DNA of 56,165 nt from an uncultured Bacteroidales bacterium (lineage in GTDB: Bacteria; Bacteroidota; Bacteroidia; Bacteroidales; Paludibacteraceae): assembly GCA_900321605.1 (NCBI GenBank), contig ONWR01000011.1, positions 1 to 56,165 on the forward strand, written 5' to 3'. The translations under genes and the position numbers were made by a program. Positions 1-56,165 of this stretch are shown piece by piece; within the stretch, counting starts at the first letter, position 1, and every line of letters starts with the position of its first letter. Under the pieces are notes generated by a model. The model did no database searches. It had not been told where the DNA came from and saw only the letters and a list, made by a program, of their open reading frames with translations.

Positions 1-2
1 AT

Positions 3-266
3 GCCAGTGGTGTATTGGTGTTCTATGTGCATGGTCACATGTTTTCGTTCTTTGACTGCGACAATTTCAGCGTCATCACGCTTAAATGTCAGCCGGAACG
101 GATAGATGAACTGAAGGCTGAGTATGACTGCATCGGCAATCCCTATAACGAGTCGCCGAAACATTGGATAGGTATCGCCCCACATACCGCGCCGGACGAG
201 TTACTACGTGACCTTACTCGCAACTCGTACGAGATTGTCAAAGCGAAATATAATAAGAAGGAATAA
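3..266 (+). CDS. MmcQ/YjbR-family protein, 3' part
   Basis: The frame is open to the left edge, so the gene starts outside the window and only about 87 C-terminal residues are present. They match the end of the MmcQ/YjbR family: a VHGHMF-like strand, then an LKCQPERIDELK segment, KHWIGI, and a closing helix DELLRDLTRNSYEIVKAK. Members are small CyaY-like fold proteins that may bind DNA, but their role is not established. The next gene begins 5 nt after the stop, so it is probably the first visible member of the 1-4148 operon. The family call is by pattern recognition; the missing N-terminus cannot be judged. Confidence 0.75.
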   Translation, partial: ASGVLVFYVHGHMFSFFDCDNFSVITLKCQPERIDELKAEYDCIGNPYNESPKHWIGIAPHTAPDELLRDLTRNSYEIVKAKYNKKE

Positions 267-271
267 AACAG

Positions 272-1180
272 ATGACGCGAGAGAAAGAGATTATACGAAT
301 CACCCTATGGGGTAGCGTGGTTAATGTGGCATTAACTGCCTTGAAGTTCGTGGCGGGAATCATAGGTTGCTCGGCTGCGATGATAGCGGATGCCGTACAT
401 TCGTTGAGCGACCTGCTGACGGATTTTGTGGTGCTTCTTTTTGTGAAGATCAGCAGTCGTCCGGCGGACAGTGAGCACCCCTATGGTCACGGTAAATATG
501 AGACACTGGCCACTACTATCGTGGCTATTGCGCTCTTGGTGGCAGGTGGTGTCTTGGCGGCGGAGGGTGTGCAGAAGATAGTGAGTGCGCTGCACGGCGC
601 GGAACTGGTGATGCCTGGTCGGATAGCCTTATGGGCGGCGCTCATCAGCATAGCAGCGAAGGAAATCATCTATTGGCTTACGGTCCATGTCAGCCGTCGT
701 GTCAACTCACCGGCTCTGGAAGCCAATGCCTGGCACCATCGCACAGACGCGTTGTCGTCGGTAGCTACGGCACTCGGTATCGGTGGTGCGTTGTTGTTCG
801 GCGGGCAATGGGCAATATTGGACCCGATAGCTGCGGTGCTGGTAAGTATCTTCATCATCATCACAGCCGGCAAACTGCTGCATGAGGCCGTACAGGATTT
901 GATGGAAAAACGGTTGCCGGAAGAAGTGGAGCAACAGATACGCGATATCGTGTCTGAGGACAGCGAGATGAGCGAGATGCACCATCTCCGCACGCGCCGT
1001 GTGGGCAATGTGTACTCGATTGAGATGCACTTGCGCATGCATGGAAATGTGTCGCTATACGAGGCGCACAGGCATAGTGTCCTTCTGGAGCAGAAACTGC
1101 GTGAACGATTCGGAGCAGCCACGATGATAACCATCCATCTGGAACCGCTCAAAGCCAATGGGGTTTATTTACCCGATTAA
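272..1180 (+). CDS. Cation diffusion facilitator (CDF) family transporter
   Basis: A 302-residue inner-membrane protein with about six hydrophobic segments, predicted to export divalent metal (Zn, Fe, Mn or Cd) by proton antiport. The signatures are the TM2 metal motif (D40, H43, D47 and D51 in DAVHSLSDLLTD) and the TM5 motif HHRTD near residue 155. They are followed by a C-terminal cytoplasmic domain with histidine-rich MHHLRTRR and EMHLRMHG stretches, as in FieF/CzcD proteins. Length is normal for the family. The ATG lies 5 nt after the previous stop, which supports co-transcription. Metal specificity cannot be read from the sequence. Confidence 0.9.
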   Translation: MTREKEIIRITLWGSVVNVALTALKFVAGIIGCSAAMIADAVHSLSDLLTDFVVLLFVKISSRPADSEHPYGHGKYETLATTIVAIALLVAGGVLAAEGVQKIVSALHGAELVMPGRIALWAALISIAAKEIIYWLTVHVSRRVNSPALEANAWHHRTDALSSVATALGIGGALLFGGQWAILDPIAAVLVSIFIIITAGKLLHEAVQDLMEKRLPEEVEQQIRDIVSEDSEMSEMHHLRTRRVGNVYSIEMHLRMHGNVSLYEAHRHSVLLEQKLRERFGAATMITIHLEPLKANGVYLPD

Positions 1181-1195
1181 TAGAACTGATAGCAT

Positions 1196-1684
1196 ATGAG
1201 TAAGTTTCGTGCAATAGCCGGCTATGTGCTTGGCGGAGTGATGTTCGTGGTGCTGCTGCCGACGATTATGTGGCTGGCATCCGGTATGCCGGCGTTGGAA
1301 CATATTGGTGCGTGTCGCGCGTTGATAACAGGTGTGCTGATACTCGGCGGCTTGGCTCTCAGTATATGGACGATCGTGTATATGAAACGTCGCGGCAAAG
1401 GGAATCCCATGGACGCTTTCGACCACGAGATAGGTCCGCGCACGCAACATCTGATGACGGAAGGTCCTTACCGCATCAACCGCAATCCGATGTTGACAGG
1501 GACGCTTGTTTATCTCGCATCATTCATCGTCTGGCTATGGACGTGGCAGGCAGTATTGGTGTGGGGTATTTTCTTCGCCATCATGTTCGTGCAAGTACTG
1601 ACTGAAGAGAAACGTCTCCGCCGTGATTTTGGCGAAGAATATGAGTCTTATTGCCGTCGCACAAGGCGGTTTTTACCATTTTGA
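1196..1684 (+). CDS. Isoprenylcysteine/phospholipid methyltransferase-like membrane protein
   Basis: A 162-residue protein with about four membrane segments. The C-terminal half carries the signature of the ICMT/PEMT-like fold: GPYRINRNPMLTG (SAM-binding turn), then EEKRLRRDFGEEYESYCRRT and the final RFLPF. Members transfer a methyl group from S-adenosylmethionine to lipid or prenylated substrates. The bacterial substrates are mostly unknown, and no prenylated-protein pathway is implied here. It is followed after 2 nt by a second member of the same family, so the pair may act together or have arisen by duplication. Confidence 0.8.
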   Translation: MSKFRAIAGYVLGGVMFVVLLPTIMWLASGMPALEHIGACRALITGVLILGGLALSIWTIVYMKRRGKGNPMDAFDHEIGPRTQHLMTEGPYRINRNPMLTGTLVYLASFIVWLWTWQAVLVWGIFFAIMFVQVLTEEKRLRRDFGEEYESYCRRTRRFLPF

Positions 1685-1686
1685 TT

Positions 1687-2358
1687 ATGACACTAAAACT
1701 ATTCATACAAGCGTTGACGAAGTTCCTTTTCGGCCTATTGTTAGTCGGAGTACTGCTGTTCCTTCCTGCCGGGACGTTTGATTATTGGCAGGCATGGCTC
1801 TTTATTGGTATTCTGTTCAGACCGATGTTCATTGCCGGCATCGTGTTGATGATTCGTCAACCGGAACTGCTGCGCAAACGTTTGGATGCCAAAGAGAAAC
1901 AGGGCGAGCAGAAATGGGTGGTCGCATTAAGCGGATTGATGTTCATTGCTGTGTTTGTTGTGGCAGGACTCAACTTCCGTTTTGGATGGCTTCTTATGCC
2001 CAACTGGACCACATACGTAGCCGCTGGTATTTTCCTGCTTGGCTACGCGCTTTATGCAGAGGTTATGCGCGAGAATGTGTGGCTTTCGCGTACGGTAGAG
2101 GTGCAAGAGAACCAGCAGGTGATAGATACCGGTTTGTATGGTATTGTTCGCCATCCGATGTACTCGGCCACGCTGTTGCTTTTCCTCTCTATGCCCTTAG
2201 TGCTCAACTCGGTATGGTCATTCGCGTTGATGCTACTTTATATCCCTATTATCGTCAAGCGTATTCGCAATGAGGAAGAGGTTTTGGAGCGCGACCTTGC
2301 TGGTTACAAAGAATACAAGCAACGTGTGCGCTATCGTTTAATCCCGTATATTTGGTAA
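1687..2358 (+). CDS. Second ICMT-like methyltransferase, larger form
   Basis: A 223-residue membrane protein starting at the ATG 3 nt after the preceding stop. A longer in-frame start at 1651 would lie inside the upstream gene and is not preferred. It has about five hydrophobic segments. The methyltransferase signature is GLYGIVRHPMYSATLLLF near residue 155, followed by RIRNEEEVLERDLAGYKEYK and RYRLIPYIW at the C-terminus. The sequence is clearly diverged from its neighbour, so this is an old duplication or independent recruitment. Likely SAM-dependent and inner-membrane; substrate unknown. Confidence 0.8.
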   Translation: MTLKLFIQALTKFLFGLLLVGVLLFLPAGTFDYWQAWLFIGILFRPMFIAGIVLMIRQPELLRKRLDAKEKQGEQKWVVALSGLMFIAVFVVAGLNFRFGWLLMPNWTTYVAAGIFLLGYALYAEVMRENVWLSRTVEVQENQQVIDTGLYGIVRHPMYSATLLLFLSMPLVLNSVWSFALMLLYIPIIVKRIRNEEEVLERDLAGYKEYKQRVRYRLIPYIW

Positions 2359-2359
2359 T

Positions 2360-2857
2360 ATGAACTGGACAATAATCCTCATTGAAGCAATTGTGCTGAC
2401 GGCAGCATTCACGGCGATGATACTCATTCCGCTGGTGAAGAATCCGGTGTGGTGGATAGCTGACTATCCCGAAGACATCCAAGAGGAATATTTCAAGACG
2501 CACGAACGCATCCCATCGAAGTTCTTCACGCCGACTGTGCTCCTAAAGAAAGGCATGGCGATAATCATCGCTTTGGCTCTATTGCTTTTAGTGGTATGGC
2601 TGGCAGGCGCATATGATTTCTGGTCGGCTCTTGGTGTCGGCTACGGCATGTGGCTATTCATCGATTGGTATGATTGTTTCTTCTTGGACTGGGTGTTGTT
2701 TGCTAACATGAAGTCAGTCCGCTTACCGGGCACCGAACACATGGATGACGCGTACCATCAGAAGAAATACCATTTCATTCAATCCTGCTGGGGAATGCTT
2801 ATCGGCTTGATACCATGCCTCATCGGAGCAGGTTTATATGCTTGGTTGTTTTGTTAA
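2360..2857 (+). CDS. Unknown integral membrane protein, 165 aa
   Basis: I do not recognise the family. The protein has an N-terminal hydrophobic helix (residues 5-25), a soluble segment with many acidic residues (WWIADYPEDIQEEYFKTHER), then three further hydrophobic helices. The loops are rich in aromatic residues (WLFIDWYDCFFLDWVLF), and a polar stretch contains HMDDAYHQKKYH. It sits between a methyltransferase-like gene (1 nt gap) and the AlkD-like gene (1 nt overlap, TAATG), so it is almost certainly translated as part of this operon. No catalytic motif is evident. Confidence 0.6.
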   Translation: MNWTIILIEAIVLTAAFTAMILIPLVKNPVWWIADYPEDIQEEYFKTHERIPSKFFTPTVLLKKGMAIIIALALLLLVVWLAGAYDFWSALGVGYGMWLFIDWYDCFFLDWVLFANMKSVRLPGTEHMDDAYHQKKYHFIQSCWGMLIGLIPCLIGAGLYAWLFC

Positions 2858-3543
2858 TGGAAACAGATAGAATCATATCAAAACTCTTTGCTTTACAAGA
2901 CCAAGCATACGCAGACTTTCAAAGCAAGTTGCTGCCGACTGTCAAACGCGAGACGGTTATTGGTGTGCGGACACCGGACTTACGCAAAATGGCGAAGCAA
3001 ATCTGCAAGACTCCTGCTGCGCAAGAGTTCTTGCACAGTTTGCCACATCGCTATTTTGACGAGAACCAACTGCACGCGTTTATCCTATCGGAAGAGAAAG
3101 ATTTCAACACCTGTATTGCATATCTGGAGCAGTTCCTGCCGTATGTGGATAATTGGGCAACATGTGACCAACTATCGCCGTGTTGCTTTAAGAAGCATAC
3201 TCAAGAACTATTACCGCTTATTCGCAAGTGGATGAGAAGCAAGCACACCTATACGAAACGCTTTGGCATAGGGACGCTGATGCGGTATTTCTTGGACGAG
3301 GCTTTCCTACCGGAATACTTAGAATGGGTTGAATCCATTAAGAGCGATGAGTATTACATCCGCATGATGCAAGCGTGGTTCTTTGCTACGGCGCTTGCCA
3401 AACAATGGGATGCCACGCTGCCCTATATACAGCAACAGCGTATGGAGAAAGAAACACACAACAAAACCATCCAGAAAGCCGTTGAGAGTTTCCGTATCAC
3501 AGACGAACAAAAGGCTTTGCTAAAGACCCTGCGAGTGAAATGA
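2857..3543 (+). CDS. DNA alkylation repair protein, AlkD-like HEAT-repeat
   Basis: A 228-residue soluble protein that reads as the AlkD/COG4912 family of DNA glycosylases, which remove bulky or cationic alkylated bases without base flipping. Seen are VIGVRTPDLRKMAKQI near the N-terminus, the aromatic/acid segment YVDNWATCDQLSP (where AlkD places its conserved Trp and Asp), then FGIGTLMRYFLD and YYIRMMQAWFFATALAKQW, typical of the helical repeats. The start at 2857 overlaps the previous stop by one base; a longer upstream reading inside the neighbouring gene is rejected. The next gene overlaps its stop by 4 nt. Confidence 0.85.
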   Translation: METDRIISKLFALQDQAYADFQSKLLPTVKRETVIGVRTPDLRKMAKQICKTPAAQEFLHSLPHRYFDENQLHAFILSEEKDFNTCIAYLEQFLPYVDNWATCDQLSPCCFKKHTQELLPLIRKWMRSKHTYTKRFGIGTLMRYFLDEAFLPEYLEWVESIKSDEYYIRMMQAWFFATALAKQWDATLPYIQQQRMEKETHNKTIQKAVESFRITDEQKALLKTLRVK

Positions 3544-4148
3544 AAAAGATTCTATTCCTACATGGCTTTTACGCAAGCGGACAATGTGTTCCGGCAATTG
3601 CGTTACGTGAAGCATTCGCAGGGCGTGCCGATGTACTGACACCGGACTTGCCCATGCATCCACAGGATGCGCTACGTTTCATTCGCGAACTAACTGACAG
3701 AGAAAAGCCCGACTTGCTCGTAGGGAATAGTTGCGGCGCTTTCTATGCACAGATGATTGCTCCGGTCGTTGGTATTCCTGCCTTGCTTGGTAATCCTCAT
3801 TTCCAGATGTCAGAGTTCTTGAAACAGCGCATAGGTCAACATGAATACAAGTCACCACGCAAGGATGGCAAGCAATCATTCGTTATTGATGAAAACTTGG
3901 TCAAAGAGTTTGCTGCACTGGAGGCTACTCAATTCGACAACTGGAATCCTCAATTCCGCGATCGTGTGTGGGGATTATTCGGAGAGCAAGATTCCTTAGC
4001 GCATTTTGAACCGCTCTTCTTGGAGCACTACAACCGTTCATTCCATTTCCCCGGAGGACATACTCCCACCGCTGATGAAGTCCGCACATGGTATGTACCG
4101 TTGGCAGAGAGGATGTTAATTGAACTATCATACACAAACGAGGTGTGA
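3540..4148 (+). CDS. YqiA/UPF0227-like alpha/beta hydrolase (esterase)
   Basis: A 202-residue cytoplasmic hydrolase. It opens with KKILFLHGFYASGQ (oxyanion-hole region of an alpha/beta fold). The nucleophile elbow is GNSCGAFYA, the probable acid is in GLFGEQDSLAHF, and the catalytic histidine is in FPGGHTPT. The order Ser-Asp-His and the short size fit YqiA/YcfP esterases; the natural substrate is not known. It overlaps the AlkD-like gene by ATGA, pointing to coupled translation. It is the last gene of the visible operon; no convincing terminator follows. Confidence 0.75.
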   Translation: MKKILFLHGFYASGQCVPAIALREAFAGRADVLTPDLPMHPQDALRFIRELTDREKPDLLVGNSCGAFYAQMIAPVVGIPALLGNPHFQMSEFLKQRIGQHEYKSPRKDGKQSFVIDENLVKEFAALEATQFDNWNPQFRDRVWGLFGEQDSLAHFEPLFLEHYNRSFHFPGGHTPTADEVRTWYVPLAERMLIELSYTNEV

Positions 4149-4848
4149 GGCGTTTGTCGTTTACTATCTAATTCACTTTGACGGTTCCCTTTTCGTCGCT
4201 ACCGCGCTTTTCGTGATGAAACGTGCGGTAGTTTTGTTTATAGAAGACCTCAAAGGCGCGCGAGCGCAAGCGGACTTGTGAGATGCGCGGAGCGGTTGAA
4301 GACTCGCGAGGTCGGAGAGTAAACGGAGACTTTTGAGGTCGCAAAAAGAGAAGACTTTCGGCGCTCAAAAATGGAAGACTATTACGCGCGAAAAATGAGG
4401 TGACTTTTGAGGTTATTTTGGAATAGTGGAGACCTATCAATTTCATGCACAAAATGCGACTTGTGATGTAAGAAAATGAGTGAGACTTTCGTCCTAAAGA
4501 TTTGAGCCGACTTCGGCAATAAGTTGAAAGTGTTGACTGCATATTCCGCTTTTGAAGACACGTTTGGAAGCGTCAATATAGCAGGGCGGTTGGGGCTCTC
4601 CAGAGGGAAAGAGCGGAAGATTTTGCTATCTTCCGCTGCTATCTGGCTTATTTACAGCGATTTACGTTTTCAATCGCCGAACAAATAGCGAAAAAACTGG
4701 ACAAACGAAGTAAAACTTCGAAGATTTTCCGTTATTTGTGTTTGCTGCAACATGCTTTATATCAGCATGTTATGAATAAATTTCTATAAAAATTTCCTAT
4801 TCCCAAAATTCGTCCTAATTTTAGAAAATGGGCAAATTTTCACAGAAA
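4149..4848. other. Gene-poor region between esterase gene and integrase gene
   Basis: About 700 bases with no convincing gene; the open frames here are short and of odd composition. The left half (4190-4500) repeatedly uses phrases such as ACTTTTGAGGT (near 4330 and 4404) and GAAGACTTTCGG, giving a loosely repetitive, purine-rich look. The right half contains two clear hairpins: AGCGGAAGAT/ATCTTCCGCT with a 6-nt loop (4612-4637), and AACATGCT/AGCATGTT (4749-4771). Neither is followed by a T-run. Because it lies beside an integrase, it may be the eroded interior of an old mobile element, but no recognisable cargo remains. Confidence 0.4.
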
Positions 4849-4851
4849 AGA

Positions 4852-4890
4852 AAAATCCGTCCATTCTCGATGTGAAAACAGACGGATTTT
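4852..4890. terminator. Rho-independent terminator for the integrase gene
   Basis: A perfect 10-bp stem, AAAATCCGTC (4852-4861) with GACGGATTTT (4881-4890), with a 19-nt loop. Read on the minus strand it lies about 20 nt after the integrase stop and is followed by a T-rich run. The flanking A/T arms would also let it act on plus-strand transcripts. Confidence 0.75.
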
Positions 4891-4912
4891 GACGAAGTTA
4901 GAAGGGTGATGA

Positions 4913-6151
4913 TTAGAATGCCGGAGCTATCTTATTGACGCGTTCGATGAGGTCTTCATCGATGTGATTTGCATAACGGAACGTCATACTCAAATCACTA
5001 TGACCCACGATTTGGACAACGTCCAAGTCTTTTGCTCCTGCTCTGAGCAGACTGGTGATACCACTGTCACGTAGCGAGTAGAGTTGGTATTCTCTTGGCA
5101 GCTTCAGTGCTTCTCGCATTCTATCCCAGATGATGGTATATGAGTGAGACGATGAGGGTTTGCTTCCCGGTTTCCATGTTCCGGCGCCAAATACGTAATC
5201 ATCCGGTTTAGCGCCCTTGATATGATCACGCAACAATGCTTCCAGTTGCTCGTCCATGCGACCATTGTGGGCTTTGCCGTTTTTCTTCTGCGAGCCTTTC
5301 ATCTCGATACAATGTTTCTCGAAGTTTAATTGCTCAACCTTAACGCGAGTAATCTCAACCGGACGAAGGAATGATTTATACACCAACTGCATAATGATGA
5401 CGAAAATCGGGTTCTTCTCCATAAAGTAAGCCGTTATGCGGTCACGTACTTCCTTCGGGATAATTGTACGCTCCTTGCTTTCCTCCTTTTTGGTCTTTAG
5501 CTTCTCAAACGGATTCGTGCGGACGTAACTCTTCTCCATAGCCCAACTGAAGAACGCACGCGCAAGTTTTATATTATTATTGTACGTACGCGCGCTTACG
5601 CGATCTTCATCGTATTTCTTACGGACAGAAGTCTTGCCTTTAGAGTTATTACCTTCCAACACGAACTCCATATATTGGTTCGCTAAGATTTGCGAGAATG
5701 TAGAAGCACTCATAGTGGGATAGTTCTTATGTACCCACTGCTTGAACTGCTTGCAGAAGCAACTATAGCTGCGCATAGTAGTTTCCTTCAGTTCTTTGCT
5801 TTTATCTTTCTCGTAGAGGTCAATTACCTGTTCCAACGGTGTATAGTAGCGCACGTTATCACCAGATGTGGTGTCCTGTGTACCGAGACCATAATCAGGC
5901 ATGTTCTGTTGGAGATTGATGTAACCGGCTGCAAGTCGGTTGTTGATTTGAAGAATAATAGCGCTGGTCTGCAGTTTGAACTCTGTAAGCGACTTACAGC
6001 GTTTGCGCTCACGGTTCATCATCAGACGAACGCGCTCATTCATGTTAATGGTAGGGTTTAGGCGGTAGTACTCAATGTACCATCCTCTTGAGTTGTGTTT
6101 TAACTCTGCAGGAACATATTGCCTCAGAGTTCCGAAATTTTGTTGTAACAT
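4913..6151 (-). CDS. Tyrosine recombinase / phage-type integrase
   Basis: A 412-residue site-specific recombinase with an N-terminal arm-like domain, a SAM-like core-binding domain (about residues 110-230) and a C-terminal catalytic domain. Catalytic Arg I is in KSFLRPVEITRV, the box II region is YSLRDSGITSLL (Tyr in place of the usual first His, Arg kept), then VGHSDLSMTFRY with the His/Arg and the nucleophilic Tyr. The start at 6151 (MLQQNFG) is preferred over an upstream ATG because the extra 30 residues are non-homologous in character. It begins about 165 bp beyond the 3' end of tRNA-Asp, a favourite integration target, yet no phage or conjugation genes are nearby. It may be the relic of an element or a domesticated recombinase. 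Confidence 0.9.
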   Translation of the reverse strand: MLQQNFGTLRQYVPAELKHNSRGWYIEYYRLNPTINMNERVRLMMNRERKRCKSLTEFKLQTSAIILQINNRLAAGYINLQQNMPDYGLGTQDTTSGDNVRYYTPLEQVIDLYEKDKSKELKETTMRSYSCFCKQFKQWVHKNYPTMSASTFSQILANQYMEFVLEGNNSKGKTSVRKKYDEDRVSARTYNNNIKLARAFFSWAMEKSYVRTNPFEKLKTKKEESKERTIIPKEVRDRITAYFMEKNPIFVIIMQLVYKSFLRPVEITRVKVEQLNFEKHCIEMKGSQKKNGKAHNGRMDEQLEALLRDHIKGAKPDDYVFGAGTWKPGSKPSSSHSYTIIWDRMREALKLPREYQLYSLRDSGITSLLRAGAKDLDVVQIVGHSDLSMTFRYANHIDEDLIERVNKIAPAF

Positions 6152-6225
6152 ACTAATTTTTTTTCTTACCGCGAACCATTTCTGATTGCGGCAAGAAAAA
6201 AAGTTAATAAATGTCCTATTAACAG

Positions 6226-6257
6226 CAAATGACTTCCACATCTGTGAAAGTCATTTG
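6226..6257. repeat. Inverted repeat between integrase and tRNA-Asp
   Basis: CAAATGACTT (6226-6235) and AAGTCATTTG (6248-6257) form a perfect 10-bp inverted repeat about 75 bp upstream of the integrase start. It could be a recombinase arm site, an operator or the tRNA transcript terminator. There is no T-run on either side, so a terminator is the least likely. Confidence 0.5.
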
Positions 6258-6317
6258 TGCAGATTTTGTGCTGATTTCAACGCGTCTCAAGCGTAACTCG
6301 TTTATTTTCAGCGTCTG

Positions 6318-6391
6318 CGGTGCGGACGAGACTCGAACTCGCGACCTACGGCGTGACAGGCCGGTATTCTAACCAACTGAACTACCGCACC
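6318..6391 (-). tRNA. tRNA-Asp (GTC)
   Basis: A full cloverleaf reads on the minus strand. The acceptor stem is GGTGCGG/CCGCACC with discriminator G. The D-arm contains AGTTCAGTTGGTTAGA, the anticodon loop CTGTCAC gives anticodon GTC, and the T-loop is GTTCGAGTC. The CCA end is not encoded. It is transcribed from the promoter at 6421-6452. Confidence 0.97.
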
Positions 6392-6420
6392 GGATAGTTG
6401 CTCTTTTTCAAAAGCGGGTG

Positions 6421-6452
6421 CAAAGGTACTGCTTTTTTTTGACATGACCAAA
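6421..6452 (-). promoter_or_regulatory. Promoter of tRNA-Asp
   Basis: On the minus strand TTTG (6452-6449) is followed after exactly 20 nt by TACCTTTG (6428-6421), the Bacteroidota primary sigma-factor pattern. The downstream sequence CACCCGCTTTTG is shared with the tRNA-Lys and tRNA-Gln promoters. Confidence 0.85.
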
Positions 6453-6559
6453 TTTTTTGGCATTTTTTTTTCAAAAAAGTGCATTTTCTTGGTAAAAATG
6501 CCTATTTTGGACATTTTTTGCCCCTTTTTATTCCCTTTTTTGTCCCGAAAACGGAATTT

Positions 6560-7258
6560 TTACTCTATCGGAAAATCGAAATATGTATCGGGGTAAGGTT
6601 CGTTTGCAAGCGTGAAATGCCACCACTCGCTATCAATCCCTTCGAAGCCGTGACGAATCATGGCGTCATGGAGCAAATGACGGTTGAAGGACTGCATGTA
6701 CAGTTTGCAGCGATAGTCGGGATGACTCTCTTCCCCAAACCAATCGAAAGGCGAACCCATATCGAGTTCCTTACCGGTGGCGGTTTCTATGAGCGTGAGA
6801 TCGACGGTTGAACCGCGGCTGTGACTGCTGCGGGCATAGATATAGCCTTGTTCGAAGAGAAGACTCTTGTCCACCATGGGGTAGAAAACACTCTTCATTG
6901 TGGTGTCGTTCAAATCCTCTGCCCAACGGATGAAATGGTTGACGGCACGTTGCGGACGATAGGTGTCCCAGATCTTGAGCCGGTAGCCTTTGGCTTTCAG
7001 TTCATCGTTGACCGCTTTGAGCGAATCGGCAGCCTGACGGGTCATTAGCGCGAGCGGGCGCACGTACCCGTCCACGCGCGTTCCTACAAAATTATAGGTA
7101 CTATAGTAACGGATCTCCAAAATGACATCTGGAATAACTTCCGTGACCTCTACAAAATCCGAACGGTCGTACTCGGGTGCGAGGGTTTCTACTTTGTTCT
7201 TTGTGCAAGCCGTCAGCATCATTGCGACGGGTAAGACGAGCCAAAATAATCGTTTCAT
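6560..7258 (-). CDS. D-Ala-D-Ala dipeptidase family lipoprotein (VanX/DdpX-like, M15D)
   Basis: A 232-residue protein with a lipoprotein signal (LTAC, lipidated Cys18), so it should be anchored in the envelope. The peptidase M15D zinc site is intact: SSHSRGSTVDLTL supplies the His and Asp ligands, and DSEWWHF supplies the catalytic Glu and third His. RYYSTYNFVG and DTYRPQRAV are further family signatures. The expected reaction is hydrolysis of D-Ala-D-Ala dipeptide. Standing alone, with no vanH/vanA partner, it is more likely used for peptidoglycan turnover than vancomycin resistance. The start at 7258 is chosen for the signal peptide; its promoter lies just upstream (7283-7313). Confidence 0.9.
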   Translation of the reverse strand: MKRLFWLVLPVAMMLTACTKNKVETLAPEYDRSDFVEVTEVIPDVILEIRYYSTYNFVGTRVDGYVRPLALMTRQAADSLKAVNDELKAKGYRLKIWDTYRPQRAVNHFIRWAEDLNDTTMKSVFYPMVDKSLLFEQGYIYARSSHSRGSTVDLTLIETATGKELDMGSPFDWFGEESHPDYRCKLYMQSFNRHLLHDAMIRHGFEGIDSEWWHFTLANEPYPDTYFDFPIE

Positions 7259-7282
7259 ATGCTTTGTTTTTGATTTTGGGTG

Positions 7283-7313
7283 CAAAATTACAAAAAAAAA
7301 TGCAAATATCAAA
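7283..7313 (-). promoter_or_regulatory. Promoter of the VanX-like gene
   Basis: On the minus strand TTTG (7313-7310), a 19-nt spacer that is mostly T, then TAATTTTG (7290-7283). It gives a 5' UTR of about 20 nt for the dipeptidase gene. It is arranged back-to-back with the rplU promoter. Confidence 0.75.
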
Positions 7314-7329
7314 AAAAAATGCAGAAATA

Positions 7330-7361
7330 TTTGCGTATGTCAAATTTTTGTAGTAATTTTG
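7330..7361 (+). promoter_or_regulatory. Promoter of rplU-rpmA
   Basis: TTTG (7330-7333), a 20-nt spacer containing ATGTCAAA and GTAG, then TAATTTTG (7354-7361). It lies about 85 nt upstream of the rplU start, so the ribosomal-protein mRNA has a moderately long leader. Confidence 0.85.
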
Positions 7362-7448
7362 CACGAATTTTTTGCGGACAGGCCAGATTAAGTTCTCGTC
7401 AGAGCACGAGACGCCGCACCGCCCTAACATTAAAACAAACGTATTTCA

Positions 7449-7769
7449 ATGTACGCAATTGTAGAAATGAAAGGCCAGCAGTTTAAAGTAGAAGCTGGCA
7501 AGAAACTGTTCATCAATCGTATCGCTGACCTTGAGAAGGGTGCAACGGTTGAGTTTGAGAACGTATTGCTGCTCGACAACGAGGGCAAAGTAAAAGTGGG
7601 TGCTCCTTACGTTAAGGGCGCTAAAGTGGTTTGCGAAGTGCTCGACAACGAGTGCCGTGGCGAGAAGATTCTTGTTTTCCACAAGAAACGTCGCAAAGGT
7701 TATCGCAAACTCAATGGTCACCGTCAGGATTTGACCAACGTTGTAGTTAAAGAAATTGTTATTGCTTAA
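7449..7769 (+). CDS. rplU: 50S ribosomal protein L21
   Basis: A 106-residue protein opening with [19 protein letters not shown] and containing [22 protein letters not shown] and the basic RNA-binding segment [16 protein letters not shown], all diagnostic of L21. Length is normal. It is followed 18 nt later by rpmA, the usual bacterial gene order. L21 binds 23S rRNA in the large subunit. Confidence 0.98.
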
Positions 7770-7787
7770 AAGAAAGGACAACAGAGT

Positions 7788-8054
7788 ATGGCACACAAGA
7801 AAGGTGTCGGTAGTTCTAAGAACGGCCGTGAATCAGAAAGCAAACGTCTTGGCGTGAAGATCTTTGGTGGTCAATTCGCAAAGGCAGGTAACATTATTGT
7901 ACGTCAGCGTGGAACCGTACACAACCCGGGTGAAAACATGGGTATGGGTAGCGACCACACTTTGTTCGCACTCTGCGATGGTATTGTAACCTTCCGCAAA
8001 CGTCGCGACAACAAATCGTACGTCTCTATTCAGCCGGTTGCTGCAGAAGCTTAA
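7788..8054 (+). CDS. rpmA: 50S ribosomal protein L27
   Basis: An 88-residue protein with the L27 signature: [48 protein letters not shown], then [12 protein letters not shown]. The N-terminus begins directly with AHKKG and lacks the cleaved extension found in Firmicutes. L27 reaches toward the peptidyl-transferase centre. It is co-transcribed with rplU and followed by a strong terminator. Confidence 0.98.
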
Positions 8055-8073
8055 TCGGCGCGGAGACAATTCC

Positions 8074-8115
8074 AAATCTCCCTCCGAAGCTTCGGCTTTA
8101 GGTGGGAGATTTTTA
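8074..8115 (+). terminator. Terminator of rplU-rpmA
   Basis: AAATCTCCC (8074-8082) pairs with GGGAGATTT (8104-8112), and TTTTATTTG follows. The loop contains a smaller GAAGC/GCTTC hairpin. It lies 20 nt after the rpmA stop. Confidence 0.85.
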
Positions 8116-8127
8116 TTTGAAACAAAC

Positions 8128-8173
8128 AGACCGCTTCGCTGAAAGAGTAAAGACCGCTTCGCTGAAAGAATAA
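8128..8173. repeat. Two tandem 23-bp repeats upstream of serS
   Basis: The 23-nt unit beginning AGACCGCTTCGCTGAAAG occurs twice in a row (8128-8150 and 8151-8173) with one difference. It lies between the rpmA terminator and serS, where no clear serS promoter is visible. Confidence 0.8.
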
Positions 8174-8234
8174 AGATGGGACGGCTTCGACTATATAAAA
8201 GCATTTTAGTCTTTATTCCTTATTCCAAGCTCGT

Positions 8235-9590
8235 GTGATTGCGGGCTTGGAGAAGAAACATTTCTCGGGAGCCGCAGAGGCGATCGAAGAGGTGCTCCGT
8301 TTGGACGCAGAGCGCAAATCGGCTCAGCAGCTCAAGGACGCCGCTTCGGCTGAGATGAACAAGATCAGCAAGTCTATCGGTGCTCTCATGGCGCAAGGCA
8401 AACGTGACGAGGCTGAGGCTGCCAAAGCGCAGACCGGAACGCTCAAAGCGCAGATCGCTGAGTATGATGTGAAGATGTCGGAGGCAGAAGAGGCACAGAC
8501 CAAACTGCTGCTCACTATTCCGAACGTACCGTACGACATCGTGCCGGAAGGCGCTTCGGCAGAGGATAACCTCGCTGTTACCATCGGTAACTGGCCTAAT
8601 CAGCCGATGATCGACGCGATTGAGAAGAACGGATATGTGGCCCTTAAAGATTGGAATAGCGAGGTGGATGAGAAGATTGCCGCTGAGCGCCTTGCTGCCC
8701 TCTCTGGTGGAGAGGGTCAGGGTGAGGTTTCCAAGCTGCCGCACTGGGATCTCGCTAAGAAATACAACCTCATCGACTTCGACCTCGGTGTGAAGATCTC
8801 AGGTGCCGGTTTCCCTGTTTATATCGGTCAGGGTGCTCGTCTGCAACGCGCGCTCATCAATTTCTTCCTCGCTGAGGCTAACAAAGCCGGTTACACGGAG
8901 ATCATGCCGCCGACGGTAGTGAATGCTGCTTCCGGTTACGGAACGGGTCAGCTGCCTGACAAAGAGGGTCAGATGTACCACTGCGAGGTGGATGACCTCT
9001 ATCTCATTCCGACGGCTGAAGTGCCGGTAACGAATATCTACCGCGATGTGATCATCGACGAGGACAAGCTGCCGATTAAGAACTGCGCTTATACGGAGTG
9101 TTTCCGTCGTGAGGCAGGTTCGTACGGCAAGGATGTACGCGGTCTGAACCGACTCCATGAGTTCTCGAAGATCGAGATCGTTCGTATCGACACGCCCGAA
9201 CATTCGGACGCTTCGCACAAGGAGATGTTGGAGCACGTGGAAGGCTTGCTCAAGAAACTCGAACTCCCGTATCGTATTCTCCGTCTGAGCGGTGGAGATA
9301 TGTCCTTCACAGCCGCACTCTGCTATGACTTTGAGGTCTATTCGGAGGCACAACATCGTTGGCTTGAGGTATCGAGTACCTCTAATTTCGATACCTATCA
9401 GGCAAACCGCCTCAAGTGCCGTTACCGCCGTGCAGAGGACAAGAAAGTGACGCTTTGCCACACCCTCAACGGTTCTGCTTTGGCGCTGCCGCGTATCGTA
9501 GCTGCGCTGTTGGAAAATAACCAGACGCCGGAAGGTATTCGCATCCCGAAAGCACTGCAACCCTTCTTTGGCGACGATATGATTCGCTAA
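8235..9590 (+). CDS. serS: Seryl-tRNA synthetase
   Basis: A class II aminoacyl-tRNA synthetase that charges tRNA-Ser. It has an N-terminal coiled-coil arm, TAEVPVTN, motif 2 (CFRREAGSYGKDVRGL) and motif 3 (NGSALALPRIVAALLEN). Two oddities are seen. First, the earliest in-frame start codon is GTG at 8235, and the 12-13 residues normally preceding IAGLEKKHF are absent; the frame upstream reads unrelated residues back to a stop at 8196. Second, the linker between arm and core is expanded and contains a palindromic repeat (8698-8727) encoding ALSGGEGQGEV. The total of 451 residues exceeds the usual 420-430. A frameshift or assembly error at the 5' end is possible. Confidence 0.93.
   Translation: MIAGLEKKHFSGAAEAIEEVLRLDAERKSAQQLKDAASAEMNKISKSIGALMAQGKRDEAEAAKAQTGTLKAQIAEYDVKMSEAEEAQTKLLLTIPNVPYDIVPEGASAEDNLAVTIGNWPNQPMIDAIEKNGYVALKDWNSEVDEKIAAERLAALSGGEGQGEVSKLPHWDLAKKYNLIDFDLGVKISGAGFPVYIGQGARLQRALINFFLAEANKAGYTEIMPPTVVNAASGYGTGQLPDKEGQMYHCEVDDLYLIPTAEVPVTNIYRDVIIDEDKLPIKNCAYTECFRREAGSYGKDVRGLNRLHEFSKIEIVRIDTPEHSDASHKEMLEHVEGLLKKLELPYRILRLSGGDMSFTAALCYDFEVYSEAQHRWLEVSSTSNFDTYQANRLKCRYRRAEDKKVTLCHTLNGSALALPRIVAALLENNQTPEGIRIPKALQPFFGDDMIR
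8698..8727. repeat. Palindromic repeat inside serS
   Basis: CCCTCTC (8698-8704) and GAGAGGG (8710-8716) form a 7-bp hairpin, followed by TCAGGGTGAGG. By eye 24 of 30 positions match the intergenic repeat at 28886-28916. In the reverse direction this family reads LTLTLS, a peptide commonly seen in spurious bacterial ORFs. Here the repeat is in frame and translated. Confidence 0.7.
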
Positions 9591-9605
9591 TGGGAGGAAG
9601 CAGTT

Positions 9606-10772
9606 ATGCCGGAGAAATACCGTTCATTCATCAGGTTTTGTATAGTGGGTTGCTGCGCTGCAGCAGTCCACTATGGCGTTTATTATCTGCTGCTTATGGC
9701 GTCAGCTCCGGTGAACGCAGCGTATATAGCCGGATACCTGATCAGTTTTGTCGGTAACTTCTTCGCAACCAGCTATTTCACTTTCTCTTCCCGTCCTTCG
9801 TGGGGACGGTTTATCGGTTTCTCGGGCAGTCATGCGCTCAATTTTGTGCTGCATATTATCCTGCTCAATTTCTTCCTGTGGCTCGGTATCCATCGGCTTA
9901 TTGCGCCTTTCTTGGTGATGGGCGTAGCGATGATCGTGCAGTACGCGGTGCTGTATATTGTGTACCATTTTCCGCAAGGTCCATTGAAGGGTAGAGTACT
10001 GCTCTCTTTCGATACGGAGGAATACGATGTGCCCAAGGAACATGGGGTGTCGTGGGATCCGATAGCGCAGGGCATGGAGATCTCCCGTTTCGGTACAACA
10101 CGCATCCTTGATTGTCTCAAGGAATGTGAGGTGCGGGCTACGTTCTTCTGTACTGCTAATTTTGCTCAGAATGCGCCCGATCTGATAGCGCGTATCATCC
10201 GTGAGGGACACGAGATCGCTTCGCACGGTTGCGACCATTGGCAGCCGAAACCGGAGCACGTGATCGAGTCCAAGCGCATCTTGGAGGAACTCACCGGAAA
10301 GCCTGTTTACGGGTATCGTCAGCCGCGTATGTTCCCTGTGGATAGCGAGGAACTCAAGCGGCAGGGATACGAGTATAACGCTTCGCTCAATCCGGCTTTC
10401 ATCCCCGGACGGTATATGCATTTGGATATGCCCCGCACGTGGTTCTATAAGGACGGACTGCTGCAGATACCGGCGTCGGTCAGCCCTTGGTGCCGAATAC
10501 CTCTTTTCTGGCTTGCTTTGCATAATTTCCCGTTGTGGTTCTATCAGGCGCTCGTTCGCCGCACTTTGCGCCATGACGGCTATTTCAATACCTATTTTCA
10601 TCCTTGGGAGTTCTATCCGTTGGGAGAACATCCGGAATGGAAACTGCCGTTTATCATCCGTTACCATGCCGGTGAACCGATGTACGAACGGCTCAAAGCG
10701 GTGATTATTGACCTTAAGTCCCGAGGGGCGGAGTTTACGACCTATCATGATTTGGCTCAAACGACTCTATAA
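9606..10772 (+). CDS. GtrA-like membrane domain fused to polysaccharide deacetylase
   Basis: A 388-residue fusion. Residues 1-120 hold four hydrophobic helices of the GtrA/DPMS type (FIRFCIVGCCAAAVHYGVYY, YLISFVGNFFATSYFTF), proposed to flip or assist undecaprenyl- or dolichol-linked sugars. Residues 130-388 form a NodB-fold deacetylase: LLSFDTEEYD (metal Asp), ATFFCTANFAQ, IREGHEIASHGCDHW (His ligands), YRQPRMF, and FHPWEF near the end. Members remove N-acetyl groups from glycans. It starts 15 nt after serS and runs into a glycan-transfer operon, so a role in envelope glycan modification is likely. Both domains look complete, so this is a genuine fusion rather than a frameshift artefact. Confidence 0.85.
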   Translation: MPEKYRSFIRFCIVGCCAAAVHYGVYYLLLMASAPVNAAYIAGYLISFVGNFFATSYFTFSSRPSWGRFIGFSGSHALNFVLHIILLNFFLWLGIHRLIAPFLVMGVAMIVQYAVLYIVYHFPQGPLKGRVLLSFDTEEYDVPKEHGVSWDPIAQGMEISRFGTTRILDCLKECEVRATFFCTANFAQNAPDLIARIIREGHEIASHGCDHWQPKPEHVIESKRILEELTGKPVYGYRQPRMFPVDSEELKRQGYEYNASLNPAFIPGRYMHLDMPRTWFYKDGLLQIPASVSPWCRIPLFWLALHNFPLWFYQALVRRTLRHDGYFNTYFHPWEFYPLGEHPEWKLPFIIRYHAGEPMYERLKAVIIDLKSRGAEFTTYHDLAQTTL

Positions 10773-12501
10773 ATACGTGCTCTATCCCGTCAGCAGCAAC
10801 CGTGTGGGTTATCTGATGCTGCTGTCTCTGGCGGTTATACTGACTATAGTCAGTAATATCGGCATGTCCAATGATATCTTCCTCGCTTTGCTGATTCCTC
10901 TATGGGGTGCGTATCTGACCTGCGTCATAGCGACTCTGCTTCGTCCGATACGGTTGCATTGGGCGGTATGGATGGTAGCGGTCTTCTTATGGCTGATGGA
11001 GATCTTCTCGGTGTTTTTCTATTCTTCTCTGATCAATGTGCGTCTGGTCAAACTGATCCTTGAGACGGACACACGCGAAGCGTCGGAGTTCCTTTCGGGG
11101 CTCTGGGCGATACCGGCTTTGTGGATAACGATAGGATGCGGCGTAGCGGCATTCCTGATAGCCAAAGGGCTAACGATGGCTTGGCCTCGTCTGTCCGGTA
11201 CGATCCGCCGGGTGGTGGTCGGATTGCTCTGTGTCTGTACGATCTGGTCGGCGTTGAGGGGCGAACACTCGTATATCAAACTGATCCGTTGTTTCGGTTT
11301 GGAATCGGTGGCACAGCTCAATGACGAACGCTATCTGCCTTGCCTGCGAACACCGGCAATCCGTTTCACGTACGGCGTAGCTTATACGGTGTTGACGGTG
11401 CGCGAATACAAGACCTTAGTGCCCTCGGTAGAATGCACGCAAGTGGACGGATATGCATTCCGTTCACCTTGTATCGTACTGATCATCGGCGAGTCGTTCA
11501 ATAAATACCACACGCCGCTCTATAACCCCTCTTCTTTGCCCACGACGCCTAACCTCTGTCGCTTGCGGGATGAAGGGGCGCTGTATGTCTTCTCCGATGT
11601 CGTCACACAGTCTAACCTCACGGCGCAGGTGATGCAGAACATCCTCTCCACATGGAGCGATGACAAACCGGACAGCTGGATGAACCACACCCTCTTTCCG
11701 GCAGTCTTCCGCAAGGCGGGATACGAGGTCTATTTCTGGTCAAACCAGTTCGTTCGGGATGCCGGTGGCGGACTGTTCTCCAACTTAGGCGGAGCGCTGC
11801 TCAATCATCCTGACCTTGATCGCCTGCAGTTCACCGCGAGGAACAGCACTACGTTCGCTTATGACTCAGGGCTCAATGCCGACCTGCGGGCTTTTATTGC
11901 CGATTCTTTAGGAGGCACAATCTCAAAACCGAGTCTGTTCATCGTCCATTATATCGGTCAGCACGTCAGTTATGCGGATCGTTTTCCTGCGGATTATAAC
12001 CATTTCAAGGCGGATAGCCTGACACCCACGTATGGCGGTTCGTACGGATGCGAGATCAGGGCACAGTACGCCAATGCAACGCTTTTCCACGACCATTGTT
12101 TGAACGAGTTGTGGCAACTCTTTGCCGAGCGGGACGCAGTCGGGATCTATATGTCCGACCATGGAGAGGAGTGTTACGACTACCGCTCTTTCTACGAGCG
12201 TTCCGACCAGAACAGCCTCACGCCGCTCATGGCGAAGTATCAGTTTGAGATACCCTTCTTTGTCTTGGCTTCCGATGCCTTCCGAACGAATCATCCCGAA
12301 CTGATGAAGCAGATACAATCGGCTCAGAATAAGCCATTTGTCAATAGTGACATCTGTCATATGCTTTTCTCGTTGGCAGGTATAGCTATGCCGGACTACC
12401 GAGCGGATAGAGACCTTCTCTCGCCGCAATACAACACCACACGACCGCGTTTCATCGGTGACTATGTGGATTATAACACCCTTATTTGTCAACCCCAATA
12501 A
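10747..12501 (+). CDS. Phosphoethanolamine transferase-like (EptA/sulfatase-fold) membrane enzyme
   Basis: A 584-residue protein with five N-terminal membrane helices (to about residue 160) and a periplasmic alkaline-phosphatase-fold domain. Metal and active-site motifs are seen: CIVLIIGESFNKYHTPLY (Glu ligand), the probable nucleophile Thr in QSNLTAQVMQNILS, and YMSDHGEECYDY (Asp/His ligands). These enzymes transfer phosphoethanolamine from phosphatidylethanolamine to lipid A or another glycan. The start at 10747 (MIWLKRLYK) overlaps the preceding gene by 26 nt; an earlier ATG at 10708 adds a non-typical N-terminus. Acceptor unknown; neighbouring glycosyltransferase and deacetylase genes suggest a lipid-linked glycan or lipid A. 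Confidence 0.85.
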   Translation: MIWLKRLYKYVLYPVSSNRVGYLMLLSLAVILTIVSNIGMSNDIFLALLIPLWGAYLTCVIATLLRPIRLHWAVWMVAVFLWLMEIFSVFFYSSLINVRLVKLILETDTREASEFLSGLWAIPALWITIGCGVAAFLIAKGLTMAWPRLSGTIRRVVVGLLCVCTIWSALRGEHSYIKLIRCFGLESVAQLNDERYLPCLRTPAIRFTYGVAYTVLTVREYKTLVPSVECTQVDGYAFRSPCIVLIIGESFNKYHTPLYNPSSLPTTPNLCRLRDEGALYVFSDVVTQSNLTAQVMQNILSTWSDDKPDSWMNHTLFPAVFRKAGYEVYFWSNQFVRDAGGGLFSNLGGALLNHPDLDRLQFTARNSTTFAYDSGLNADLRAFIADSLGGTISKPSLFIVHYIGQHVSYADRFPADYNHFKADSLTPTYGGSYGCEIRAQYANATLFHDHCLNELWQLFAERDAVGIYMSDHGEECYDYRSFYERSDQNSLTPLMAKYQFEIPFFVLASDAFRTNHPELMKQIQSAQNKPFVNSDICHMLFSLAGIAMPDYRADRDLLSPQYNTTRPRFIGDYVDYNTLICQPQ

Positions 12502-12510
12502 TGTTTTGAT

Positions 12511-13449
12511 ATGAAAAAAACGATCACTATCCTGCTGCCAGCTTACAACGAAGAGGCTTGTTTTGATCACTTGTACGAGTGCATGAACGAGGTGCTGAAA
12601 CAGAACCCCGGCTATAATTGGGAGTTCCTGCTCGTCAATGACGGTAGTACCGATTCCACGCTGGATAAGATGATCGCCTTGCATCATCAGGATCCGCAGC
12701 ATTGGTCTTATATCGACCTCTCGCGCAACTACGGCAAGGAGGTAGCGATGATGGCGGGTTTCGATTATGCCAAAGGTGACGCGGTCATCATCATGGATGC
12801 CGATATGCAACATCCTATCTCGGCTATTCCGGAGATGATCCAATGGTGGGAGGAAGGCTACGACGATGTCTATGCACAGCGTCGGTCAAGCCGTGAGTCG
12901 TGGTTTAAGAAAAAGACCTCGCAATGGTACTACACCCTTCTCCAACGCCTCACACGTGTGCCTATTCAGAAGAACACAGGCGACTTCCGTCTCCTTGACC
13001 GAACCTGTATCGAGGCGCTTAGGAAGATGCGTGAGTCGGAACGCAACACCAAGGGGCTCTACTCATGGATCGGCTTTAAGAAAAAGGGCATTTTCTATGA
13101 CCAGTTGGAACGTCAAGAGGGTACCTCTAAATGGAAATTCTCGCAGCTCGTCAACCTTGCTATCAATGGCATGACCAGCTATACCGTAGCACCGCTCAGG
13201 ATAGCGATGTACTTGGGTATAGGCGTCTCGTTTGTGGCGTTTATCTACTTGATCTATATCCTCATCACCACTTTGCTTTACGGCGATCCGGTCGCCGGTT
13301 ATCCGACGATCATGGTGACGATCCTTTTCCTTGGCGGCATCCAGCTGCTCACCATAGGTGTCTTGGGCGAGTACCTCGGACGTATCTTCAATGAGACCAA
13401 GAACCGACCCGGTTATTTTGTACGCAGATATAACGACGAGAAAGTATGA
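12511..13449 (+). CDS. GtrB/DPM1-like family 2 glycosyltransferase
   Basis: A 312-residue enzyme. The N-terminal GT-A domain has LLPAYNEE, LLVNDGSTDST, LSRNYGKEVAMMAGFDYA and the DxD-type IIMDADMQHP, then GDFRLLDR. The C-terminus has two membrane helices and the family ending VLGEYLGRIFNETKNRPGY. Such enzymes move a hexose from a nucleotide sugar to undecaprenyl phosphate on the cytoplasmic face. The GtrA domain two genes upstream is the usual partner, so the operon likely makes and flips a lipid-linked sugar. It overlaps the next gene by ATGA. Confidence 0.93.
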   Translation: MKKTITILLPAYNEEACFDHLYECMNEVLKQNPGYNWEFLLVNDGSTDSTLDKMIALHHQDPQHWSYIDLSRNYGKEVAMMAGFDYAKGDAVIIMDADMQHPISAIPEMIQWWEEGYDDVYAQRRSSRESWFKKKTSQWYYTLLQRLTRVPIQKNTGDFRLLDRTCIEALRKMRESERNTKGLYSWIGFKKKGIFYDQLERQEGTSKWKFSQLVNLAINGMTSYTVAPLRIAMYLGIGVSFVAFIYLIYILITTLLYGDPVAGYPTIMVTILFLGGIQLLTIGVLGEYLGRIFNETKNRPGYFVRRYNDEKV

Positions 13450-14597
13450 AACAGTTCTTCGCATTCTTTACGGTCTCCCGTAATGTCTATTGGTTAGGTT
13501 TTGTCATTGCCGTTGCGGCATCGTTGATTGAACTCATACGCGGTGGAGCAGAGAACTACTGCGTCTTTCGGGATGCCACCTTGCAGTTCTGGCAGGGTAT
13601 CAACCCCTATACACAGGAGTTTGTGGATGTCCACCATCGTTATTTCATCTATTCGCCGATCTTCTGTGTCCTGTTTGCGCCTTTTGCTTTTATGCCTTTC
13701 TACCTCGGTGGTTTGGTGTGGAATCTGTTCGGTTATACGGTCTTTTATTTCGGAATAAAGAACCTGCCCGGCGTCCTCTCAGCCAAAGCGCCGTTGATCA
13801 TGCTGTATCTGCTGCTGACGGTAGCGCAAAGCTTGTTCTGTTTTCAGTTCAATCTGCTCGTGGCAGCGATCTTCGTTTGGGCGTTAGTACTCTTGGAACG
13901 CGATCAGCCTTTCTGGGCAATACTGCTCATCATGATCTCCGCTACTACGAAGATCTACGGAGCCGTGGAGTTGGCGTTGCTGCTCTTCTATCCGCGTTTC
14001 TGGCGTAATGTGGGGTATGTGCTTCTCACAGGAATAGGTCTGCTCCTTCTGCCTGCCCTCCACGGTGGTGTGGAAGGACTGCTCTCCGGCTATCAAAACT
14101 GGCTTGCTCAGTTAGTCTCGCATCAGTCCACCGGCATCTACTATTCCTTCCTGTTCCTGCCCGGTATCCGCTCTTTCGCTCTGCCGTACATGCGTCTCTT
14201 TCAAGCTTCCGTCCTGCTTCTCATGGCAATCCCGTTTGCTTTTGAAATGTCAAATGTCAAATGTCAAATGTCAAATCTCAAATATAAAATCTCCCTTTTA
14301 GCGGCTTTGATGGGTTATATAGTGCTCTTTAGCGAAGCAGCGGAATATACGACTTATACCATCACCATGACCGGTTATGCGCTGTGGTATTTCTTGGAGG
14401 ACAAGCGTCCCTTGGTGGACAGGATCCTTTTCTGGGCGTTGTTCGTCCTTTGGTGCGTCATGCCCATCGATCTCTTCTGTCCTTCCAAACTATGTAACTA
14501 TATTCATTCGACCCTTTGGATTGGTGTCCTAACTTATACCGTAGCGTGGGTTCGTATGATATACATCACTTGCAAACGATCATTACGTGGCTCTTGA
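13446..14597 (+). CDS. GT87/DUF2029-like integral membrane glycosyltransferase
   Basis: A 383-residue polytopic protein with about nine hydrophobic segments. Early loop residues DATLQFWQGINPYTQEF and YFIYSPIFCVLFAPF resemble the family 87 (polyprenol-phosphate-mannose-dependent) glycosyltransferases, which use a lipid-linked sugar donor. That fits the preceding GtrB-like gene as donor maker. Residues about 267-284 (EMSNVKCQMSNLKYKIS) come from a 7-nt tandem tract (14245-14293), an insertion-like feature located between two membrane segments. No terminator with a T-run follows; a GCGGATT/AATCCGC hairpin (14602-14618) lies just after the stop. Confidence 0.75.
   Translation: MKQFFAFFTVSRNVYWLGFVIAVAASLIELIRGGAENYCVFRDATLQFWQGINPYTQEFVDVHHRYFIYSPIFCVLFAPFAFMPFYLGGLVWNLFGYTVFYFGIKNLPGVLSAKAPLIMLYLLLTVAQSLFCFQFNLLVAAIFVWALVLLERDQPFWAILLIMISATTKIYGAVELALLLFYPRFWRNVGYVLLTGIGLLLLPALHGGVEGLLSGYQNWLAQLVSHQSTGIYYSFLFLPGIRSFALPYMRLFQASVLLLMAIPFAFEMSNVKCQMSNLKYKISLLAALMGYIVLFSEAAEYTTYTITMTGYALWYFLEDKRPLVDRILFWALFVLWCVMPIDLFCPSKLCNYIHSTLWIGVLTYTVAWVRMIYITCKRSLRGS
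14245..14293. repeat. Seven-nt tandem tract inside GT87 gene
   Basis: Seven consecutive 7-mers: AAATGTC four times, then AAATCTC, AAATATA, AAATCTC. Because 7 is not a multiple of 3, the tract encodes a 7-residue period (MSNVKCQ, MSNLKYK). Confidence 0.95.
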
Positions 14598-14642
14598 TTT
14601 TGCGGATTTTTAATCCGCCCTGCAAAAAAAATGCACATAAAA

Positions 14643-14674
14643 CTTGCACATGTGCATTTTTTTTTGTAACTTTG
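14643..14674 (+). promoter_or_regulatory. Promoter for 14701 gene
   Basis: CTTG (14643-14646), a 20-nt spacer ending in a T-run, then TAACTTTG (14667-14674). The spacer contains CACATGTG. The transcript would start about 20 nt before the gene. Confidence 0.8.
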
Positions 14675-14700
14675 CGCCCAAATTGAAATATGCCTGTTTT

Positions 14701-15231
14701 ATGCAAACTGCATTGTTAATAATTTTCACAGTAGCTGTACTTATTTTCGGGTTTTGGTTGATCCAGAACTCGCAGTTCCGAAATGAGGAGAAAAAGCGTC
14801 AATGGGAACTGAAACGAGAGAGCCAGAAAGCTGTTTCGCCTATCAGGCTCAGGGCGTATGAACGTCTGGCGTTGCTCTTGGAACGTACCAAACCGGAGCA
14901 CATGCTCATGGAGCTGCGTGCCAAGGATCCCAATGCCTTGAGCACATGGACGGTGGGGCAGGTACAACAGTACTTGTTGCAGACTATCCGTGCGGAGTTT
15001 GACCATAACCAGAGTCAGCAGGTATATATCAGCAACGAGGTGTGGGACATGATCGTCAATGCACGTGACCAGACGGCTTCGTTCGTCATCGCCATGGCGG
15101 CTCAGTTACCGCCGCAAGCTACAGCGCAGACGTATGCTACGACCCTTATGACCGCTTATGCCAGCAACGGGTTGACCCCCACTGATAAAGCCTTAGAGGA
15201 ACTCAAGGAAGAAGCTAAAACATTGATGTAA
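14701..15231 (+). CDS. Membrane-anchored protein of unknown function
   Basis: A 176-residue protein with one N-terminal membrane helix (LLIIFTVAVLIFGFWLI) and a basic juxtamembrane segment (NEEKKRQWELKRESQK). A largely helical soluble domain follows, with QVQQYLLQTIRAEFDHNQSQQVYISNEVWDMI. It has the look of a conserved Bacteroidota protein, but I cannot name a function. The start at 14701 is used because an upstream ATG in the same frame overlaps the promoter. It shares a transcript with the next gene (20-nt gap). Confidence 0.65.
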   Translation: MQTALLIIFTVAVLIFGFWLIQNSQFRNEEKKRQWELKRESQKAVSPIRLRAYERLALLLERTKPEHMLMELRAKDPNALSTWTVGQVQQYLLQTIRAEFDHNQSQQVYISNEVWDMIVNARDQTASFVIAMAAQLPPQATAQTYATTLMTAYASNGLTPTDKALEELKEEAKTLM

Positions 15232-15251
15232 GAACCCATCGACCTCCTGAA

Positions 15252-15890
15252 ATGCGGATAAAGAGATATTTAGCAATAATAGCCTTGGCGTTTGTTACCC
15301 TGCCTCTATGGGCAGGGAAAGGATCGTCCGACACCACGCAGTTGTCCAAGAAGATCTACCGAGGTATGACTATCAAACTGGATATCGGTGAGTCCGCCTT
15401 GACAGCAGGTATGAGTAAGGGACGGTTGCAGCAATACGAGATAGCCATGAACTGGCAACTCACACGCCGTTTCTACCCGACGCTCGAACTGGGTTACGCA
15501 GGAGGCAAGACCGAGCAGGGAGACAGTATCTCCTATAACGCCCATGGCGGTTATTTCCGTGTGGGATGCGACTTTAACCCTTTGCGCAAACACCCCGAGA
15601 GTCCGCATGCCATGCTCATCGGTATACGTATTGCAACCGATTTTCAACCCCGCAAAGTGGATTGCTGGGGAGAGATTGTTGTCGGTTGTCAGGTACAAGT
15701 GTGGGAAAACAAAAAATCGAAAGTGCAAGGCGGTCTTTATATGGGCTGGATGGGACGACTCAAGATCCTCTTTACCCGCGAGAAAGACGGATTGTTGGCA
15801 GACGAGATGGGACCGATATACATCCCGGGTTACGGCAAACGAGGCAACATCAGTTGGGGACTTAGCTACCACATAGGGTGGAAGTTCTGA
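15252..15890 (+). CDS. Secreted/outer-membrane protein, DUF6048-like
   Basis: A 212-residue protein with a cleavable signal peptide (YLAIIALAFVTLPLWAG). Its body alternates short hydrophobic strands with turns (LTRRFYPTLELGYAGGKTEQ, GGYFRVGCDFNPLRK, MLIGIRIATDF, ISWGLSYHIGWKF) and ends in an aromatic residue, as outer-membrane barrels do. It resembles the small DUF6048 barrels of Bacteroidota; function unknown. Its stop codon lies at the first bases of a GAAATTT tandem tract (15889-15909). Confidence 0.7.
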   Translation: MRIKRYLAIIALAFVTLPLWAGKGSSDTTQLSKKIYRGMTIKLDIGESALTAGMSKGRLQQYEIAMNWQLTRRFYPTLELGYAGGKTEQGDSISYNAHGGYFRVGCDFNPLRKHPESPHAMLIGIRIATDFQPRKVDCWGEIVVGCQVQVWENKKSKVQGGLYMGWMGRLKILFTREKDGLLADEMGPIYIPGYGKRGNISWGLSYHIGWKF

Positions 15891-15909
15891 AATTTGAAAT
15901 TTGAAATTT
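15889..15909. repeat. GAAATTT x3 tract at a stop codon
   Basis: Three perfect 7-mers starting within the TGA stop of the upstream gene. The word is the same as in the tract within the HtrA gene at 25742-25776. Confidence 0.9.
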
Positions 15910-15954
15910 GAAGTAATCGTTCTGAAAGATAAGAAATCATAAATTATATACATC

Positions 15955-17964
15955 ATGAACAAGACACAAGTTTTGAATCGTGCAGCGGATAACATTCGTA
16001 TCCTCGCTGCCGCAGCAGTAGAGAAAGCTAAAAGTGGTCACCCGGGCGGTGCTATGGGTGGCGCAGACTTCATCAACGTCCTCTTTAGCGAGTTCTTGGA
16101 ATACGATCCGGACAATGCCGGTTGGGAAGCACGTGACCGTTTCTTCTTGGATCCGGGACACATGGCTCCGATGCTTTACGGTCAGCTCTGTCTGGCAGGT
16201 AAGTTCACCTTGGAGGATCTGAAGAATCTCCGTCAATGGGGTTCGGTTACTCCCGGACACCCCGAGCGTGAGATTGAGCGAATGATTGAGAACACGTCCG
16301 GTCCGCTTGGTCAGGGACACACGTTTGCTGTGGGAGCAGCCATCGCTGCCAAGTGGTTCAACCAGCGTTACGGAGAGATCCATAATCCGACCATCTATGC
16401 CTTCATCTCGGACGGCGGTGTGCAGGAGGAGATTTCGCAGGGAGCAGGTCGTCTCGCAGGACACCTCGGACTTGACAACCTCGTTATGTTCTATGACTCG
16501 AACACGATCCAGCTCTCCACGGGCTGCAGCGAAGTGACATCAGAAGATGTGGCTGCCAAATACAAAGCGTGGGGTTGGTATGTACAGGAGATCCCGGGCA
16601 ACGACCCCGACGCCATCCGCGAGGCTCTCATCAAAGCGAAGGCTCACAAAGGCGAGCCGTCGCTCATCATCGGTCATACGACGATGGGCAAAGGCTGCGT
16701 GACGGCGGAAGGTGCTAATTGGGAAGGCAAATGTTCGACTCACGGCGCGCCGCTCTCCAAAGCCGGTGCTTCGTTCGAGAAGACCATTGAGCATCTTGGA
16801 GGTAACCCCGAAGATCCGTTCCAGATCTTCCCGGAAGTAAAGAAACTGTACGACGACCGTGCGGCTGAACTGCGTGAGTTGTGCAACAAGAAATACGAGG
16901 CATACTACGAGTGGAAGCAGGCTAATCCGCAGGCTGCCAATGAATATGAGACCTTCATGTCCGGCGAGACGCCTTGCTTGGATTGGAGTCTCATCGAGCA
17001 GAAAGCCGGTGACGCAACCCGTAACGCCAGCGGCAAAGTGCTTGGATTCCTTGCTGAGAACGTGGGCAATATGATTGTTTCGTCCGCGGACCTCTCGAAC
17101 TCCGACAAGACCGACGGTTTCCTCAAGAAGACCCACGCCCTTAAGAAAGGCGATTTTAGCGGTCAGTTCCTGCAAGCCGGTGTGAGTGAGCTCACGATGG
17201 CGTGCGTCATGATCGGTATGGCGCTTCACGGCGGAATCATCCCTGCATGTGGTACGTTCTTCGTCTTCTCTGACTACATGAAACCTGCGGTTCGTATGGC
17301 TGCGTTGATGGAGTTGCCGGTTAAGTTCATCTGGTCGCACGATGCGTTCCGTGTCGGCGAAGATGGTCCGACCCACGAGCCGGTTGAGCAAGAAGCACAG
17401 ATCCGTTTGATGGAGAAACTGCATAACCACCACGGCAAACCCTCGATGCTTGTTCTTCGTCCGGCGGACGCCGAGGAGACGACGCTTGCTTGGCGTGCTG
17501 CTATCGAGAATACCGAGACGCCGACGGCGCTCATTCTCAGCCGTCAGGACATTGCTCCTGTTCCAAACGTCAACCTCGAAGGTTTCCGCAAAGGCGCGTA
17601 CATCGTTTCGAAAGACGAGAATCCGCAAGTCGTTCTTCTCGCTTCGGGAAGCGAAGTAAGCACCTTGTTAAGTGGCGCTGAACTGCTCCGCGCAGAAGGT
17701 ATTCGCCTCCAAATAGTAAGCGTTCCGAGCGAAGGTCTCTTCCGCGAGCAACCGAAAGAGTATCAAGACGCTGTTCTTCCGAAAGGTGTTAAGCGTTTCG
17801 GTATGACCGCGGGCTTACCTTGCACCCTCGAAGGCCTTGTAGGCGAAAACGGTGCTATCTGGGGACTCAACTCCTTCGGCTTCTCCGCTCCGTACAAGGT
17901 CCTCGACGAGAAACTCGGCTTCACCGCCCAGAACGTCTATGACCAAGTAAAGAAGCTGCTGTAA
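15955..17964 (+). CDS. tkt: Transketolase
   Basis: A 669-residue full-length thiamine-diphosphate enzyme of the non-oxidative pentose phosphate pathway, moving two-carbon units between ketoses and aldoses. It shows KSGHPGGAMGGADF at the N-terminus, DPGHMAPMLYG, TSGPLGQGHTFAVGAA, the ThDP/metal segment ISDGGVQEEISQG, and in the pyrimidine domain GVSELTMACVMIGMALHGG and HDAFRVGEDGPTHEPVEQ. Length is normal. A GAAATTT tract and no obvious promoter precede it. The Bro-N gene follows after only 13 nt. Confidence 0.97.
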   Translation: MNKTQVLNRAADNIRILAAAAVEKAKSGHPGGAMGGADFINVLFSEFLEYDPDNAGWEARDRFFLDPGHMAPMLYGQLCLAGKFTLEDLKNLRQWGSVTPGHPEREIERMIENTSGPLGQGHTFAVGAAIAAKWFNQRYGEIHNPTIYAFISDGGVQEEISQGAGRLAGHLGLDNLVMFYDSNTIQLSTGCSEVTSEDVAAKYKAWGWYVQEIPGNDPDAIREALIKAKAHKGEPSLIIGHTTMGKGCVTAEGANWEGKCSTHGAPLSKAGASFEKTIEHLGGNPEDPFQIFPEVKKLYDDRAAELRELCNKKYEAYYEWKQANPQAANEYETFMSGETPCLDWSLIEQKAGDATRNASGKVLGFLAENVGNMIVSSADLSNSDKTDGFLKKTHALKKGDFSGQFLQAGVSELTMACVMIGMALHGGIIPACGTFFVFSDYMKPAVRMAALMELPVKFIWSHDAFRVGEDGPTHEPVEQEAQIRLMEKLHNHHGKPSMLVLRPADAEETTLAWRAAIENTETPTALILSRQDIAPVPNVNLEGFRKGAYIVSKDENPQVVLLASGSEVSTLLSGAELLRAEGIRLQIVSVPSEGLFREQPKEYQDAVLPKGVKRFGMTAGLPCTLEGLVGENGAIWGLNSFGFSAPYKVLDEKLGFTAQNVYDQVKKLL

Positions 17965-17977
17965 GAGCACAACAACC

Positions 17978-18841
17978 ATGGACGATAATTTTGCCATACA
18001 ACTCTTTGAGGGGAAGCGTGTCCGCATCGTCTGGGATGCCGAGCAAGAAAAGTACTATTTCTCTATTGTGGATATAGTACAGGTATTAACGGATAGTGCA
18101 GATGCAACGGCCTATTGGCGCAAGTTAAAGCAACGGCTTAAAGCTGAAGGAAATGAAACCGTGACAAATTGTCACGCTTTGAAATTACCCGCCGCCGATG
18201 GTAAGAAACGCTTGACGGACATGGCTGATTTACAAGGTATTTTCCGTCTCATCCAGTCTATTCCATCTAAGAAAGCGGAGCCTGTCAAACAGTGGTTGGC
18301 AAAATTAGGCGAGCAGCGCATAGACCAGATGATTGATCCGGAGCTGACCTTCCAAATGGCGGTGGAGGACTATCGCCGCCAAGGTTATTCCGACAAATGG
18401 ATTAACGAAAGGATGCGCTCCATTGAGATGCGCAAAGAGTTGACGGACGAATGGCATCGTGCAGGTATTACAGAGCAGAAGGATTTTGCAATTCTCACGA
18501 ATGTCCTTACGCAGGCTTGGAGCGGAATGACCACCGGTGAATACAAGCGCCACAAAGGTCTAACGAAAGAGAACTTGCGTGATAACATGACGAATGTGGA
18601 ACTGGCGCTAAACACGCTTGCCGAAGTGACCGCAACGGAAATCTCACGTCAGCGCAATCCGAAAGGAATGGCTCAGAGCCGCCAAACTGCCAAAGAAGGT
18701 GGCGAGGTCGCTCGCAATGCTCGCGCAGACATCGAGAGCCGTTTAGGTCATTCCGTCATCTCATCCGAACGTGCTTCCGACCACATCCGTCCGATAGAAG
18801 AAAAAGGCAAAGGAGAAGAATTACCATCCGACGATAAGTAA
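17978..18841 (+). CDS. Bro-N domain protein (antirepressor-like)
   Basis: A 287-residue protein. Residues 1-110 fit a Bro-N/phage antirepressor DNA-binding domain (AIQLFEGKRVRIVWD, YYFSIVDIVQVLTDS, AYWRKLKQRL, ADLQGIFRLIQSIPSKKAEP). The rest is helical and charged (TNVELALNTLAEVTATEISR, then ARNARADIESRLGHSVIS). This architecture occurs in chromosomal and prophage-linked proteins, often annotated BRO-family or DinD-like, with no settled function. It follows transketolase by 13 nt and precedes a DUF1016 nuclease, so the two form an accessory insertion between housekeeping genes. Confidence 0.75.
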   Translation: MDDNFAIQLFEGKRVRIVWDAEQEKYYFSIVDIVQVLTDSADATAYWRKLKQRLKAEGNETVTNCHALKLPAADGKKRLTDMADLQGIFRLIQSIPSKKAEPVKQWLAKLGEQRIDQMIDPELTFQMAVEDYRRQGYSDKWINERMRSIEMRKELTDEWHRAGITEQKDFAILTNVLTQAWSGMTTGEYKRHKGLTKENLRDNMTNVELALNTLAEVTATEISRQRNPKGMAQSRQTAKEGGEVARNARADIESRLGHSVISSERASDHIRPIEEKGKGEELPSDDK

Positions 18842-18932
18842 TAAAACGCTTAAGCGACCCTAATTAAAGACAGGCTCCTTGAACGTAATAATTATCGTGG
18901 ACAAGATTATTGGGAGTTGGTATATTAAATGT

Positions 18933-20057
18933 ATGTTAAGTATGGAGCAACTCAATAGAGCAGAATACATAGTAGCGGTTAAGGCAATCAAAGAGGCTAT
19001 ACAAATCAGCCGCTACCGAGCCGCCAAGTTGGTCAATAAAGAGGTATTGGCTTTGTATTATGCGGTGGGTAGATATATCTCACTCAATAGTCGGCATGCT
19101 TCATATGGAAGTAGCGCTCTGCGGGTTATTTCTGATCAACTCCAACAAGAAATGCCCGGATTGAAAGGCTTTTCGGAGTCTAGTTTGAAGAGAATGCGCA
19201 AATTTTATGAGGATTGGAGCGAGTTAATAGAGAATCGTCCACCGGTAGCGGACGATTTGAATGCTGACATTATACCATTTGATAATCAGCATATTATAAT
19301 TCGGCCACTGTCGGTGGACGAATTTACACCAGAGCAATTACAACAATTCTTGTCGGTTCCTTTTATACATCATTATGAGATTCTAACAAAAACTTCCACT
19401 ATAGAAGAACGTCTCTTTTATATCCGGCAATGTGCTACGCAGTTTTGGACGAAGGACAAACTGATTGCAAATCTTAAAGCGGACATATTCCATAAGGAAG
19501 CGGCTCCGAATAATTTCCAGATTGCCATTTCAGACAGCCGTTTGCGTGATAAAGCATTGCAAGTATTCCGCGAAGATGTGGTCTTGGATTTTCTAACGCT
19601 TCCTGATCCGGATTTTGTGGATGAAAAAGATGTGGAGCAGCAGATTGTAAAGAATATCAAGGATTTCATCATGGCACTTGGCGGCGACTTCAGTTTTATG
19701 GGTAACCAATACCGATTGATTGTAGACGGAGAAGAGAGTTTTATTGATTTGCTGTTCTTCAATCGCCGTTTGCGTTCCTTAGTAGCTGTTGAACTCAAAA
19801 GCGGCAAATTCAAACCGGAATATGCGGGAAAAATGAATTATTACCTGTCTGCTTTAGATGAATATGTCAAGATGCCGGACGAAAATCCGAGTATTGGTAT
19901 CATTCTTTGCCGTTCGATGAACGAAAAGAAAGTAGAATTCTCTTTCCGCGACATGACTAAGCCGATGGGGGTTGCTACATATCATAGTAGTAGCGAACTT
20001 CCGGAAGCATACAAAAATATCTTACCATCAGCAGAGGAATTGAGAAAACTACTATAA
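18933..20057 (+). CDS. YhcG/DUF1016 family PD-(D/E)xK nuclease
   Basis: A 374-residue protein of the YhcG family. The N-terminal domain (AVGRYISLNSRHASYGSSALRVI, LKGFSESSLKRMRKFYEDW) is the DUF1016 DNA-binding-like part. The C-terminal nuclease domain has DGEESFIDLLFFNRRLRSLV followed by AVELKSGKFKPEYAGKMNYY, giving the Asp and Glu-x-Lys of a PD-(D/E)xK site. Members often sit near restriction-modification or mobile genes and are presumed structure-specific nucleases. An ATG at 18942 is an alternative start. The DNA is more A+T-rich than the flanking tkt, consistent with acquisition. Confidence 0.85.
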   Translation: MLSMEQLNRAEYIVAVKAIKEAIQISRYRAAKLVNKEVLALYYAVGRYISLNSRHASYGSSALRVISDQLQQEMPGLKGFSESSLKRMRKFYEDWSELIENRPPVADDLNADIIPFDNQHIIIRPLSVDEFTPEQLQQFLSVPFIHHYEILTKTSTIEERLFYIRQCATQFWTKDKLIANLKADIFHKEAAPNNFQIAISDSRLRDKALQVFREDVVLDFLTLPDPDFVDEKDVEQQIVKNIKDFIMALGGDFSFMGNQYRLIVDGEESFIDLLFFNRRLRSLVAVELKSGKFKPEYAGKMNYYLSALDEYVKMPDENPSIGIILCRSMNEKKVEFSFRDMTKPMGVATYHSSSELPEAYKNILPSAEELRKLL

Positions 20058-20362
20058 CATCGTCCCTCTCCGAGATGTTAAACATAAATAATCTATCGGC
20101 CAAGTTTGACCGATAAAAACAAATTAACAACCACCGCCTATGGCATAAAACAACAGACAAACAACATACATAAATAAGCATTTGCTTTATTAAGGAGCCC
20201 TTCATTTCTCGACAATTTGAATTATGTGTCCTAAATATAGCGAATGTTCACACTGTGAGTGTGAACTTTCTGCGTATATTGGCACATAAGGGAGTCGAGA
20301 CCCGAAGGACCCAATATAACAAAACGAAAGTTCGCACTTTTTGTAAACTATAACAACTTTTA
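20058..20362. other. Intergenic region with hairpins before the 20403 gene
   Basis: No gene is seen. A weak terminator-like stem TATCGG/CCGATA (20094-20115) follows the nuclease gene. A perfect 9-bp palindrome GTTCACACT-GTG-AGTGTGAAC lies at 20246-20266, and TATATTGG/CCAATATA lie further on. No TTTG/TAnnTTTG promoter is evident, so the leader of the 20403 gene may begin here with an atypical promoter. Confidence 0.45.
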
Positions 20363-20398
20363 AAACCGATGCTCGATGGGATATAAGTGAGCAACAAA
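20363..20398 (+). promoter_or_regulatory. Conserved leader hairpin, copy 1
   Basis: AAAACCGA followed by GCTC (20371-20374), a loop with ATGGGATATAA, and GAGC (20389-20392), then AACAAA and the start codon at 20403. It shares the layout and loop of the copy at 28921-28957, with a compensated stem (GCTC/GAGC instead of GCCG/CGGC). Confidence 0.65.
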
Positions 20399-20402
20399 GA
20401 TT

Positions 20403-21020
20403 ATGAGAAAATCTATCTTTATTATCGCAGCTTTGTTTGCTGCTACATTTGCTAACGCACAAATTACGTTGAAAAAAACTCTTGACGGTTGGTATTCTGT
20501 ATCAGCAGATCCTTATGGTGATATGTATAACTATGTGCAAGCACCATATTTTTACAACCAAATTTTAGGCGTAGAAAGTAATACTTGCGTCATTTATTTG
20601 TACGATGTTGATGATTTCTCTTTATATAAAACAATAAATATCAATAGTACTATAAACCGCGAAAGTTTTATATGTCTAGTTTCAAAAAATATTTTGTCTG
20701 TTGATAACAAAGTATGTTTCTGTATTTCAAAAAATGCCCAATCTGAGATATACAATGAAGATGGAGTATTGATCAGTACTATCAATGGAAGTTCTCCTTC
20801 TTTAGTATGGGTTAACGATAGATATCTTTTGCTCTCTCGAGGTTATGAAAACGGACAAGACAAAACATATATATACTCTGTTCCTGGCAACGGTGAAACG
20901 CAAGCAATAAGCACTCCTTCGTCGCCGAAGCGGAATGCACGAAAGATTGCCCGTGAAGGACAAGTGCTGGTAGAGACAGAGAATAATACCTATACGCTGC
21001 AAGGACAAGAGACTAAATAA
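20403..21020 (+). CDS. Secreted protein with conserved C-terminal tail
   Basis: A 205-residue protein with signal peptide FIIAALFAATFANA. The body is beta-rich with repeating short strands (TCVIYLYDVDDFSLYKTINI, SEIYNEDGVLISTINGS, DRYLLLSRGYENGQDKTYIY) resembling part of a beta-propeller. The last 25 residues (ARKIAREGQVLVETE, then YTLQGQETK) match the tails of the 28962 and 39695 proteins and look like a short type IX-like sorting or anchoring signal. Function unknown. The mRNA carries the conserved leader hairpin directly before the ATG; a terminator follows. Confidence 0.65.
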   Translation: MRKSIFIIAALFAATFANAQITLKKTLDGWYSVSADPYGDMYNYVQAPYFYNQILGVESNTCVIYLYDVDDFSLYKTININSTINRESFICLVSKNILSVDNKVCFCISKNAQSEIYNEDGVLISTINGSSPSLVWVNDRYLLLSRGYENGQDKTYIYSVPGNGETQAISTPSSPKRNARKIAREGQVLVETENNTYTLQGQETK

Positions 21021-21044
21021 GGACAAAGTACAATGTACAAAGAA

Positions 21045-21075
21045 AACAAGTGGCAGAAATGTCACTTGTTTTTGT
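21045..21075 (+). terminator. Terminator after the 20403 gene
   Basis: AACAAGTG (21045-21052) pairs with CACTTGTT (21063-21070), followed by TTTGTT. Confidence 0.85.
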
Positions 21076-21365
21076 TATGTTCAAATCTTAATAATCGTAC
21101 ATTTTACGAAGCATAAAATGGGCTTTTTTATGTGAGTTTTTTATCGGACTTATATCGGAGGCAAAACGGAGTTAAGTCGGAGTCAAGTCGGAGGCGACAA
21201 AATCTTAAAAATCGGACACTTTTAGGGCAACAAGCGGATAAAAAACAGGACGGTGACGTACGTAATGGTAACGAGATGGTAATGGGAATGAAGGCTAAAT
21301 AGAGGCACATTGAAGAATAAACGGAGGCTAAATACACGCAAAAAATCTACAAAATTCCTATACTT
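21076..21365. other. Intergenic region upstream of the leuS promoter
   Basis: No gene. The sequence repeats phrases such as GTCGGAG (21177-21200) and holds a segment (21261-21339) also found upstream of the zeta-toxin-like gene: CGTAATGGTAACGAGATGGTAA is identical in both, and each copy is followed by GGGAATGA and GCTAAATACACGC. Confidence 0.5.
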
Positions 21366-21397
21366 CTTGCATATGTCAAAAAAAAGTAGTACCTTTG
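21366..21397 (+). promoter_or_regulatory. Promoter of leuS
   Basis: CTTG (21366-21369), a 20-nt spacer CATATGTC-A8-GTAG, then TACCTTTG (21390-21397). The start region CACCCGC resembles that of the tRNA promoters. Confidence 0.88.
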
Positions 21398-21434
21398 CAC
21401 CCGCAAAGGTCAATGAGAAAATAATCCAATGACC

Positions 21435-21480
21435 AAATCGTAAATAAATCGTACATCGTAAATTTGTAAATCGTAAATTA
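21435..21480. repeat. Tandem AAATCGT-type tract in leuS leader
   Basis: Words such as AAATCGT, ACATCGT and AAATTTGT follow one another with 7- or 8-nt period up to the leuS start codon. Confidence 0.7.
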
Positions 21481-21486
21481 TATTAT

Positions 21487-24291
21487 ATGGAATACAACTT
21501 TAGTGACATTGAGAAAAAATGGCAAAAAGCGTGGGAAGAGAACGGCGTTTATACCGTTTCCAATGAGTCCGACAAACCGCACTACTATGTGTTGGACATG
21601 TTCCCTTATCCTTCGGGGGCGGGTCTGCATGTCGGTCACCCGTTAGGCTATATTGCCAGCGATATTTACAGCCGTTACAAACGGTTGAAAGGCTTTAACG
21701 TGTTGCACCCGATGGGTTTTGACTCCTATGGTCTGCCGGCGGAACAGTACGCTATTCAGACCGGACAACACCCCGAGAAAACGACCTTCGAGAACATCGA
21801 CCGTTATATCTCGCAGCTCAAGAAAATCGGTTTCTGCTACGACTGGAACCGCGAAGTGCGTACCTGCGATCCAAAGTTCTACAAATGGACCCAATGGGCA
21901 TTCGTGCAGATGTTCAACTCCTATTTCGACCCGAAGACGCAGAAAGCGCAGCCGATTAGCAAACTGATTGCGGAGTTTGAGGCGAATGACCCGAAATGGG
22001 CGACCATGAGCGAGAAAGAACAGCAGGAGAAGTTGATGAACTACCGTATCGCTTATCTCGCTGACACCAAAGTGAACTGGTGTCCGAAACTCGGAACCGT
22101 GTTGGCGAACGACGAAGTGTCCGAAGGTCTTTCTGTCCGTGGCGGTTATCCTGTAGAGCAACGTGTGATGAGGCAATGGTGTCTGCGCGTGAGCGCTTAT
22201 GCCGGACGTCTGTTGGAGGGTTTGGATAGAATCGATTGGACGGAGAGTTTAAAAGAGACGCAACGCAACTGGATCGGCCGTTCCGAAGGAGCAGAGATGC
22301 AGTTTGCCGTGAAAGGGCAGGATGCGCCGTTTACCATCTTCACGACCCGTGCAGATACGGTCAATGGCGTGACGTTTATGGTTCTTGCGCCGGAGAGCGA
22401 GTATGTGCAAAGGGTGGTTACGCCGGAACAGAAAGCGGAAGTGGACGCTTATCTGGCACGCTGCAAGAACCGCACGGAGCGTGAGCGTATTGCGGACCGC
22501 AAAGTGACGGGTGTGTTTACGGGAAGTTATGCTATCAATCCGCTGACGCAAGGCGAGATACCTATTTATATTTCCGATTACGTGCTCGCGGGTTACGGAA
22601 CAGGTGCCATCATGGCGGTTCCGGCGCACGACAGCCGCGACTATGCCTTCGCCAAACATTTCAACCTGCCGATTATTCCGCTGATCGAAGGCGCGGACGT
22701 GAGCGAGGAGTCCTTCGATGCCAAGGAAGGAAAGATGATCAACTCCGGTTTCCTCAACGGAATGGAAGTTAAGGACGCGATTCAAGCGATGAAGGAATAT
22801 ATCACGAACACCGGTATCGGTCGCGTGAAAGTCAATTATCGTCTCCGCGACGCTATTTTCTCGCGTCAGCGTTATTGGGGCGAACCGTTCCCGGTTTATT
22901 ACAAGGACGGCATGCCTTATACGCTGCCGGAAGAGTGTCTGCCGCTCGAACTGCCGGAGGTGAGTGCTTTCCTGCCGACCGAGACAGGCGAGCCGCCGTT
23001 GGGCAACGCCGCTATCTGGGCATGGGATGAAAAGAACAGGAAAGTAGTCGAAAGTCAAAAGTCGAAAGTCGAAAGCGGAGTTTACCCCTTGGAGCTCTGC
23101 ACGATGCCGGGCTTTGCCGGTTCGTCCGCTTATTATCTCCGCTACATGGATCCGCATAACGACGAAGCACTTGTGGGCAAACAAGCGAACGAGTACTGGC
23201 GTCAGGTGGATCTGTATCTTGGCGGTTCGGAGCACGCTACGGGACACTTGATTTATAGCCGTTTCTGGAATAAGTTCCTCTATGACCTCGGCTATGTATG
23301 CGAAGACGAACCGTTCAAGAAACTCATCAACCAAGGAATGATCCAAGGTCGCTCAAACTTCGTCTATCGCTACATCGGCGAAGGTGCGACGGGTAACCTC
23401 TATATCTCGTACAACCTCATCGAGAACCCCGAGTACAAAGACAAAGTGCAGCCTATTCACGTGAATGTGAACATCGTCAACAATGATGTGCTCGACATCA
23501 ACGCCTTCCGTGCATGGATGCCGGAGTTCAAGAACGCCGAGTTCGTCTTTGCCGATGGTACCTCATCTGAGTTAACGGGCTATACCGCCGGCGCAAAGCA
23601 GTATATATGCGGCTGGGCAGTGGAGAAGATGAGTAAGTCCATGTTCAACGTCGTGAACCCCGATGACGTCATCGCTAAGTTCGGAGCAGACACTTTGCGT
23701 CTGTATGAGATGTTCCTTGGCCCGTTGGAGATGTCCAAACCGTGGGATACGAACGGTATCGACGGTGTGCATCGTTTCCTCAAACGCTTGTGGAACATGT
23801 ACGAGACGATCACCGACGAAGAGCCGACAAAAGAAGAACTCAAGAGCCTGCACAAGCTCATTAAGAAGATTACGTGGGATATTGAGAACTTCTCGTTCAA
23901 CACCTCTATTCCTGCCTTTATGATTGCGCAGAATGAGTTAAACGCACTCAAGTGCAACAAACGTGCAATCCTTGAGCCGATAGCGGTTCTGTTAGCGCCG
24001 TACGCTCCGCATATTGCCGAAGAAGCATGGCATCGATGCGGCAATGAGAGTTTTGTGGTGAATGCCGAATGGCCTGTTTGCAACGAAGCGTACCTCGTGG
24101 AGGATAGCCAGAAGTACCCGGTTCAGTTCAACGGCAAAGTGCGTTTCACCTTCGAGTGCCCGAAAGACACGCCGAAAGAGGAAGTCGAGAAACTCGTCCT
24201 CGCGCACGAAGATACATCCAAATATCTCGCCGGCAACACGCCCAAGAAAGTCATCGTCGTCCCCGGCAGAATTGTGAATATTGTGATGTAA
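21487..24291 (+). CDS. leuS: Leucyl-tRNA synthetase
   Basis: A 934-residue class I synthetase that charges tRNA-Leu and edits mischarged amino acids. Seen are HVGH (residues 48-51, the HIGH box), the editing domain with TTRADTVNG and [10 protein letters not shown], the zinc-region analogue [14 protein letters not shown], and KMSKS at 714-718. An in-frame tract of four 7-mers (23047-23074) encodes residues 521-531 ([11 protein letters not shown]), sitting in a surface linker between WAWDEKNRK and [13 protein letters not shown]. Apart from that insertion the protein is complete and typical of Bacteroidota. Confidence 0.98.
23047..23074. repeat. Seven-nt tandem tract inside leuS
   Basis: GTCGAAA, GTCAAAA, GTCGAAA, GTCGAAA, in frame within an essential gene. 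Confidence 0.95.
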
Positions 24292-24327
24292 TAACTTTCT
24301 CTGAAAGAAAAAGTGAATATGCAAATT

Positions 24328-24366
24328 AGCGGGCAGCCAATAAATGGTTGCCCGCTATTTTTTAAT
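24328..24366. terminator. Bidirectional terminator between leuS and HtrA genes
   Basis: AGCGGGCA-GCC (24328-24338) pairs with GGT-TGCCCGCT (ending 24356), followed by TATTTTTTAA on the plus strand and flanked by A/T on the other side. It serves the two convergent genes. Confidence 0.9.
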
Positions 24367-24378
24367 AATCGTACATCC

Positions 24379-25869
24379 TTACTCTGCCAAATTGACAGCA
24401 TAATAGCGGATGCGGCCTTGCGGTGTACAGCCGGTGATGAAGAGGACACGGTCATGCTCGGAGGCGGAGTTGGCACGGCGGACGATGTCGTCAAGGTCTT
24501 CTTCGGTGCGCACGGAGCGGTTGTTGACTTTCAGGATGATGAAGTTCGAGGGTACACCGGCACTCTTCAGTTTGCCAGCCTTGAGCGACTTGATCTGCAA
24601 GCCGTAGTTGATACCCAAGCGCTCTTTCTGTGCATCGGTCAGTTCGGAGAACGTGGCACCCAGAACAGATGCTTTGTCCTCAGCGGAGATGACTCCTGTG
24701 CCACCATCGCGGTTGGTGAGCGTTGCCTGAACGGTTATGGTCTTGCCATCACGCAGGAGAGTGACGGAAACTACATCGCCCGGACGGTGACGACCTATAT
24801 GTTCCTGCAAGTCGGTGCCGGTCTTGACAGCCGCATCGTCAACACGCGTGATCACATCGCCGCTCTTGATGCCTGCTTTCTCTGCCGCGCCGTCCGGCAC
24901 AACACTTTCCACGTACGCCCCTTGGAGAGTCGTCAGGTTTTTCTCTTTCTGCAGTTCGGACGTGATCTCACGCATCTGCACGCCAAGGATAGCACGCTGT
25001 ACGACACCGTACTGGCGGATGTCGCTCACTACTTTCTGCACAATGCTCGTCGGCACCGCAAAACTGTAGCCCGAATACGAACCTGTCTGCGAAGCGATGG
25101 CAGTGTTGATACCCACCAACTCGCCGCGTGTGTTGACCAGCGCACCGCCGGAGTTGCCGGGGTTGACGGCTGCGTCGGTCTGGATGAACGACTCAATCTT
25201 CATCTCGGCATTGAGGATGTTGATGTTACGCGCCTTGGCGGACACGATACCCGCTGTGACAGTCGAAGTCAGGTTGAACGGGTTGCCGACAGCAAGCACC
25301 CATTCGCCGACGCGCAGGTCGTCGGAGTTGCCCATGAGGATCACCGGCAGGTTTGTCTCGTCAATCTTCAGAAGCGCAATGTCGGTGTTCGGGTCAGTGC
25401 CGACCAGCGTAGCCGTGTATTCGCGTTTGTCGTTGAGAACAACCTGAATCTGGTCCGCGCGGTCGATGACGTGGTTGTTGGTGACGATATAACCGTCCTC
25501 GGAGATGATGACACCCGAACCGGATGCCTGCTGCGCCGGCATCTCACGTTGCTGTCCCGGACGCCCGAAGAAGAACTCAAAGAGGTCCATTTGCTGGGAC
25601 GAGACCTCGTTGCGGTACGTGGTCTTGACGTGGACTACGGCATTGACGGACAGTTCGGCAGCCTGCGTAAAATCCGTCTCGCCTGCCTGCGGCAAAGAAG
25701 CAAAGCGGCTATAAGCGGCTGGGATTCCAAGGGAATCATTGGAAATTTGAGATTTGAGATTTGAAATTTGAAATTGTGGATTGCTGTATTTCAAGACAGC
25801 AAGTGTTGTTGCGGCGCTGACGGCTGCAACGAGCAGCACGACGCCAAAAAATCTGAATATCTTTTTCAT
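24379..25869 (-). CDS. HtrA/DegP-like periplasmic serine protease
   Basis: A 496-residue Do-family protease/chaperone of the envelope. An N-terminal membrane or signal helix (FFGVVLLVAAVSAATTLAVL) is followed by a trypsin-like domain with His133 (NNHVID), Asp163 (TDIALL) and Ser240 (NPGNSGGAL), then two PDZ domains (about residues 300-395 and 410-496). The linker after the signal helix contains a 7-nt tandem tract encoding residues 32-43 (QFQISNLKSQIS). The start at 25869 gives a proper signal segment; the frame stays open upstream but without plausible coding. Promoter not clear. Confidence 0.95.
   Translation of the reverse strand: MKKIFRFFGVVLLVAAVSAATTLAVLKYSNPQFQISNLKSQISNDSLGIPAAYSRFASLPQAGETDFTQAAELSVNAVVHVKTTYRNEVSSQQMDLFEFFFGRPGQQREMPAQQASGSGVIISEDGYIVTNNHVIDRADQIQVVLNDKREYTATLVGTDPNTDIALLKIDETNLPVILMGNSDDLRVGEWVLAVGNPFNLTSTVTAGIVSAKARNINILNAEMKIESFIQTDAAVNPGNSGGALVNTRGELVGINTAIASQTGSYSGYSFAVPTSIVQKVVSDIRQYGVVQRAILGVQMREITSELQKEKNLTTLQGAYVESVVPDGAAEKAGIKSGDVITRVDDAAVKTGTDLQEHIGRHRPGDVVSVTLLRDGKTITVQATLTNRDGGTGVISAEDKASVLGATFSELTDAQKERLGINYGLQIKSLKAGKLKSAGVPSNFIILKVNNRSVRTEEDLDDIVRRANSASEHDRVLFITGCTPQGRIRYYAVNLAE
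25742..25776. repeat. GAAATTT-type tract inside the HtrA gene
   Basis: Five 7-mers on the plus strand: GAAATTT, GAGATTT, GAGATTT, GAAATTT, GAAATTG. Encoded residues lie between the signal helix and the protease domain. Confidence 0.95.
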
Positions 25870-25959
25870 AGTTCTAAATGATTTTAATTGCACATGGATA
25901 GTTACAAAATCCGTGCCAAAGAAAAAATAGCACTTTCTGAATACTTTTTTGCGCAGTTT

Positions 25960-25991
25960 CTTGCATATTCGAAAAAAAAGTAGTAATTTTG
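25960..25991 (+). promoter_or_regulatory. Orphan promoter with no gene downstream
   Basis: CTTG (25960-25963), a 20-nt spacer with A8 and GTAG, then TAATTTTG (25984-25991): a near-consensus promoter. Downstream on the plus strand there is only the tRNA-Lys terminator hairpin and the antisense of tRNA-Lys. Confidence 0.75.
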
Positions 25992-26035
25992 CATGCAAAA
26001 TGGTAACGCGCTATTTGAAAGAATGAAAAAGGGAA

Positions 26036-26061
26036 ACAAAAAAGAGAGTCGAAACTCTCTT
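26036..26061 (-). terminator. Terminator of tRNA-Lys
   Basis: On the minus strand AGAGAGTTTCGACTCTCT folds into a hairpin followed by TTTTTTG, just after the tRNA 3' end. Confidence 0.85.
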
Positions 26062-26066
26062 CTCTG

Positions 26067-26139
26067 TGAACCAGCTGGGGCTCGAACCCAGGACCCCATC
26101 CTTAAAAGGGATGTGCTCTACCTGCTGAGCTACTGATTC
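26067..26139 (-). tRNA. tRNA-Lys (TTT)
   Basis: Minus-strand cloverleaf with acceptor GAATCAG/CTGGTTC and discriminator A. The D-arm is AGCTCAGCAGGTAGAGC, the anticodon loop CTTTTAA gives TTT, and the T-loop is GGTTCGAGCC. The CCA is not encoded. It is preceded by an unusually long GC-rich leader. Confidence 0.97.
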
Positions 26140-26283
26140 GTCGCTTGCATCAAGGCTCGTTATGACTCGCGACCGCGTCGCTCGATGGAAACTCGCCTTG
26201 TGCTACGCTCTTCGGTCCGCAAACGCTCCGCTGGTTTACGTCCCGAGGGACCATGCGGATTGTCCGTTTTCCAAAAGCGGGTG
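26140..26283 (-). other. GC-rich leader between tRNA-Lys and its promoter
   Basis: About 140 nt of G+C-rich sequence separate the promoter from the tRNA, while tRNA-Asp has about 30 nt and tRNA-Gln about 63 nt. It contains short self-complementary parts (GTCCC/GGGAC near 26245, GGAC/GTCC at 26250-26267) and no ORF of substance. It may be processed from the tRNA precursor. Confidence 0.4.
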
Positions 26284-26315
26284 CAAAGGTACTACAAATT
26301 TTTGACATGACCAAA
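26284..26315 (-). promoter_or_regulatory. Promoter of tRNA-Lys
   Basis: Minus strand TTTG (26315-26312), 20-nt spacer GTCATGTC...GTAG, TACCTTTG (26291-26284), then CACCCGCTTTTG as in the other tRNA promoters. Confidence 0.85.
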
Positions 26316-26372
26316 TAATTTTGAATTTTTTTGTAAAAAAATAGCATTTTAAGGCATTTTTTGTCAATTTTT

Positions 26373-27728
26373 ATGGAAATTAAGCTACAATATAAGCGAA
26401 GAAAGACATCCAACGTACAAGTTGGTAACATTGTTATCGGTTCCGATTTTCCGATTAGAGTGCAGACGATGGCGAACACTTCGACCAACGATATCGATGG
26501 TTCGGTCGATCAGGCTCGTCGGTGTATAGAAGCCGGAGCTGAGTTGTTGCGTTTCACGACGCAAGGTCTGCGTGAAGTGGAGTCGCTCAAGGAGATCCAC
26601 GCACAAGTGTTGACGGCTGTGCCTTTGGTAGCCGATGTGCATTTCAATGCCGAGGTGGCGGAAGCTGCGGCGCAAGTGGTTGAGGCGGTTCGTGTCAACC
26701 CGGGTAACTACAGCAAGGACGCCTCTAAGCTCAGAGAGCGGTTCGTACACCTATTAGATATATGTCGCGCGCACGAGACGGCGATCCGTATCGGTGTGAA
26801 CCACGGTTCGCTTTCCGAACGGATGATGGATCAGTACGGCGACACGCCAAAAGGCATGGTGGCGTCTGTCATGGAGTTTCTGCGGATTGCCGTGGAGCAG
26901 GATTTTCACAATATCGTCATCTCCGTCAAGGCGTCTAACACACGCGTTATGGTCGATACCATGCGTCTGCTTGTCAAGACCATGAACCACGAACACATGG
27001 CTTTCCCGCTTCACCTCGGTGTGACCGAAGCCGGAGAAGGCGAAGACGGACGCATCAAATCGGCGGTGGGTATTGGTGCCTTGCTGGCAGATGGAATAGG
27101 CGACACTATCCGTGTGAGTCTGAGCGAAGCGCCTGAGAATGAGATACCTGTGGCGAAAGACTTGGTGAACTATTTCGCGGACGAGGAGTCGACCCGTTAT
27201 GATGGTTCGGTCACTGCCGAAGTGCTGGATAACATCGGTGGCAATGCGGAGATCCGTTATTCGTCCTTGGAAGAAGACTGGAACCTGTTCTGCTTGCAAG
27301 CTGCATCTGAGTGCGGACGTCTGTTGTGGGATTATAAGGCTACCGAACTGAAACTGGTTAATCCCAATTTCTCGGAGAACAAACTGAATTTCCTGAGCAA
27401 GGACATCCTCCAAGCCGCGCGCGTGCGTATATATAAAACGGAGTATATCTCTTGCCCGGGTTGCGGACGAACAATGTTCGATCTCCAGAAAACCGTTGCT
27501 GAGGTCAAAAAAGCTACGGCGCACCTCACGGGTCTAAAAATAGCCGTCATGGGCTGTATAGTGAACGGTCCGGGTGAGATGGCGGACGCCGATTACGGCT
27601 ATGTGGGAGCCGGTCGTGACCGTATTTCCCTCTATCGCGGCAAAGAGTGCGTCCTCAAAAACATCCCGCAGGAAGAAGCCGTCTCTCAACTCCTCGCTCT
27701 CATCGAGGCAGATAAAAACGGTAAATAA
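26373..27728 (+). CDS. ispG: 4-hydroxy-3-methylbut-2-enyl diphosphate synthase
   Basis: A 451-residue iron-sulfur enzyme of the MEP isoprenoid pathway, which converts MEcPP to HMBPP. It shows the TIM-barrel part (GNIVIGSDFPIRVQTMANTS, PLVADVHFNAEVAEAA, VRVNPGNY, IGVNHGSLSERMM) and the C-terminal cluster domain with SCPGCGRTMFDL and AVMGCIVNGPGE, supplying the three cysteine ligands. Bacteroidota forms I know of carry a large central insert and reach about 600 residues. Here the spacer between the two domains is much shorter, though longer than in E. coli. Start at ATG 26373; an earlier in-frame start is not needed. A TAATTTTG at 26316 could be its -7 box. Confidence 0.95.
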   Translation: MEIKLQYKRRKTSNVQVGNIVIGSDFPIRVQTMANTSTNDIDGSVDQARRCIEAGAELLRFTTQGLREVESLKEIHAQVLTAVPLVADVHFNAEVAEAAAQVVEAVRVNPGNYSKDASKLRERFVHLLDICRAHETAIRIGVNHGSLSERMMDQYGDTPKGMVASVMEFLRIAVEQDFHNIVISVKASNTRVMVDTMRLLVKTMNHEHMAFPLHLGVTEAGEGEDGRIKSAVGIGALLADGIGDTIRVSLSEAPENEIPVAKDLVNYFADEESTRYDGSVTAEVLDNIGGNAEIRYSSLEEDWNLFCLQAASECGRLLWDYKATELKLVNPNFSENKLNFLSKDILQAARVRIYKTEYISCPGCGRTMFDLQKTVAEVKKATAHLTGLKIAVMGCIVNGPGEMADADYGYVGAGRDRISLYRGKECVLKNIPQEEAVSQLLALIEADKNGK

Positions 27729-27744
27729 ATTTAAACATAAGTAT

Positions 27745-28137
27745 ATGACCACTTTAACGAAAAGCGAAAAAAAGGCTATCATGGCAGACATGAAGTCCTT
27801 TGACGAACCGATGCCGGCTGTCGGAATCTTTTGGTATGATCCGGAGGAGCATGATTTTTTCGGTGTGTACAAGAAAGAACTGACGCCCAAGATGGTTGAA
27901 GATGCAGCAGATAAAGGAATTAAGGTCATAAACTTAGACGAACCTGACCATAATCAGTTGACTCGCGGACGTGTGTCATGGAGTGTAGATCACTTTGTGG
28001 TCTTTGTCGGGCAATGGGCAAGAGATATCGAAGACGAATTAACGGCATTGTTGGAAAAATACTTTGCTTTGCCGTATTTTGAGTTCCGATATGACGAACA
28101 CTGGGACTTAGGTCATGGTTGGTCGGGAGATATGTAG
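27745..28137 (+). CDS. Small acidic protein of unknown function
   Basis: A 130-residue soluble, acidic protein starting 16 nt after ispG. It contains PAVGIFWYDPEEHDFFGVYK, a LTRGRVSWSVDHFVVFVGQW segment and a C-terminal YFEFRYDEHWDLGHGWSGDM. There is no signal peptide or membrane helix. I do not recognise the family. A strong terminator follows, so it ends the ispG transcript. The longer in-frame reading back into ispG is rejected. Confidence 0.65.
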   Translation: MTTLTKSEKKAIMADMKSFDEPMPAVGIFWYDPEEHDFFGVYKKELTPKMVEDAADKGIKVINLDEPDHNQLTRGRVSWSVDHFVVFVGQWARDIEDELTALLEKYFALPYFEFRYDEHWDLGHGWSGDM

Positions 28138-28160
28138 TCTGTGATATACGTAACCAATTA

Positions 28161-28190
28161 GGCGCAAAGGTTTGATCCTTTGCGCCTTTT
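28161..28190 (+). terminator. Terminator after ispG operon
   Basis: GGCGCAAAGG (28161-28170) pairs perfectly with CCTTTGCGCC (28177-28186), followed by TTTTG. Confidence 0.95.
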
Positions 28191-28231
28191 GCTTTTTCTT
28201 TGCCCTATTATCGCAAAAAAATGCAGATTTA

Positions 28232-28263
28232 TTTGCATAATTCAGAAAAATGTTGTACCTTTG
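28232..28263 (+). promoter_or_regulatory. Promoter of the structured leader and LRR protein gene
   Basis: TTTG (28232-28235), 20-nt spacer, TACCTTTG (28256-28263). The transcript would have a leader of nearly 700 nt before the ATG at 28962. Confidence 0.85.
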
Positions 28264-28344
28264 CACGCAAATTGCGTGCGGAACAATAATCGTATCGTGA
28301 TTTCGCTGAACTCAGCAGCGTAAAAAAGTGAGCACATAGTATTT

Positions 28345-28545
28345 TAAAGGCGTTTATTGACGCTTGTTTTGGCACATTGGAATCCGGAAAATTCTTCAAC
28401 CCAAAACAAGATAGTGCAATAAGCGTCCTCGTGGGTATGTATTACCTCGTCTTCGCCCGTCTTAGGGCTGGAGGGTTAAGCATATCGGGCGTGGACGTTA
28501 TTGTTTATTCTTGTTGAAAGGTCATTTCCGGAACCTCAATGTGAA
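28345..28545 (+). ncRNA. Structured leader RNA, copy A
   Basis: A conserved architecture shared with 51999-52200. It has hairpin GCGT/ACGC in GGCGTTTATTGACGC (28349-28363) and stem CTTGTTTTGG (28363-28372)/CCAAAACAAG (28401-28410). A long central stem pairs CAATAA-G-CGTCC (28417-28428) with GGACGTTATTG (28493-28503), with an inner TATG/CATA and GCCC/GGGC hairpin. AACAAGA can instead pair with TCTTGTT (28509-28515), which suggests a switch. I cannot assign an Rfam family by eye; it may be a riboswitch-like leader or a free-standing small RNA. Confidence 0.55.
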
Positions 28546-28885
28546 GAATAAGCCTGAATAATGTTCGCGCTTTTGTTGTATATATGCCGTTATTGATACA
28601 TCGCAAGAAATGTACTCTCATTAAGAATGCAGACAAGTGGACATCCAAACACTTGACCGAGCGACGAGCGGGAGACGACCATGAATCGGAACAGGCGCAC
28701 CGCAGAGTGTCCGAGGGATAGTCAAGGAGTAAGTGCGCCGCACGAGTCCGCAGTAGCCCTCACCGCTACAAGGAAATAGAACTCCTTAAAGCCGAGACAA
28801 ACGGCACACAACAAAGTAAAAAAAATGTACTATTATTAAGATTCAAACAATAAAACAACAATTTTAATTAACCGCCAAACTCTGT
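28546..28885 (+). other. Remaining long leader upstream of LRR gene
   Basis: No gene. It contains a G+C-richer part (28670-28790) with possible pairing GGCGCAC (28695 region)/GTGCGCC (28734 region), then an A+T-rich tail. Part of it (CGCGCTTTTGTTGTATAT near 28564) resembles CGCTTTTTCGTGTATGT in the leader at 52228. Confidence 0.35.
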
Positions 28886-28916
28886 CCCCTCTCCTTGGGA
28901 GAGGGTTAGGGAGAGG
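28886..28916. repeat. Palindromic CCCTCTCC repeat in leader
   Basis: CCCTCTCC-TT-GGGAGAGGG followed by TTAGGGAGAGG. Same family as the element inside serS (8698-8727). Confidence 0.8.
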
Positions 28917-28920
28917 TCTT

Positions 28921-28957
28921 AAAACCGACGAGCCGATGGGATATAACCGGCACAAAC
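28921..28957 (+). promoter_or_regulatory. Conserved leader hairpin, copy 2
   Basis: AAAACCGACGA, then GCCG (28932-28935), loop ATGGGATATAAC, CGGC (28948-28951), ACAAA, start codon at 28962. Confidence 0.65.
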
Positions 28958-28961
28958 TATC

Positions 28962-31439
28962 ATGAAAAAACTATTTACTCTATTATTTGCCATGGTGGTA
29001 AGTATAAACTTCATCCATGCGGATTTTGTCCAAAGTGTTATTGGACCAACTCAAACCATTACTTACCATTTCTATACAGATAGCCGTACCGCTGAAGTCG
29101 TTGGATTTGCAATGGTAACAGGTTCAGTTGTCATTCCCGAACAGGTTCTCTGGGCAGATATTTACTATACAGTTAAGGCTATCGGGGATAACGCTTTTAG
29201 GAATTGTATAAACATGACCTCAATAGAGATGCCCGATTTGGTGGAACGTATCGGAGATTGTGCTTTCTATGGTTGCTCAAATCTGACTGACATTACATTT
29301 CCTTTTAATAGATTGAAAAGCATAGGAAATCATGCTTTCATGTATTGCACTAGTTTGATATCCATAGCGATTCCAAACAGCGTCACAAGCATTGGAGATC
29401 ATGCTTTCGAAGGATGCACCGGTATGACCTCTGTGACTATTCCGAATAGCGTCACAAGCATTGGATATTGTGCTTTCTATGATTGCACCAGATTGACCTC
29501 TGTGACTATCGGCAATAACATCACAAGCATGGATGAGATGTCTTTTGCACGTTGCAATAGTGTGACATCTATCAATTTTACAGGAAGTATGAAGGATTGG
29601 TGCAATAAATTATGGAATCCAGGTCAAATTGACAATGGTAATGGTTACCAATTGTATATAAACGGTGTTTTACAGAAAAATATTGCTATCCCCAATAATG
29701 TCACCAGCATTGGAAATTGGGCTTTCAAAAATTGCGGCAGTTTGACATCTGTTACCATACCAAATAGCGTTACAAACATCGGAAATTATGCTTTCCAATT
29801 GTGCAAAGGTTTGACCTCAGTGACGATTCCGAATAGCGTTACAAGCATTGGGTATAGTGCTTTCCAATTGTGCACAGGTTTGACCTCTGTGACGATTCCG
29901 AATAGCGTTACAAGCATTGGGTATAGTGCTTTCAATGGTTGTAGTAGTTTGGACTCTCTTGCCTTTGAAAGCGAAACTCCTGCATCATTAGAATCGGCGA
30001 GTGCCTTTTATTCCACTAACGACTGCCCGCTCATTGTTCCTTGCTCAGCCGTCGATGCATACAAAACAGCATGGCCTACCTACGCTGATAGAATAACCTG
30101 CTCAGGAACTCAAGGCACTACAGTTGCCATCCCTACCGTGCAAGATCTTGCTACTGCCGGCTATGATGTAATAAACAATGTCGTGCTGTGTCTCCGTTTT
30201 ACGAACGATGCTACAGTCTGCAATGATATTTACGCGGTGGGTACATTCAATAACTGGGCAAAAGGAGAAGGAAACACAGAAGACTTTGCCAACTGCTCCA
30301 AGTTCGAGCCGCTTGCCGGCTTTGAAGGTTGGTATGCCGTAGAATTCCCCTATTCGGACAATGTACAAGGCAAGCCGGTACAAGCCAAGAGCAACGGTGC
30401 TTTCTCTTGGGAATACCAAAGCGGTGATGCAAACGCATGGACAAACAAAGGCGGTGCAGGTTCACAGACGGCTACTATATGGGCAGGATATAACAATGAA
30501 GCGAATATCTATTATCCCGCTCCGGGTTGCTATATTTACGAACTGGCATATTGGAAAAACCATAATTCTCCATGCGCTAATACCACGCATAACTATACCT
30601 TGCACATGTACGCACCGGATGCCTGCGAGGAGATGAAACCTGCTATCATCGGTAATTTCAATAACTGGAATACCGGTGTGGCGATGAAGGACACCACAGA
30701 TGCGCAGGGCAAAAAGATGTACACCATTACGATTGCCAGTGATGAAGGGCTGGTATTCAAATTCAGGGATGCTTCATATGACGATTGGAGCAATGAATTG
30801 CAAGAATTTCTGGAAGGATATAACGCATGGGCAACATTCAGTAATTTTATGATACCGGCAGCAACCCAAGACACAACGATTGTTTATGATTTCTCGGACA
30901 ACGACAAATACCGCTTCGCTCAATGCGGAAAGGAGGAAAATGTTATTGTTTGGTTGAGAGTCCCGACCGGAGCACCGGGCTATTATAACGGAGCAATCGA
31001 AATGGTTGTATATTCTGCCGGAGAACCGGCAACTATGCCAATGCTTTATTCTCCGGTAGATAATCTGTGGGCTGTAGAATTACAAGCCAAAGGAAGTGAT
31101 TATTTCTCGGTTCGGGAAGCGAACTCGGAAGATAATTATATTCTTGCTTATGTTCATTATTACTATAGTGACGGCTCGGATGAATATGTCTGGGAAACAT
31201 GGGGTACTACATTCCAACATTATTGGGAAAATGGTACGGGCGATTTTGCCGGATATAAGACAGCCATGATAGATCTGACAAATCCTGCTTCTTTCAAATG
31301 GGCTGTGTCGGCAATCGAAACAGACATAGAAAATGTACAAAGGGACAATGTACAATGTACCAAGGTTCTCCGTGATGGTCAAATCTACATCCTCCGTGGC
31401 AACAAAACCTATACCCTCCAAGGTCAAGAGGTCAAGTAA
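28962..31439 (+). CDS. BspA-like leucine-rich repeat surface protein
   Basis: An 825-residue secreted protein. After a signal peptide (LFTLLFAMVVSINFIHA), residues about 70-345 carry LRR_5 repeats of 23 residues (pattern IPNSVTSIGxxAFxxCxxLTSV). Two carbohydrate-binding-like beta domains follow (AVGTFNNWAKG, IIGNFNNWNTG) and a third beta segment. The extreme C-terminus KVLRDGQIYILRGNKTY and YTLQGQEVK is the tail shared with two other secreted proteins here. Before that tail, 31331-31364 encode ENVQRDNVQCT from a GTACAAA-type tract. Such proteins act in adhesion or glycan binding at the cell surface. A terminator follows the stop. Confidence 0.88.
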   Translation: MKKLFTLLFAMVVSINFIHADFVQSVIGPTQTITYHFYTDSRTAEVVGFAMVTGSVVIPEQVLWADIYYTVKAIGDNAFRNCINMTSIEMPDLVERIGDCAFYGCSNLTDITFPFNRLKSIGNHAFMYCTSLISIAIPNSVTSIGDHAFEGCTGMTSVTIPNSVTSIGYCAFYDCTRLTSVTIGNNITSMDEMSFARCNSVTSINFTGSMKDWCNKLWNPGQIDNGNGYQLYINGVLQKNIAIPNNVTSIGNWAFKNCGSLTSVTIPNSVTNIGNYAFQLCKGLTSVTIPNSVTSIGYSAFQLCTGLTSVTIPNSVTSIGYSAFNGCSSLDSLAFESETPASLESASAFYSTNDCPLIVPCSAVDAYKTAWPTYADRITCSGTQGTTVAIPTVQDLATAGYDVINNVVLCLRFTNDATVCNDIYAVGTFNNWAKGEGNTEDFANCSKFEPLAGFEGWYAVEFPYSDNVQGKPVQAKSNGAFSWEYQSGDANAWTNKGGAGSQTATIWAGYNNEANIYYPAPGCYIYELAYWKNHNSPCANTTHNYTLHMYAPDACEEMKPAIIGNFNNWNTGVAMKDTTDAQGKKMYTITIASDEGLVFKFRDASYDDWSNELQEFLEGYNAWATFSNFMIPAATQDTTIVYDFSDNDKYRFAQCGKEENVIVWLRVPTGAPGYYNGAIEMVVYSAGEPATMPMLYSPVDNLWAVELQAKGSDYFSVREANSEDNYILAYVHYYYSDGSDEYVWETWGTTFQHYWENGTGDFAGYKTAMIDLTNPASFKWAVSAIETDIENVQRDNVQCTKVLRDGQIYILRGNKTYTLQGQEVK
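29796..29933 (+). repeat. Near-identical 69-bp tandem LRR units
   Basis: Two consecutive 69-bp copies (29796-29864, 29865-29933) differ at two positions, each coding one 23-residue LRR. This implies recent duplication by recombination or slippage. Confidence 0.9.
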
Positions 31440-31473
31440 AGTACAAAGGAACAAAGTACATTGTACAAATCAA

Positions 31474-31512
31474 ACAAGCGGGTGCTCAATGAGTTGCCCG
31501 CTTGTTATGCAA
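31474..31512 (+). terminator. Terminator after LRR gene
   Basis: ACAAGCGGG (31474-31482) with CCCGCTTGT (31497-31505). No long T-run follows, but position and stem strength suit termination. Confidence 0.7.
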
Positions 31513-32144
31513 TTGAAGTTTTTTCGTACCTTTTAGCGCCACTTTCGCGGGTATTTCGCGGGTCTTTAGGGATCAAAAATAATTTTTGATTCATTTTTGG
31601 TAATTTTGGACAGATTAAAAATCTCCTCTTCCATTTTAGCCGCTTGTATAAAAATTTGCACTGGCATAAATGGCATAAGTGGCAAAAATTATCGTTCAAC
31701 ACCCGATTTTCTGCCATTTTGCCACTTCTGCCACATCATTTTTTTGCTTTGCACTTTCTGCACTTTCTGCACTTTCTCGTTCCAAAGTGCAAATAGTGCA
31801 AATAGTGCAATGTCATTTTTTTATTAACTTATCTCTGTATAGTATTATATACTATGTATATAATACAGATCGATAAAATCTTTAGTTATTCCTTATATAT
31901 TACTTATTCATTCCTTATTCATTCCTTATTCATTAACGGACCTTCCACGAACCCGGAACGGAGGCGGAAACCGATTCAAACGCCTCTCCGAAACACCCCA
32001 AACCGTACGTACATGTCCGTAATGGTAACGAGATGGTAACGTAATGCGAACGACATGCGAACGGGAATGACTGCTAATTATATGCTAAATACACGCTTAA
32101 TACCTGCTAAAATGATGCAAAAAAGCAACAAAAAAGCCGCGACT
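31513..32144. other. A+T-rich gene-free region with simple repeats
   Basis: No convincing gene. It contains CACTTTCTG-type 9-nt repeats (about 31750-31780), AAATAGTGC repeats (31792-31810), a palindromic TATAGTA...TACTATG (31838-31857), and TTATTCATTCC repeats (31900-31932). Near the end (32018-32096) it repeats the segment also found upstream of the leuS promoter. Confidence 0.45.
32018..32096. repeat. Dispersed repeat shared with the leuS upstream region
   Basis: CGTAATGGTAACGAGATGGTAA (32018-32039) is identical to 21261-21282, and GCTAAATACACGC (32084-32096) to 21327-21339. Both copies end about 30-50 bp upstream of a consensus promoter. Confidence 0.75.
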
Positions 32145-32176
32145 CTTGCATATGTCAAAAAAAAGCAGTAATTTTG
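32145..32176 (+). promoter_or_regulatory. Promoter of the zeta-toxin-like operon
   Basis: CTTG (32145-32148), spacer CATATGTC-A8-GCAG (20 nt), TAATTTTG (32169-32176); start codon 23 nt beyond. Confidence 0.88.
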
Positions 32177-32199
32177 CAGGCAAAATTGGTTTGAAGCAT

Positions 32200-32778
32200 A
32201 TGCAACGCCCGAATTTATATATCATCGCCGGACCAAATGGAGCTGGAAAAACAACGGCATCATTCAGTTTATTGCCCGATGTGTTGCATTGCCTCAATTT
32301 TGTGAATGCAGATGAGATAGCACGAGGTTTGTCTCCTTTTGCCTCAGAATCAGTTGCCTTCCAAGCAGGCAGAATCATGTTGCAGAGGATAGATGAACTA
32401 CTGCTGCAAAAAGTCGATTTTGCCATCGAAACAACGCTTGCTACTCGCTCGTATGTACACCTTGTGCATCGAGCTCAGGACTTGGGATACAAAGTACATC
32501 TGATTTATTTTTACTTGGAAAACGAGGAACAAGCTATTCAACGTGTTGCGCAGCGTGTGAGCAATGGAGGACATAATATCCCCGAACAAGATATCCGCCG
32601 TCGGTTCAAACGCGGGATATATAATTTGCTCAATCTGTATATACCTATATGCGATAGTGTGCTGATATATAATAATGCGCACGGAGAGGCCATTTTAGTA
32701 GCCCAAAGCGGTGGCGTCGATGGAAGTTTGCAGATACGCGAACAAGAAATGTGGAACCAATTAATACAAAAAATATGA
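32200..32778 (+). CDS. Zeta-toxin-like P-loop kinase (COG4185)
   Basis: A 192-residue protein with Walker A GPNGAGKTT near residue 11, NADEIARGLSPF (substrate-binding region after the P-loop), FAIETTLATRSYV and YFYLENEEQAIQRVAQRV. This is the layout of zeta-toxin-like AAA proteins that may phosphorylate UDP-sugars. The start at 32200 is chosen because upstream in-frame ATGs overlap the promoter. It overlaps a 50-residue gene by ATGA, forming a possible two-gene module. Toxicity is not proven: COG4185 proteins are often annotated from the fold alone. Confidence 0.85.
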   Translation: MQRPNLYIIAGPNGAGKTTASFSLLPDVLHCLNFVNADEIARGLSPFASESVAFQAGRIMLQRIDELLLQKVDFAIETTLATRSYVHLVHRAQDLGYKVHLIYFYLENEEQAIQRVAQRVSNGGHNIPEQDIRRRFKRGIYNLLNLYIPICDSVLIYNNAHGEAILVAQSGGVDGSLQIREQEMWNQLIQKI

Positions 32779-32927
32779 GTGAACGTGAATTAGAGGCAAT
32801 ATTGAGTATTGGACTCAAGCAATCCTATAAAAAGGTTGTGGAGCAACACCGCCGTGACAATCAGCCACTTATCTTCAGCGAGAATGGTCAGGTGAAATAC
32901 GTGGATCCGTTTACGGTTGCTATTTAA
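32775..32927 (+). CDS. 50-residue protein overlapping the zeta-like kinase gene
   Basis: A small complete ORF starting in the ATGA overlap with the kinase gene: MSERELEAILSIGL, then KQSYKKVVEQHRR, IFSENGQVKYVDPFTVAI. It is helical at the N-terminus and ends in a short strand-like motif. The overlap and good codon structure make it a real gene. It may be the antitoxin or an accessory of the kinase; classical epsilon antitoxins precede zeta, so the order is reversed here. Confidence 0.7.
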   Translation: MSERELEAILSIGLKQSYKKVVEQHRRDNQPLIFSENGQVKYVDPFTVAI

Positions 32928-32928
32928 A

Positions 32929-33000
32929 CCCACTAATCCACTAACCCACTAACCCACTAATCCACTAATCCAATAATACGTTAAATCGTTAAAACGTTAA
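32929..33000. repeat. Period-8 tandem tract between the small gene and pfp
   Basis: Nine consecutive 8-mers: CCCACTAA or TCCACTAA six times (the last TCCAATAA), then TACGTTAA, ATCGTTAA, AACGTTAA. The word changes but the 8-nt register with a TAA end is kept throughout. Confidence 0.9.
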
Positions 33001-33018
33001 AACAAAAATACTAATCTT

Positions 33019-34671
33019 ATGCAAAAATCCCCATTACAGATTGCGCGTCAGAGCTATCAGCCGAAGATGCCGGTAGCATTGCAGGGCGCGGTTCGTCTTG
33101 TAGAAGGCGAGAAAACAGAGTCGGTTGCAGACCAAGAGGAGATCAAGAAACTCTTCCCGAACACGTACGGTCTGCCGATCATTACCATGGAGCCCACCAC
33201 CGGCAAGAACCATTGTGACGAGCCGTTCAACGTGGGTGTGATCCTCTCCGGAGGTCAAGCTCCCGGCGGTCACAACGTCATCTCCGGTCTCTTCGACGGT
33301 CTCAAAGCGCTGAATCCGAACAATAGGCTGTACGGCTTCCTCGGAGGTCCTTCGGGTCTTATTGACGGCAAGTATCAGGAGCTCACAGCGGCTATCATCG
33401 ACGAGTACCGCAACACCGGTGGTTTCGACATCATCGGTTCCGGTCGTACCAAACTGGAGGAGACTTGGCAGTTCGATAACGGTATCGAGATCTGCAAAAA
33501 ACTCGGTATCAAGGCGGTTGTCATCATCGGCGGTGATGACTCGAACACCAACGCTTGTGTCCTTGCTGAGTACTATCTCCAGAAACAATGCGGTATTCAA
33601 GTCATCGGCTGCCCGAAGACTATCGACGGCGACCTCAAGAACGAAATGATCGAGACCTCTTTCGGTTTCGACACCGCTTGTAAGACGTACGCCGAGCTCA
33701 TCGGTAACATCCAGCGTGACGCTAACTCCGCGAAGAAATACTGGCACTTCATCCGCCTCATGGGACGTTCGGCAAGTCACATCGCCCTCGAGTGCGCACT
33801 CCTGAGTCAGCCGAATATCTGCTTGATCTCCGAGGAGGTTGAGGCTAAACGAATGACCCTCAATGATATCGTTGAGGACATCGTCAAAGTGATCGTGGAT
33901 CGTGCTAACGCAGGTCTGAACTTCGGTACGATCCTCATTCCGGAGGGTCTGATTGAGTTCATTCCGGCTATGCGTGTCCTGATCCAAGAGCTCAACGACA
34001 TGCTCGCTAACAACGAGGAGTTCACCTCGCTCGACGGCGATGATGCTAAACGTGAGTACGTCAAATCGATGCTTACCCCGGCTTCCTGCGAGCTCTTCCG
34101 TTCGCTGCCGAAGGGTATTGCCAAACAGCTCACCCTCGACCGTGATCCTCACGGAAACGTCATGGTATCGCAGATCGAGACCGAGAAACTGCTCATCGAG
34201 ATGGTTCAGAAACGTCTTGCTGTCCTCAAAGCTAACGGCGAGTATAAAGGTAAGTTCTCTGCTCTCAACCACTTCTTCGGCTACGAAGGACGTTGTGCTA
34301 TGCCTTCTAACTTCGATGCTGACTACTGCTATTCGATCGGCGTGAACGCTACGCACCTCATCGCAGCCGGCAAGACCGGTTACATGTCGCTCGTACGCAA
34401 CCTCACCAAACCCGCAGCAGAGTGGTTAGCCGGTGGTGTGCCTATCACGATGATGATGAACATGGAGAAGCGTAACGGTAAGATGAAACCGGTTATCCAG
34501 AAAGCCCTTGTAGAGCTCGACGGTGCGCCCTTCAAGTACCTGCAGGCACATCGGGCAGAATGGGCTGACGCGAACACCAGTTATATCTACCCGGGTCCGA
34601 TCCAGTACTATGGTCCGACCGAGGTCTGCGATCAACCGACCCGCACCTTGCTGCTCGAAAGAGGCAAATAA
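33019..34671 (+). CDS. pfp: Pyrophosphate-dependent phosphofructokinase (long beta type)
   Basis: A 550-residue glycolytic enzyme that reversibly phosphorylates fructose 6-phosphate with PPi. It shows [21 protein letters not shown] (residues 171-176; the second Asp is the hallmark of PPi rather than ATP use), [11 protein letters not shown], and [16 protein letters not shown]. The length fits the long PFP form of Bacteroidota, spirochaetes and plants. The leader consists of the period-8 tract. A 46-bp tandem duplication begins at its stop codon. Confidence 0.96.
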
Positions 34672-34761
34672 AGGAGATGTACAAAGGAACAATGTACAAC
34701 GTACAAAGGAGCGTTAAAGGAGATGTACAAAGGGACAATGTACAACGTACAAAGGAGCGTT
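34670..34761 (+). repeat. 46-bp tandem duplication carrying a start codon
   Basis: Two 46-bp copies (34670-34715 and 34716-34761) made of GTACAAA/GTACAAC words, with one clear mismatch in the core. The second copy provides the ATG and the first residues of the next gene. Confidence 0.9.
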
Positions 34762-35364
34762 TTGTTTCTCCTTATGGCAATGAGTATTTCCCTATCCGCC
34801 CAAGATTTTTCGGCGGATAGGGAATTATTCGATGCTTACCAACGGGAAGACATGAGCGTTTGGAAAACATATATAGATAAGGTACAAGGGGACAAAGTAC
34901 AAGGTACAAAGGAGTTGACATACGAATACGGTTACTGCGGCTATATCGTAGCGGAAGCAAAGAAAGAAGGTAAAGAAGCTCTCCTGCCGGAAGCCAAACG
35001 CTACGTCCGGCAGTTCAAATCGCACATCTCACATCTCAAATCCCAACTGCCCAAAGGTCACTACGAGATGTACCTCTCTGCGGTCTATGTGTTTGAACTC
35101 CGCTTGCGTGAGTCTATTCATCCTATTAAGGCGATGTCTTTGGCAAAAGATGCCACCAAACTGGCGCCTAACGATCCGCTGGTTCTCTCTTACTATGGTA
35201 CTTGCCTTTTTTACGCCCCAAAACCCTTTGGCAGCAAAAAGGATGCTTTAGCGTGGTTTGAGCGTGCTGAAAAGCTGTTCCGAAAACCCGAATGGAAGTA
35301 CTGCTGGATACGTGAATCTACGCATATGTACGTCCAACAATGCCATAAAAAACTAAAAAAGTGA
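34723..35364 (+). CDS. Small secreted protein of unknown function
   Basis: A 213-residue protein with a signal peptide VLFLLMAMSISLSA; the positively charged start MYKGTMYNVQR is encoded by the second copy of the 46-bp repeat. ATGs at 34738 and 34780 are alternative starts. The mature part is helical (DREMS-like start, YEYGYCGYIVAEAKKEGKEA, ALAWFERAEKLFRKPEW) and looks like a TPR-type fold. Two further tracts are translated: 34877-34912 (KVQGDKVQGTKE) and 35016-35043 (SHISHLKSQL). Function not recognised. Confidence 0.65.
   Translation: MYKGTMYNVQRSVLFLLMAMSISLSAQDFSADRELFDAYQREDMSVWKTYIDKVQGDKVQGTKELTYEYGYCGYIVAEAKKEGKEALLPEAKRYVRQFKSHISHLKSQLPKGHYEMYLSAVYVFELRLRESIHPIKAMSLAKDATKLAPNDPLVLSYYGTCLFYAPKPFGSKKDALAWFERAEKLFRKPEWKYCWIRESTHMYVQQCHKKLKK
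35016..35043 (+). repeat. CAAATCC/CACATCT period-7 tract in CDS
   Basis: CAAATCG, CACATCT, CACATCT, CAAATCC in frame in the 34723 gene. Confidence 0.85.
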
Positions 35365-35391
35365 TTTTTTTTGCATTTTTTTGCAAAAATA

Positions 35392-35423
35392 TTTGCTTAT
35401 ATCAAAAAAAAGCAGTACCTTTG
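35392..35423 (+). promoter_or_regulatory. Promoter of tRNA-Gln
   Basis: TTTG (35392-35395), 20-nt spacer with A8 and GCAG, TACCTTTG (35416-35423), then CACCCGCTTTTG as in tRNA-Asp and tRNA-Lys. Confidence 0.88.
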
Positions 35424-35486
35424 CACCCGCTTTTGAAAAACGATGTGAATTGTGTTTCAAAGCGATATACATTGTTCATTAAATTT

Positions 35487-35557
35487 TGCCGAATTGTGTA
35501 ATGGTAGCACTACAGATTCTGGTTCTGTCTGTCTGGGTTCGAGTCCTGGTTCGGCAA
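35487..35557 (+). tRNA. tRNA-Gln (CTG)
   Basis: Cloverleaf with acceptor TGCCGAA/TTCGGCA and discriminator A. The D-arm is TGTGTAATGGTAGCA, the anticodon stem ACAGA/TCTGT has loop TTCTGGT (anticodon CTG), and the T-loop is GGTTCGAGTCC. CCA is not encoded. Confidence 0.95.
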
Positions 35558-35560
35558 CAT

Positions 35561-35590
35561 AAAAAGCCAAGCATTCACGCTTGGCTTTTT
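35561..35590. terminator. Bidirectional terminator between tRNA-Gln and 35610 gene
   Basis: AAAAAGCCAAGC-ATTCAC-GCTTGGCTTTTT: an 11-12 bp stem with A and T arms, usable from both sides. Confidence 0.95.
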
Positions 35591-35609
35591 AAGTGAATAT
35601 TGGAGAGTG

Positions 35610-36452
35610 TTACTCTTTGTCCTTGTCTTTTTCCTCCTCTTTGTAATTCGGGCGAATCTTGAGGGAGAAAATATAGCGGTCCATATCTGTTCCTTGCTCG
35701 TCAATGATTTGCAGGATCTTTATGGCACCTATCGCCTTGTCCCCTTTACCGATCATCAGCACATCGTCTGCTTTCAGATCTTTGATGGTGGATGTCTTCA
35801 TCAGATTAGGCCATACATTCTCCAGACTCTGAACGGTTGCTTCGGAGAAGTTAAACCCTTCGGCGCGTGAGAACAGCAGTCCGGACTCGGAATGCCATAT
35901 GCAGGAAGGCGCTTGTAAGGTCTTATCCAAGACATCATAGAATGCGACGGTAGCCGAATCCTTGTTCAGATATACCGGTTGTAGGCTCTCTAATGAGAAC
36001 GCGGATTTGCCCACGGAAGCTGCGGAATACAAGGTCATATTATCCAATGTACGCAGTTTCTCCTCTCCGGGTGTCACCATCATTGTGATAGAGTAGGACA
36101 TCATGTTTCCTGACCCGTCAAATGACCGCGCTGTGAGAACGACCTTGGTGGTGTCCTGATAGTACGGCAGAGCGTAATACCAACTCATGTTGACGTTTTT
36201 TAACGGCCAAGCAAGCGTACTGTCTAAGACGTCTTTGCTTTTAAATTCAACGTCCTCGGATGTGATGACGATACGCTGTATAGGAGAAGACTGTGCTTCT
36301 GCAAGGACTGTGACGTGCAGAACGGCACCTGATGCAACAGGTGCCTTCTGCCAATCCACATTATCAATGCGCATAATAGTCACCAATTCGGACTGTTTAT
36401 TGCAGGCGATCAGACTAAGCGCTGACAATAGAATCAAAAGAGTTTTTCTCAT
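35610..36452 (-). CDS. Lipoprotein of unknown function
   Basis: A 280-residue protein with lipobox SLIAC (Cys17). The body starts with an immunoglobulin-like beta region (GAVLHVTVLAEAQSSPIQRIVI, VVLTARSFDGSGNMMSYSIT). A mixed domain follows (SGLLFSRAEGFNFSEATVQ, ADDVLMIGKGDKAIGAIKILQI), then a very charged end EEEKDKDKE. It probably faces the periplasm or cell surface and forms an envelope operon with the two genes upstream on the minus strand. I do not recognise a named family. Confidence 0.65.
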   Translation of the reverse strand: MRKTLLILLSALSLIACNKQSELVTIMRIDNVDWQKAPVASGAVLHVTVLAEAQSSPIQRIVITSEDVEFKSKDVLDSTLAWPLKNVNMSWYYALPYYQDTTKVVLTARSFDGSGNMMSYSITMMVTPGEEKLRTLDNMTLYSAASVGKSAFSLESLQPVYLNKDSATVAFYDVLDKTLQAPSCIWHSESGLLFSRAEGFNFSEATVQSLENVWPNLMKTSTIKDLKADDVLMIGKGDKAIGAIKILQIIDEQGTDMDRYIFSLKIRPNYKEEEKDKDKE

Positions 36453-36458
36453 GCGTTA

Positions 36459-37082
36459 TTAACGACGACGGTTTTTAGTGTTCTTTTGCTCGCTGATGCG
36501 TACTTCCAACTCCGCTTTCTCCAAAGCCTCTTTAGTCGCATTCAACTCTGCCTGCAACGCCTCAACCTGTTGGTTAAGTGCTGCATTCTTGTTGTCCAAT
36601 GCCTGAACCTCGGCTTTGTGCATTTGTTCTGCTTGTGCAGCCGAAATCTTGTTGATAGCATATACTTTGAGGGTCATAGTACGTTTGTGAATACGACCTC
36701 CCATCATATGCTCCACTTGGTCGTTGAAAGAAGCGGGGATGATGTAATCCGCATTGGGATAAAGCTCTAACACTTTGTGCAATGCCAATTTCAGTTTGCC
36801 CAGTTTCACTTTCCGGCGGAAAGCGATATTCGTTTTATGGTAGAAACGCGGGTCATACTTCTCTCCGTTGACCGTCAGGATCTTCGAGAAGATTCCGTAT
36901 GTCTTGTATTCCACTTCGATATTCACGTCACCCATATATTGGTAGTCGTCCATCGTCAATTCCAGACGAACTACATCCGGTTTGAGGTCGGAGTAGTTTC
37001 TCTCTACATTATGCTGGCTGACGCACGAAGTGCCTATCACTGCTATCAAAAGCAGTACAGGTAGTAATATGCGTTGTTTCAT
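36459..37082 (-). CDS. Lipoprotein with C-terminal coiled coil
   Basis: A 207-residue protein with lipobox IGTSC (Cys20). The middle has LELTMDDYQYMGDVNIEVEY and KLALHKVLELYPNADYIIPASF. The last 65 residues form a long coiled coil (KISAAQAEQMHKAEVQALDN onward) ending in basic NTKNRRR. It resembles periplasmic proteins that pair with a lipoprotein or barrel, but no name can be given. It is 6 nt from its downstream neighbour and 23 nt after the outer-membrane barrel gene. Confidence 0.65.
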   Translation of the reverse strand: MKQRILLPVLLLIAVIGTSCVSQHNVERNYSDLKPDVVRLELTMDDYQYMGDVNIEVEYKTYGIFSKILTVNGEKYDPRFYHKTNIAFRRKVKLGKLKLALHKVLELYPNADYIIPASFNDQVEHMMGGRIHKRTMTLKVYAINKISAAQAEQMHKAEVQALDNKNAALNQQVEALQAELNATKEALEKAELEVRISEQKNTKNRRR

Positions 37083-37105
37083 AATCGATAAAAATTAGAC
37101 GTTAA

Positions 37106-37870
37106 TTACTTGCGGAAATAATAGGTGAACGTGATAGCTGCATCAGCTCCCCAAGTAGCTTCAATATGGCTGGCTTTGGAGGGGTCCGTAGCTGTTCTAC
37201 CGTCAATAGTAACGCTGGTCTGCTTGTTACCGTCGTTGTCAATCGTTGTTTTGTTTCCTGCGCTGAAGCTTGCTTGACCGGAGTAACCGCCCTCAAAACC
37301 GATAGCGAACGGAAGATCTGCAACAAAGAACTGCAAACCGAGGAAGATACCACCACCGATGACGAACTTGTTGTTGGTCGTTTTGGTAGACAAGGTACCG
37401 TTTTTCATTTTCTCAGAGTCGATATTAAATCCGATAGGCATCTGTGCTCCTAAATACACATCCAGCACGTTAATAGGATTGAAGTGATAGGCGCAGCCCG
37501 GCAGGAAACGGGTGTAGTTGATGTCTCTTACGTGGCTGTAATCGAGATTGTCGTCTTTGAGACGGCTGTTCTCATTCTTACATGCAAACTGGAAACCAAG
37601 ACGACCCTCCCATTTGTCTGTGAAATAATACTTGAGGTTAATCATAGGAAGCGCCCAGAAGATGTTTTTCTGGAATGTTGCATCCTTGTTCAACTCAACC
37701 ATGTCCATGATCTGGGTTACGGATACACCGAGGTACATTCCGAAATCACCAGCTTGCGGACGGTTACCTGTACGCGGAATAACAGACGAGTTTGGCTCAC
37801 CTGTAGAAATTTGAGCAAATGCTACGCTAACACTCATCAGCGCAACAAGAAGTAGAGATGTCTTTCTCAT
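37106..37870 (-). CDS. Outer-membrane beta-barrel protein, BT1926-like
   Basis: A 254-residue protein with signal peptide LLLVALMSVSVAFA and a barrel made of alternating strands (MYLGVSVTQIMDM, MINLKYYFTDKWEGRLGFQF, INYTRFLPGCAYHFNPINVLD, DLPFAIGFEGGYSGQA) ending with the aromatic terminus TFTYYFRK, the usual BAM signal. The style matches the BT1926-like family. It heads the 35610-37870 operon, with its own promoter and a copy of the conserved leader hairpin. Confidence 0.8.
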   Translation of the reverse strand: MRKTSLLLVALMSVSVAFAQISTGEPNSSVIPRTGNRPQAGDFGMYLGVSVTQIMDMVELNKDATFQKNIFWALPMINLKYYFTDKWEGRLGFQFACKNENSRLKDDNLDYSHVRDINYTRFLPGCAYHFNPINVLDVYLGAQMPIGFNIDSEKMKNGTLSTKTTNNKFVIGGGIFLGLQFFVADLPFAIGFEGGYSGQASFSAGNKTTIDNDGNKQTSVTIDGRTATDPSKASHIEATWGADAAITFTYYFRK

Positions 37871-37887
37871 AAAGTAATAGAGTTAGT

Positions 37888-37930
37888 TTGTCTGGCCTAC
37901 TCACTTTAATCGGCTTTTCGGCTTCCTCCG
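37888..37930 (-). promoter_or_regulatory. Conserved leader hairpin, copy 3
   Basis: On the minus strand CGGAGGAAGCCGAAAA, then GCC (37914-37912), loop GATTAAAGTGAGTA, GGC (37897-37895), CAGACAAAC, with the start codon at 37870. Very similar to copy 4 at 52290-52327. Confidence 0.7.
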
Positions 37931-37948
37931 TTTCATTGAAATTGCGCA

Positions 37949-37980
37949 CAAAAATAGTCATTTTTGTTGATACTACCAAA
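37949..37980 (-). promoter_or_regulatory. Promoter of BT1926-like operon
   Basis: Minus strand TTTG (37980-37977), 20-nt spacer, TATTTTTG (37956-37949). The leader is about 75 nt and is mostly the conserved hairpin element. Confidence 0.8.
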
Positions 37981-38070
37981 TATTTCGATAAAAAAATGCA
38001 TAAAACTTGCTTTTTTTATGATTATGAGGTAAGTTTTTATTATTTTGGGTTTAAAACACCCCATATCGAC

Positions 38071-38096
38071 AAAAAACAAACGCCCACTTGGGGCGC
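38071..38096 (-). terminator. Terminator after the 38100 barrel gene
   Basis: Minus-strand hairpin CGCCC/GGGCG (38095-38081) followed by TTTGTTTTTT, 4 nt beyond the stop. Confidence 0.85.
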
Positions 38097-38099
38097 TTG

Positions 38100-39512
38100 T
38101 TAGAAGTTGTATTTCATCATGAGCTGGACGCGGTGGTTCGTGACCCAGTGGAGACCTTGGTCTGCCAAACCGTGGGCATTGAGACCTTTGCTTGCATCGC
38201 CGTAATGAACAGAAGTCACTTCGTACTCGCAGCCGATCTGGAACTTACCTATGGTGTACAGCAAAGTCGGCGTCACACGGAACATCCGGTACATATTCGA
38301 TGCTCGCGGATAGAAGTAACCGACAAGCGAACCGTTCGCTTTGATCGCAAGCTCTTCCTTGGTACCGAAATTACGAACGTAACCGGCAAAAAGAATTCCC
38401 TGTAACTTCTGCGGATGTTTGTCTTCTTGCGCTCCGACTTTGCCGCCATACACAATGCTGATCCAAGACGATGAAGTGCGAGTCGGGGTATATGCCCAAG
38501 AACCGTCACTCTTCACGTCGCTCACACCGTAACCGCCGTTCATATTCATATGCTCTCCGGACTCGGCAAAGATGGACTTCGCTTTGATGGAGAACTCGCC
38601 TTTCTTATACTGCAAATACACGAACGGAGAAACGGTCGTAAGGCGGTCGGAAACTTTTACTGCAACTGTATCTCCGGGCGTTGGTATTACTTTTCCTATG
38701 TGACGCGGCTTGATACTCAGCACATCCGCTCCGGCACGTACTAACCATCCTTTGTGGTGGAAACTCAGACCTAAATATGCCTCCGGCGTTTTGCTATAAC
38801 CGATATACTCTGCCGATTGTCCGTCGGGACCGATGGAGCAGTATTGCATCTGCCAAATGAGAGCACCCGTAAGCGTGAACAGATTACCCAAACGGGCATC
38901 CATCTTCACTTGCGGCGTACGCGAGAAAGGACCGAACGGAGCACCCGAGTTAAGCGCAATAACATCGCTTAAATCGGCTGCCATAGGATGCCAAGTCTGA
39001 CCCATCAACAGCTCTACGCGCGCGTAATCCTTATTATTCATACGCAAGCTATCCCACGCTAAAGTCAAATATGCGTGACGAAGACGAAACTGTGCAGTGC
39101 CGGAAACAGCGTGTGAACCCGTGCCTTTGGTACTCAAACCGGAATAGAAATCCGCTTCAATATTAGCGCCAAACTCCGTGTTGCGCCATTTATAACCCAC
39201 GATATTCAGACCCAAACGAGTCGTGAGAGTGAGAAAACGGAACGTGGAGATAGCATTCAGATCCTGACGTAATTCCGGATCGTCAGTATTATTCCAGTTC
39301 TCATCTTTGGGCTGATAGTTATACAAATCACCCGTACCGGACATCGATTCCCGCGAGTCAAACGTGAAAAAGTTGCGGATAAATCCGTACGGCTTGAAAT
39401 GCTGCTTGAGGTGGCTTTTCACCGCTTCTTTCTTGCTCTCTTTGCTAACCTCCTGAGCCATCATTGGCATCAGCATCAAAGCTGAGAGCGCTATCATTAC
39501 TATCTTTTTCAT
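38100..39512 (-). CDS. Outer-membrane porin-like beta-barrel
   Basis: A 470-residue protein with signal peptide IVMIALSALMLMPMMAQ. After a short helical part (KEAVKSHLKQHFKPYGFIRN) comes a long series of amphipathic strands: FRFLTLTTRLGLNIVGYKW, GANIEADFYSG, FRLRHAYLTLAWD, ARVELLMGQTWHPM, GALIWQMQYCSIG. The C-terminal strand is RVQLMMKYNF with terminal Phe. The size and motifs fit DcaP-like porins found in Bacteroidota. The start at 39512 is selected for the signal peptide; the upstream open frame overlaps the promoter. Confidence 0.8.
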   Translation of the reverse strand: MKKIVMIALSALMLMPMMAQEVSKESKKEAVKSHLKQHFKPYGFIRNFFTFDSRESMSGTGDLYNYQPKDENWNNTDDPELRQDLNAISTFRFLTLTTRLGLNIVGYKWRNTEFGANIEADFYSGLSTKGTGSHAVSGTAQFRLRHAYLTLAWDSLRMNNKDYARVELLMGQTWHPMAADLSDVIALNSGAPFGPFSRTPQVKMDARLGNLFTLTGALIWQMQYCSIGPDGQSAEYIGYSKTPEAYLGLSFHHKGWLVRAGADVLSIKPRHIGKVIPTPGDTVAVKVSDRLTTVSPFVYLQYKKGEFSIKAKSIFAESGEHMNMNGGYGVSDVKSDGSWAYTPTRTSSSWISIVYGGKVGAQEDKHPQKLQGILFAGYVRNFGTKEELAIKANGSLVGYFYPRASNMYRMFRVTPTLLYTIGKFQIGCEYEVTSVHYGDASKGLNAHGLADQGLHWVTNHRVQLMMKYNF

Positions 39513-39559
39513 ATGCTTTTTACTCTTATGATTATTTGTTATCAAAAACAAAAAGTGAG

Positions 39560-39591
39560 CAAAGATACTACTTTTTTTGCATATATGCAAG
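39560..39591 (-). promoter_or_regulatory. Promoter of the porin-like gene
   Basis: Minus strand CTTG (39591-39588), 20-nt spacer CATATATGC-A7-GTAG, TATCTTTG (39567-39560). Confidence 0.82.
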
Positions 39592-39641
39592 AAAAAATGC
39601 GAAAAAGTGCATAAATTTTTTTTTACAAAAATACGAATTTG

Positions 39642-39673
39642 CTTGCGTATGTCATTTTTTTTTTGTAATTTTG
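39642..39673 (+). promoter_or_regulatory. Promoter of the 39695 gene
   Basis: CTTG (39642-39645), 20-nt spacer CGTATGTC then a T-run, TAATTTTG (39666-39673); start codon about 20 nt further. Confidence 0.85.
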
Positions 39674-39694
39674 CACGCAAAATTGTGTGAATAC

Positions 39695-40957
39695 ATGAAG
39701 CTGCTGCTTATATTATTGTCCGTCATGAGTTTTACCGTGCAGACTAAAACCACAGTGTCGGTAGATGGTGCTACGCCTTCCAATATGGAGGTGGAGTATA
39801 GCAACAGCTATCAGAAAGGCGATGTGCGGAAAGATGATGTAGCAGCGTTGATGCTGACTGAATTGGGCGGTATCGCGGTAGAGAAAGTAGTGGCTCATGT
39901 GCGGTCTAATGCCAGCGGTGGAGCCGGTAATTTTGAGGTTCGCGCGAACGGATATACGGTGGGGCAGAAATCCGGTACATTCAAGGATTGGACAGGCGCG
40001 TATGATAGTCAGAATTATCACGCTATTACGTTGGTCTCCGGCAGTGTGGCGAATGTCTATAATCTTACAATCCAACTGATCGGAACCGCGAACTCGCTTC
40101 ATATCGAAAAATTTGTCGTTACGTATGGCGATTCGCCTGCAAAGTCCGTGACGCTCATGAGCGGTGCTACACCGATGGACACTTTGCGCGAAGAGACAGG
40201 CGGAGCGGGAGTGCTTCTGCCGAGGATGGAGAATCAAGGTCGATGGCAGTTCGTGGGGTGGAGTGATACAGAGTTTGAGGAGTTGGACGAGATGCCGCTT
40301 TTGTACAAAGCGTATGAGATGTTCTATCCCGAAGAGAACTGCACGCTGTGGGCGGTGTACTTCTATAATGATACCCCGGATAGAGCCTATGTGACGGATC
40401 TGGTGGACGGAGAGTACCTGTATGTGAATAGAGCCTTTGATATCTCTCTCAATGGTGTTCCGGATGCTGGGAGCGGCAAAATGTCTTGGAGTATAACGGA
40501 CGTACATGATGAAAATCAATACTATACGATATCGTTTGCTTCGCCGGATACTGCCTATATTACGCATACCAAAACAGGTAATCCGATAGGCTATGCGGGA
40601 ACCAAGATGGCGATAAAACCGAGTCCATGGTTAGTGTACCATCAGGGGGATGAAACCTTGTTTTATACGTTCATCAATGGGAAAAACTATGTCTTGTGGT
40701 TGAATATATGTGATGGGAAGCAAGAAAACTGCTATGCCGGTTTGCTGCAAACTAACCCGATGGCTTCTCCGATGGCTTTGCTGCCTTCGCACCGACGCGG
40801 AGCTTTGCGGTATAGTTGTCATCCCGAGCGGCTCATGGGAACGGAGTCTATTTCTTCCTCTGAAGGTAAAGCCCGAAAAATACTCCGTAACGGACAAGTG
40901 TTGATCCTCCTCAACGGAGAGACTTATACGATCATGGGATCGAAAATAAATGATTGA
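39695..40957 (+). CDS. Secreted protein with C-terminal sorting-like tail
   Basis: A 420-residue protein with a short signal peptide (LLLILLSVMSFTV). It is rich in beta strands: an N-terminal part (VSVDGATPSNMEVEYSN, VVAHVRSNASGGAGNFEV, LHIEKFVVTYGDSPAK), a repeat-like GWSDTEFEELDEMP segment similar to cell-surface beta-grasp repeats, and a lectin-like third domain. The tail ARKILRNGQVLILLNGETY is shared with the 20403 and 28962 proteins. Just before the tail, 40811-40865 encodes SCHPERLMGTESISS, a translated dispersed repeat. Probably exported and cell-attached; function unknown. Confidence 0.7.
   Translation: MKLLLILLSVMSFTVQTKTTVSVDGATPSNMEVEYSNSYQKGDVRKDDVAALMLTELGGIAVEKVVAHVRSNASGGAGNFEVRANGYTVGQKSGTFKDWTGAYDSQNYHAITLVSGSVANVYNLTIQLIGTANSLHIEKFVVTYGDSPAKSVTLMSGATPMDTLREETGGAGVLLPRMENQGRWQFVGWSDTEFEELDEMPLLYKAYEMFYPEENCTLWAVYFYNDTPDRAYVTDLVDGEYLYVNRAFDISLNGVPDAGSGKMSWSITDVHDENQYYTISFASPDTAYITHTKTGNPIGYAGTKMAIKPSPWLVYHQGDETLFYTFINGKNYVLWLNICDGKQENCYAGLLQTNPMASPMALLPSHRRGALRYSCHPERLMGTESISSSEGKARKILRNGQVLILLNGETYTIMGSKIND
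40811..40865 (+). repeat. Translated CHPER-type dispersed repeat
   Basis: GTCATCCCGAGCGGCTC onward resembles the common bacterial intergenic repeat whose translation reads CHPERSEG. Here it is in frame before the C-terminal tail. Confidence 0.5.
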
Positions 40958-40975
40958 TTATTTGTAATTTAGCAT

Positions 40976-42991
40976 ATGAAATTATTGGTAATTATACTAT
41001 CGGTTTTAACCGGAATACTCAGCGGCGACTATAACGCCAAAACGCTTAGTGAAGCAGAGCAGGATAGTATCTTGGCGAGTTATAATCCTTCCTTGACTCC
41101 CAAAGGTCGCTACCGTCTGGAGAAAGAGAATGAACAGAAGATCTTTCGTCATTCCGAAGTGGCGGATTGGTTCGTTTATGATACCATGCGTCATACGCGT
41201 AAGCGTTTGGGCGAAGGTATATTCGGAGCAGAAGTCAAGGTGCGTGACGCGGTGATGTCACCTAACGGAAGGTACGTGGCGTTTGCCAAGGACAACAACC
41301 TCTATATCCATAAACTCGATTTCGGTACCGAGGTGGCGGTCTCCAAAGACGAGAACACCGATATCATCAGCGGTGTAGCCGATTGGTTGTATGAAGAGGA
41401 GTTTGGTACAACCGCCCTCTTTGCTTGGAGTCCCGATTCAAAACAGTTGGCGTTCGTTCGGCTCAACGAGACTGAGGTACCAAGTTTCTCATGGGAAGTG
41501 TATGCTGATACTCAATATCCGACCTTGGAGAGCCTGCGCTATCCGAAAGCCGGTTGTCAGAATGCAAAAGCATCGGTTTGCGTCTATGATGTGGCTACCA
41601 AAGGGATCCTCACGATGCAGGTGACCAACGACCAACGACCAACGACCAGCGACAAGGACTTCTATTTCCCGCGTCTCAAATGGTATAACGAGAGTACTTT
41701 GTTTGTCCTGCGTGTGAATCGCGACCAGACGAAGATGGACGTGCTCTCCTGCAATGCCAAATCAACCGTCTCGAACCTTTGGTATCACGAGGAGAGCAAG
41801 AAATACTTCGTGGACTACTCGCTCTTCGATCAGTGGCAGTGGTTAACCGACGGAAGGGTTATCGTCCTCAGTGAGCAGGAGGGTTGGAGACGTGCGTATT
41901 TATATGGAAAAGACGGTATCCAGCTGCGTGCTTTGACGCCGGATGAGATCGACGTAACGGCGTTGTACGGCGTGAACGAGAAGACCCAGATCCTCTTCTA
42001 TCAAGCCGCTCCGACGCCTTCTACACGGCATATATACGGACTCAGCCTGAAGAAAAATACCATTACCCAAGTCTCCAAAGAAGATGGTATCTGGTCTGCC
42101 CGTTTTGCGAAGGACTGCAACAGTTCCATCTTATGCTATCAGTCGTTCGACACCCCCAATGAATATATCTTGTCCACCAAGGACAAATGGTCCATTATAG
42201 AGGATAATTCAGAGGTCAAGGCAGCTTGGCAAGCCAATAAACTGCCCGAACCGCAACTTCTCAAAATCCCCAATGCCAAAGGCCAAGACTTAGAGGCAAT
42301 GCTGATGATTCCAAATGACAAAGCTCAAATCCCCTTAGTCGTCATGCACTACAGCGGTCCGCAGAGTCAGCGTGTACTCAACCGTTGGCGTAAGCGATTC
42401 GAATATGCTTTGGTGAATGCCGGATATGCGGTGCTCATCGTGGATACACGAGGATCGGATTGCCGTGGCCGGGCTTGGAGAAACGAGACTTATATGTCGC
42501 TTGGTCAGAAAGAGGCGGAGGATCTGATTGCTGCGGCTAAGTACATTTCCAAACGGAAAGATATTGACGGTGACCGTATGGCGATACTCGGTTGGAGTTA
42601 CGGCGGTTACCAGACTCTCTATACGATGTCGCAGAAGAATCATCCTTTCAAGGCGGGTATTGCTATCGCACCTGTGACGGATTGGAAATTATACGACAGC
42701 GCTTATACAGAGCGTTATATGCGTCGTCCGCAGGTGAACCCAAGGGGCTACGAAGAGGCTTCGCTTCTCAACAAAGCAGCAGACTTGAAAGGCAACGTGC
42801 TGATCATTCACGGAACGGCGGATGATAATGTGCATGTACAGCACACGATGCAATATATTGACGCACTCGTGCGTGCGGACAAGCAATTCGAGATGCAGCT
42901 CTATCCCGATGACAACCATCATCTGCGCAAAGGTAATAATGCACCTCATATGCACGAGCGTATCCTTCGCTTCCTCGCGCGCAGTCTTTAA
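40976..42991 (+). CDS. Dipeptidyl peptidase IV-like S9 peptidase
   Basis: A 671-residue secreted peptidase with a signal segment (LLVIILSVLTGIL), a beta-propeller domain and an alpha/beta-hydrolase domain. The exopeptidase site DWLYEEEF (the Glu pair that binds the substrate amino terminus) points to DPP-IV activity, releasing X-Pro dipeptides. The catalytic residues are Ser541 in GWSYGGY, Asp616/617 in HGTADDNVHV and His648 in DDNHHLR. A GACCAAC tract encodes residues 216-226 (VTNDQRPTTSD) in a propeller loop. Its stop codon is the first 3 nt of another tract (42989-43016). Slightly shorter than typical DPP-IV. Confidence 0.93.
   Translation: MKLLVIILSVLTGILSGDYNAKTLSEAEQDSILASYNPSLTPKGRYRLEKENEQKIFRHSEVADWFVYDTMRHTRKRLGEGIFGAEVKVRDAVMSPNGRYVAFAKDNNLYIHKLDFGTEVAVSKDENTDIISGVADWLYEEEFGTTALFAWSPDSKQLAFVRLNETEVPSFSWEVYADTQYPTLESLRYPKAGCQNAKASVCVYDVATKGILTMQVTNDQRPTTSDKDFYFPRLKWYNESTLFVLRVNRDQTKMDVLSCNAKSTVSNLWYHEESKKYFVDYSLFDQWQWLTDGRVIVLSEQEGWRRAYLYGKDGIQLRALTPDEIDVTALYGVNEKTQILFYQAAPTPSTRHIYGLSLKKNTITQVSKEDGIWSARFAKDCNSSILCYQSFDTPNEYILSTKDKWSIIEDNSEVKAAWQANKLPEPQLLKIPNAKGQDLEAMLMIPNDKAQIPLVVMHYSGPQSQRVLNRWRKRFEYALVNAGYAVLIVDTRGSDCRGRAWRNETYMSLGQKEAEDLIAAAKYISKRKDIDGDRMAILGWSYGGYQTLYTMSQKNHPFKAGIAIAPVTDWKLYDSAYTERYMRRPQVNPRGYEEASLLNKAADLKGNVLIIHGTADDNVHVQHTMQYIDALVRADKQFEMQLYPDDNHHLRKGNNAPHMHERILRFLARSL
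41623..41650 (+). repeat. GACCAAC x4 tract inside the DPP-IV gene
   Basis: GACCAAC three times then GACCAGC. The same word family occurs in the non-coding tracts at 45889-45958 and 50151-50207. Confidence 0.95.
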
Positions 42992-43016
42992 TTTTGAATT
43001 TTTAATTTTGAATTTC
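42989..43016. repeat. TAATTTT/GAATTTT tract at the DPP-IV stop codon
   Basis: TAATTTT, GAATTTT, TAATTTT, GAATTTC; the stop TAA is the first three bases of the tract. Confidence 0.9.
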
Positions 43017-43024
43017 TATTAGAT

Positions 43025-44284
43025 ATGAAAAACAACAAAACATTAACAATCGTCACCATCATCGCGATGATCTTTCTCTACGCGATGATATCGTTTGTGA
43101 CAAACTTAGCAGCTCCGGTGGGTAAGATTTGGGGCGAGTCGTTTACGGATCCTGCGCAGGCAGAGCGTATGGGAATGTTGGGTAACCTCTTCAATTTCTT
43201 GGCGTACCTCATCATGGGTATTCCTGCAGGAAACATCCTTGCCAAATACGGATATAAAAAGACCGCGTTGGTAGCGTTGGCCTTGGGTTTTGTCGGAATT
43301 GGCGTACAATGGTTGTCCGGCATAACGGATAGTTTCTATGTCTATCTGATGGGTGCGCTTATCTGCGGATTCTGCGTATGTATCCTGAATACGGTCGGCA
43401 ACCCGATGCTGAACCTGCTTGGAGGTGGTGGTAACAAAGGTAACCAGTTGAACCTTATTGGTGGTACTTTTCAATCATTCTCTGCAGCTCTGACCCCGAT
43501 GTTAGTAGGTGCCATTATTGGAGAAAGTCTGGTGGGCAAAGAGATAGACGATGTGAACATCGTGTTATACATTGCGATGGCTATTTTTGCTCTTATCTTC
43601 ATCATCATCTTCTTCACTCCTATCGCAGAGCCCTCCAAGGTCGGCGACGCGGTAGTGTATGAGCGCAGCCCATGGGCATTCCGCCATTTCGTATTAGGTG
43701 CCGTAGCTATCTTCTTCTATGTGGGAATCGAGGTCGGTGTACCCGCTACGCTGATCAGTTATCTGCATAAGGCGGCAGGAACGGGATATGATGCTGCTAC
43801 GTTTGTTGCCGGTCTGTACTGGTTGCTGATGTTAGTGGGACGTTTCATCGGTTCCGTCATCGGAGGTAAGGTAAGCAGTAGAGTAATGGTCATTTGCGTA
43901 GCCGCATTAGCTATATCCCTGATGGGAGGAGCGATGGCATTAGACAACAGCGTAATGGTGAAAATGCCGACAAACTGGACCTTTGAGATGCAGGCGATGC
44001 CAATTGCAGCATTGCTGATCATGTTGGTAGGTTTGTGTACTTCGGTCATGTGGGGTTCGATCTTTAATATGGCTACCGAGGGATTAGGTAAGTACACCGC
44101 CAAAGCAAGTGGTATATTTATGATGATGGTGTTCGGCGGTGGTGTAGTGCCGTATTTCCAGAGTGTGGTAGCTGCGCATAATTGCTTGTTTAGTTATATC
44201 GTACCCTTGATCGGTGTAGCTTATATACTCTTCTACGCTATCTGGGGAAGCAAGAATGTCAATAAAAATATTAAGGTGGACTAA
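43025..44284 (+). CDS. MFS sugar transporter (glucose/galactose type)
   Basis: A 419-residue polytopic protein with 12 hydrophobic helices. It shows features of the FucP-like sugar:H+ symporters of Bacteroidota: N-terminal MISFVTNLAAPVGKIW, LAYLIMGIPAGNILAKYGYKK (loop 2-3 motif), and MWGSIFNMATEGLGKYTAKASGIFMMM near the end. It directly precedes a ROK-family sugar kinase by 19 nt, so uptake followed by phosphorylation of glucose or a related hexose is the likely job. Confidence 0.88.
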   Translation: MKNNKTLTIVTIIAMIFLYAMISFVTNLAAPVGKIWGESFTDPAQAERMGMLGNLFNFLAYLIMGIPAGNILAKYGYKKTALVALALGFVGIGVQWLSGITDSFYVYLMGALICGFCVCILNTVGNPMLNLLGGGGNKGNQLNLIGGTFQSFSAALTPMLVGAIIGESLVGKEIDDVNIVLYIAMAIFALIFIIIFFTPIAEPSKVGDAVVYERSPWAFRHFVLGAVAIFFYVGIEVGVPATLISYLHKAAGTGYDAATFVAGLYWLLMLVGRFIGSVIGGKVSSRVMVICVAALAISLMGGAMALDNSVMVKMPTNWTFEMQAMPIAALLIMLVGLCTSVMWGSIFNMATEGLGKYTAKASGIFMMMVFGGGVVPYFQSVVAAHNCLFSYIVPLIGVAYILFYAIWGSKNVNKNIKVD

Positions 44285-44303
44285 TTTTTAAATACATTAT
44301 ATC

Positions 44304-45260
44304 ATGAAAAAGTATGCATTAGGCATTGACTTAGGCGGTACAGGCACTAAGTTCGGTTTAGTAAGTGAAGAAGGTAAAGTTCTTCGTAGTAATTCTATTC
44401 CCACACAGCAGTATCCGGATATCGACAACTACTGCGATGTGTTGTGTGCTGGTTTGAAACAGTTGGTGGCAGACGAAGGTCTGACCATGGCAGATATCGT
44501 GGGTGTCGGCTGCGGTGCTCCGAACGCTAATTTCTATTCCGGCTGTATTGAGCAGGCTCCGAACCTCCCGTGGAAGGGTGTTGTGCCTTTCGCTAAACTC
44601 ATCAGCGAACGTATGGGCGTGAAATGTACCATCACCAATGATGCCAACGCTGCGGCTCAGGGCGAGATGATCTACGGCTCGGCACGAGGCATGAAGAACT
44701 TCATCGTCATTACCCTCGGTACCGGTGTTGGTTCGGGTATCGTCATTGATGGCAAACTGCTCTACGGTCACGATGGTTTTGCCGGTGAGTTAGGTCACTG
44801 CAAGGTCGATCATTCGGGTAACGGTCGTCTCTGCGGTTGCGGTCAGAAAGGTTGTATCGAGGCTTATGCTTCCGCTACCGGTGTGGCTCGTACGGCAAAA
44901 GAGATCGTCACTTCCACCACACAACCGACGCTTCTCCGTCAAGTGGCGGATATTGACCATATTACCTCCAAGGACGTGTTCGATGCCGCAGAGAAAGGCG
45001 ACCTCGTAGCTAAAGAGATCTTCGATTATACGGGTCGTCTGCTCGGTGAGAAACTCGCTGATTATGTGCATTTCTCAAGCCCGGAGTCAATCATCCTCTT
45101 CGGTGGTCTGACGAAATCGGGTCATTGGATCATGGATCCGATCCGTGAGGCGCTTGACGCGAACCTCATGCCGATCTGGAAGGGTAAGATCCCTGTTTCC
45201 ATCTCGGTTCTTAAAGACAGCGATGCCGCTATCCTTGGCGCATCTTCATTGGCATGGTAA
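44304..45260 (+). CDS. ROK-family sugar kinase (probable glucokinase)
   Basis: A 318-residue ATP-dependent kinase. It has the phosphate motif LGIDLGGTGTKFGLV, TNDANAAAQGEM (catalytic Asp), LGTGVGSGIVIDGKL, and the ROK zinc motif GELGHCKVD...LCGCGQKGCIEAYAS with three Cys and one His. It fits glucokinase of Bacteroidota, and the adjacent MFS sugar transporter supports a hexose substrate. Its stop overlaps the next start (TAATG). Confidence 0.9.
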   Translation: MKKYALGIDLGGTGTKFGLVSEEGKVLRSNSIPTQQYPDIDNYCDVLCAGLKQLVADEGLTMADIVGVGCGAPNANFYSGCIEQAPNLPWKGVVPFAKLISERMGVKCTITNDANAAAQGEMIYGSARGMKNFIVITLGTGVGSGIVIDGKLLYGHDGFAGELGHCKVDHSGNGRLCGCGQKGCIEAYASATGVARTAKEIVTSTTQPTLLRQVADIDHITSKDVFDAAEKGDLVAKEIFDYTGRLLGEKLADYVHFSSPESIILFGGLTKSGHWIMDPIREALDANLMPIWKGKIPVSISVLKDSDAAILGASSLAW

Positions 45261-45883
45261 TGGGAGCAATCAAGAATCTATTGCAGCGTCTGTATCCGTG
45301 CGGTGTATGCCGTACGGGTACAGCGGTGTATCTCACCTTTGATGATGGACCTATACCCGAGGTGACGCCGAAAGTGCTGGAGATCTTGGCGCGCTATAAC
45401 GTCAAGGCAACCTTTTTCATGGTCGGTGAGAATATAGACAAACACCCGGATATCTTTGCGCAGGTAGTAGCAGGAGGACACTCCATTGCGAACCATACCT
45501 ATAACCATATGAAAGGTTGGAATTTCCGCACGAAGACCTATCTGGAGAATGTGGAAAAATGGGAAGAGGTGGTCAACCGTCAGCCCTGTGCTCCGGTTAA
45601 CAGGCGTAAGATTTTCCGTCCGCCTTATGGCCGAACATGGTGGTGGCAACGCAAGGCTTTGGTTAACAGAGGTTATACTATCTATCTTTGGGATGTCCTC
45701 ACGCGCGATTATAATAAGAGTCGTACGCCTGAAGAGATGTTCGACCAGATCAAGCGTCAGACCCGCCCGGGTTCGCTCATCAATTTCCATGACTCCATCA
45801 AGTCAAACGAAAGGATGTTGGAAGTCCTCCCGAAAGCGATCGAATGGTTACAAAAAGAAGGCTACGAACTCGCAGCCCTCTAA
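45260..45883 (+). CDS. Polysaccharide deacetylase (NodB/CE4)
   Basis: A 207-residue enzyme with all five CE4 motifs: TFDDGP (motif 1, base and metal Asp), HTYNH (motif 2, two His), RPPYG (motif 3), WDVLTRDY (motif 4) and LINFHDS (motif 5). It removes acetyl groups from chitin- or peptidoglycan-like sugars. There is no clear signal peptide, though a short amphipathic N-terminus is present; location uncertain. Start at 45260 by overlap with the ROK gene (ATG at 45254 also possible). A 70-nt repeat tract follows directly after the stop. Confidence 0.92.
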   Translation: MGAIKNLLQRLYPCGVCRTGTAVYLTFDDGPIPEVTPKVLEILARYNVKATFFMVGENIDKHPDIFAQVVAGGHSIANHTYNHMKGWNFRTKTYLENVEKWEEVVNRQPCAPVNRRKIFRPPYGRTWWWQRKALVNRGYTIYLWDVLTRDYNKSRTPEEMFDQIKRQTRPGSLINFHDSIKSNERMLEVLPKAIEWLQKEGYELAAL

Positions 45884-45888
45884 CTTCT

Positions 45889-45958
45889 GACCATCGACCA
45901 TCGACTAACGACCATCGACTAACGTCCATCGACCATCGACTAACGACCAACGACCTTT
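45889..45958. repeat. Ten 7-mers filling the gap between convergent genes
   Basis: GACCATC, GACCATC, GACTAAC, GACCATC, GACTAAC, GTCCATC, GACCATC, GACTAAC, GACCAAC, GACCTTT. The tract spans nearly the whole gap from 5 nt after the deacetylase stop to the panB stop. No terminator is present. Confidence 0.95.
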
Positions 45959-46773
45959 CAGTAGCTTTCCTCAGCCGAAGGGAAGCTACTGTCTTTTACG
46001 GCTTCTACGTAGTTCTCCACCGCCTCTTTCACCTGTACACCAAGGGATGCAAAATGACGGAGGAACTTCGGTTTGAAGCCTTGGTTGAGTCCGAGCATGT
46101 CGTGCAGCACGAGCACCTGACCGTCACAACCGTTACCGGCTCCGATGCCGATCACAGGGCAGGACACCGCTTCCGTCACTCTTTTTGCCAACGCAGCAGG
46201 GATCTTCTCCAAGACGATGGAGAAACATCCGGCTTCGTCTAACAGTTTTGCATCGTGCAGCAGTTTCTCTGCTTCGGCTTCTTCTTTGGCACGCAGCCCG
46301 TAGCCGCCGAACTGGTTCACGCTTTGCGGAGTCAGTCCTAAGTGACCCATCACCGGCACTCCGGCTTGGATCATATGGCGGATAGCAGGAAGGATCTCCT
46401 CGCCGCCTTCGAGCTTAACCGCATCGCAACCGCTCTCTTTTAGAATCTTAATGGCATTGCGAACCGCCTCTTCTTCGCTCACTTGGTAGCTGCCGAAAGG
46501 CATGTCGCAAACTACCAAGGAGTGTTGCGCTGCACGGACTACTCCATTGGTCAGGAATATCATCTCGTCCACGGTAATAGGCAGCGTGTACGAATTGCCG
46601 CATACTACATTGCTGGCACTGTCGCCCACAAGGATCATATCCACACCCGCCTCGTCCACAAGCGAAGCAAGGGTGAAATCATAACTCGTTAACATGGCGA
46701 TCTTCTCGCCGTTTGCCTTCATCTGACGCAGTTTGGATGTCGTCATTCGGGTATTTTGTACATGTACGCTCAT
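45958..46773 (-). CDS. panB: Ketopantoate hydroxymethyltransferase
   Basis: A 271-residue TIM-barrel enzyme of pantothenate/CoA synthesis that makes ketopantoate from 2-oxoisovalerate and methylene-THF. Seen are KIAMLTSYDFTLASLVDEAG, ILVGDSASNVVCG (metal Asp), CDMPFGSYQVS, VKLEGGEE, GHLGLTPQSVNQFGGY and VIGIGAGNGCDGQVLVLHDM. Full length. The gene has its own promoter that overlaps the divergent promoter of the FecCD gene, and no other pan genes are adjacent. Confidence 0.97.
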   Translation of the reverse strand: MSVHVQNTRMTTSKLRQMKANGEKIAMLTSYDFTLASLVDEAGVDMILVGDSASNVVCGNSYTLPITVDEMIFLTNGVVRAAQHSLVVCDMPFGSYQVSEEEAVRNAIKILKESGCDAVKLEGGEEILPAIRHMIQAGVPVMGHLGLTPQSVNQFGGYGLRAKEEAEAEKLLHDAKLLDEAGCFSIVLEKIPAALAKRVTEAVSCPVIGIGAGNGCDGQVLVLHDMLGLNQGFKPKFLRHFASLGVQVKEAVENYVEAVKDSSFPSAEESY

Positions 46774-46795
46774 AACTTTTTTTCAAAAAAACGCA

Positions 46796-46827
46796 CAAAA
46801 TTACTGCTTTTTTTGGAAATATGCAAA
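46796..46827 (-). promoter_or_regulatory. panB promoter, interleaved with the FecCD promoter
   Basis: Minus strand TTTG (46827-46824), 20-nt spacer, TAATTTTG (46803-46796). Confidence 0.85.
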
Positions 46828-46843
46828 AAAAAGTGTACCTTTG
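46812..46843 (+). promoter_or_regulatory. FecCD promoter, interleaved with the panB promoter
   Basis: TTTG (46812-46815), 20-nt spacer, TACCTTTG (46836-46843). The ATG at 46852 is only 8 nt past the box. Confidence 0.85.
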
Positions 46844-46851
46844 TAGCCGAA

Positions 46852-47823
46852 ATGAGTAAAAATCTGTGTATATTTGGCTTTTTAGGGGTATTTTTGGTGC
46901 TTCTTTTCGGTTTGGATGTCTGTAGCGGCACTATCTGGCTTTGGCCTTTTGGCGACCTCAATCCGATGGAGCAGCAGATCGTTCATGCGATTCGTTTCCC
47001 TAAAGCCCTGACTGCTATCTTGGCGGGAGCTGCTCTGTCTGTCTCCGGTCTGATGATGCAGACCCTCTTCCGCAATCCTCTTGCCGGACCATATACCCTT
47101 GGTATCTCTTCCGGCGCAAGTCTCGGTGTCGCGCTTCTGACGATGATAGGAGGTGTCCTTTCAACTTTCAACTTTCAACTTTCAACTATAGGCTTGCCTC
47201 TTGCCGCCGTCATCGGTGCTACCTTGGTCTTGCTGCTCGTCTTGGCGGTTAGCAAACGGGTAACGAGTAATGTGAGCCTGCTGATTGTGGGTTTGATGTT
47301 TGGCTCGATAGCCGGAGCGCTGGTTTCTCTCTTGCAGAACTTCGCTAATCCCGATGCCCTCAAACTCTTCATCGTCTGGACACTCGGCTCGCTCAGTAGT
47401 GTGGGGTGGAGTGACATGCAGATGTTAGTGCCTGTTCTGGTGGCGGGTACGCTCTTCACCTTATTAGCACTCAAGCCCCTCAACGGTCTTCTTTTGGGAG
47501 AAGATTACGCGAGGGGCTTAGGCATTCATGTTGAGCGCACGCGGCTCTATATAGTCTTGGCTACGGGTCTTTTAGCCGGTGGTGTCACCGCTTTCTGCGG
47601 ACCGATTGCCTTTATCGGTGTGGCGGTGCCGCATATAGCAAGGGGTATCTTCGGAACTTCTAATCATCGCATCACCCTTCCGGCTTCAGCACTTATCGGC
47701 GCTTGCCTCTTGCTGGTCTGCGATCTGTTGTGCTCGCTCTTCATCTACCCCTTGCCTGTTTCCACCGTCTCCGCGCTCTTCGGTGCTCCGGTGATCATCT
47801 GGATCATCCTCAAGAACCGTTAG
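46852..47823 (+). CDS. FecCD-family ABC transporter permease (iron/siderophore or B12)
   Basis: A 323-residue permease with about nine helices. It shows the family signatures [43 protein letters not shown] (read as [24 protein letters not shown]) and [16 protein letters not shown]. It forms the membrane channel of a siderophore, heme or cobalamin importer. No ATPase or binding protein is adjacent, so partners are elsewhere. A CTTTCAA tract encodes residues 103-113 ([11 protein letters not shown]) in an extramembrane loop. Its stop overlaps the convergent clpB stop by 3 nt. The predicted transcript start is within a few nt of the ATG. Confidence 0.9.
47158..47185. repeat. CTTTCAA x4 tract inside FecCD gene
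   Basis: Four perfect CTTTCAA words, in frame. Confidence 0.95.
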
Positions 47824-49886
47824 TTCCGGAACTTGAGTTCGCCGTCACGGAGTTCGACGATGACAGGTTTTGTTTGATCCACCTTTCCGCCGATGATCTG
47901 CTTACTCAACTCGTTGAGGACGAGGCGTTGGAGCGCTCTCTTGACAGGACGTGCACCAAACTGCGGATCGTACCCTTCTTTGGCGATGTAGTTGATTGCA
48001 TCGTCCGTGACACGCAGGTCGATACCTTGGGCTTCGAGCATCTTGTGGATGCGGCTCACTTGCAGACCCACTACCGCTTTGATGTCCGATTCGGTCAATT
48101 CGCTGAAGTGGATGATCTCGTCGATACGGTTGATGAACTCAGGGCGGACTTGTGCACGGAGTTGCTCTTCCGTGAGGTTGGAGGTCATGATAATCAAGGT
48201 GTTCTTGAAGTTGACCAAACGGCCTTTGTTATCCGTCAGACGTCCGTCATCAAGCACTTGGAGCAGGACGTTGAACACATCCGGGTGCGCTTTCTCGATC
48301 TCATCGAAGAGGACGACGGAGTACGGTTTTCTACGGATCGCTTCGGTCAGTTGTCCGCCTTCATCGTAACCCACGTATCCCGGAGGCGCACCGATGAGTC
48401 GGGTCGCGCTGAACTTCTCCTGGTACTCGGACATATCGATACGGGTCATCATGTTCTCGTCGTCGAAGAGGTAGTCCGCGAGCGCTTTCGCCAACTCGGT
48501 CTTACCGACACCGGTTGTACCGAGGAAGATGAAACTACCGATAGGACGTTTGGGGTCTTGCAATCCCGCACGGCTACGACGGATAGCGTCGGAAACCGCC
48601 TCGATAGCTTGGTCTTGGCCGATGACACGTTTGTGCAGCTCTTCCTCCAGATGGAGCAGTTTGTCGCGCTCCGACTGCATCATCTTCGCTACCGGAATAC
48701 CCGTCCAACGAGCTACTACCTCGGCGATATCGTCTTCATCGACTTCCTCTTTGATAAGGGACTCGGTGCCCAATTGATGCAAGGTGTCTTGCGCAGCTTT
48801 GATGTTCGCTTCCGATGCAGGGATCTGGCTGTAACGGATCTCCGCTACCTTACCGTAATCGCCTTCGCGTTCGGCTACCTCTGCCTGATGCTTGAGGGTC
48901 TCGATACGCGCTTTCTCGTTCTGGATAGTAGCTACGTAGCCTTTCTCCTTGTTCCAACGCGCGTTGAGTTCATCGGATTTGACCTTGAGGTCTTTGAGCT
49001 GTTTCTCGATCTCGCCAAGCTTGGCTTCGTTCTTCTCGCGTTTGATGGCCTCGCGCTCGATCTCCAATTGTTTGATCTGACGGTCGAGAGAGTCTATCTC
49101 TTCCGGCTTGGAGTCCACCTCCAGACGCAGTTTGGCTGCGGCTTCATCGATCAGGTCGATTGCCTTATCCGGCAAGAAACGGTCGGTGATATATCGGGCA
49201 GAAAGGGTCACGGCGGAGATGATAGCGTCATCCTTGATACGCACTTTGTGGTGGGTCTCATAACGCTCTTTCAGACCACGAAGGATAGAGATCGTTGCTG
49301 CCTCATCCGGCTCATCGACCATCACTTTCTGGAATCGACGCTCCAAGGCTTTATCGGTCTCAAAATACTTCTGATACTCATCGAGCGTAGTAGCACCGAT
49401 CGCCCTCAGGTCACCACGTGCCAAGGCAGGCTTCAGGATGTTCGCCGCGTCCATTGCGCCGGAACTCTTACCGGCTCCGACCAAGGTGTGTATCTCATCG
49501 ATGAACAGGATGATCTCGCCCGCAGCCGCAACCACTTCGTTGACGACGCCTTTGAGTCGTTCCTCGAACTCACCTTGGTACTTAGCGCCGGCAATCAGCG
49601 CACCCATATCGAGGGAGTAGATCTGTTTCTTCTTCAGGTTCTCCGGTACGTCGCCGCGCACGATACGATGTGCCAGACCTTCCGCAATGGCAGTCTTACC
49701 CACACCCGGTTCACCAATCAGAATAGGGTTGTTTTTCGTTCTTCGGCTAAGGATCTGCAGAACCCGCCTGATCTCGTCATCACGTCCGATGACCGGATCT
49801 AATTTGCCCTCTTTTGCTCGCTCGCAAAGGTTGATTGCGAACTTCTTGAGGTTTTCGTTTTGATTGTTTTGATTCGTTGCGTTCAT
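47820..49886 (-). CDS. clpB: ClpB-type disaggregase lacking the N-terminal domain
   Basis: A 688-residue AAA+ chaperone that threads aggregated proteins with DnaK. It has NBD1 with GEPGVGKT (residues 58-65) and [12 protein letters not shown], a coiled-coil middle domain (about 270-390), and NBD2 with GTTGVGKT and [15 protein letters not shown]. The usual Clp_N domain (about 145 residues) is missing: the protein begins with a short Asn/Gln-rich stretch, then directly the [20 protein letters not shown] linker. NBD2 also seems shorter around [21 protein letters not shown], lacking a roughly 30-residue stretch present in E. coli ClpB. A long antisense open frame here is not a gene. Confidence 0.9.
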
Positions 49887-50083
49887 AGTTATTATAGTTT
49901 TGTTAATAATTCATATTTCTAAATTTACAATTTACAATTGATAATTTACAAAGGGCTTTTGGAGCATGGTTCAAACTTTTAGAATACATGCGGTTCTTTA
50001 TGTTTTGTACCTAAGTCACTAAGACGCTTTGTTCATTGTGCATTGTACATTGTACATTTAAGATACTACAAACCTCGCGCCAA
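49887..50083. other. Intergenic region upstream of clpB with two 7-mer tracts
   Basis: No gene. AATTTAC-type 7-mers (49922-49949) and CATTGTG/CATTGTA 7-mers (50034-50061) are present. No consensus promoter or heat-shock CIRCE element was seen for clpB. Confidence 0.5.
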
Positions 50084-50112
50084 ACAAAAAAGAACTGCCA
50101 TTTTGGCAGTCC
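50084..50112 (-). terminator. Terminator of the acyltransferase operon
   Basis: Minus strand ACTGCCA-AAA-TGGCAGT followed by TCTTTTTTG, about 90 nt after the operon end; the tract at 50151-50207 lies between. Confidence 0.85.
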
Positions 50113-50150
50113 CTTTCCATTTCTCCTTTGGCCTTTGGCTTTTGTCAATC

Positions 50151-50207
50151 GACTAACGACAGCCCTTGCATGGACTAACGACCAACGACCAACGACTAAC
50201 GACTAAC
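50151..50207. repeat. GACTAAC/GACCAAC tract overlapping a stop codon
   Basis: GACTAAC at 50151, then five 7-mers at 50173-50207 (GACTAAC, GACCAAC, GACCAAC, GACTAAC, GACTAAC). The stop codon (and last codons) of the acyltransferase gene lie within or beside the tract. Confidence 0.9.
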
Positions 50208-50850
50208 GACTTATGTTATACCATTCCTCGAGTTTTGCATTAAAAGCCCGTCTGTCTAAGGTCTGAGCCCATTGGAGCACATCGTCCGTATGGTCTTCGA
50301 AATGCAAGGTCACCGTGCGTCTCCATTTCCATTTCTTGGGTTTGAGTTTCGAGAAACGGCTGCTCTCTAACCCGCGCATTCTACATAGGATCACGCGCAC
50401 GCCTGCGGGTAACTCACGGCATACTTCATAGGCCATACGGCGGTTACCGATGATCTCCTTATCCACCGTCTTCACGTGTCCGGAGGGGTAGAAACAAATC
50501 TCTTTGCCTTCTGCCAAACTGTCAATAGCAATCCGGCTCAACTGACTTGCGGCGGCGACTCCTTCCTCACGGCTCATGGCGCTCTTCTGCAAGTCCGGCA
50601 CTTCGATAGCATCCGCCATACGCAGTACCCGTCCGTATAACCAATGACGCATAAACAGCTCATCCGTCATCGGACGAATAGGCAACCACCATTCTTCGCT
50701 GAATAAAATCAACGGATCTATGTATGCCGTATGGTTCGGCATGACGAGATGGATCTTCTTGTCCCTCAATAACTCCTCTCCTGTCACCTGTATATCGTAG
50801 TGCAGGTGAAAGAAGAATTTGCAAATCTTCCCAAATGTATATCGATTCAT
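50203..50850 (-). CDS. PlsC-like 1-acylglycerol-3-phosphate acyltransferase
   Basis: A 215-residue enzyme of the PlsC/LPLAT family. The catalytic block is NHTAYIDPLILF (NHx4D), and block III is CFYPSGHVKTV. Upstream is IHLVMP, with EGKEI in between. There is no obvious full membrane helix, so it is likely peripheral. Members acylate lysophosphatidate or other lysolipids. Its start overlaps the stop of the 50847 gene (ATGA); the three genes from 51298 to 50203 form an overlapping operon. Confidence 0.85.
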   Translation of the reverse strand: MNRYTFGKICKFFFHLHYDIQVTGEELLRDKKIHLVMPNHTAYIDPLILFSEEWWLPIRPMTDELFMRHWLYGRVLRMADAIEVPDLQKSAMSREEGVAAASQLSRIAIDSLAEGKEICFYPSGHVKTVDKEIIGNRRMAYEVCRELPAGVRVILCRMRGLESSRFSKLKPKKWKWRRTVTLHFEDHTDDVLQWAQTLDRRAFNAKLEEWYNISR

Positions 50851-51086
50851 GCTGCTGATGTGTTCATTAATTCGTATAAATAAGCAGGGCTTTGGATGTA
50901 GAGTTCGTTCTCCTCGTCCTGCAATGCTGGCATGAGCGAGGAATTATAGACACGTTCCATCGCTTGCTCCAAAGTACAGCCGGTATCTTCCATTACATAC
51001 CGAACCAATTCGCTTATCGCGTAATCGGTTAGATAAGTTGCTATTTGTTGATGGTTTGGCTGAGTCATAGGATTTCTAAGTATCAT
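50847..51086 (-). CDS. Small protein of unknown function (79 aa)
   Basis: A helical 79-residue protein: HQQIATYLTDYAISELVRYV, EDTGCTLEQAMERVYNSS, then YIQSPAYLYELMN. It overlaps both neighbours by 4 nt. It resembles small helical partners found next to DUF3791 genes in Firmicutes and Bacteroidota, often called toxin-antitoxin-like, but no experimental role is known to me. ATG at 51068 is an alternative start. Confidence 0.6.
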   Translation of the reverse strand: MILRNPMTQPNHQQIATYLTDYAISELVRYVMEDTGCTLEQAMERVYNSSLMPALQDEENELYIQSPAYLYELMNTSAA

Positions 51087-51298
51087 GCTAATGTTCCTCC
51101 GTTTTGGCGACAGACAATAAGCATATCATCAATGGTGTCATCCATTGATTGCAGGTGCTCTACATCGTAGAATTCCATTAAAAAAGCGAGAGCTTTATGC
51201 GCTTGCAGATAGCGGAAAGCAGCCTGCCTTGTCATGGCAAACTTACTCGCAAATGCTTGTATTGCTCTCGTCAAAAAAGGAATTTCGTACTTACTCAT
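51083..51298 (-). CDS. DUF3791-like small protein
   Basis: A 71-residue helical protein. Motifs FLTRAIQAFASKFAMTRQAA, YLQAHKALAFLMEFYDVEHL and DDTIDDMLIVCRQNGG fit DUF3791, found in operons with DUF3990 or other small proteins. No DUF3990 gene is present. It leads the operon from its own promoter, with a leader of about 65 nt. Confidence 0.6.
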   Translation of the reverse strand: MSKYEIPFLTRAIQAFASKFAMTRQAAFRYLQAHKALAFLMEFYDVEHLQSMDDTIDDMLIVCRQNGGTLA

Positions 51299-51371
51299 AT
51301 CGTATCATTGCATATCCGGTTAATTCAGCCGATTTTTCTTGTGCTTTTTAGCGCGTATTTAAAAACTGCTG

Positions 51372-51403
51372 CAAAGGTACTGCTTTTTTTTGAAATGCGC
51401 AAG
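51372..51403 (-). promoter_or_regulatory. Promoter of the DUF3791/PlsC operon
   Basis: Minus strand CTTG (51403-51400), 20-nt spacer with A8 and GCAG, TACCTTTG (51379-51372). Confidence 0.87.
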
Positions 51404-51503
51404 TATTCGGTATATTTTTATTAAAAAATCCGTTTATTTGCATATGCCCCATAGGATTAGTGCCCGTTCGTCCGTGAGCTTGATGTGTTACCTCTTTTTT
51501 TAT

Positions 51504-51632
51504 GTTTTTTGTCCAAATCTATACTTTTTACCCCACATTTGGAAGAAAAACCCGAGTTTTTTGTCCAAATCTATACTTTTTACCCAACATTTGGAAGAAA
51601 AACCCGAGTTTTTAGTCCAAATCCATCTTTCC
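51504..51632. repeat. 52-bp tandem repeats with internal inverted repeat
   Basis: A 52-bp unit starting GTTTTTTGTCCAAATC occurs twice (51504, 51556), with a third partial copy at 51608. Each full unit contains TCCAAAT...ATTTGGA, able to form a 7-bp stem. Too few copies, no spacers and no cas genes, so not a CRISPR array. Confidence 0.88.
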
Positions 51633-51908
51633 CTCACAACCTCGCGCGTGCGCGCAAATAAATAAGGTGTAGACTCAAAAGAGAGATTGTAGGAGTTTTT
51701 TGGGGATTGTTTTGGAAGATAAAGTAATTTTCCATAATTTTTGATAATTTTAGACGAACTAAAAAGAAATTGTCTATAATAGTTGATAATTTTTGACCAA
51801 AGAAAAAGTTAAAGCACACAAAAACAAACATTGTTTTTTATGTTTTTGTCTAAATATATCCCCACAACACGAATAAATAATTATTTTTTTCGAAATTTTC
51901 ACTTTTTA
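51633..51908. other. A+T-rich gene-free stretch
   Basis: No gene. A G+C-rich island GCGCGTGCGCGC lies near 51645, then there are loose repeats of TAATTTT/TTGATAATTTT (51725-51800). It leads to the promoter of the second structured leader. Confidence 0.45.
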
Positions 51909-51940
51909 TTTGCACATATCAAAAATTATTACTAATTTTG
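51909..51940 (+). promoter_or_regulatory. Promoter of the second structured leader
   Basis: TTTG (51909-51912), 20-nt spacer, TAATTTTG (51933-51940); leader of about 400 nt to the ATG at 52344. Confidence 0.85.
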
Positions 51941-51998
51941 CAGCCGAATTTACGCCGGTACCGTTTTACACGGTGGACGGATGTGGGTTCTTTACATA

Positions 51999-52200
51999 TT
52001 GAATGGCGTTTATTGACGCTTTGTATTTGACGCGTTAAAAGCTTAGCACACTTTATAACATCAATCAAGTCAGAAGCAAAGTAACAGTTACGCCTACGGG
52101 TATGACTATTATACTCGCTCTGTATTTTCTTTACAGGCGTGTTGTCATATCGGCGTAGGTTTCATTGTTGTTTATTTGACTTGAGGGGCAAGTGCTAAGG
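51999..52200 (+). ncRNA. Structured leader RNA, copy B
   Basis: Shares GGCGTTTATTGACGC (52005-52019) with copy A. Then CTTTGTATTTGAC (52019-52031) pairs with GTCAGAAGCAAAG (52069-52081), 12 of 13 positions including G-U. The central stem is GCCTAC (52092-52096 region) with GTAGGT (52155-52160), the inner part TATGAC/GTCATA with apical CTGTA/TACAG. TCAAGTCA (52065-52072) can instead pair with TGACTTGA (52177-52184). The sequences differ from copy A while the pairing pattern is kept. Confidence 0.55.
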
Positions 52201-52289
52201 TCCTAACGCGTAGATGAGCAATAGCGAAGTCTGCGCTTTTTCGTGTATGTACATGATAACTAACAATCAACTTACAAACTAACAATAAA

Positions 52290-52327
52290 CGGAGGATGCC
52301 GAAAAGCCAAAAGTGAGTAGGCACAAA
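52290..52327 (+). promoter_or_regulatory. Conserved leader hairpin, copy 4
   Basis: CGGAGGATGCCGAAAA, GCC (52306-52308), loop AAAAGTGAGTA, GGC (52320-52322), ACAAA, start codon at 52344. Confidence 0.7.
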
Positions 52328-52343
52328 AAAATCCACTTACACA

Positions 52344-53108
52344 ATGAAAAAAATTATGTTATTCGCTACAGTAGTAGCAATGTCGTTGGCAATGGCTATG
52401 CCGGTTAATGCGCAGAGTCGCAAAGACAAAAAAGCAGCCAAGAAAGCTCAGTGGGAAATGGAGCAACAACAGCAACGTGAGGAGGCTGAGTTGCGTCACC
52501 AACTCCGCATGGACAGTATTGCCAATGCGAAAAAAGTAGCAGAGGAAAAGGCTGCTAAAGAAGAGGCTGAGCGTCGCGCAAAAGAAGCAGAAGAAAAAGC
52601 AAAACAGAAGAAGGCAGAGGAGGAAGCTGCTCTTCAAGAGGTAGAGCATGAAGAACCTTGCTCGGAGATGGATTACCCCAGCACCGAAGTACTGATGCGT
52701 GGTCATGGTATTGGCGTTGACCGCAACCAGCAATTCTCTATTGAAAAAGCTAAAGGCTATGCTATCAATGACCTTGCTCAACAAATCTCTTCAAAAGTGG
52801 AATCGTTGCTGAGATTGCAAAACCAGAGCTGGGATCAGAACGAGAACAATAACTATGCAGGTATGGCAAAGCAGGAGATAGAGATTGCCGTGCAGCAAAC
52901 AACCGGCTATAATATTGCTTGCCGCAAGACGATGACTTATTCTCAGAATAATGTTCGTTTGATGAAGACTTATATGATCATCGAGGTTAGCGCAGAGAAA
53001 GTACTTAAAGCAGCCTATGATGCTCTGCAGAAGAACAACCAAACAAAGATTGAAGAAAGCTTTGAGGACTTCCACAAAGATTTCAAAGAGCATTTCCAAG
53101 AATTGTAA
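52344..53108 (+). CDS. Secreted coiled-coil protein, LPP20-like C-terminal domain
   Basis: A 254-residue protein. The signal peptide (LFATVVAMSLAMAMPVNA) is followed by a highly charged coiled coil (residues 25-105, rich in Lys, Glu, Ala). A globular domain follows (GHGIGVDRNQQFSIEKAKGY, YAINDLAQQISSKVESLL, RKTMTYSQNNVRLMKTYMII) that resembles LPP20/DUF-type domains of envelope lipoproteins. Function unknown. It is transcribed from the long structured leader and followed by a cluster of secreted paralogues. Confidence 0.7.
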   Translation: MKKIMLFATVVAMSLAMAMPVNAQSRKDKKAAKKAQWEMEQQQQREEAELRHQLRMDSIANAKKVAEEKAAKEEAERRAKEAEEKAKQKKAEEEAALQEVEHEEPCSEMDYPSTEVLMRGHGIGVDRNQQFSIEKAKGYAINDLAQQISSKVESLLRLQNQSWDQNENNNYAGMAKQEIEIAVQQTTGYNIACRKTMTYSQNNVRLMKTYMIIEVSAEKVLKAAYDALQKNNQTKIEESFEDFHKDFKEHFQEL

Positions 53109-53125
53109 TTGCTTCATCCTTTCGC

Positions 53126-53151
53126 GCCGACGGGACTGAACCCCCGTCGGC
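53126..53151 (+). terminator. Hairpin after the coiled-coil gene
   Basis: GCCGACGGG (53126-53134) pairs with CCCGTCGGC (53143-53151), a 9-bp GC-rich stem. There is no T-run behind it, so it may attenuate or stabilise the mRNA rather than terminate. Confidence 0.55.
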
Positions 53152-53175
53152 TGCACTATAAAATAACAAACAATT

Positions 53176-53427
53176 ATGAGAAAAATTTTCTTTTTTATTC
53201 TATTTGCAGCCCTCTCGCTGACAATTGTAGCGCAAGAGAAGAAAACAATCACTATTCAGCAACCGAAATGCGATAATGCAGCGATTGCTAATATCTTGAA
53301 AACTTCACTAACAGAAGCGCTGTCTGCCATTACGCTGGCTACTGCCAATGAGCAAAGCCAATTGCAGCCGAAGAACGTACAAAACGTCTGCAAATCCCTT
53401 GCTAAACAACTATTGGACAACAATTAA
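53176..53427 (+). CDS. Short secreted CsgG-like protein, internally deleted
   Basis: An 83-residue protein with signal peptide FFFILFAALSLTIVAQ, then KKTITIQQPKCDNAAIANIL and a C-terminal CKSLAKQLLDNN. Compared with the two larger neighbours, the first part aligns to their N-terminus (KKTVAVLDPICRDNS) and the end to their CNEMASSLF helix. It therefore looks like the same domain with about 90 central residues removed. Bases 53211-53322 match 56054-56165 at 111 of 112 positions. Confidence 0.6.
   Translation: MRKIFFFILFAALSLTIVAQEKKTITIQQPKCDNAAIANILKTSLTEALSAITLATANEQSQLQPKNVQNVCKSLAKQLLDNN
53211..53322 (+). repeat. Direct repeat with 56054-56165
   Basis: 111 of 112 bases are identical to the start of the last, truncated gene; the repeat continues beyond the window edge. 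Confidence 0.95.
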
Positions 53428-53431
53428 TTCG

Positions 53432-53600
53432 ATGAAAAAAAATAATTCTAATATTTCTTTCAGCCCTTTCGTTAACGGCATTATTAGATAAAGAGGCTAT
53501 TCGTCTCATCCGATCAATGCCTAATTGGATACCAGGTAGACAACGAGGTGAAACCGTGCGTGTGAAATATACCATGCCTATTAATTTTAGATTAGAATAA
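53432..53600 (+). pseudogene. Frameshifted secreted TonB C-terminal fragment
   Basis: ATGAAAAAAAAT contains eight A. With seven, the frame would read a signal peptide like those of the neighbours (IFLSALSLT), then DKEAIRLIRSMPNWIPGRQR and GETVRVKYTMPINFRLE, a TonB C-terminal segment. As written, the frame stops after 19 residues. The intervening TonB linker is absent, so this is a deletion product with a homopolymer frameshift, or a slippage-switched mini-gene, or a sequencing error. Confidence 0.7.
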
Positions 53601-53612
53601 TATTATACCATT

Positions 53613-55037
53613 ATGAAACAATATTTATTTACTTTATCGCTTTTAATTAGTGTAGTTATTAATGCTCAGTCACATAAAAAAATGGCTGTGATGGAGCCGA
53701 TATGCCGAGACAATTCGGTTGAATCATTTTATAAGACAGTTATCCGTGGAGCAACAGAAAGTGTTGTATCAGCAACTGACGAATACGAAGCATATGACCG
53801 TTCTGCTTTTGACCAAATTGTAAAAGAGCATAATTTTCAACGTTCCGGAGCTGTTAGTGATTCTGACATCAAAAGAATGGGTGAATTAGCCGGAGTTGAT
53901 TATATTTTGGTTTCTGAACTCACCGCGGCAGAAGGTTATATGTCTGTCATTGTAAAAGTTTTAAATGTCGAAACCGGCAAATATGAGGGAGCCAAGGATG
54001 GTTTGATGCTTATGAATGATATACCGGATATTCGAAACAAAACCAAACAATTAGTATCTTTACTCTTTGGCGTTGTAGATATTGAAAGCGGATTGCGTAG
54101 AGGAGAACTGCAATTAGAGGAAGGTAAATATGTCGGCGAAATTCTAAATGGACAACCCAACGGTAAAGGCAAGCTCTATTATGATGCAACGGATAGCAAA
54201 GAACGCACATACTATGAAGGAGATTGGAAAAACGGGAAAAGATGCGGTTATGGTACTCTGGAATGGAAAGACGGTTCTAAATATGTAGGCGATTGGGATC
54301 GTGATGAGAATTGGACCGGAAAAGGAAAGTACTATCTTGCCAATGGTGACAGATATGAAGGTGACTTTGCAAACAATGCGATAACCGGTTATGGAATTTA
54401 CTATATGTCTGACGGGCGCAGATATGAAGGTTATTTCAAAGACGGAAATTATAATGGGAAAGGTAAATTCTTTTGGCCTAATGGAGACAAGTACGAAGGA
54501 GATTTTGTAAATACGACTATTACCGGATACGGCACAGCCAATTTCGTTGATGGAAGAAAATATGTAGGTCAATGGAAAGATGGCAAGTTTCATGGAAAAG
54601 GTAAACTCTATTTTGCTTCATCTGACGAATATAACAGAGTTTCATATGATGGAGATTGGGTAAATGATGAGAGAAGCGGTCAAGGGACTATGGTTTGGAA
54701 AAGCGGAGCAAAGTATGTAGGTCAATGGAAAAATGGTCTTCGAAATGGCTATGGGGTTAATTACTACGATGATGGCGATAGATACGAAGGATATTGGGAG
54801 GATGATAAAAGAGAAGGACGTGGCACATACTATTGGAAGAATAATTATCGCAAAGGGACATGGGTTGACGGGAAATCAAACGGAGAGTTTACAATTTATT
54901 GGAGTGATGGCGATCGTGATACCGGTTATTATGTCAATGGCAAAAAAGATGGCGATTGGATTCGTATAACCAGTGACGGAAAAAAACGCAAAGCTAAATA
55001 TTCCAAAGGAGAACTCGTTCGCGATTGGCACATATAA
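53613..55037 (+). CDS. Secreted CsgG-like domain fused to MORN repeats
   Basis: A 474-residue protein. After a signal peptide (FTLSLLISVVINAQ), residues about 20-160 form a CsgG/TolB-N-like domain (KKMAVMEPICRDNSVESFY, YEAYDRSAFDQIVKEHNFQR, GELAGVDYILVSELTAAEGY). Residues about 170-460 hold roughly a dozen MORN repeats (GYGTLEWKDGSKYVGDW, GKGKFFWPNGDKYEGDF and so on). The N-terminal domain is shared with the next gene at DNA level. The likely location is periplasm or surface; MORN repeats often bind membranes or act as scaffolds. Confidence 0.8.
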   Translation: MKQYLFTLSLLISVVINAQSHKKMAVMEPICRDNSVESFYKTVIRGATESVVSATDEYEAYDRSAFDQIVKEHNFQRSGAVSDSDIKRMGELAGVDYILVSELTAAEGYMSVIVKVLNVETGKYEGAKDGLMLMNDIPDIRNKTKQLVSLLFGVVDIESGLRRGELQLEEGKYVGEILNGQPNGKGKLYYDATDSKERTYYEGDWKNGKRCGYGTLEWKDGSKYVGDWDRDENWTGKGKYYLANGDRYEGDFANNAITGYGIYYMSDGRRYEGYFKDGNYNGKGKFFWPNGDKYEGDFVNTTITGYGTANFVDGRKYVGQWKDGKFHGKGKLYFASSDEYNRVSYDGDWVNDERSGQGTMVWKSGAKYVGQWKNGLRNGYGVNYYDDGDRYEGYWEDDKREGRGTYYWKNNYRKGTWVDGKSNGEFTIYWSDGDRDTGYYVNGKKDGDWIRITSDGKKRKAKYSKGELVRDWHI

Positions 55038-55093
55038 TTACATAGATATTCACTGATATCATGAATTATGCGATAATAAAAATTGTAAATAAT

Positions 55094-56008
55094 ATGTTCA
55101 ATAAAAAGTTACTCATTATCCTTTTCTCATCCCTCTCGCTGACGGTTGTTGCGCAGCAGAAGAAAACTGTTGCCGTTCTTGACCCTATTTGTCGAGACAA
55201 TAGTGTCAATGCTTTTTATCAACAAATGGTTCGTGGATCCATGGAGTCTGCAGTGACAGCTTCTGCTGAATACGAAGCATATGACCGTTCTGCATTTGAC
55301 CAGATACAAAAAGAACAAGCGTTTCAAAGGACAGGAGCCGTAAACGATTCTCAGATCAAAAAAATGGGTGAATTAGCTGGCGTTGATTATGTGTTGGTAT
55401 CTGAAGTAAGCGCTTATGAAGGGTATTTGTCTGCTATTGTCAAAATCCTTAATGTAACAACGGGAAAGTATGACAAATCAACGGATGATTTAATGGAACT
55501 CAAGCCCAATGCAGTAAAAAGTAAATGTAATGAGATGGCATCATCTCTTTTTGGCTCATCACTATCCCAAAACTCGACGAGTAAAATGCAAGTTCCTGCT
55601 GGTTATGTAGATTTAGGTTTGCCGAGTGGAACACTATGGAAAGAGCACAACGAAGATTGCGGACTTATCACATATAATCAGGCACGTAATTACTATAGTA
55701 ATAGTCTTCCTACTAAAGAACAATGGGAAGAACTTATGAGTAATTGCCATTGGACGTGGATCGGAAATGGTTATAAAGTAAGAGGAGGTAATGGACAGTC
55801 AATTATATTGCCCGCAGCAGGATTTAAGGACGAAGGAGTAACGAATTATGTCGGCGAAGTGGGCTACTATTGGTCATCCTCTCTTTATCCTGAAGACTGG
55901 AATTATTCATGGGGACTTCCTTTTGGTGCTGACGAAGTGGGACTATCCGAATATGGATTAGGAGGGCTACCTCACGAAATGGGGCTTTCTATCCGTTTAG
56001 TTAAATAA
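55094..56008 (+). CDS. Secreted CsgG-like domain fused to a FISUMP-like domain
   Basis: A 304-residue protein, start at ATG 55094 with signal peptide LLIILFSSLSLTVVAQ. Residues about 20-165 match the CsgG-like domain of the preceding gene. Residues about 175-304 (GYVDLGLPSGTLWKEHN, TKEQWEELMSN, ILPAAGFKDEG, GYYWSSSLYPEDWN) resemble the Fibrobacter-type paralogous domain (FISUMP), seen in many Bacteroidota surface proteins. Same N-domain, different C-domain. An in-frame ATG at 55061 is possible but lies outside the signal peptide. Confidence 0.75.
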   Translation: MFNKKLLIILFSSLSLTVVAQQKKTVAVLDPICRDNSVNAFYQQMVRGSMESAVTASAEYEAYDRSAFDQIQKEQAFQRTGAVNDSQIKKMGELAGVDYVLVSEVSAYEGYLSAIVKILNVTTGKYDKSTDDLMELKPNAVKSKCNEMASSLFGSSLSQNSTSKMQVPAGYVDLGLPSGTLWKEHNEDCGLITYNQARNYYSNSLPTKEQWEELMSNCHWTWIGNGYKVRGGNGQSIILPAAGFKDEGVTNYVGEVGYYWSSSLYPEDWNYSWGLPFGADEVGLSEYGLGGLPHEMGLSIRLVK

Positions 56009-56021
56009 TTTTATGTTTGTT

Positions 56022-56165
56022 ATGAAAAAACTATTACTTATTTTACTCTCTTTCCTCTCGCTGACTATTGTAGCGCAAGAGAAGAAAACAATCACTATTC
56101 AGCAACCGAAATGCGATAATGCAGCGATTGCTAATATCTTGAAAACTTCACTAACAGAAGCGCTG
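56022..56165 (+). CDS. Secreted CsgG-like protein, 5' part
   Basis: The window ends after 48 codons: MKKLLLILLSFLSLTIVAQ followed by EKKTITIQQPKCDNAAIANI, nearly identical in DNA to the 53176 gene. It may be full length or the short deleted form; this cannot be told here. Confidence 0.8.
   Translation, partial: MKKLLLILLSFLSLTIVAQEKKTITIQQPKCDNAAIANILKTSLTEAL

Follow-up and report, generated by a model that had tools for sequence, protein, structure and literature searches.

A large structured leader RNA family of the Bacteroidales with features of a strand-exchange transcription attenuator

Background

In transcription attenuators of the trp type, one RNA strand can pair either with a partner upstream of it or with the terminator. 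Transcription riboswitches, including the multi-copy GEMM/c-di-GMP riboswitches, place a compact conserved fold with a pseudoknot and a loop-loop contact before a terminator/antiterminator. Leaders can also act constitutively, as put-like antitermination and 5' stabilisers exemplify. The FopS RNAs of Bacteroides are, in the description given for them, paralogous sRNAs that have a single-stranded 5' stretch and a terminator, act in trans and are deposited in Rfam (PMC11697453).

The window analysed here is the whole 56,165-nt stretch of contig ONWR01000011.1, from an uncultured Bacteroidales bacterium of the Paludibacteraceae. It holds two elements, copy 1 and copy 2, both on the forward strand, which are members of one large structured-RNA leader family of about 310 nt, so far unnamed. 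The family resembles the trp-type leaders in its predicted strand exchange between an upstream partner and the terminator, but it differs from them by a pseudoknot, kissing loops, a third partner at the 5' end and many copies before unrelated genes; moreover, an unsystematic look noticed no leader peptide. With riboswitches of the GEMM/c-di-GMP type it shares the compact conserved fold, the pseudoknot, the loop-loop contact and the terminator/antiterminator, whereas it has no Rfam match and its downstream genes have no common pathway. FopS, as far as its description goes (PMC11697453), is likewise a multi-copy RNA family in Bacteroidales; the present family differs in that its leader is large and pseudoknotted and has no Rfam match; a folded leader of about 310 nt is not the single-stranded seed with a terminator hairpin that marks FopS.

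Results and discussion

Comparison with known RNA families

At gathering score, Rfam 15 annotated only three tRNAs and DUF805b in the window, none of them on the elements. With the limit raised to E<=10 for both elements, nothing on them was better than about E 1, and the sub-threshold matches on or near them were to unrelated families (E about 1 to 8). A match to whalefall-1 (E 0.026) lies at 28885-28918, outside the element, and was rejected. Searches at gathering score gave only tRNA and DUF805b in 14 loci of the genus, and only tRNA, abiF and DUF805b, none on the element, in 19 loci from elsewhere. A known RNA family, such as the 6S or tmRNA that the first-pass annotation had named as a possible outcome, was therefore rejected for lack of any Rfam 15 match on the element in the window, the 14 genus loci and the 19 others. 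No description of the leader RNA was found in the titles and abstracts listed by searches of open-licence PubMed Central text. The 3,161 candidates reported in PMC8040213 may include fragments of it.

The DUF805b RNA (RF02914) lies downstream of four elements, copy 2 among them (52289-52323 in the window; loci L002, L014 and L018), and occurs again in locus L142. Since DUF805b-like sequence stands behind only 5 of 180 elements in a simple motif check, it is a separate 35-nt motif that follows the terminator, outside the conserved unit. An abiF RNA (RF03085; L102, 1254-1290) was also seen near the Prevotella ihumii element, upstream of it and on the other strand.

The two copies and the distribution of the family

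The first-pass annotation had proposed that the window holds two copies of a new structured RNA with competing pairings, as in switches. Their homology is borne out by the block GGCGTTTATTGACGC, exact at 28349-28363 and 52005-52019, and the proposal as a whole by strong covariation in homologues together with the absence of an Rfam match on the element. With up to two mismatches this block occurs at 14 places in the genome of origin, compared with 6 for a reversed control pattern; the 6 of the 14 with no or one mismatch share a common element order and a 3' end resembling an intrinsic terminator. The extents first proposed were too short: with its 5' domain (28264..28345) and terminator the whole leader of copy 1 would cover about 28264-28574, and that of copy 2 about 51941-52241. 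The conserved core, comprising P0, P1, P1a, P2, the P3 pseudoknot and P4, lies at 28346..28537 in copy 1 and at 52002..52204 in copy 2. A stretch of about 55 nt, ttttgtccaaatctatactttttacc..., is present twice in a row 5' of copy 2 (window about 51505-51615).

Two covariance models were used. R1 was built from 20 sequences, after removal of pairs 75-80/180-185 from the RNAalifold structure of alignment A1, in which P1 was misaligned between subclasses; it scores copy 1 at 153.6 bits (E 3.1e-35, 28346-28507) and copy 2 at 112.7 bits (E 2.4e-25, 52002-52171), both copies being in its training set. R2 derives from alignment A2, which holds 44 of 105 cut-out elements, picked among the 69 of <=222 nt. 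These 105 are what remained of 120 pattern elements after 15 were set aside (5' start or terminator not located, or too near the locus end). The search pattern, made from divergent members, fixed part of strand c and part of the P4 loop, and it found at least 120 stretches in named genomes. At a limit of E 1, R2 recovers only the two copies in the window, copy 1 with 38.9 bits (E 2.2e-11) and copy 2 with 74.6 bits (E 3.1e-23); with R1 the matches that follow the two copies have E 0.2 to 0.93.

In its own genome R1 has 11 matches at E<=1.6e-5. Within the genus, 95 of 101 genomes (own included) match at E<=0.01, with 1 to 26 matches per genome, and all 42 of the 42 near-complete genomes carry matches. 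A chance likeness of the two copies is excluded because homologues occur in these 95 genomes. Across the order, R1 has matches in 25/247 genomes. The search of Bacteroidales genomes by covariance model, which the first-pass annotation had advised, gave with R2 52 of 294 sampled genomes (35 of 179 genera), eight candidates being scored per genome, so that copy numbers from it are lower bounds. In a phylum-wide sample R2 was positive in one of 345 genomes, the window's own. The genus, order and phylum searches used stricter filters, and absence in them is not proof. Among the matches listed are Prevotella, Bacteroides, Phocaeicola, Parabacteroides, Alistipes, Paraprevotella, Odoribacter, Muribaculaceae, Paludibacteraceae and other Bacteroidales or Bacteroidia; Bacteroides caecigallinarum and Paraprevotella xylaniphila are carriers that can be cultured. 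Also among the matches listed, locus L116 is titled Firmicutes, perhaps through misbinning, and L177 only 'uncultured bacterium'.

Two stretches were found in viral_contigs, a typical element matches 2 of 50,697 phage records, and copy 2 has no match in the phage records; with so few phage matches, the idea of a mainly phage-borne family was rejected. Among plasmids, 3 of 72,556 records carry the element. Two plasmid elements, L253 5001-5200 and L254 4849-5060 (Phocaeicola dorei and Bacteroides finegoldii), lie directly 5' of a gene annotated as hypothetical.

Architecture and covariation of the fold

The first-pass annotation regarded a lack of covariation in further homologues as fatal to its proposal; the mutually exclusive helices, P3 and the loop-loop kiss all covary. 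Covariation across the aligned sequences supports a hairpin P0, a stem P1 with a capped arm, a long stem P2, an 8-bp pseudoknot, a kiss between two loops and a terminator-like end. In the A2 structure (P0, P1, P1a, P2, P4 and the kiss) 88.2% of cells are paired, against 84.1 in shuffled alignments and 36-51 with slid partners; 26 of its 54 pairs change on both sides (shuffled mean 17.5), and none of 500 shuffles reaches either the paired-cell or the both-side-change value. Helices are also kept through G-U pairs. The stems first named are present, namely CTTGTTTTGG with CCAAAACAAG in copy 1 (28363-28372 with 28401-28410) and CTTTGTATTTGAC with GTCAGAAGCAAAG in copy 2 (52019-52031 with 52069-52081), while CGTCC/GGACG and CCTAC/GTAGG form part of stem P2. 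The internal loop of P2 is conserved (GGGTATG / CATATCGGCGTGG).

In 76 of 79 distinct elements 6-9 nt of the P1a loop are complementary to the P4 loop, the sequences being as varied as CTTCGCA/TGCGAAG, TCTCGCA/TGCGAGA, TCCGGAAA/TTTCCGGA, CCTGAGAAA/TTTCTCAGG and others. Own partners form 7.27 bp and swapped ones 4.89 bp (0/5000 permutations, n=79); in A2, 99.7% of the kiss cells are paired and 4 of 7 pairs change on both sides. Copy 1 has TCCGGAAA in the apical hairpin P1a (28383..28390) and TTTCCGGA in hairpin P4 (28525..28532); copy 2 has CTTAGCAC (52042..52049) and its partner GTGCTAAG (52192-52199). The three exceptions are L086, where the 3' part is missing, a degenerate tandem copy, and L056, where the loops are mismatched. 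In L056 (1471-1662) the P1a loop is of one kissing type and the P4 loop of another (TCCGGAAA vs TTGCAGG), and this element is perhaps a recombinant between paralogous elements. In L086 (1501-1678) other sequence replaces the 3' part after P2. In L021 (2134-2321, minus strand), some 730 nt away from a full element, unrelated sequence takes over after an AAAGGCGTTTATTGACG block, which is possibly a truncated copy.

Pseudoknot P3 is formed by the stretch that separates P1a from the P1 3' arm and the stretch that follows P2. Own arms form 8.0 bp and swapped arms 4.3 (0/5000, n=44), the own partner being best or tied in 38 of 44 elements. In copy 2 its arms are TCAAGTCA (52065..52072) and TGACTTGA (52177-52184), a pairing which the first-pass annotation had already picked out as an alternative to the first stem and which has turned out to be a conserved pseudoknot. 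The pairing offered as its counterpart in copy 1, AACAAGA/TCTTGTT, is not conserved and was rejected as a homologue, the aligned position being occupied by TTCAAC (28395..28400) and GTTGAA (28513-28518).

Predicted strand exchange around the 3' strand of P2

Exchange involves mainly other strands than those first named, namely the two strands of P2, the terminator and the 5' end. The 3' strand of P2 has three alternative partners, the P2 5' strand, the whole terminator and the leader 5' end. Strand c, formed by this 3' strand and the next 7 nt, pairs with b (GGTAGATGCC, the P2 5' strand) or with the entire terminator d, and in many elements it is also complementary to z, the leader 5' end (CCACGCCGA or GCAGAAGCCC types). 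Strand b can in turn pair with strand a (GGCGTTTACT), among the most conserved blocks. The pairings b:c, c:d and z:c exclude one another at least partly, and the same is true of a:b and b:c; every one of these pairings is retained.

In copy 1, strand a (28347..28358) pairs with itself as P0 or with b (28416..28431), and c (28490..28511) has as partner b or, over its whole length, the terminator-like hairpin and T run of d (28544..28574); strand z, in the 5' domain at about 28282-28308, can pair with the P2 3' strand, weakly. The duplex energies are -22.5 for c:d, -15.5 for b:c, -10.6 for a:b and -10.9 kcal/mol for the weak z:c. In copy 2, b lies at 52081..52098, c at 52154..52178 and d at 52208..52241, where a 7-bp terminator stem (GCGTAGA/TCTGCGC) is followed by a T run (52237-52241). 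Its strand z, in the 5' domain (51939..51961), can pair with 52147-52171 at -22.8 kcal/mol; z begins within the -7 motif, and its initial bases may lie outside the transcript. The remaining energies of copy 2 are -23.0 for c:d, -14.6 for b:c and -8.4 kcal/mol for a short a:b.

The segment after P2 forms 10.5 bp with its own terminator region and 8.1 bp with swapped ones (0/5000, n=77, without L086 and the second L031 element), and forcing this pairing exposes a global alternative fold. In duplex energies (n=102 of 103), own pairings beat swapped ones for a:b, b:c, c:d and 5' domain:c (0/5000 each), and the controls gave 3850 (5' domain:b), 2824 (5' domain:d), 1032 (a:c) and 4232 (b:d) of 5000. 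A second set of 75, mostly covariance-model matches with a few from patterns or BLAST, gave 0/5000 for each of a:b, b:c and c:d. These swap tests ignore phylogeny, and thinning to <72% identity lessens the effect of kinship and does not remove it. So thinned, 38 of the 102 gave 0/5000 for all four pairings, and 26 of the 75 gave 0 for a:b, b:c and c:d and 11 of 5000 for 5' domain:c. The thinned controls b:d (3926 and 2165 of 5000 for n=26 and n=38) and a:c (2709 and 1804) were not significant; 5' domain:b gave 209 and 3460, of which the 209 counts against a reading by strand exchange. The test of b:c is partly circular, this pairing being in both search models; neither model contains a:b, c:d, 5' domain:c, P3 or the kiss. 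The 75-element and thinned tests did without L086, the second L031 element, L090 and L093, and L153:4590 was left out of the n=102 and thinned swap tests and of the T-run and neighbour comparison.

Folded with pseudoknots ignored, the terminator state is more stable than the forced antiterminator, the median difference being 5.5 kcal/mol (IQR 2.1-8.1) in 98 of the 105 elements, a set without those having <7 bp of P5 or a short tail. By these calculations the two forced states would be fairly close in energy; that the terminator state is the more stable one without pseudoknots counts against an attenuator.

Promoter, terminator and downstream genes

The promoters first claimed for both copies are supported by TACCTTTG (28256..28263, of the form TAnnTTTG) before copy 1 and TAATTTTG (51933..51940) before copy 2, which we take to be -7 motifs of the Bacteroidetes type. 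The TAnnTTTG motif lies within -130..-60 of the core, mostly at -61 to -80, in 69 of 103 elements, compared with 10 of 103 in a control interval, two of the 105 elements being left out as having no upstream sequence. The exact motif is absent in 34/103, and with one mismatch allowed the counts are 82 and 50 of 103; both points count against the attenuator reading. At the other end, a T run follows P4 by 25-60 nt in 172 of 179 elements and in none within a control stretch of the core; it was found in 76/79 of a mostly model-found set and in 99/103 of the other set, a terminator-like sequence having been required when the 105 named elements were cut out.

The nearest downstream ORF (>=90 aa) is co-directional for 93 of these 105 elements, opposite for 4 and missing for 8; upstream the figures are 59, 39 and 7. 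The distance from terminator to ATG has a median of 72 nt and is <=100 nt in 71 of 93, and a -7 motif stands in this gap in only 6 of 93. Of the 11 copies in the window's own genome, 9 lack a -7 motif ahead of the next ORF. An intrinsic terminator thus lies 5' of a same-strand gene (T run in 172/179, 93 of 97 ORFs co-directional), as in an attenuator. The choice between sRNA and leader, which the first-pass annotation had put, resolves mostly to leader, given how often the next ORF runs in the same direction (93 of 97), how near it lies (median 72 nt) and how seldom a -7 motif intervenes (6 of 93). Its 'far upstream' is at odds with this family-wide distance; the ORF begins about 100 nt after copy 2 and about 390 nt after copy 1. 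In copy 1 this distance, along with a weak terminator stem, counts against the attenuator reading.

Both window genes encode proteins with a signal-peptide-like start. Copy 1 precedes an 825-aa BspA-type leucine-rich repeat protein (28962..31439, forward strand; Pfam LRR_5, 2.5e-72) and copy 2 a 254-aa protein (52344..53108, forward strand) with no Pfam match at 0.001. The link with secreted proteins noted in the first place holds as a tendency only: a rough hydrophobicity rule assigns such starts to 53 of 93 downstream proteins and to 243 of 621 other ORFs.

Possible mode of action

From the sequences, the element is probably a cis-acting transcription attenuator, riboswitch-like, that works by strand exchange around c. 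This reading is favoured because strand exchange is combined with a terminator before a co-directional gene and the conserved internal loop of P2 is a natural sensing site; the exclusive antiterminator pairing c:d is conserved, with 0/5000 at n=75, 102, 26 and 38. As a rule the element would be the 5' leader of the next gene, in the order promoter, RNA of about 310 nt and intrinsic terminator just before the gene. When c pairs with b in P2, held by P3 and the P1a-P4 kiss, the terminator d would fold and transcription would stop. Pairing of c with z at the leader 5' end would likewise leave d free, and transcription would stop. In the other state, a c:d helix of about 25 nt would occupy both arms of the terminator and a would occupy b, so that the terminator would be blocked and the gene read. 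The signal most likely stabilises or loosens the internal loop of P2 and would thereby set the balance. Three points are inferred: regulation of termination, the state favoured by the signal, and a small molecule as the signal.

The 93 downstream proteins fall into 71 Pfam families, the commonest being LRR_5 with 7 proteins, and 85 PADLOC profiles were matched, of which the 25 listed (restriction, SNF2/helicase, dynamin types and others) match 1 or 2 members each. The single downstream pathway typical of riboswitches is thus not seen, and genes without a common function are unusual for a metabolite riboswitch, which counts against the attenuator reading. Such diversity would suit a variant of it in which a protein or small RNA, instead of a small molecule, sets the attenuator in trans, as an antiterminator or as an antisense to the P3 arms or the P2 tip, and so would the P3 arms, hypervariable yet complementary, and the variable tip of P2. 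We hold this variant to be possible, if rather doubtful, as much of the strongest conservation is in the P2 internal loop and the exchanging strands, as for a ligand pocket.

Free-standing, terminated and trans-acting small RNAs, paralogous and FopS-like in outline, with the downstream gene incidental, would account for the promoter motif at a preferred distance, the own terminator and the many copies per genome. In addition, locus L220 (2900-3730; own genome, contig 22) has two tandem elements with separate promoter motifs and terminators, the second element being degenerate in P4, and a third promoter motif before the gene. These tandem copies could be free-standing RNAs, which counts against the attenuator reading. 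Nevertheless, the short-range co-directional link to a gene and the covarying exclusive pairing with the terminator make small RNAs of this kind an unlikely explanation for the family.

Similarity between elements ends <=60 nt after P4, about at the terminator end, in 46 of the best 60 of 161 pairs; the other 14 of these extend further, four being the same stretch against itself. Of 41 pairs with >=85% identity, 29 precede proteins that do not match each other by BLASTP, the ORFs being picked crudely. Similar leaders before unrelated genes, and downstream genes without a common pathway, would be expected if the folded leader acted constitutively on RNA polymerase or insulated the mRNA, with no sensing at all. 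We regard this as quite improbable, since it leaves the covariation of several exclusive partners of c unexplained. The end of a mobile DNA element or a repeat at the DNA level, with no RNA, would fit the similar elements before unrelated proteins and their common point of divergence, but it is extremely improbable given the promoter-to-terminator order on one strand and the helices kept through G-U pairs.

Conclusions

The attenuator reading can be carried further, to a tentative and at present rather speculative proposal: the leaders may form one sensor system of the Bacteroidales. Its unit would be a promoter-leader-terminator cassette that spreads by copying between genes and reaches up to dozens per genome. 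By way of a hub strand with three competing partners, a single signal sensed by the RNA would govern accessory genes that are otherwise unrelated (surface proteins, restriction and helicase-type defence genes, regulators). The exchanging strands, the pseudoknot and the kissing loops give direct predictions that can be tested by mutation. The common signal, if there is any, is open to experiment, since in vitro screening of the RNA is feasible. In mammalian guts the Bacteroidales are major members of the community, and little is known of how their accessory genes are controlled. A leader with up to 26 matches per genome, no match in Rfam and a seemingly modular build would be a genome-wide layer of control.
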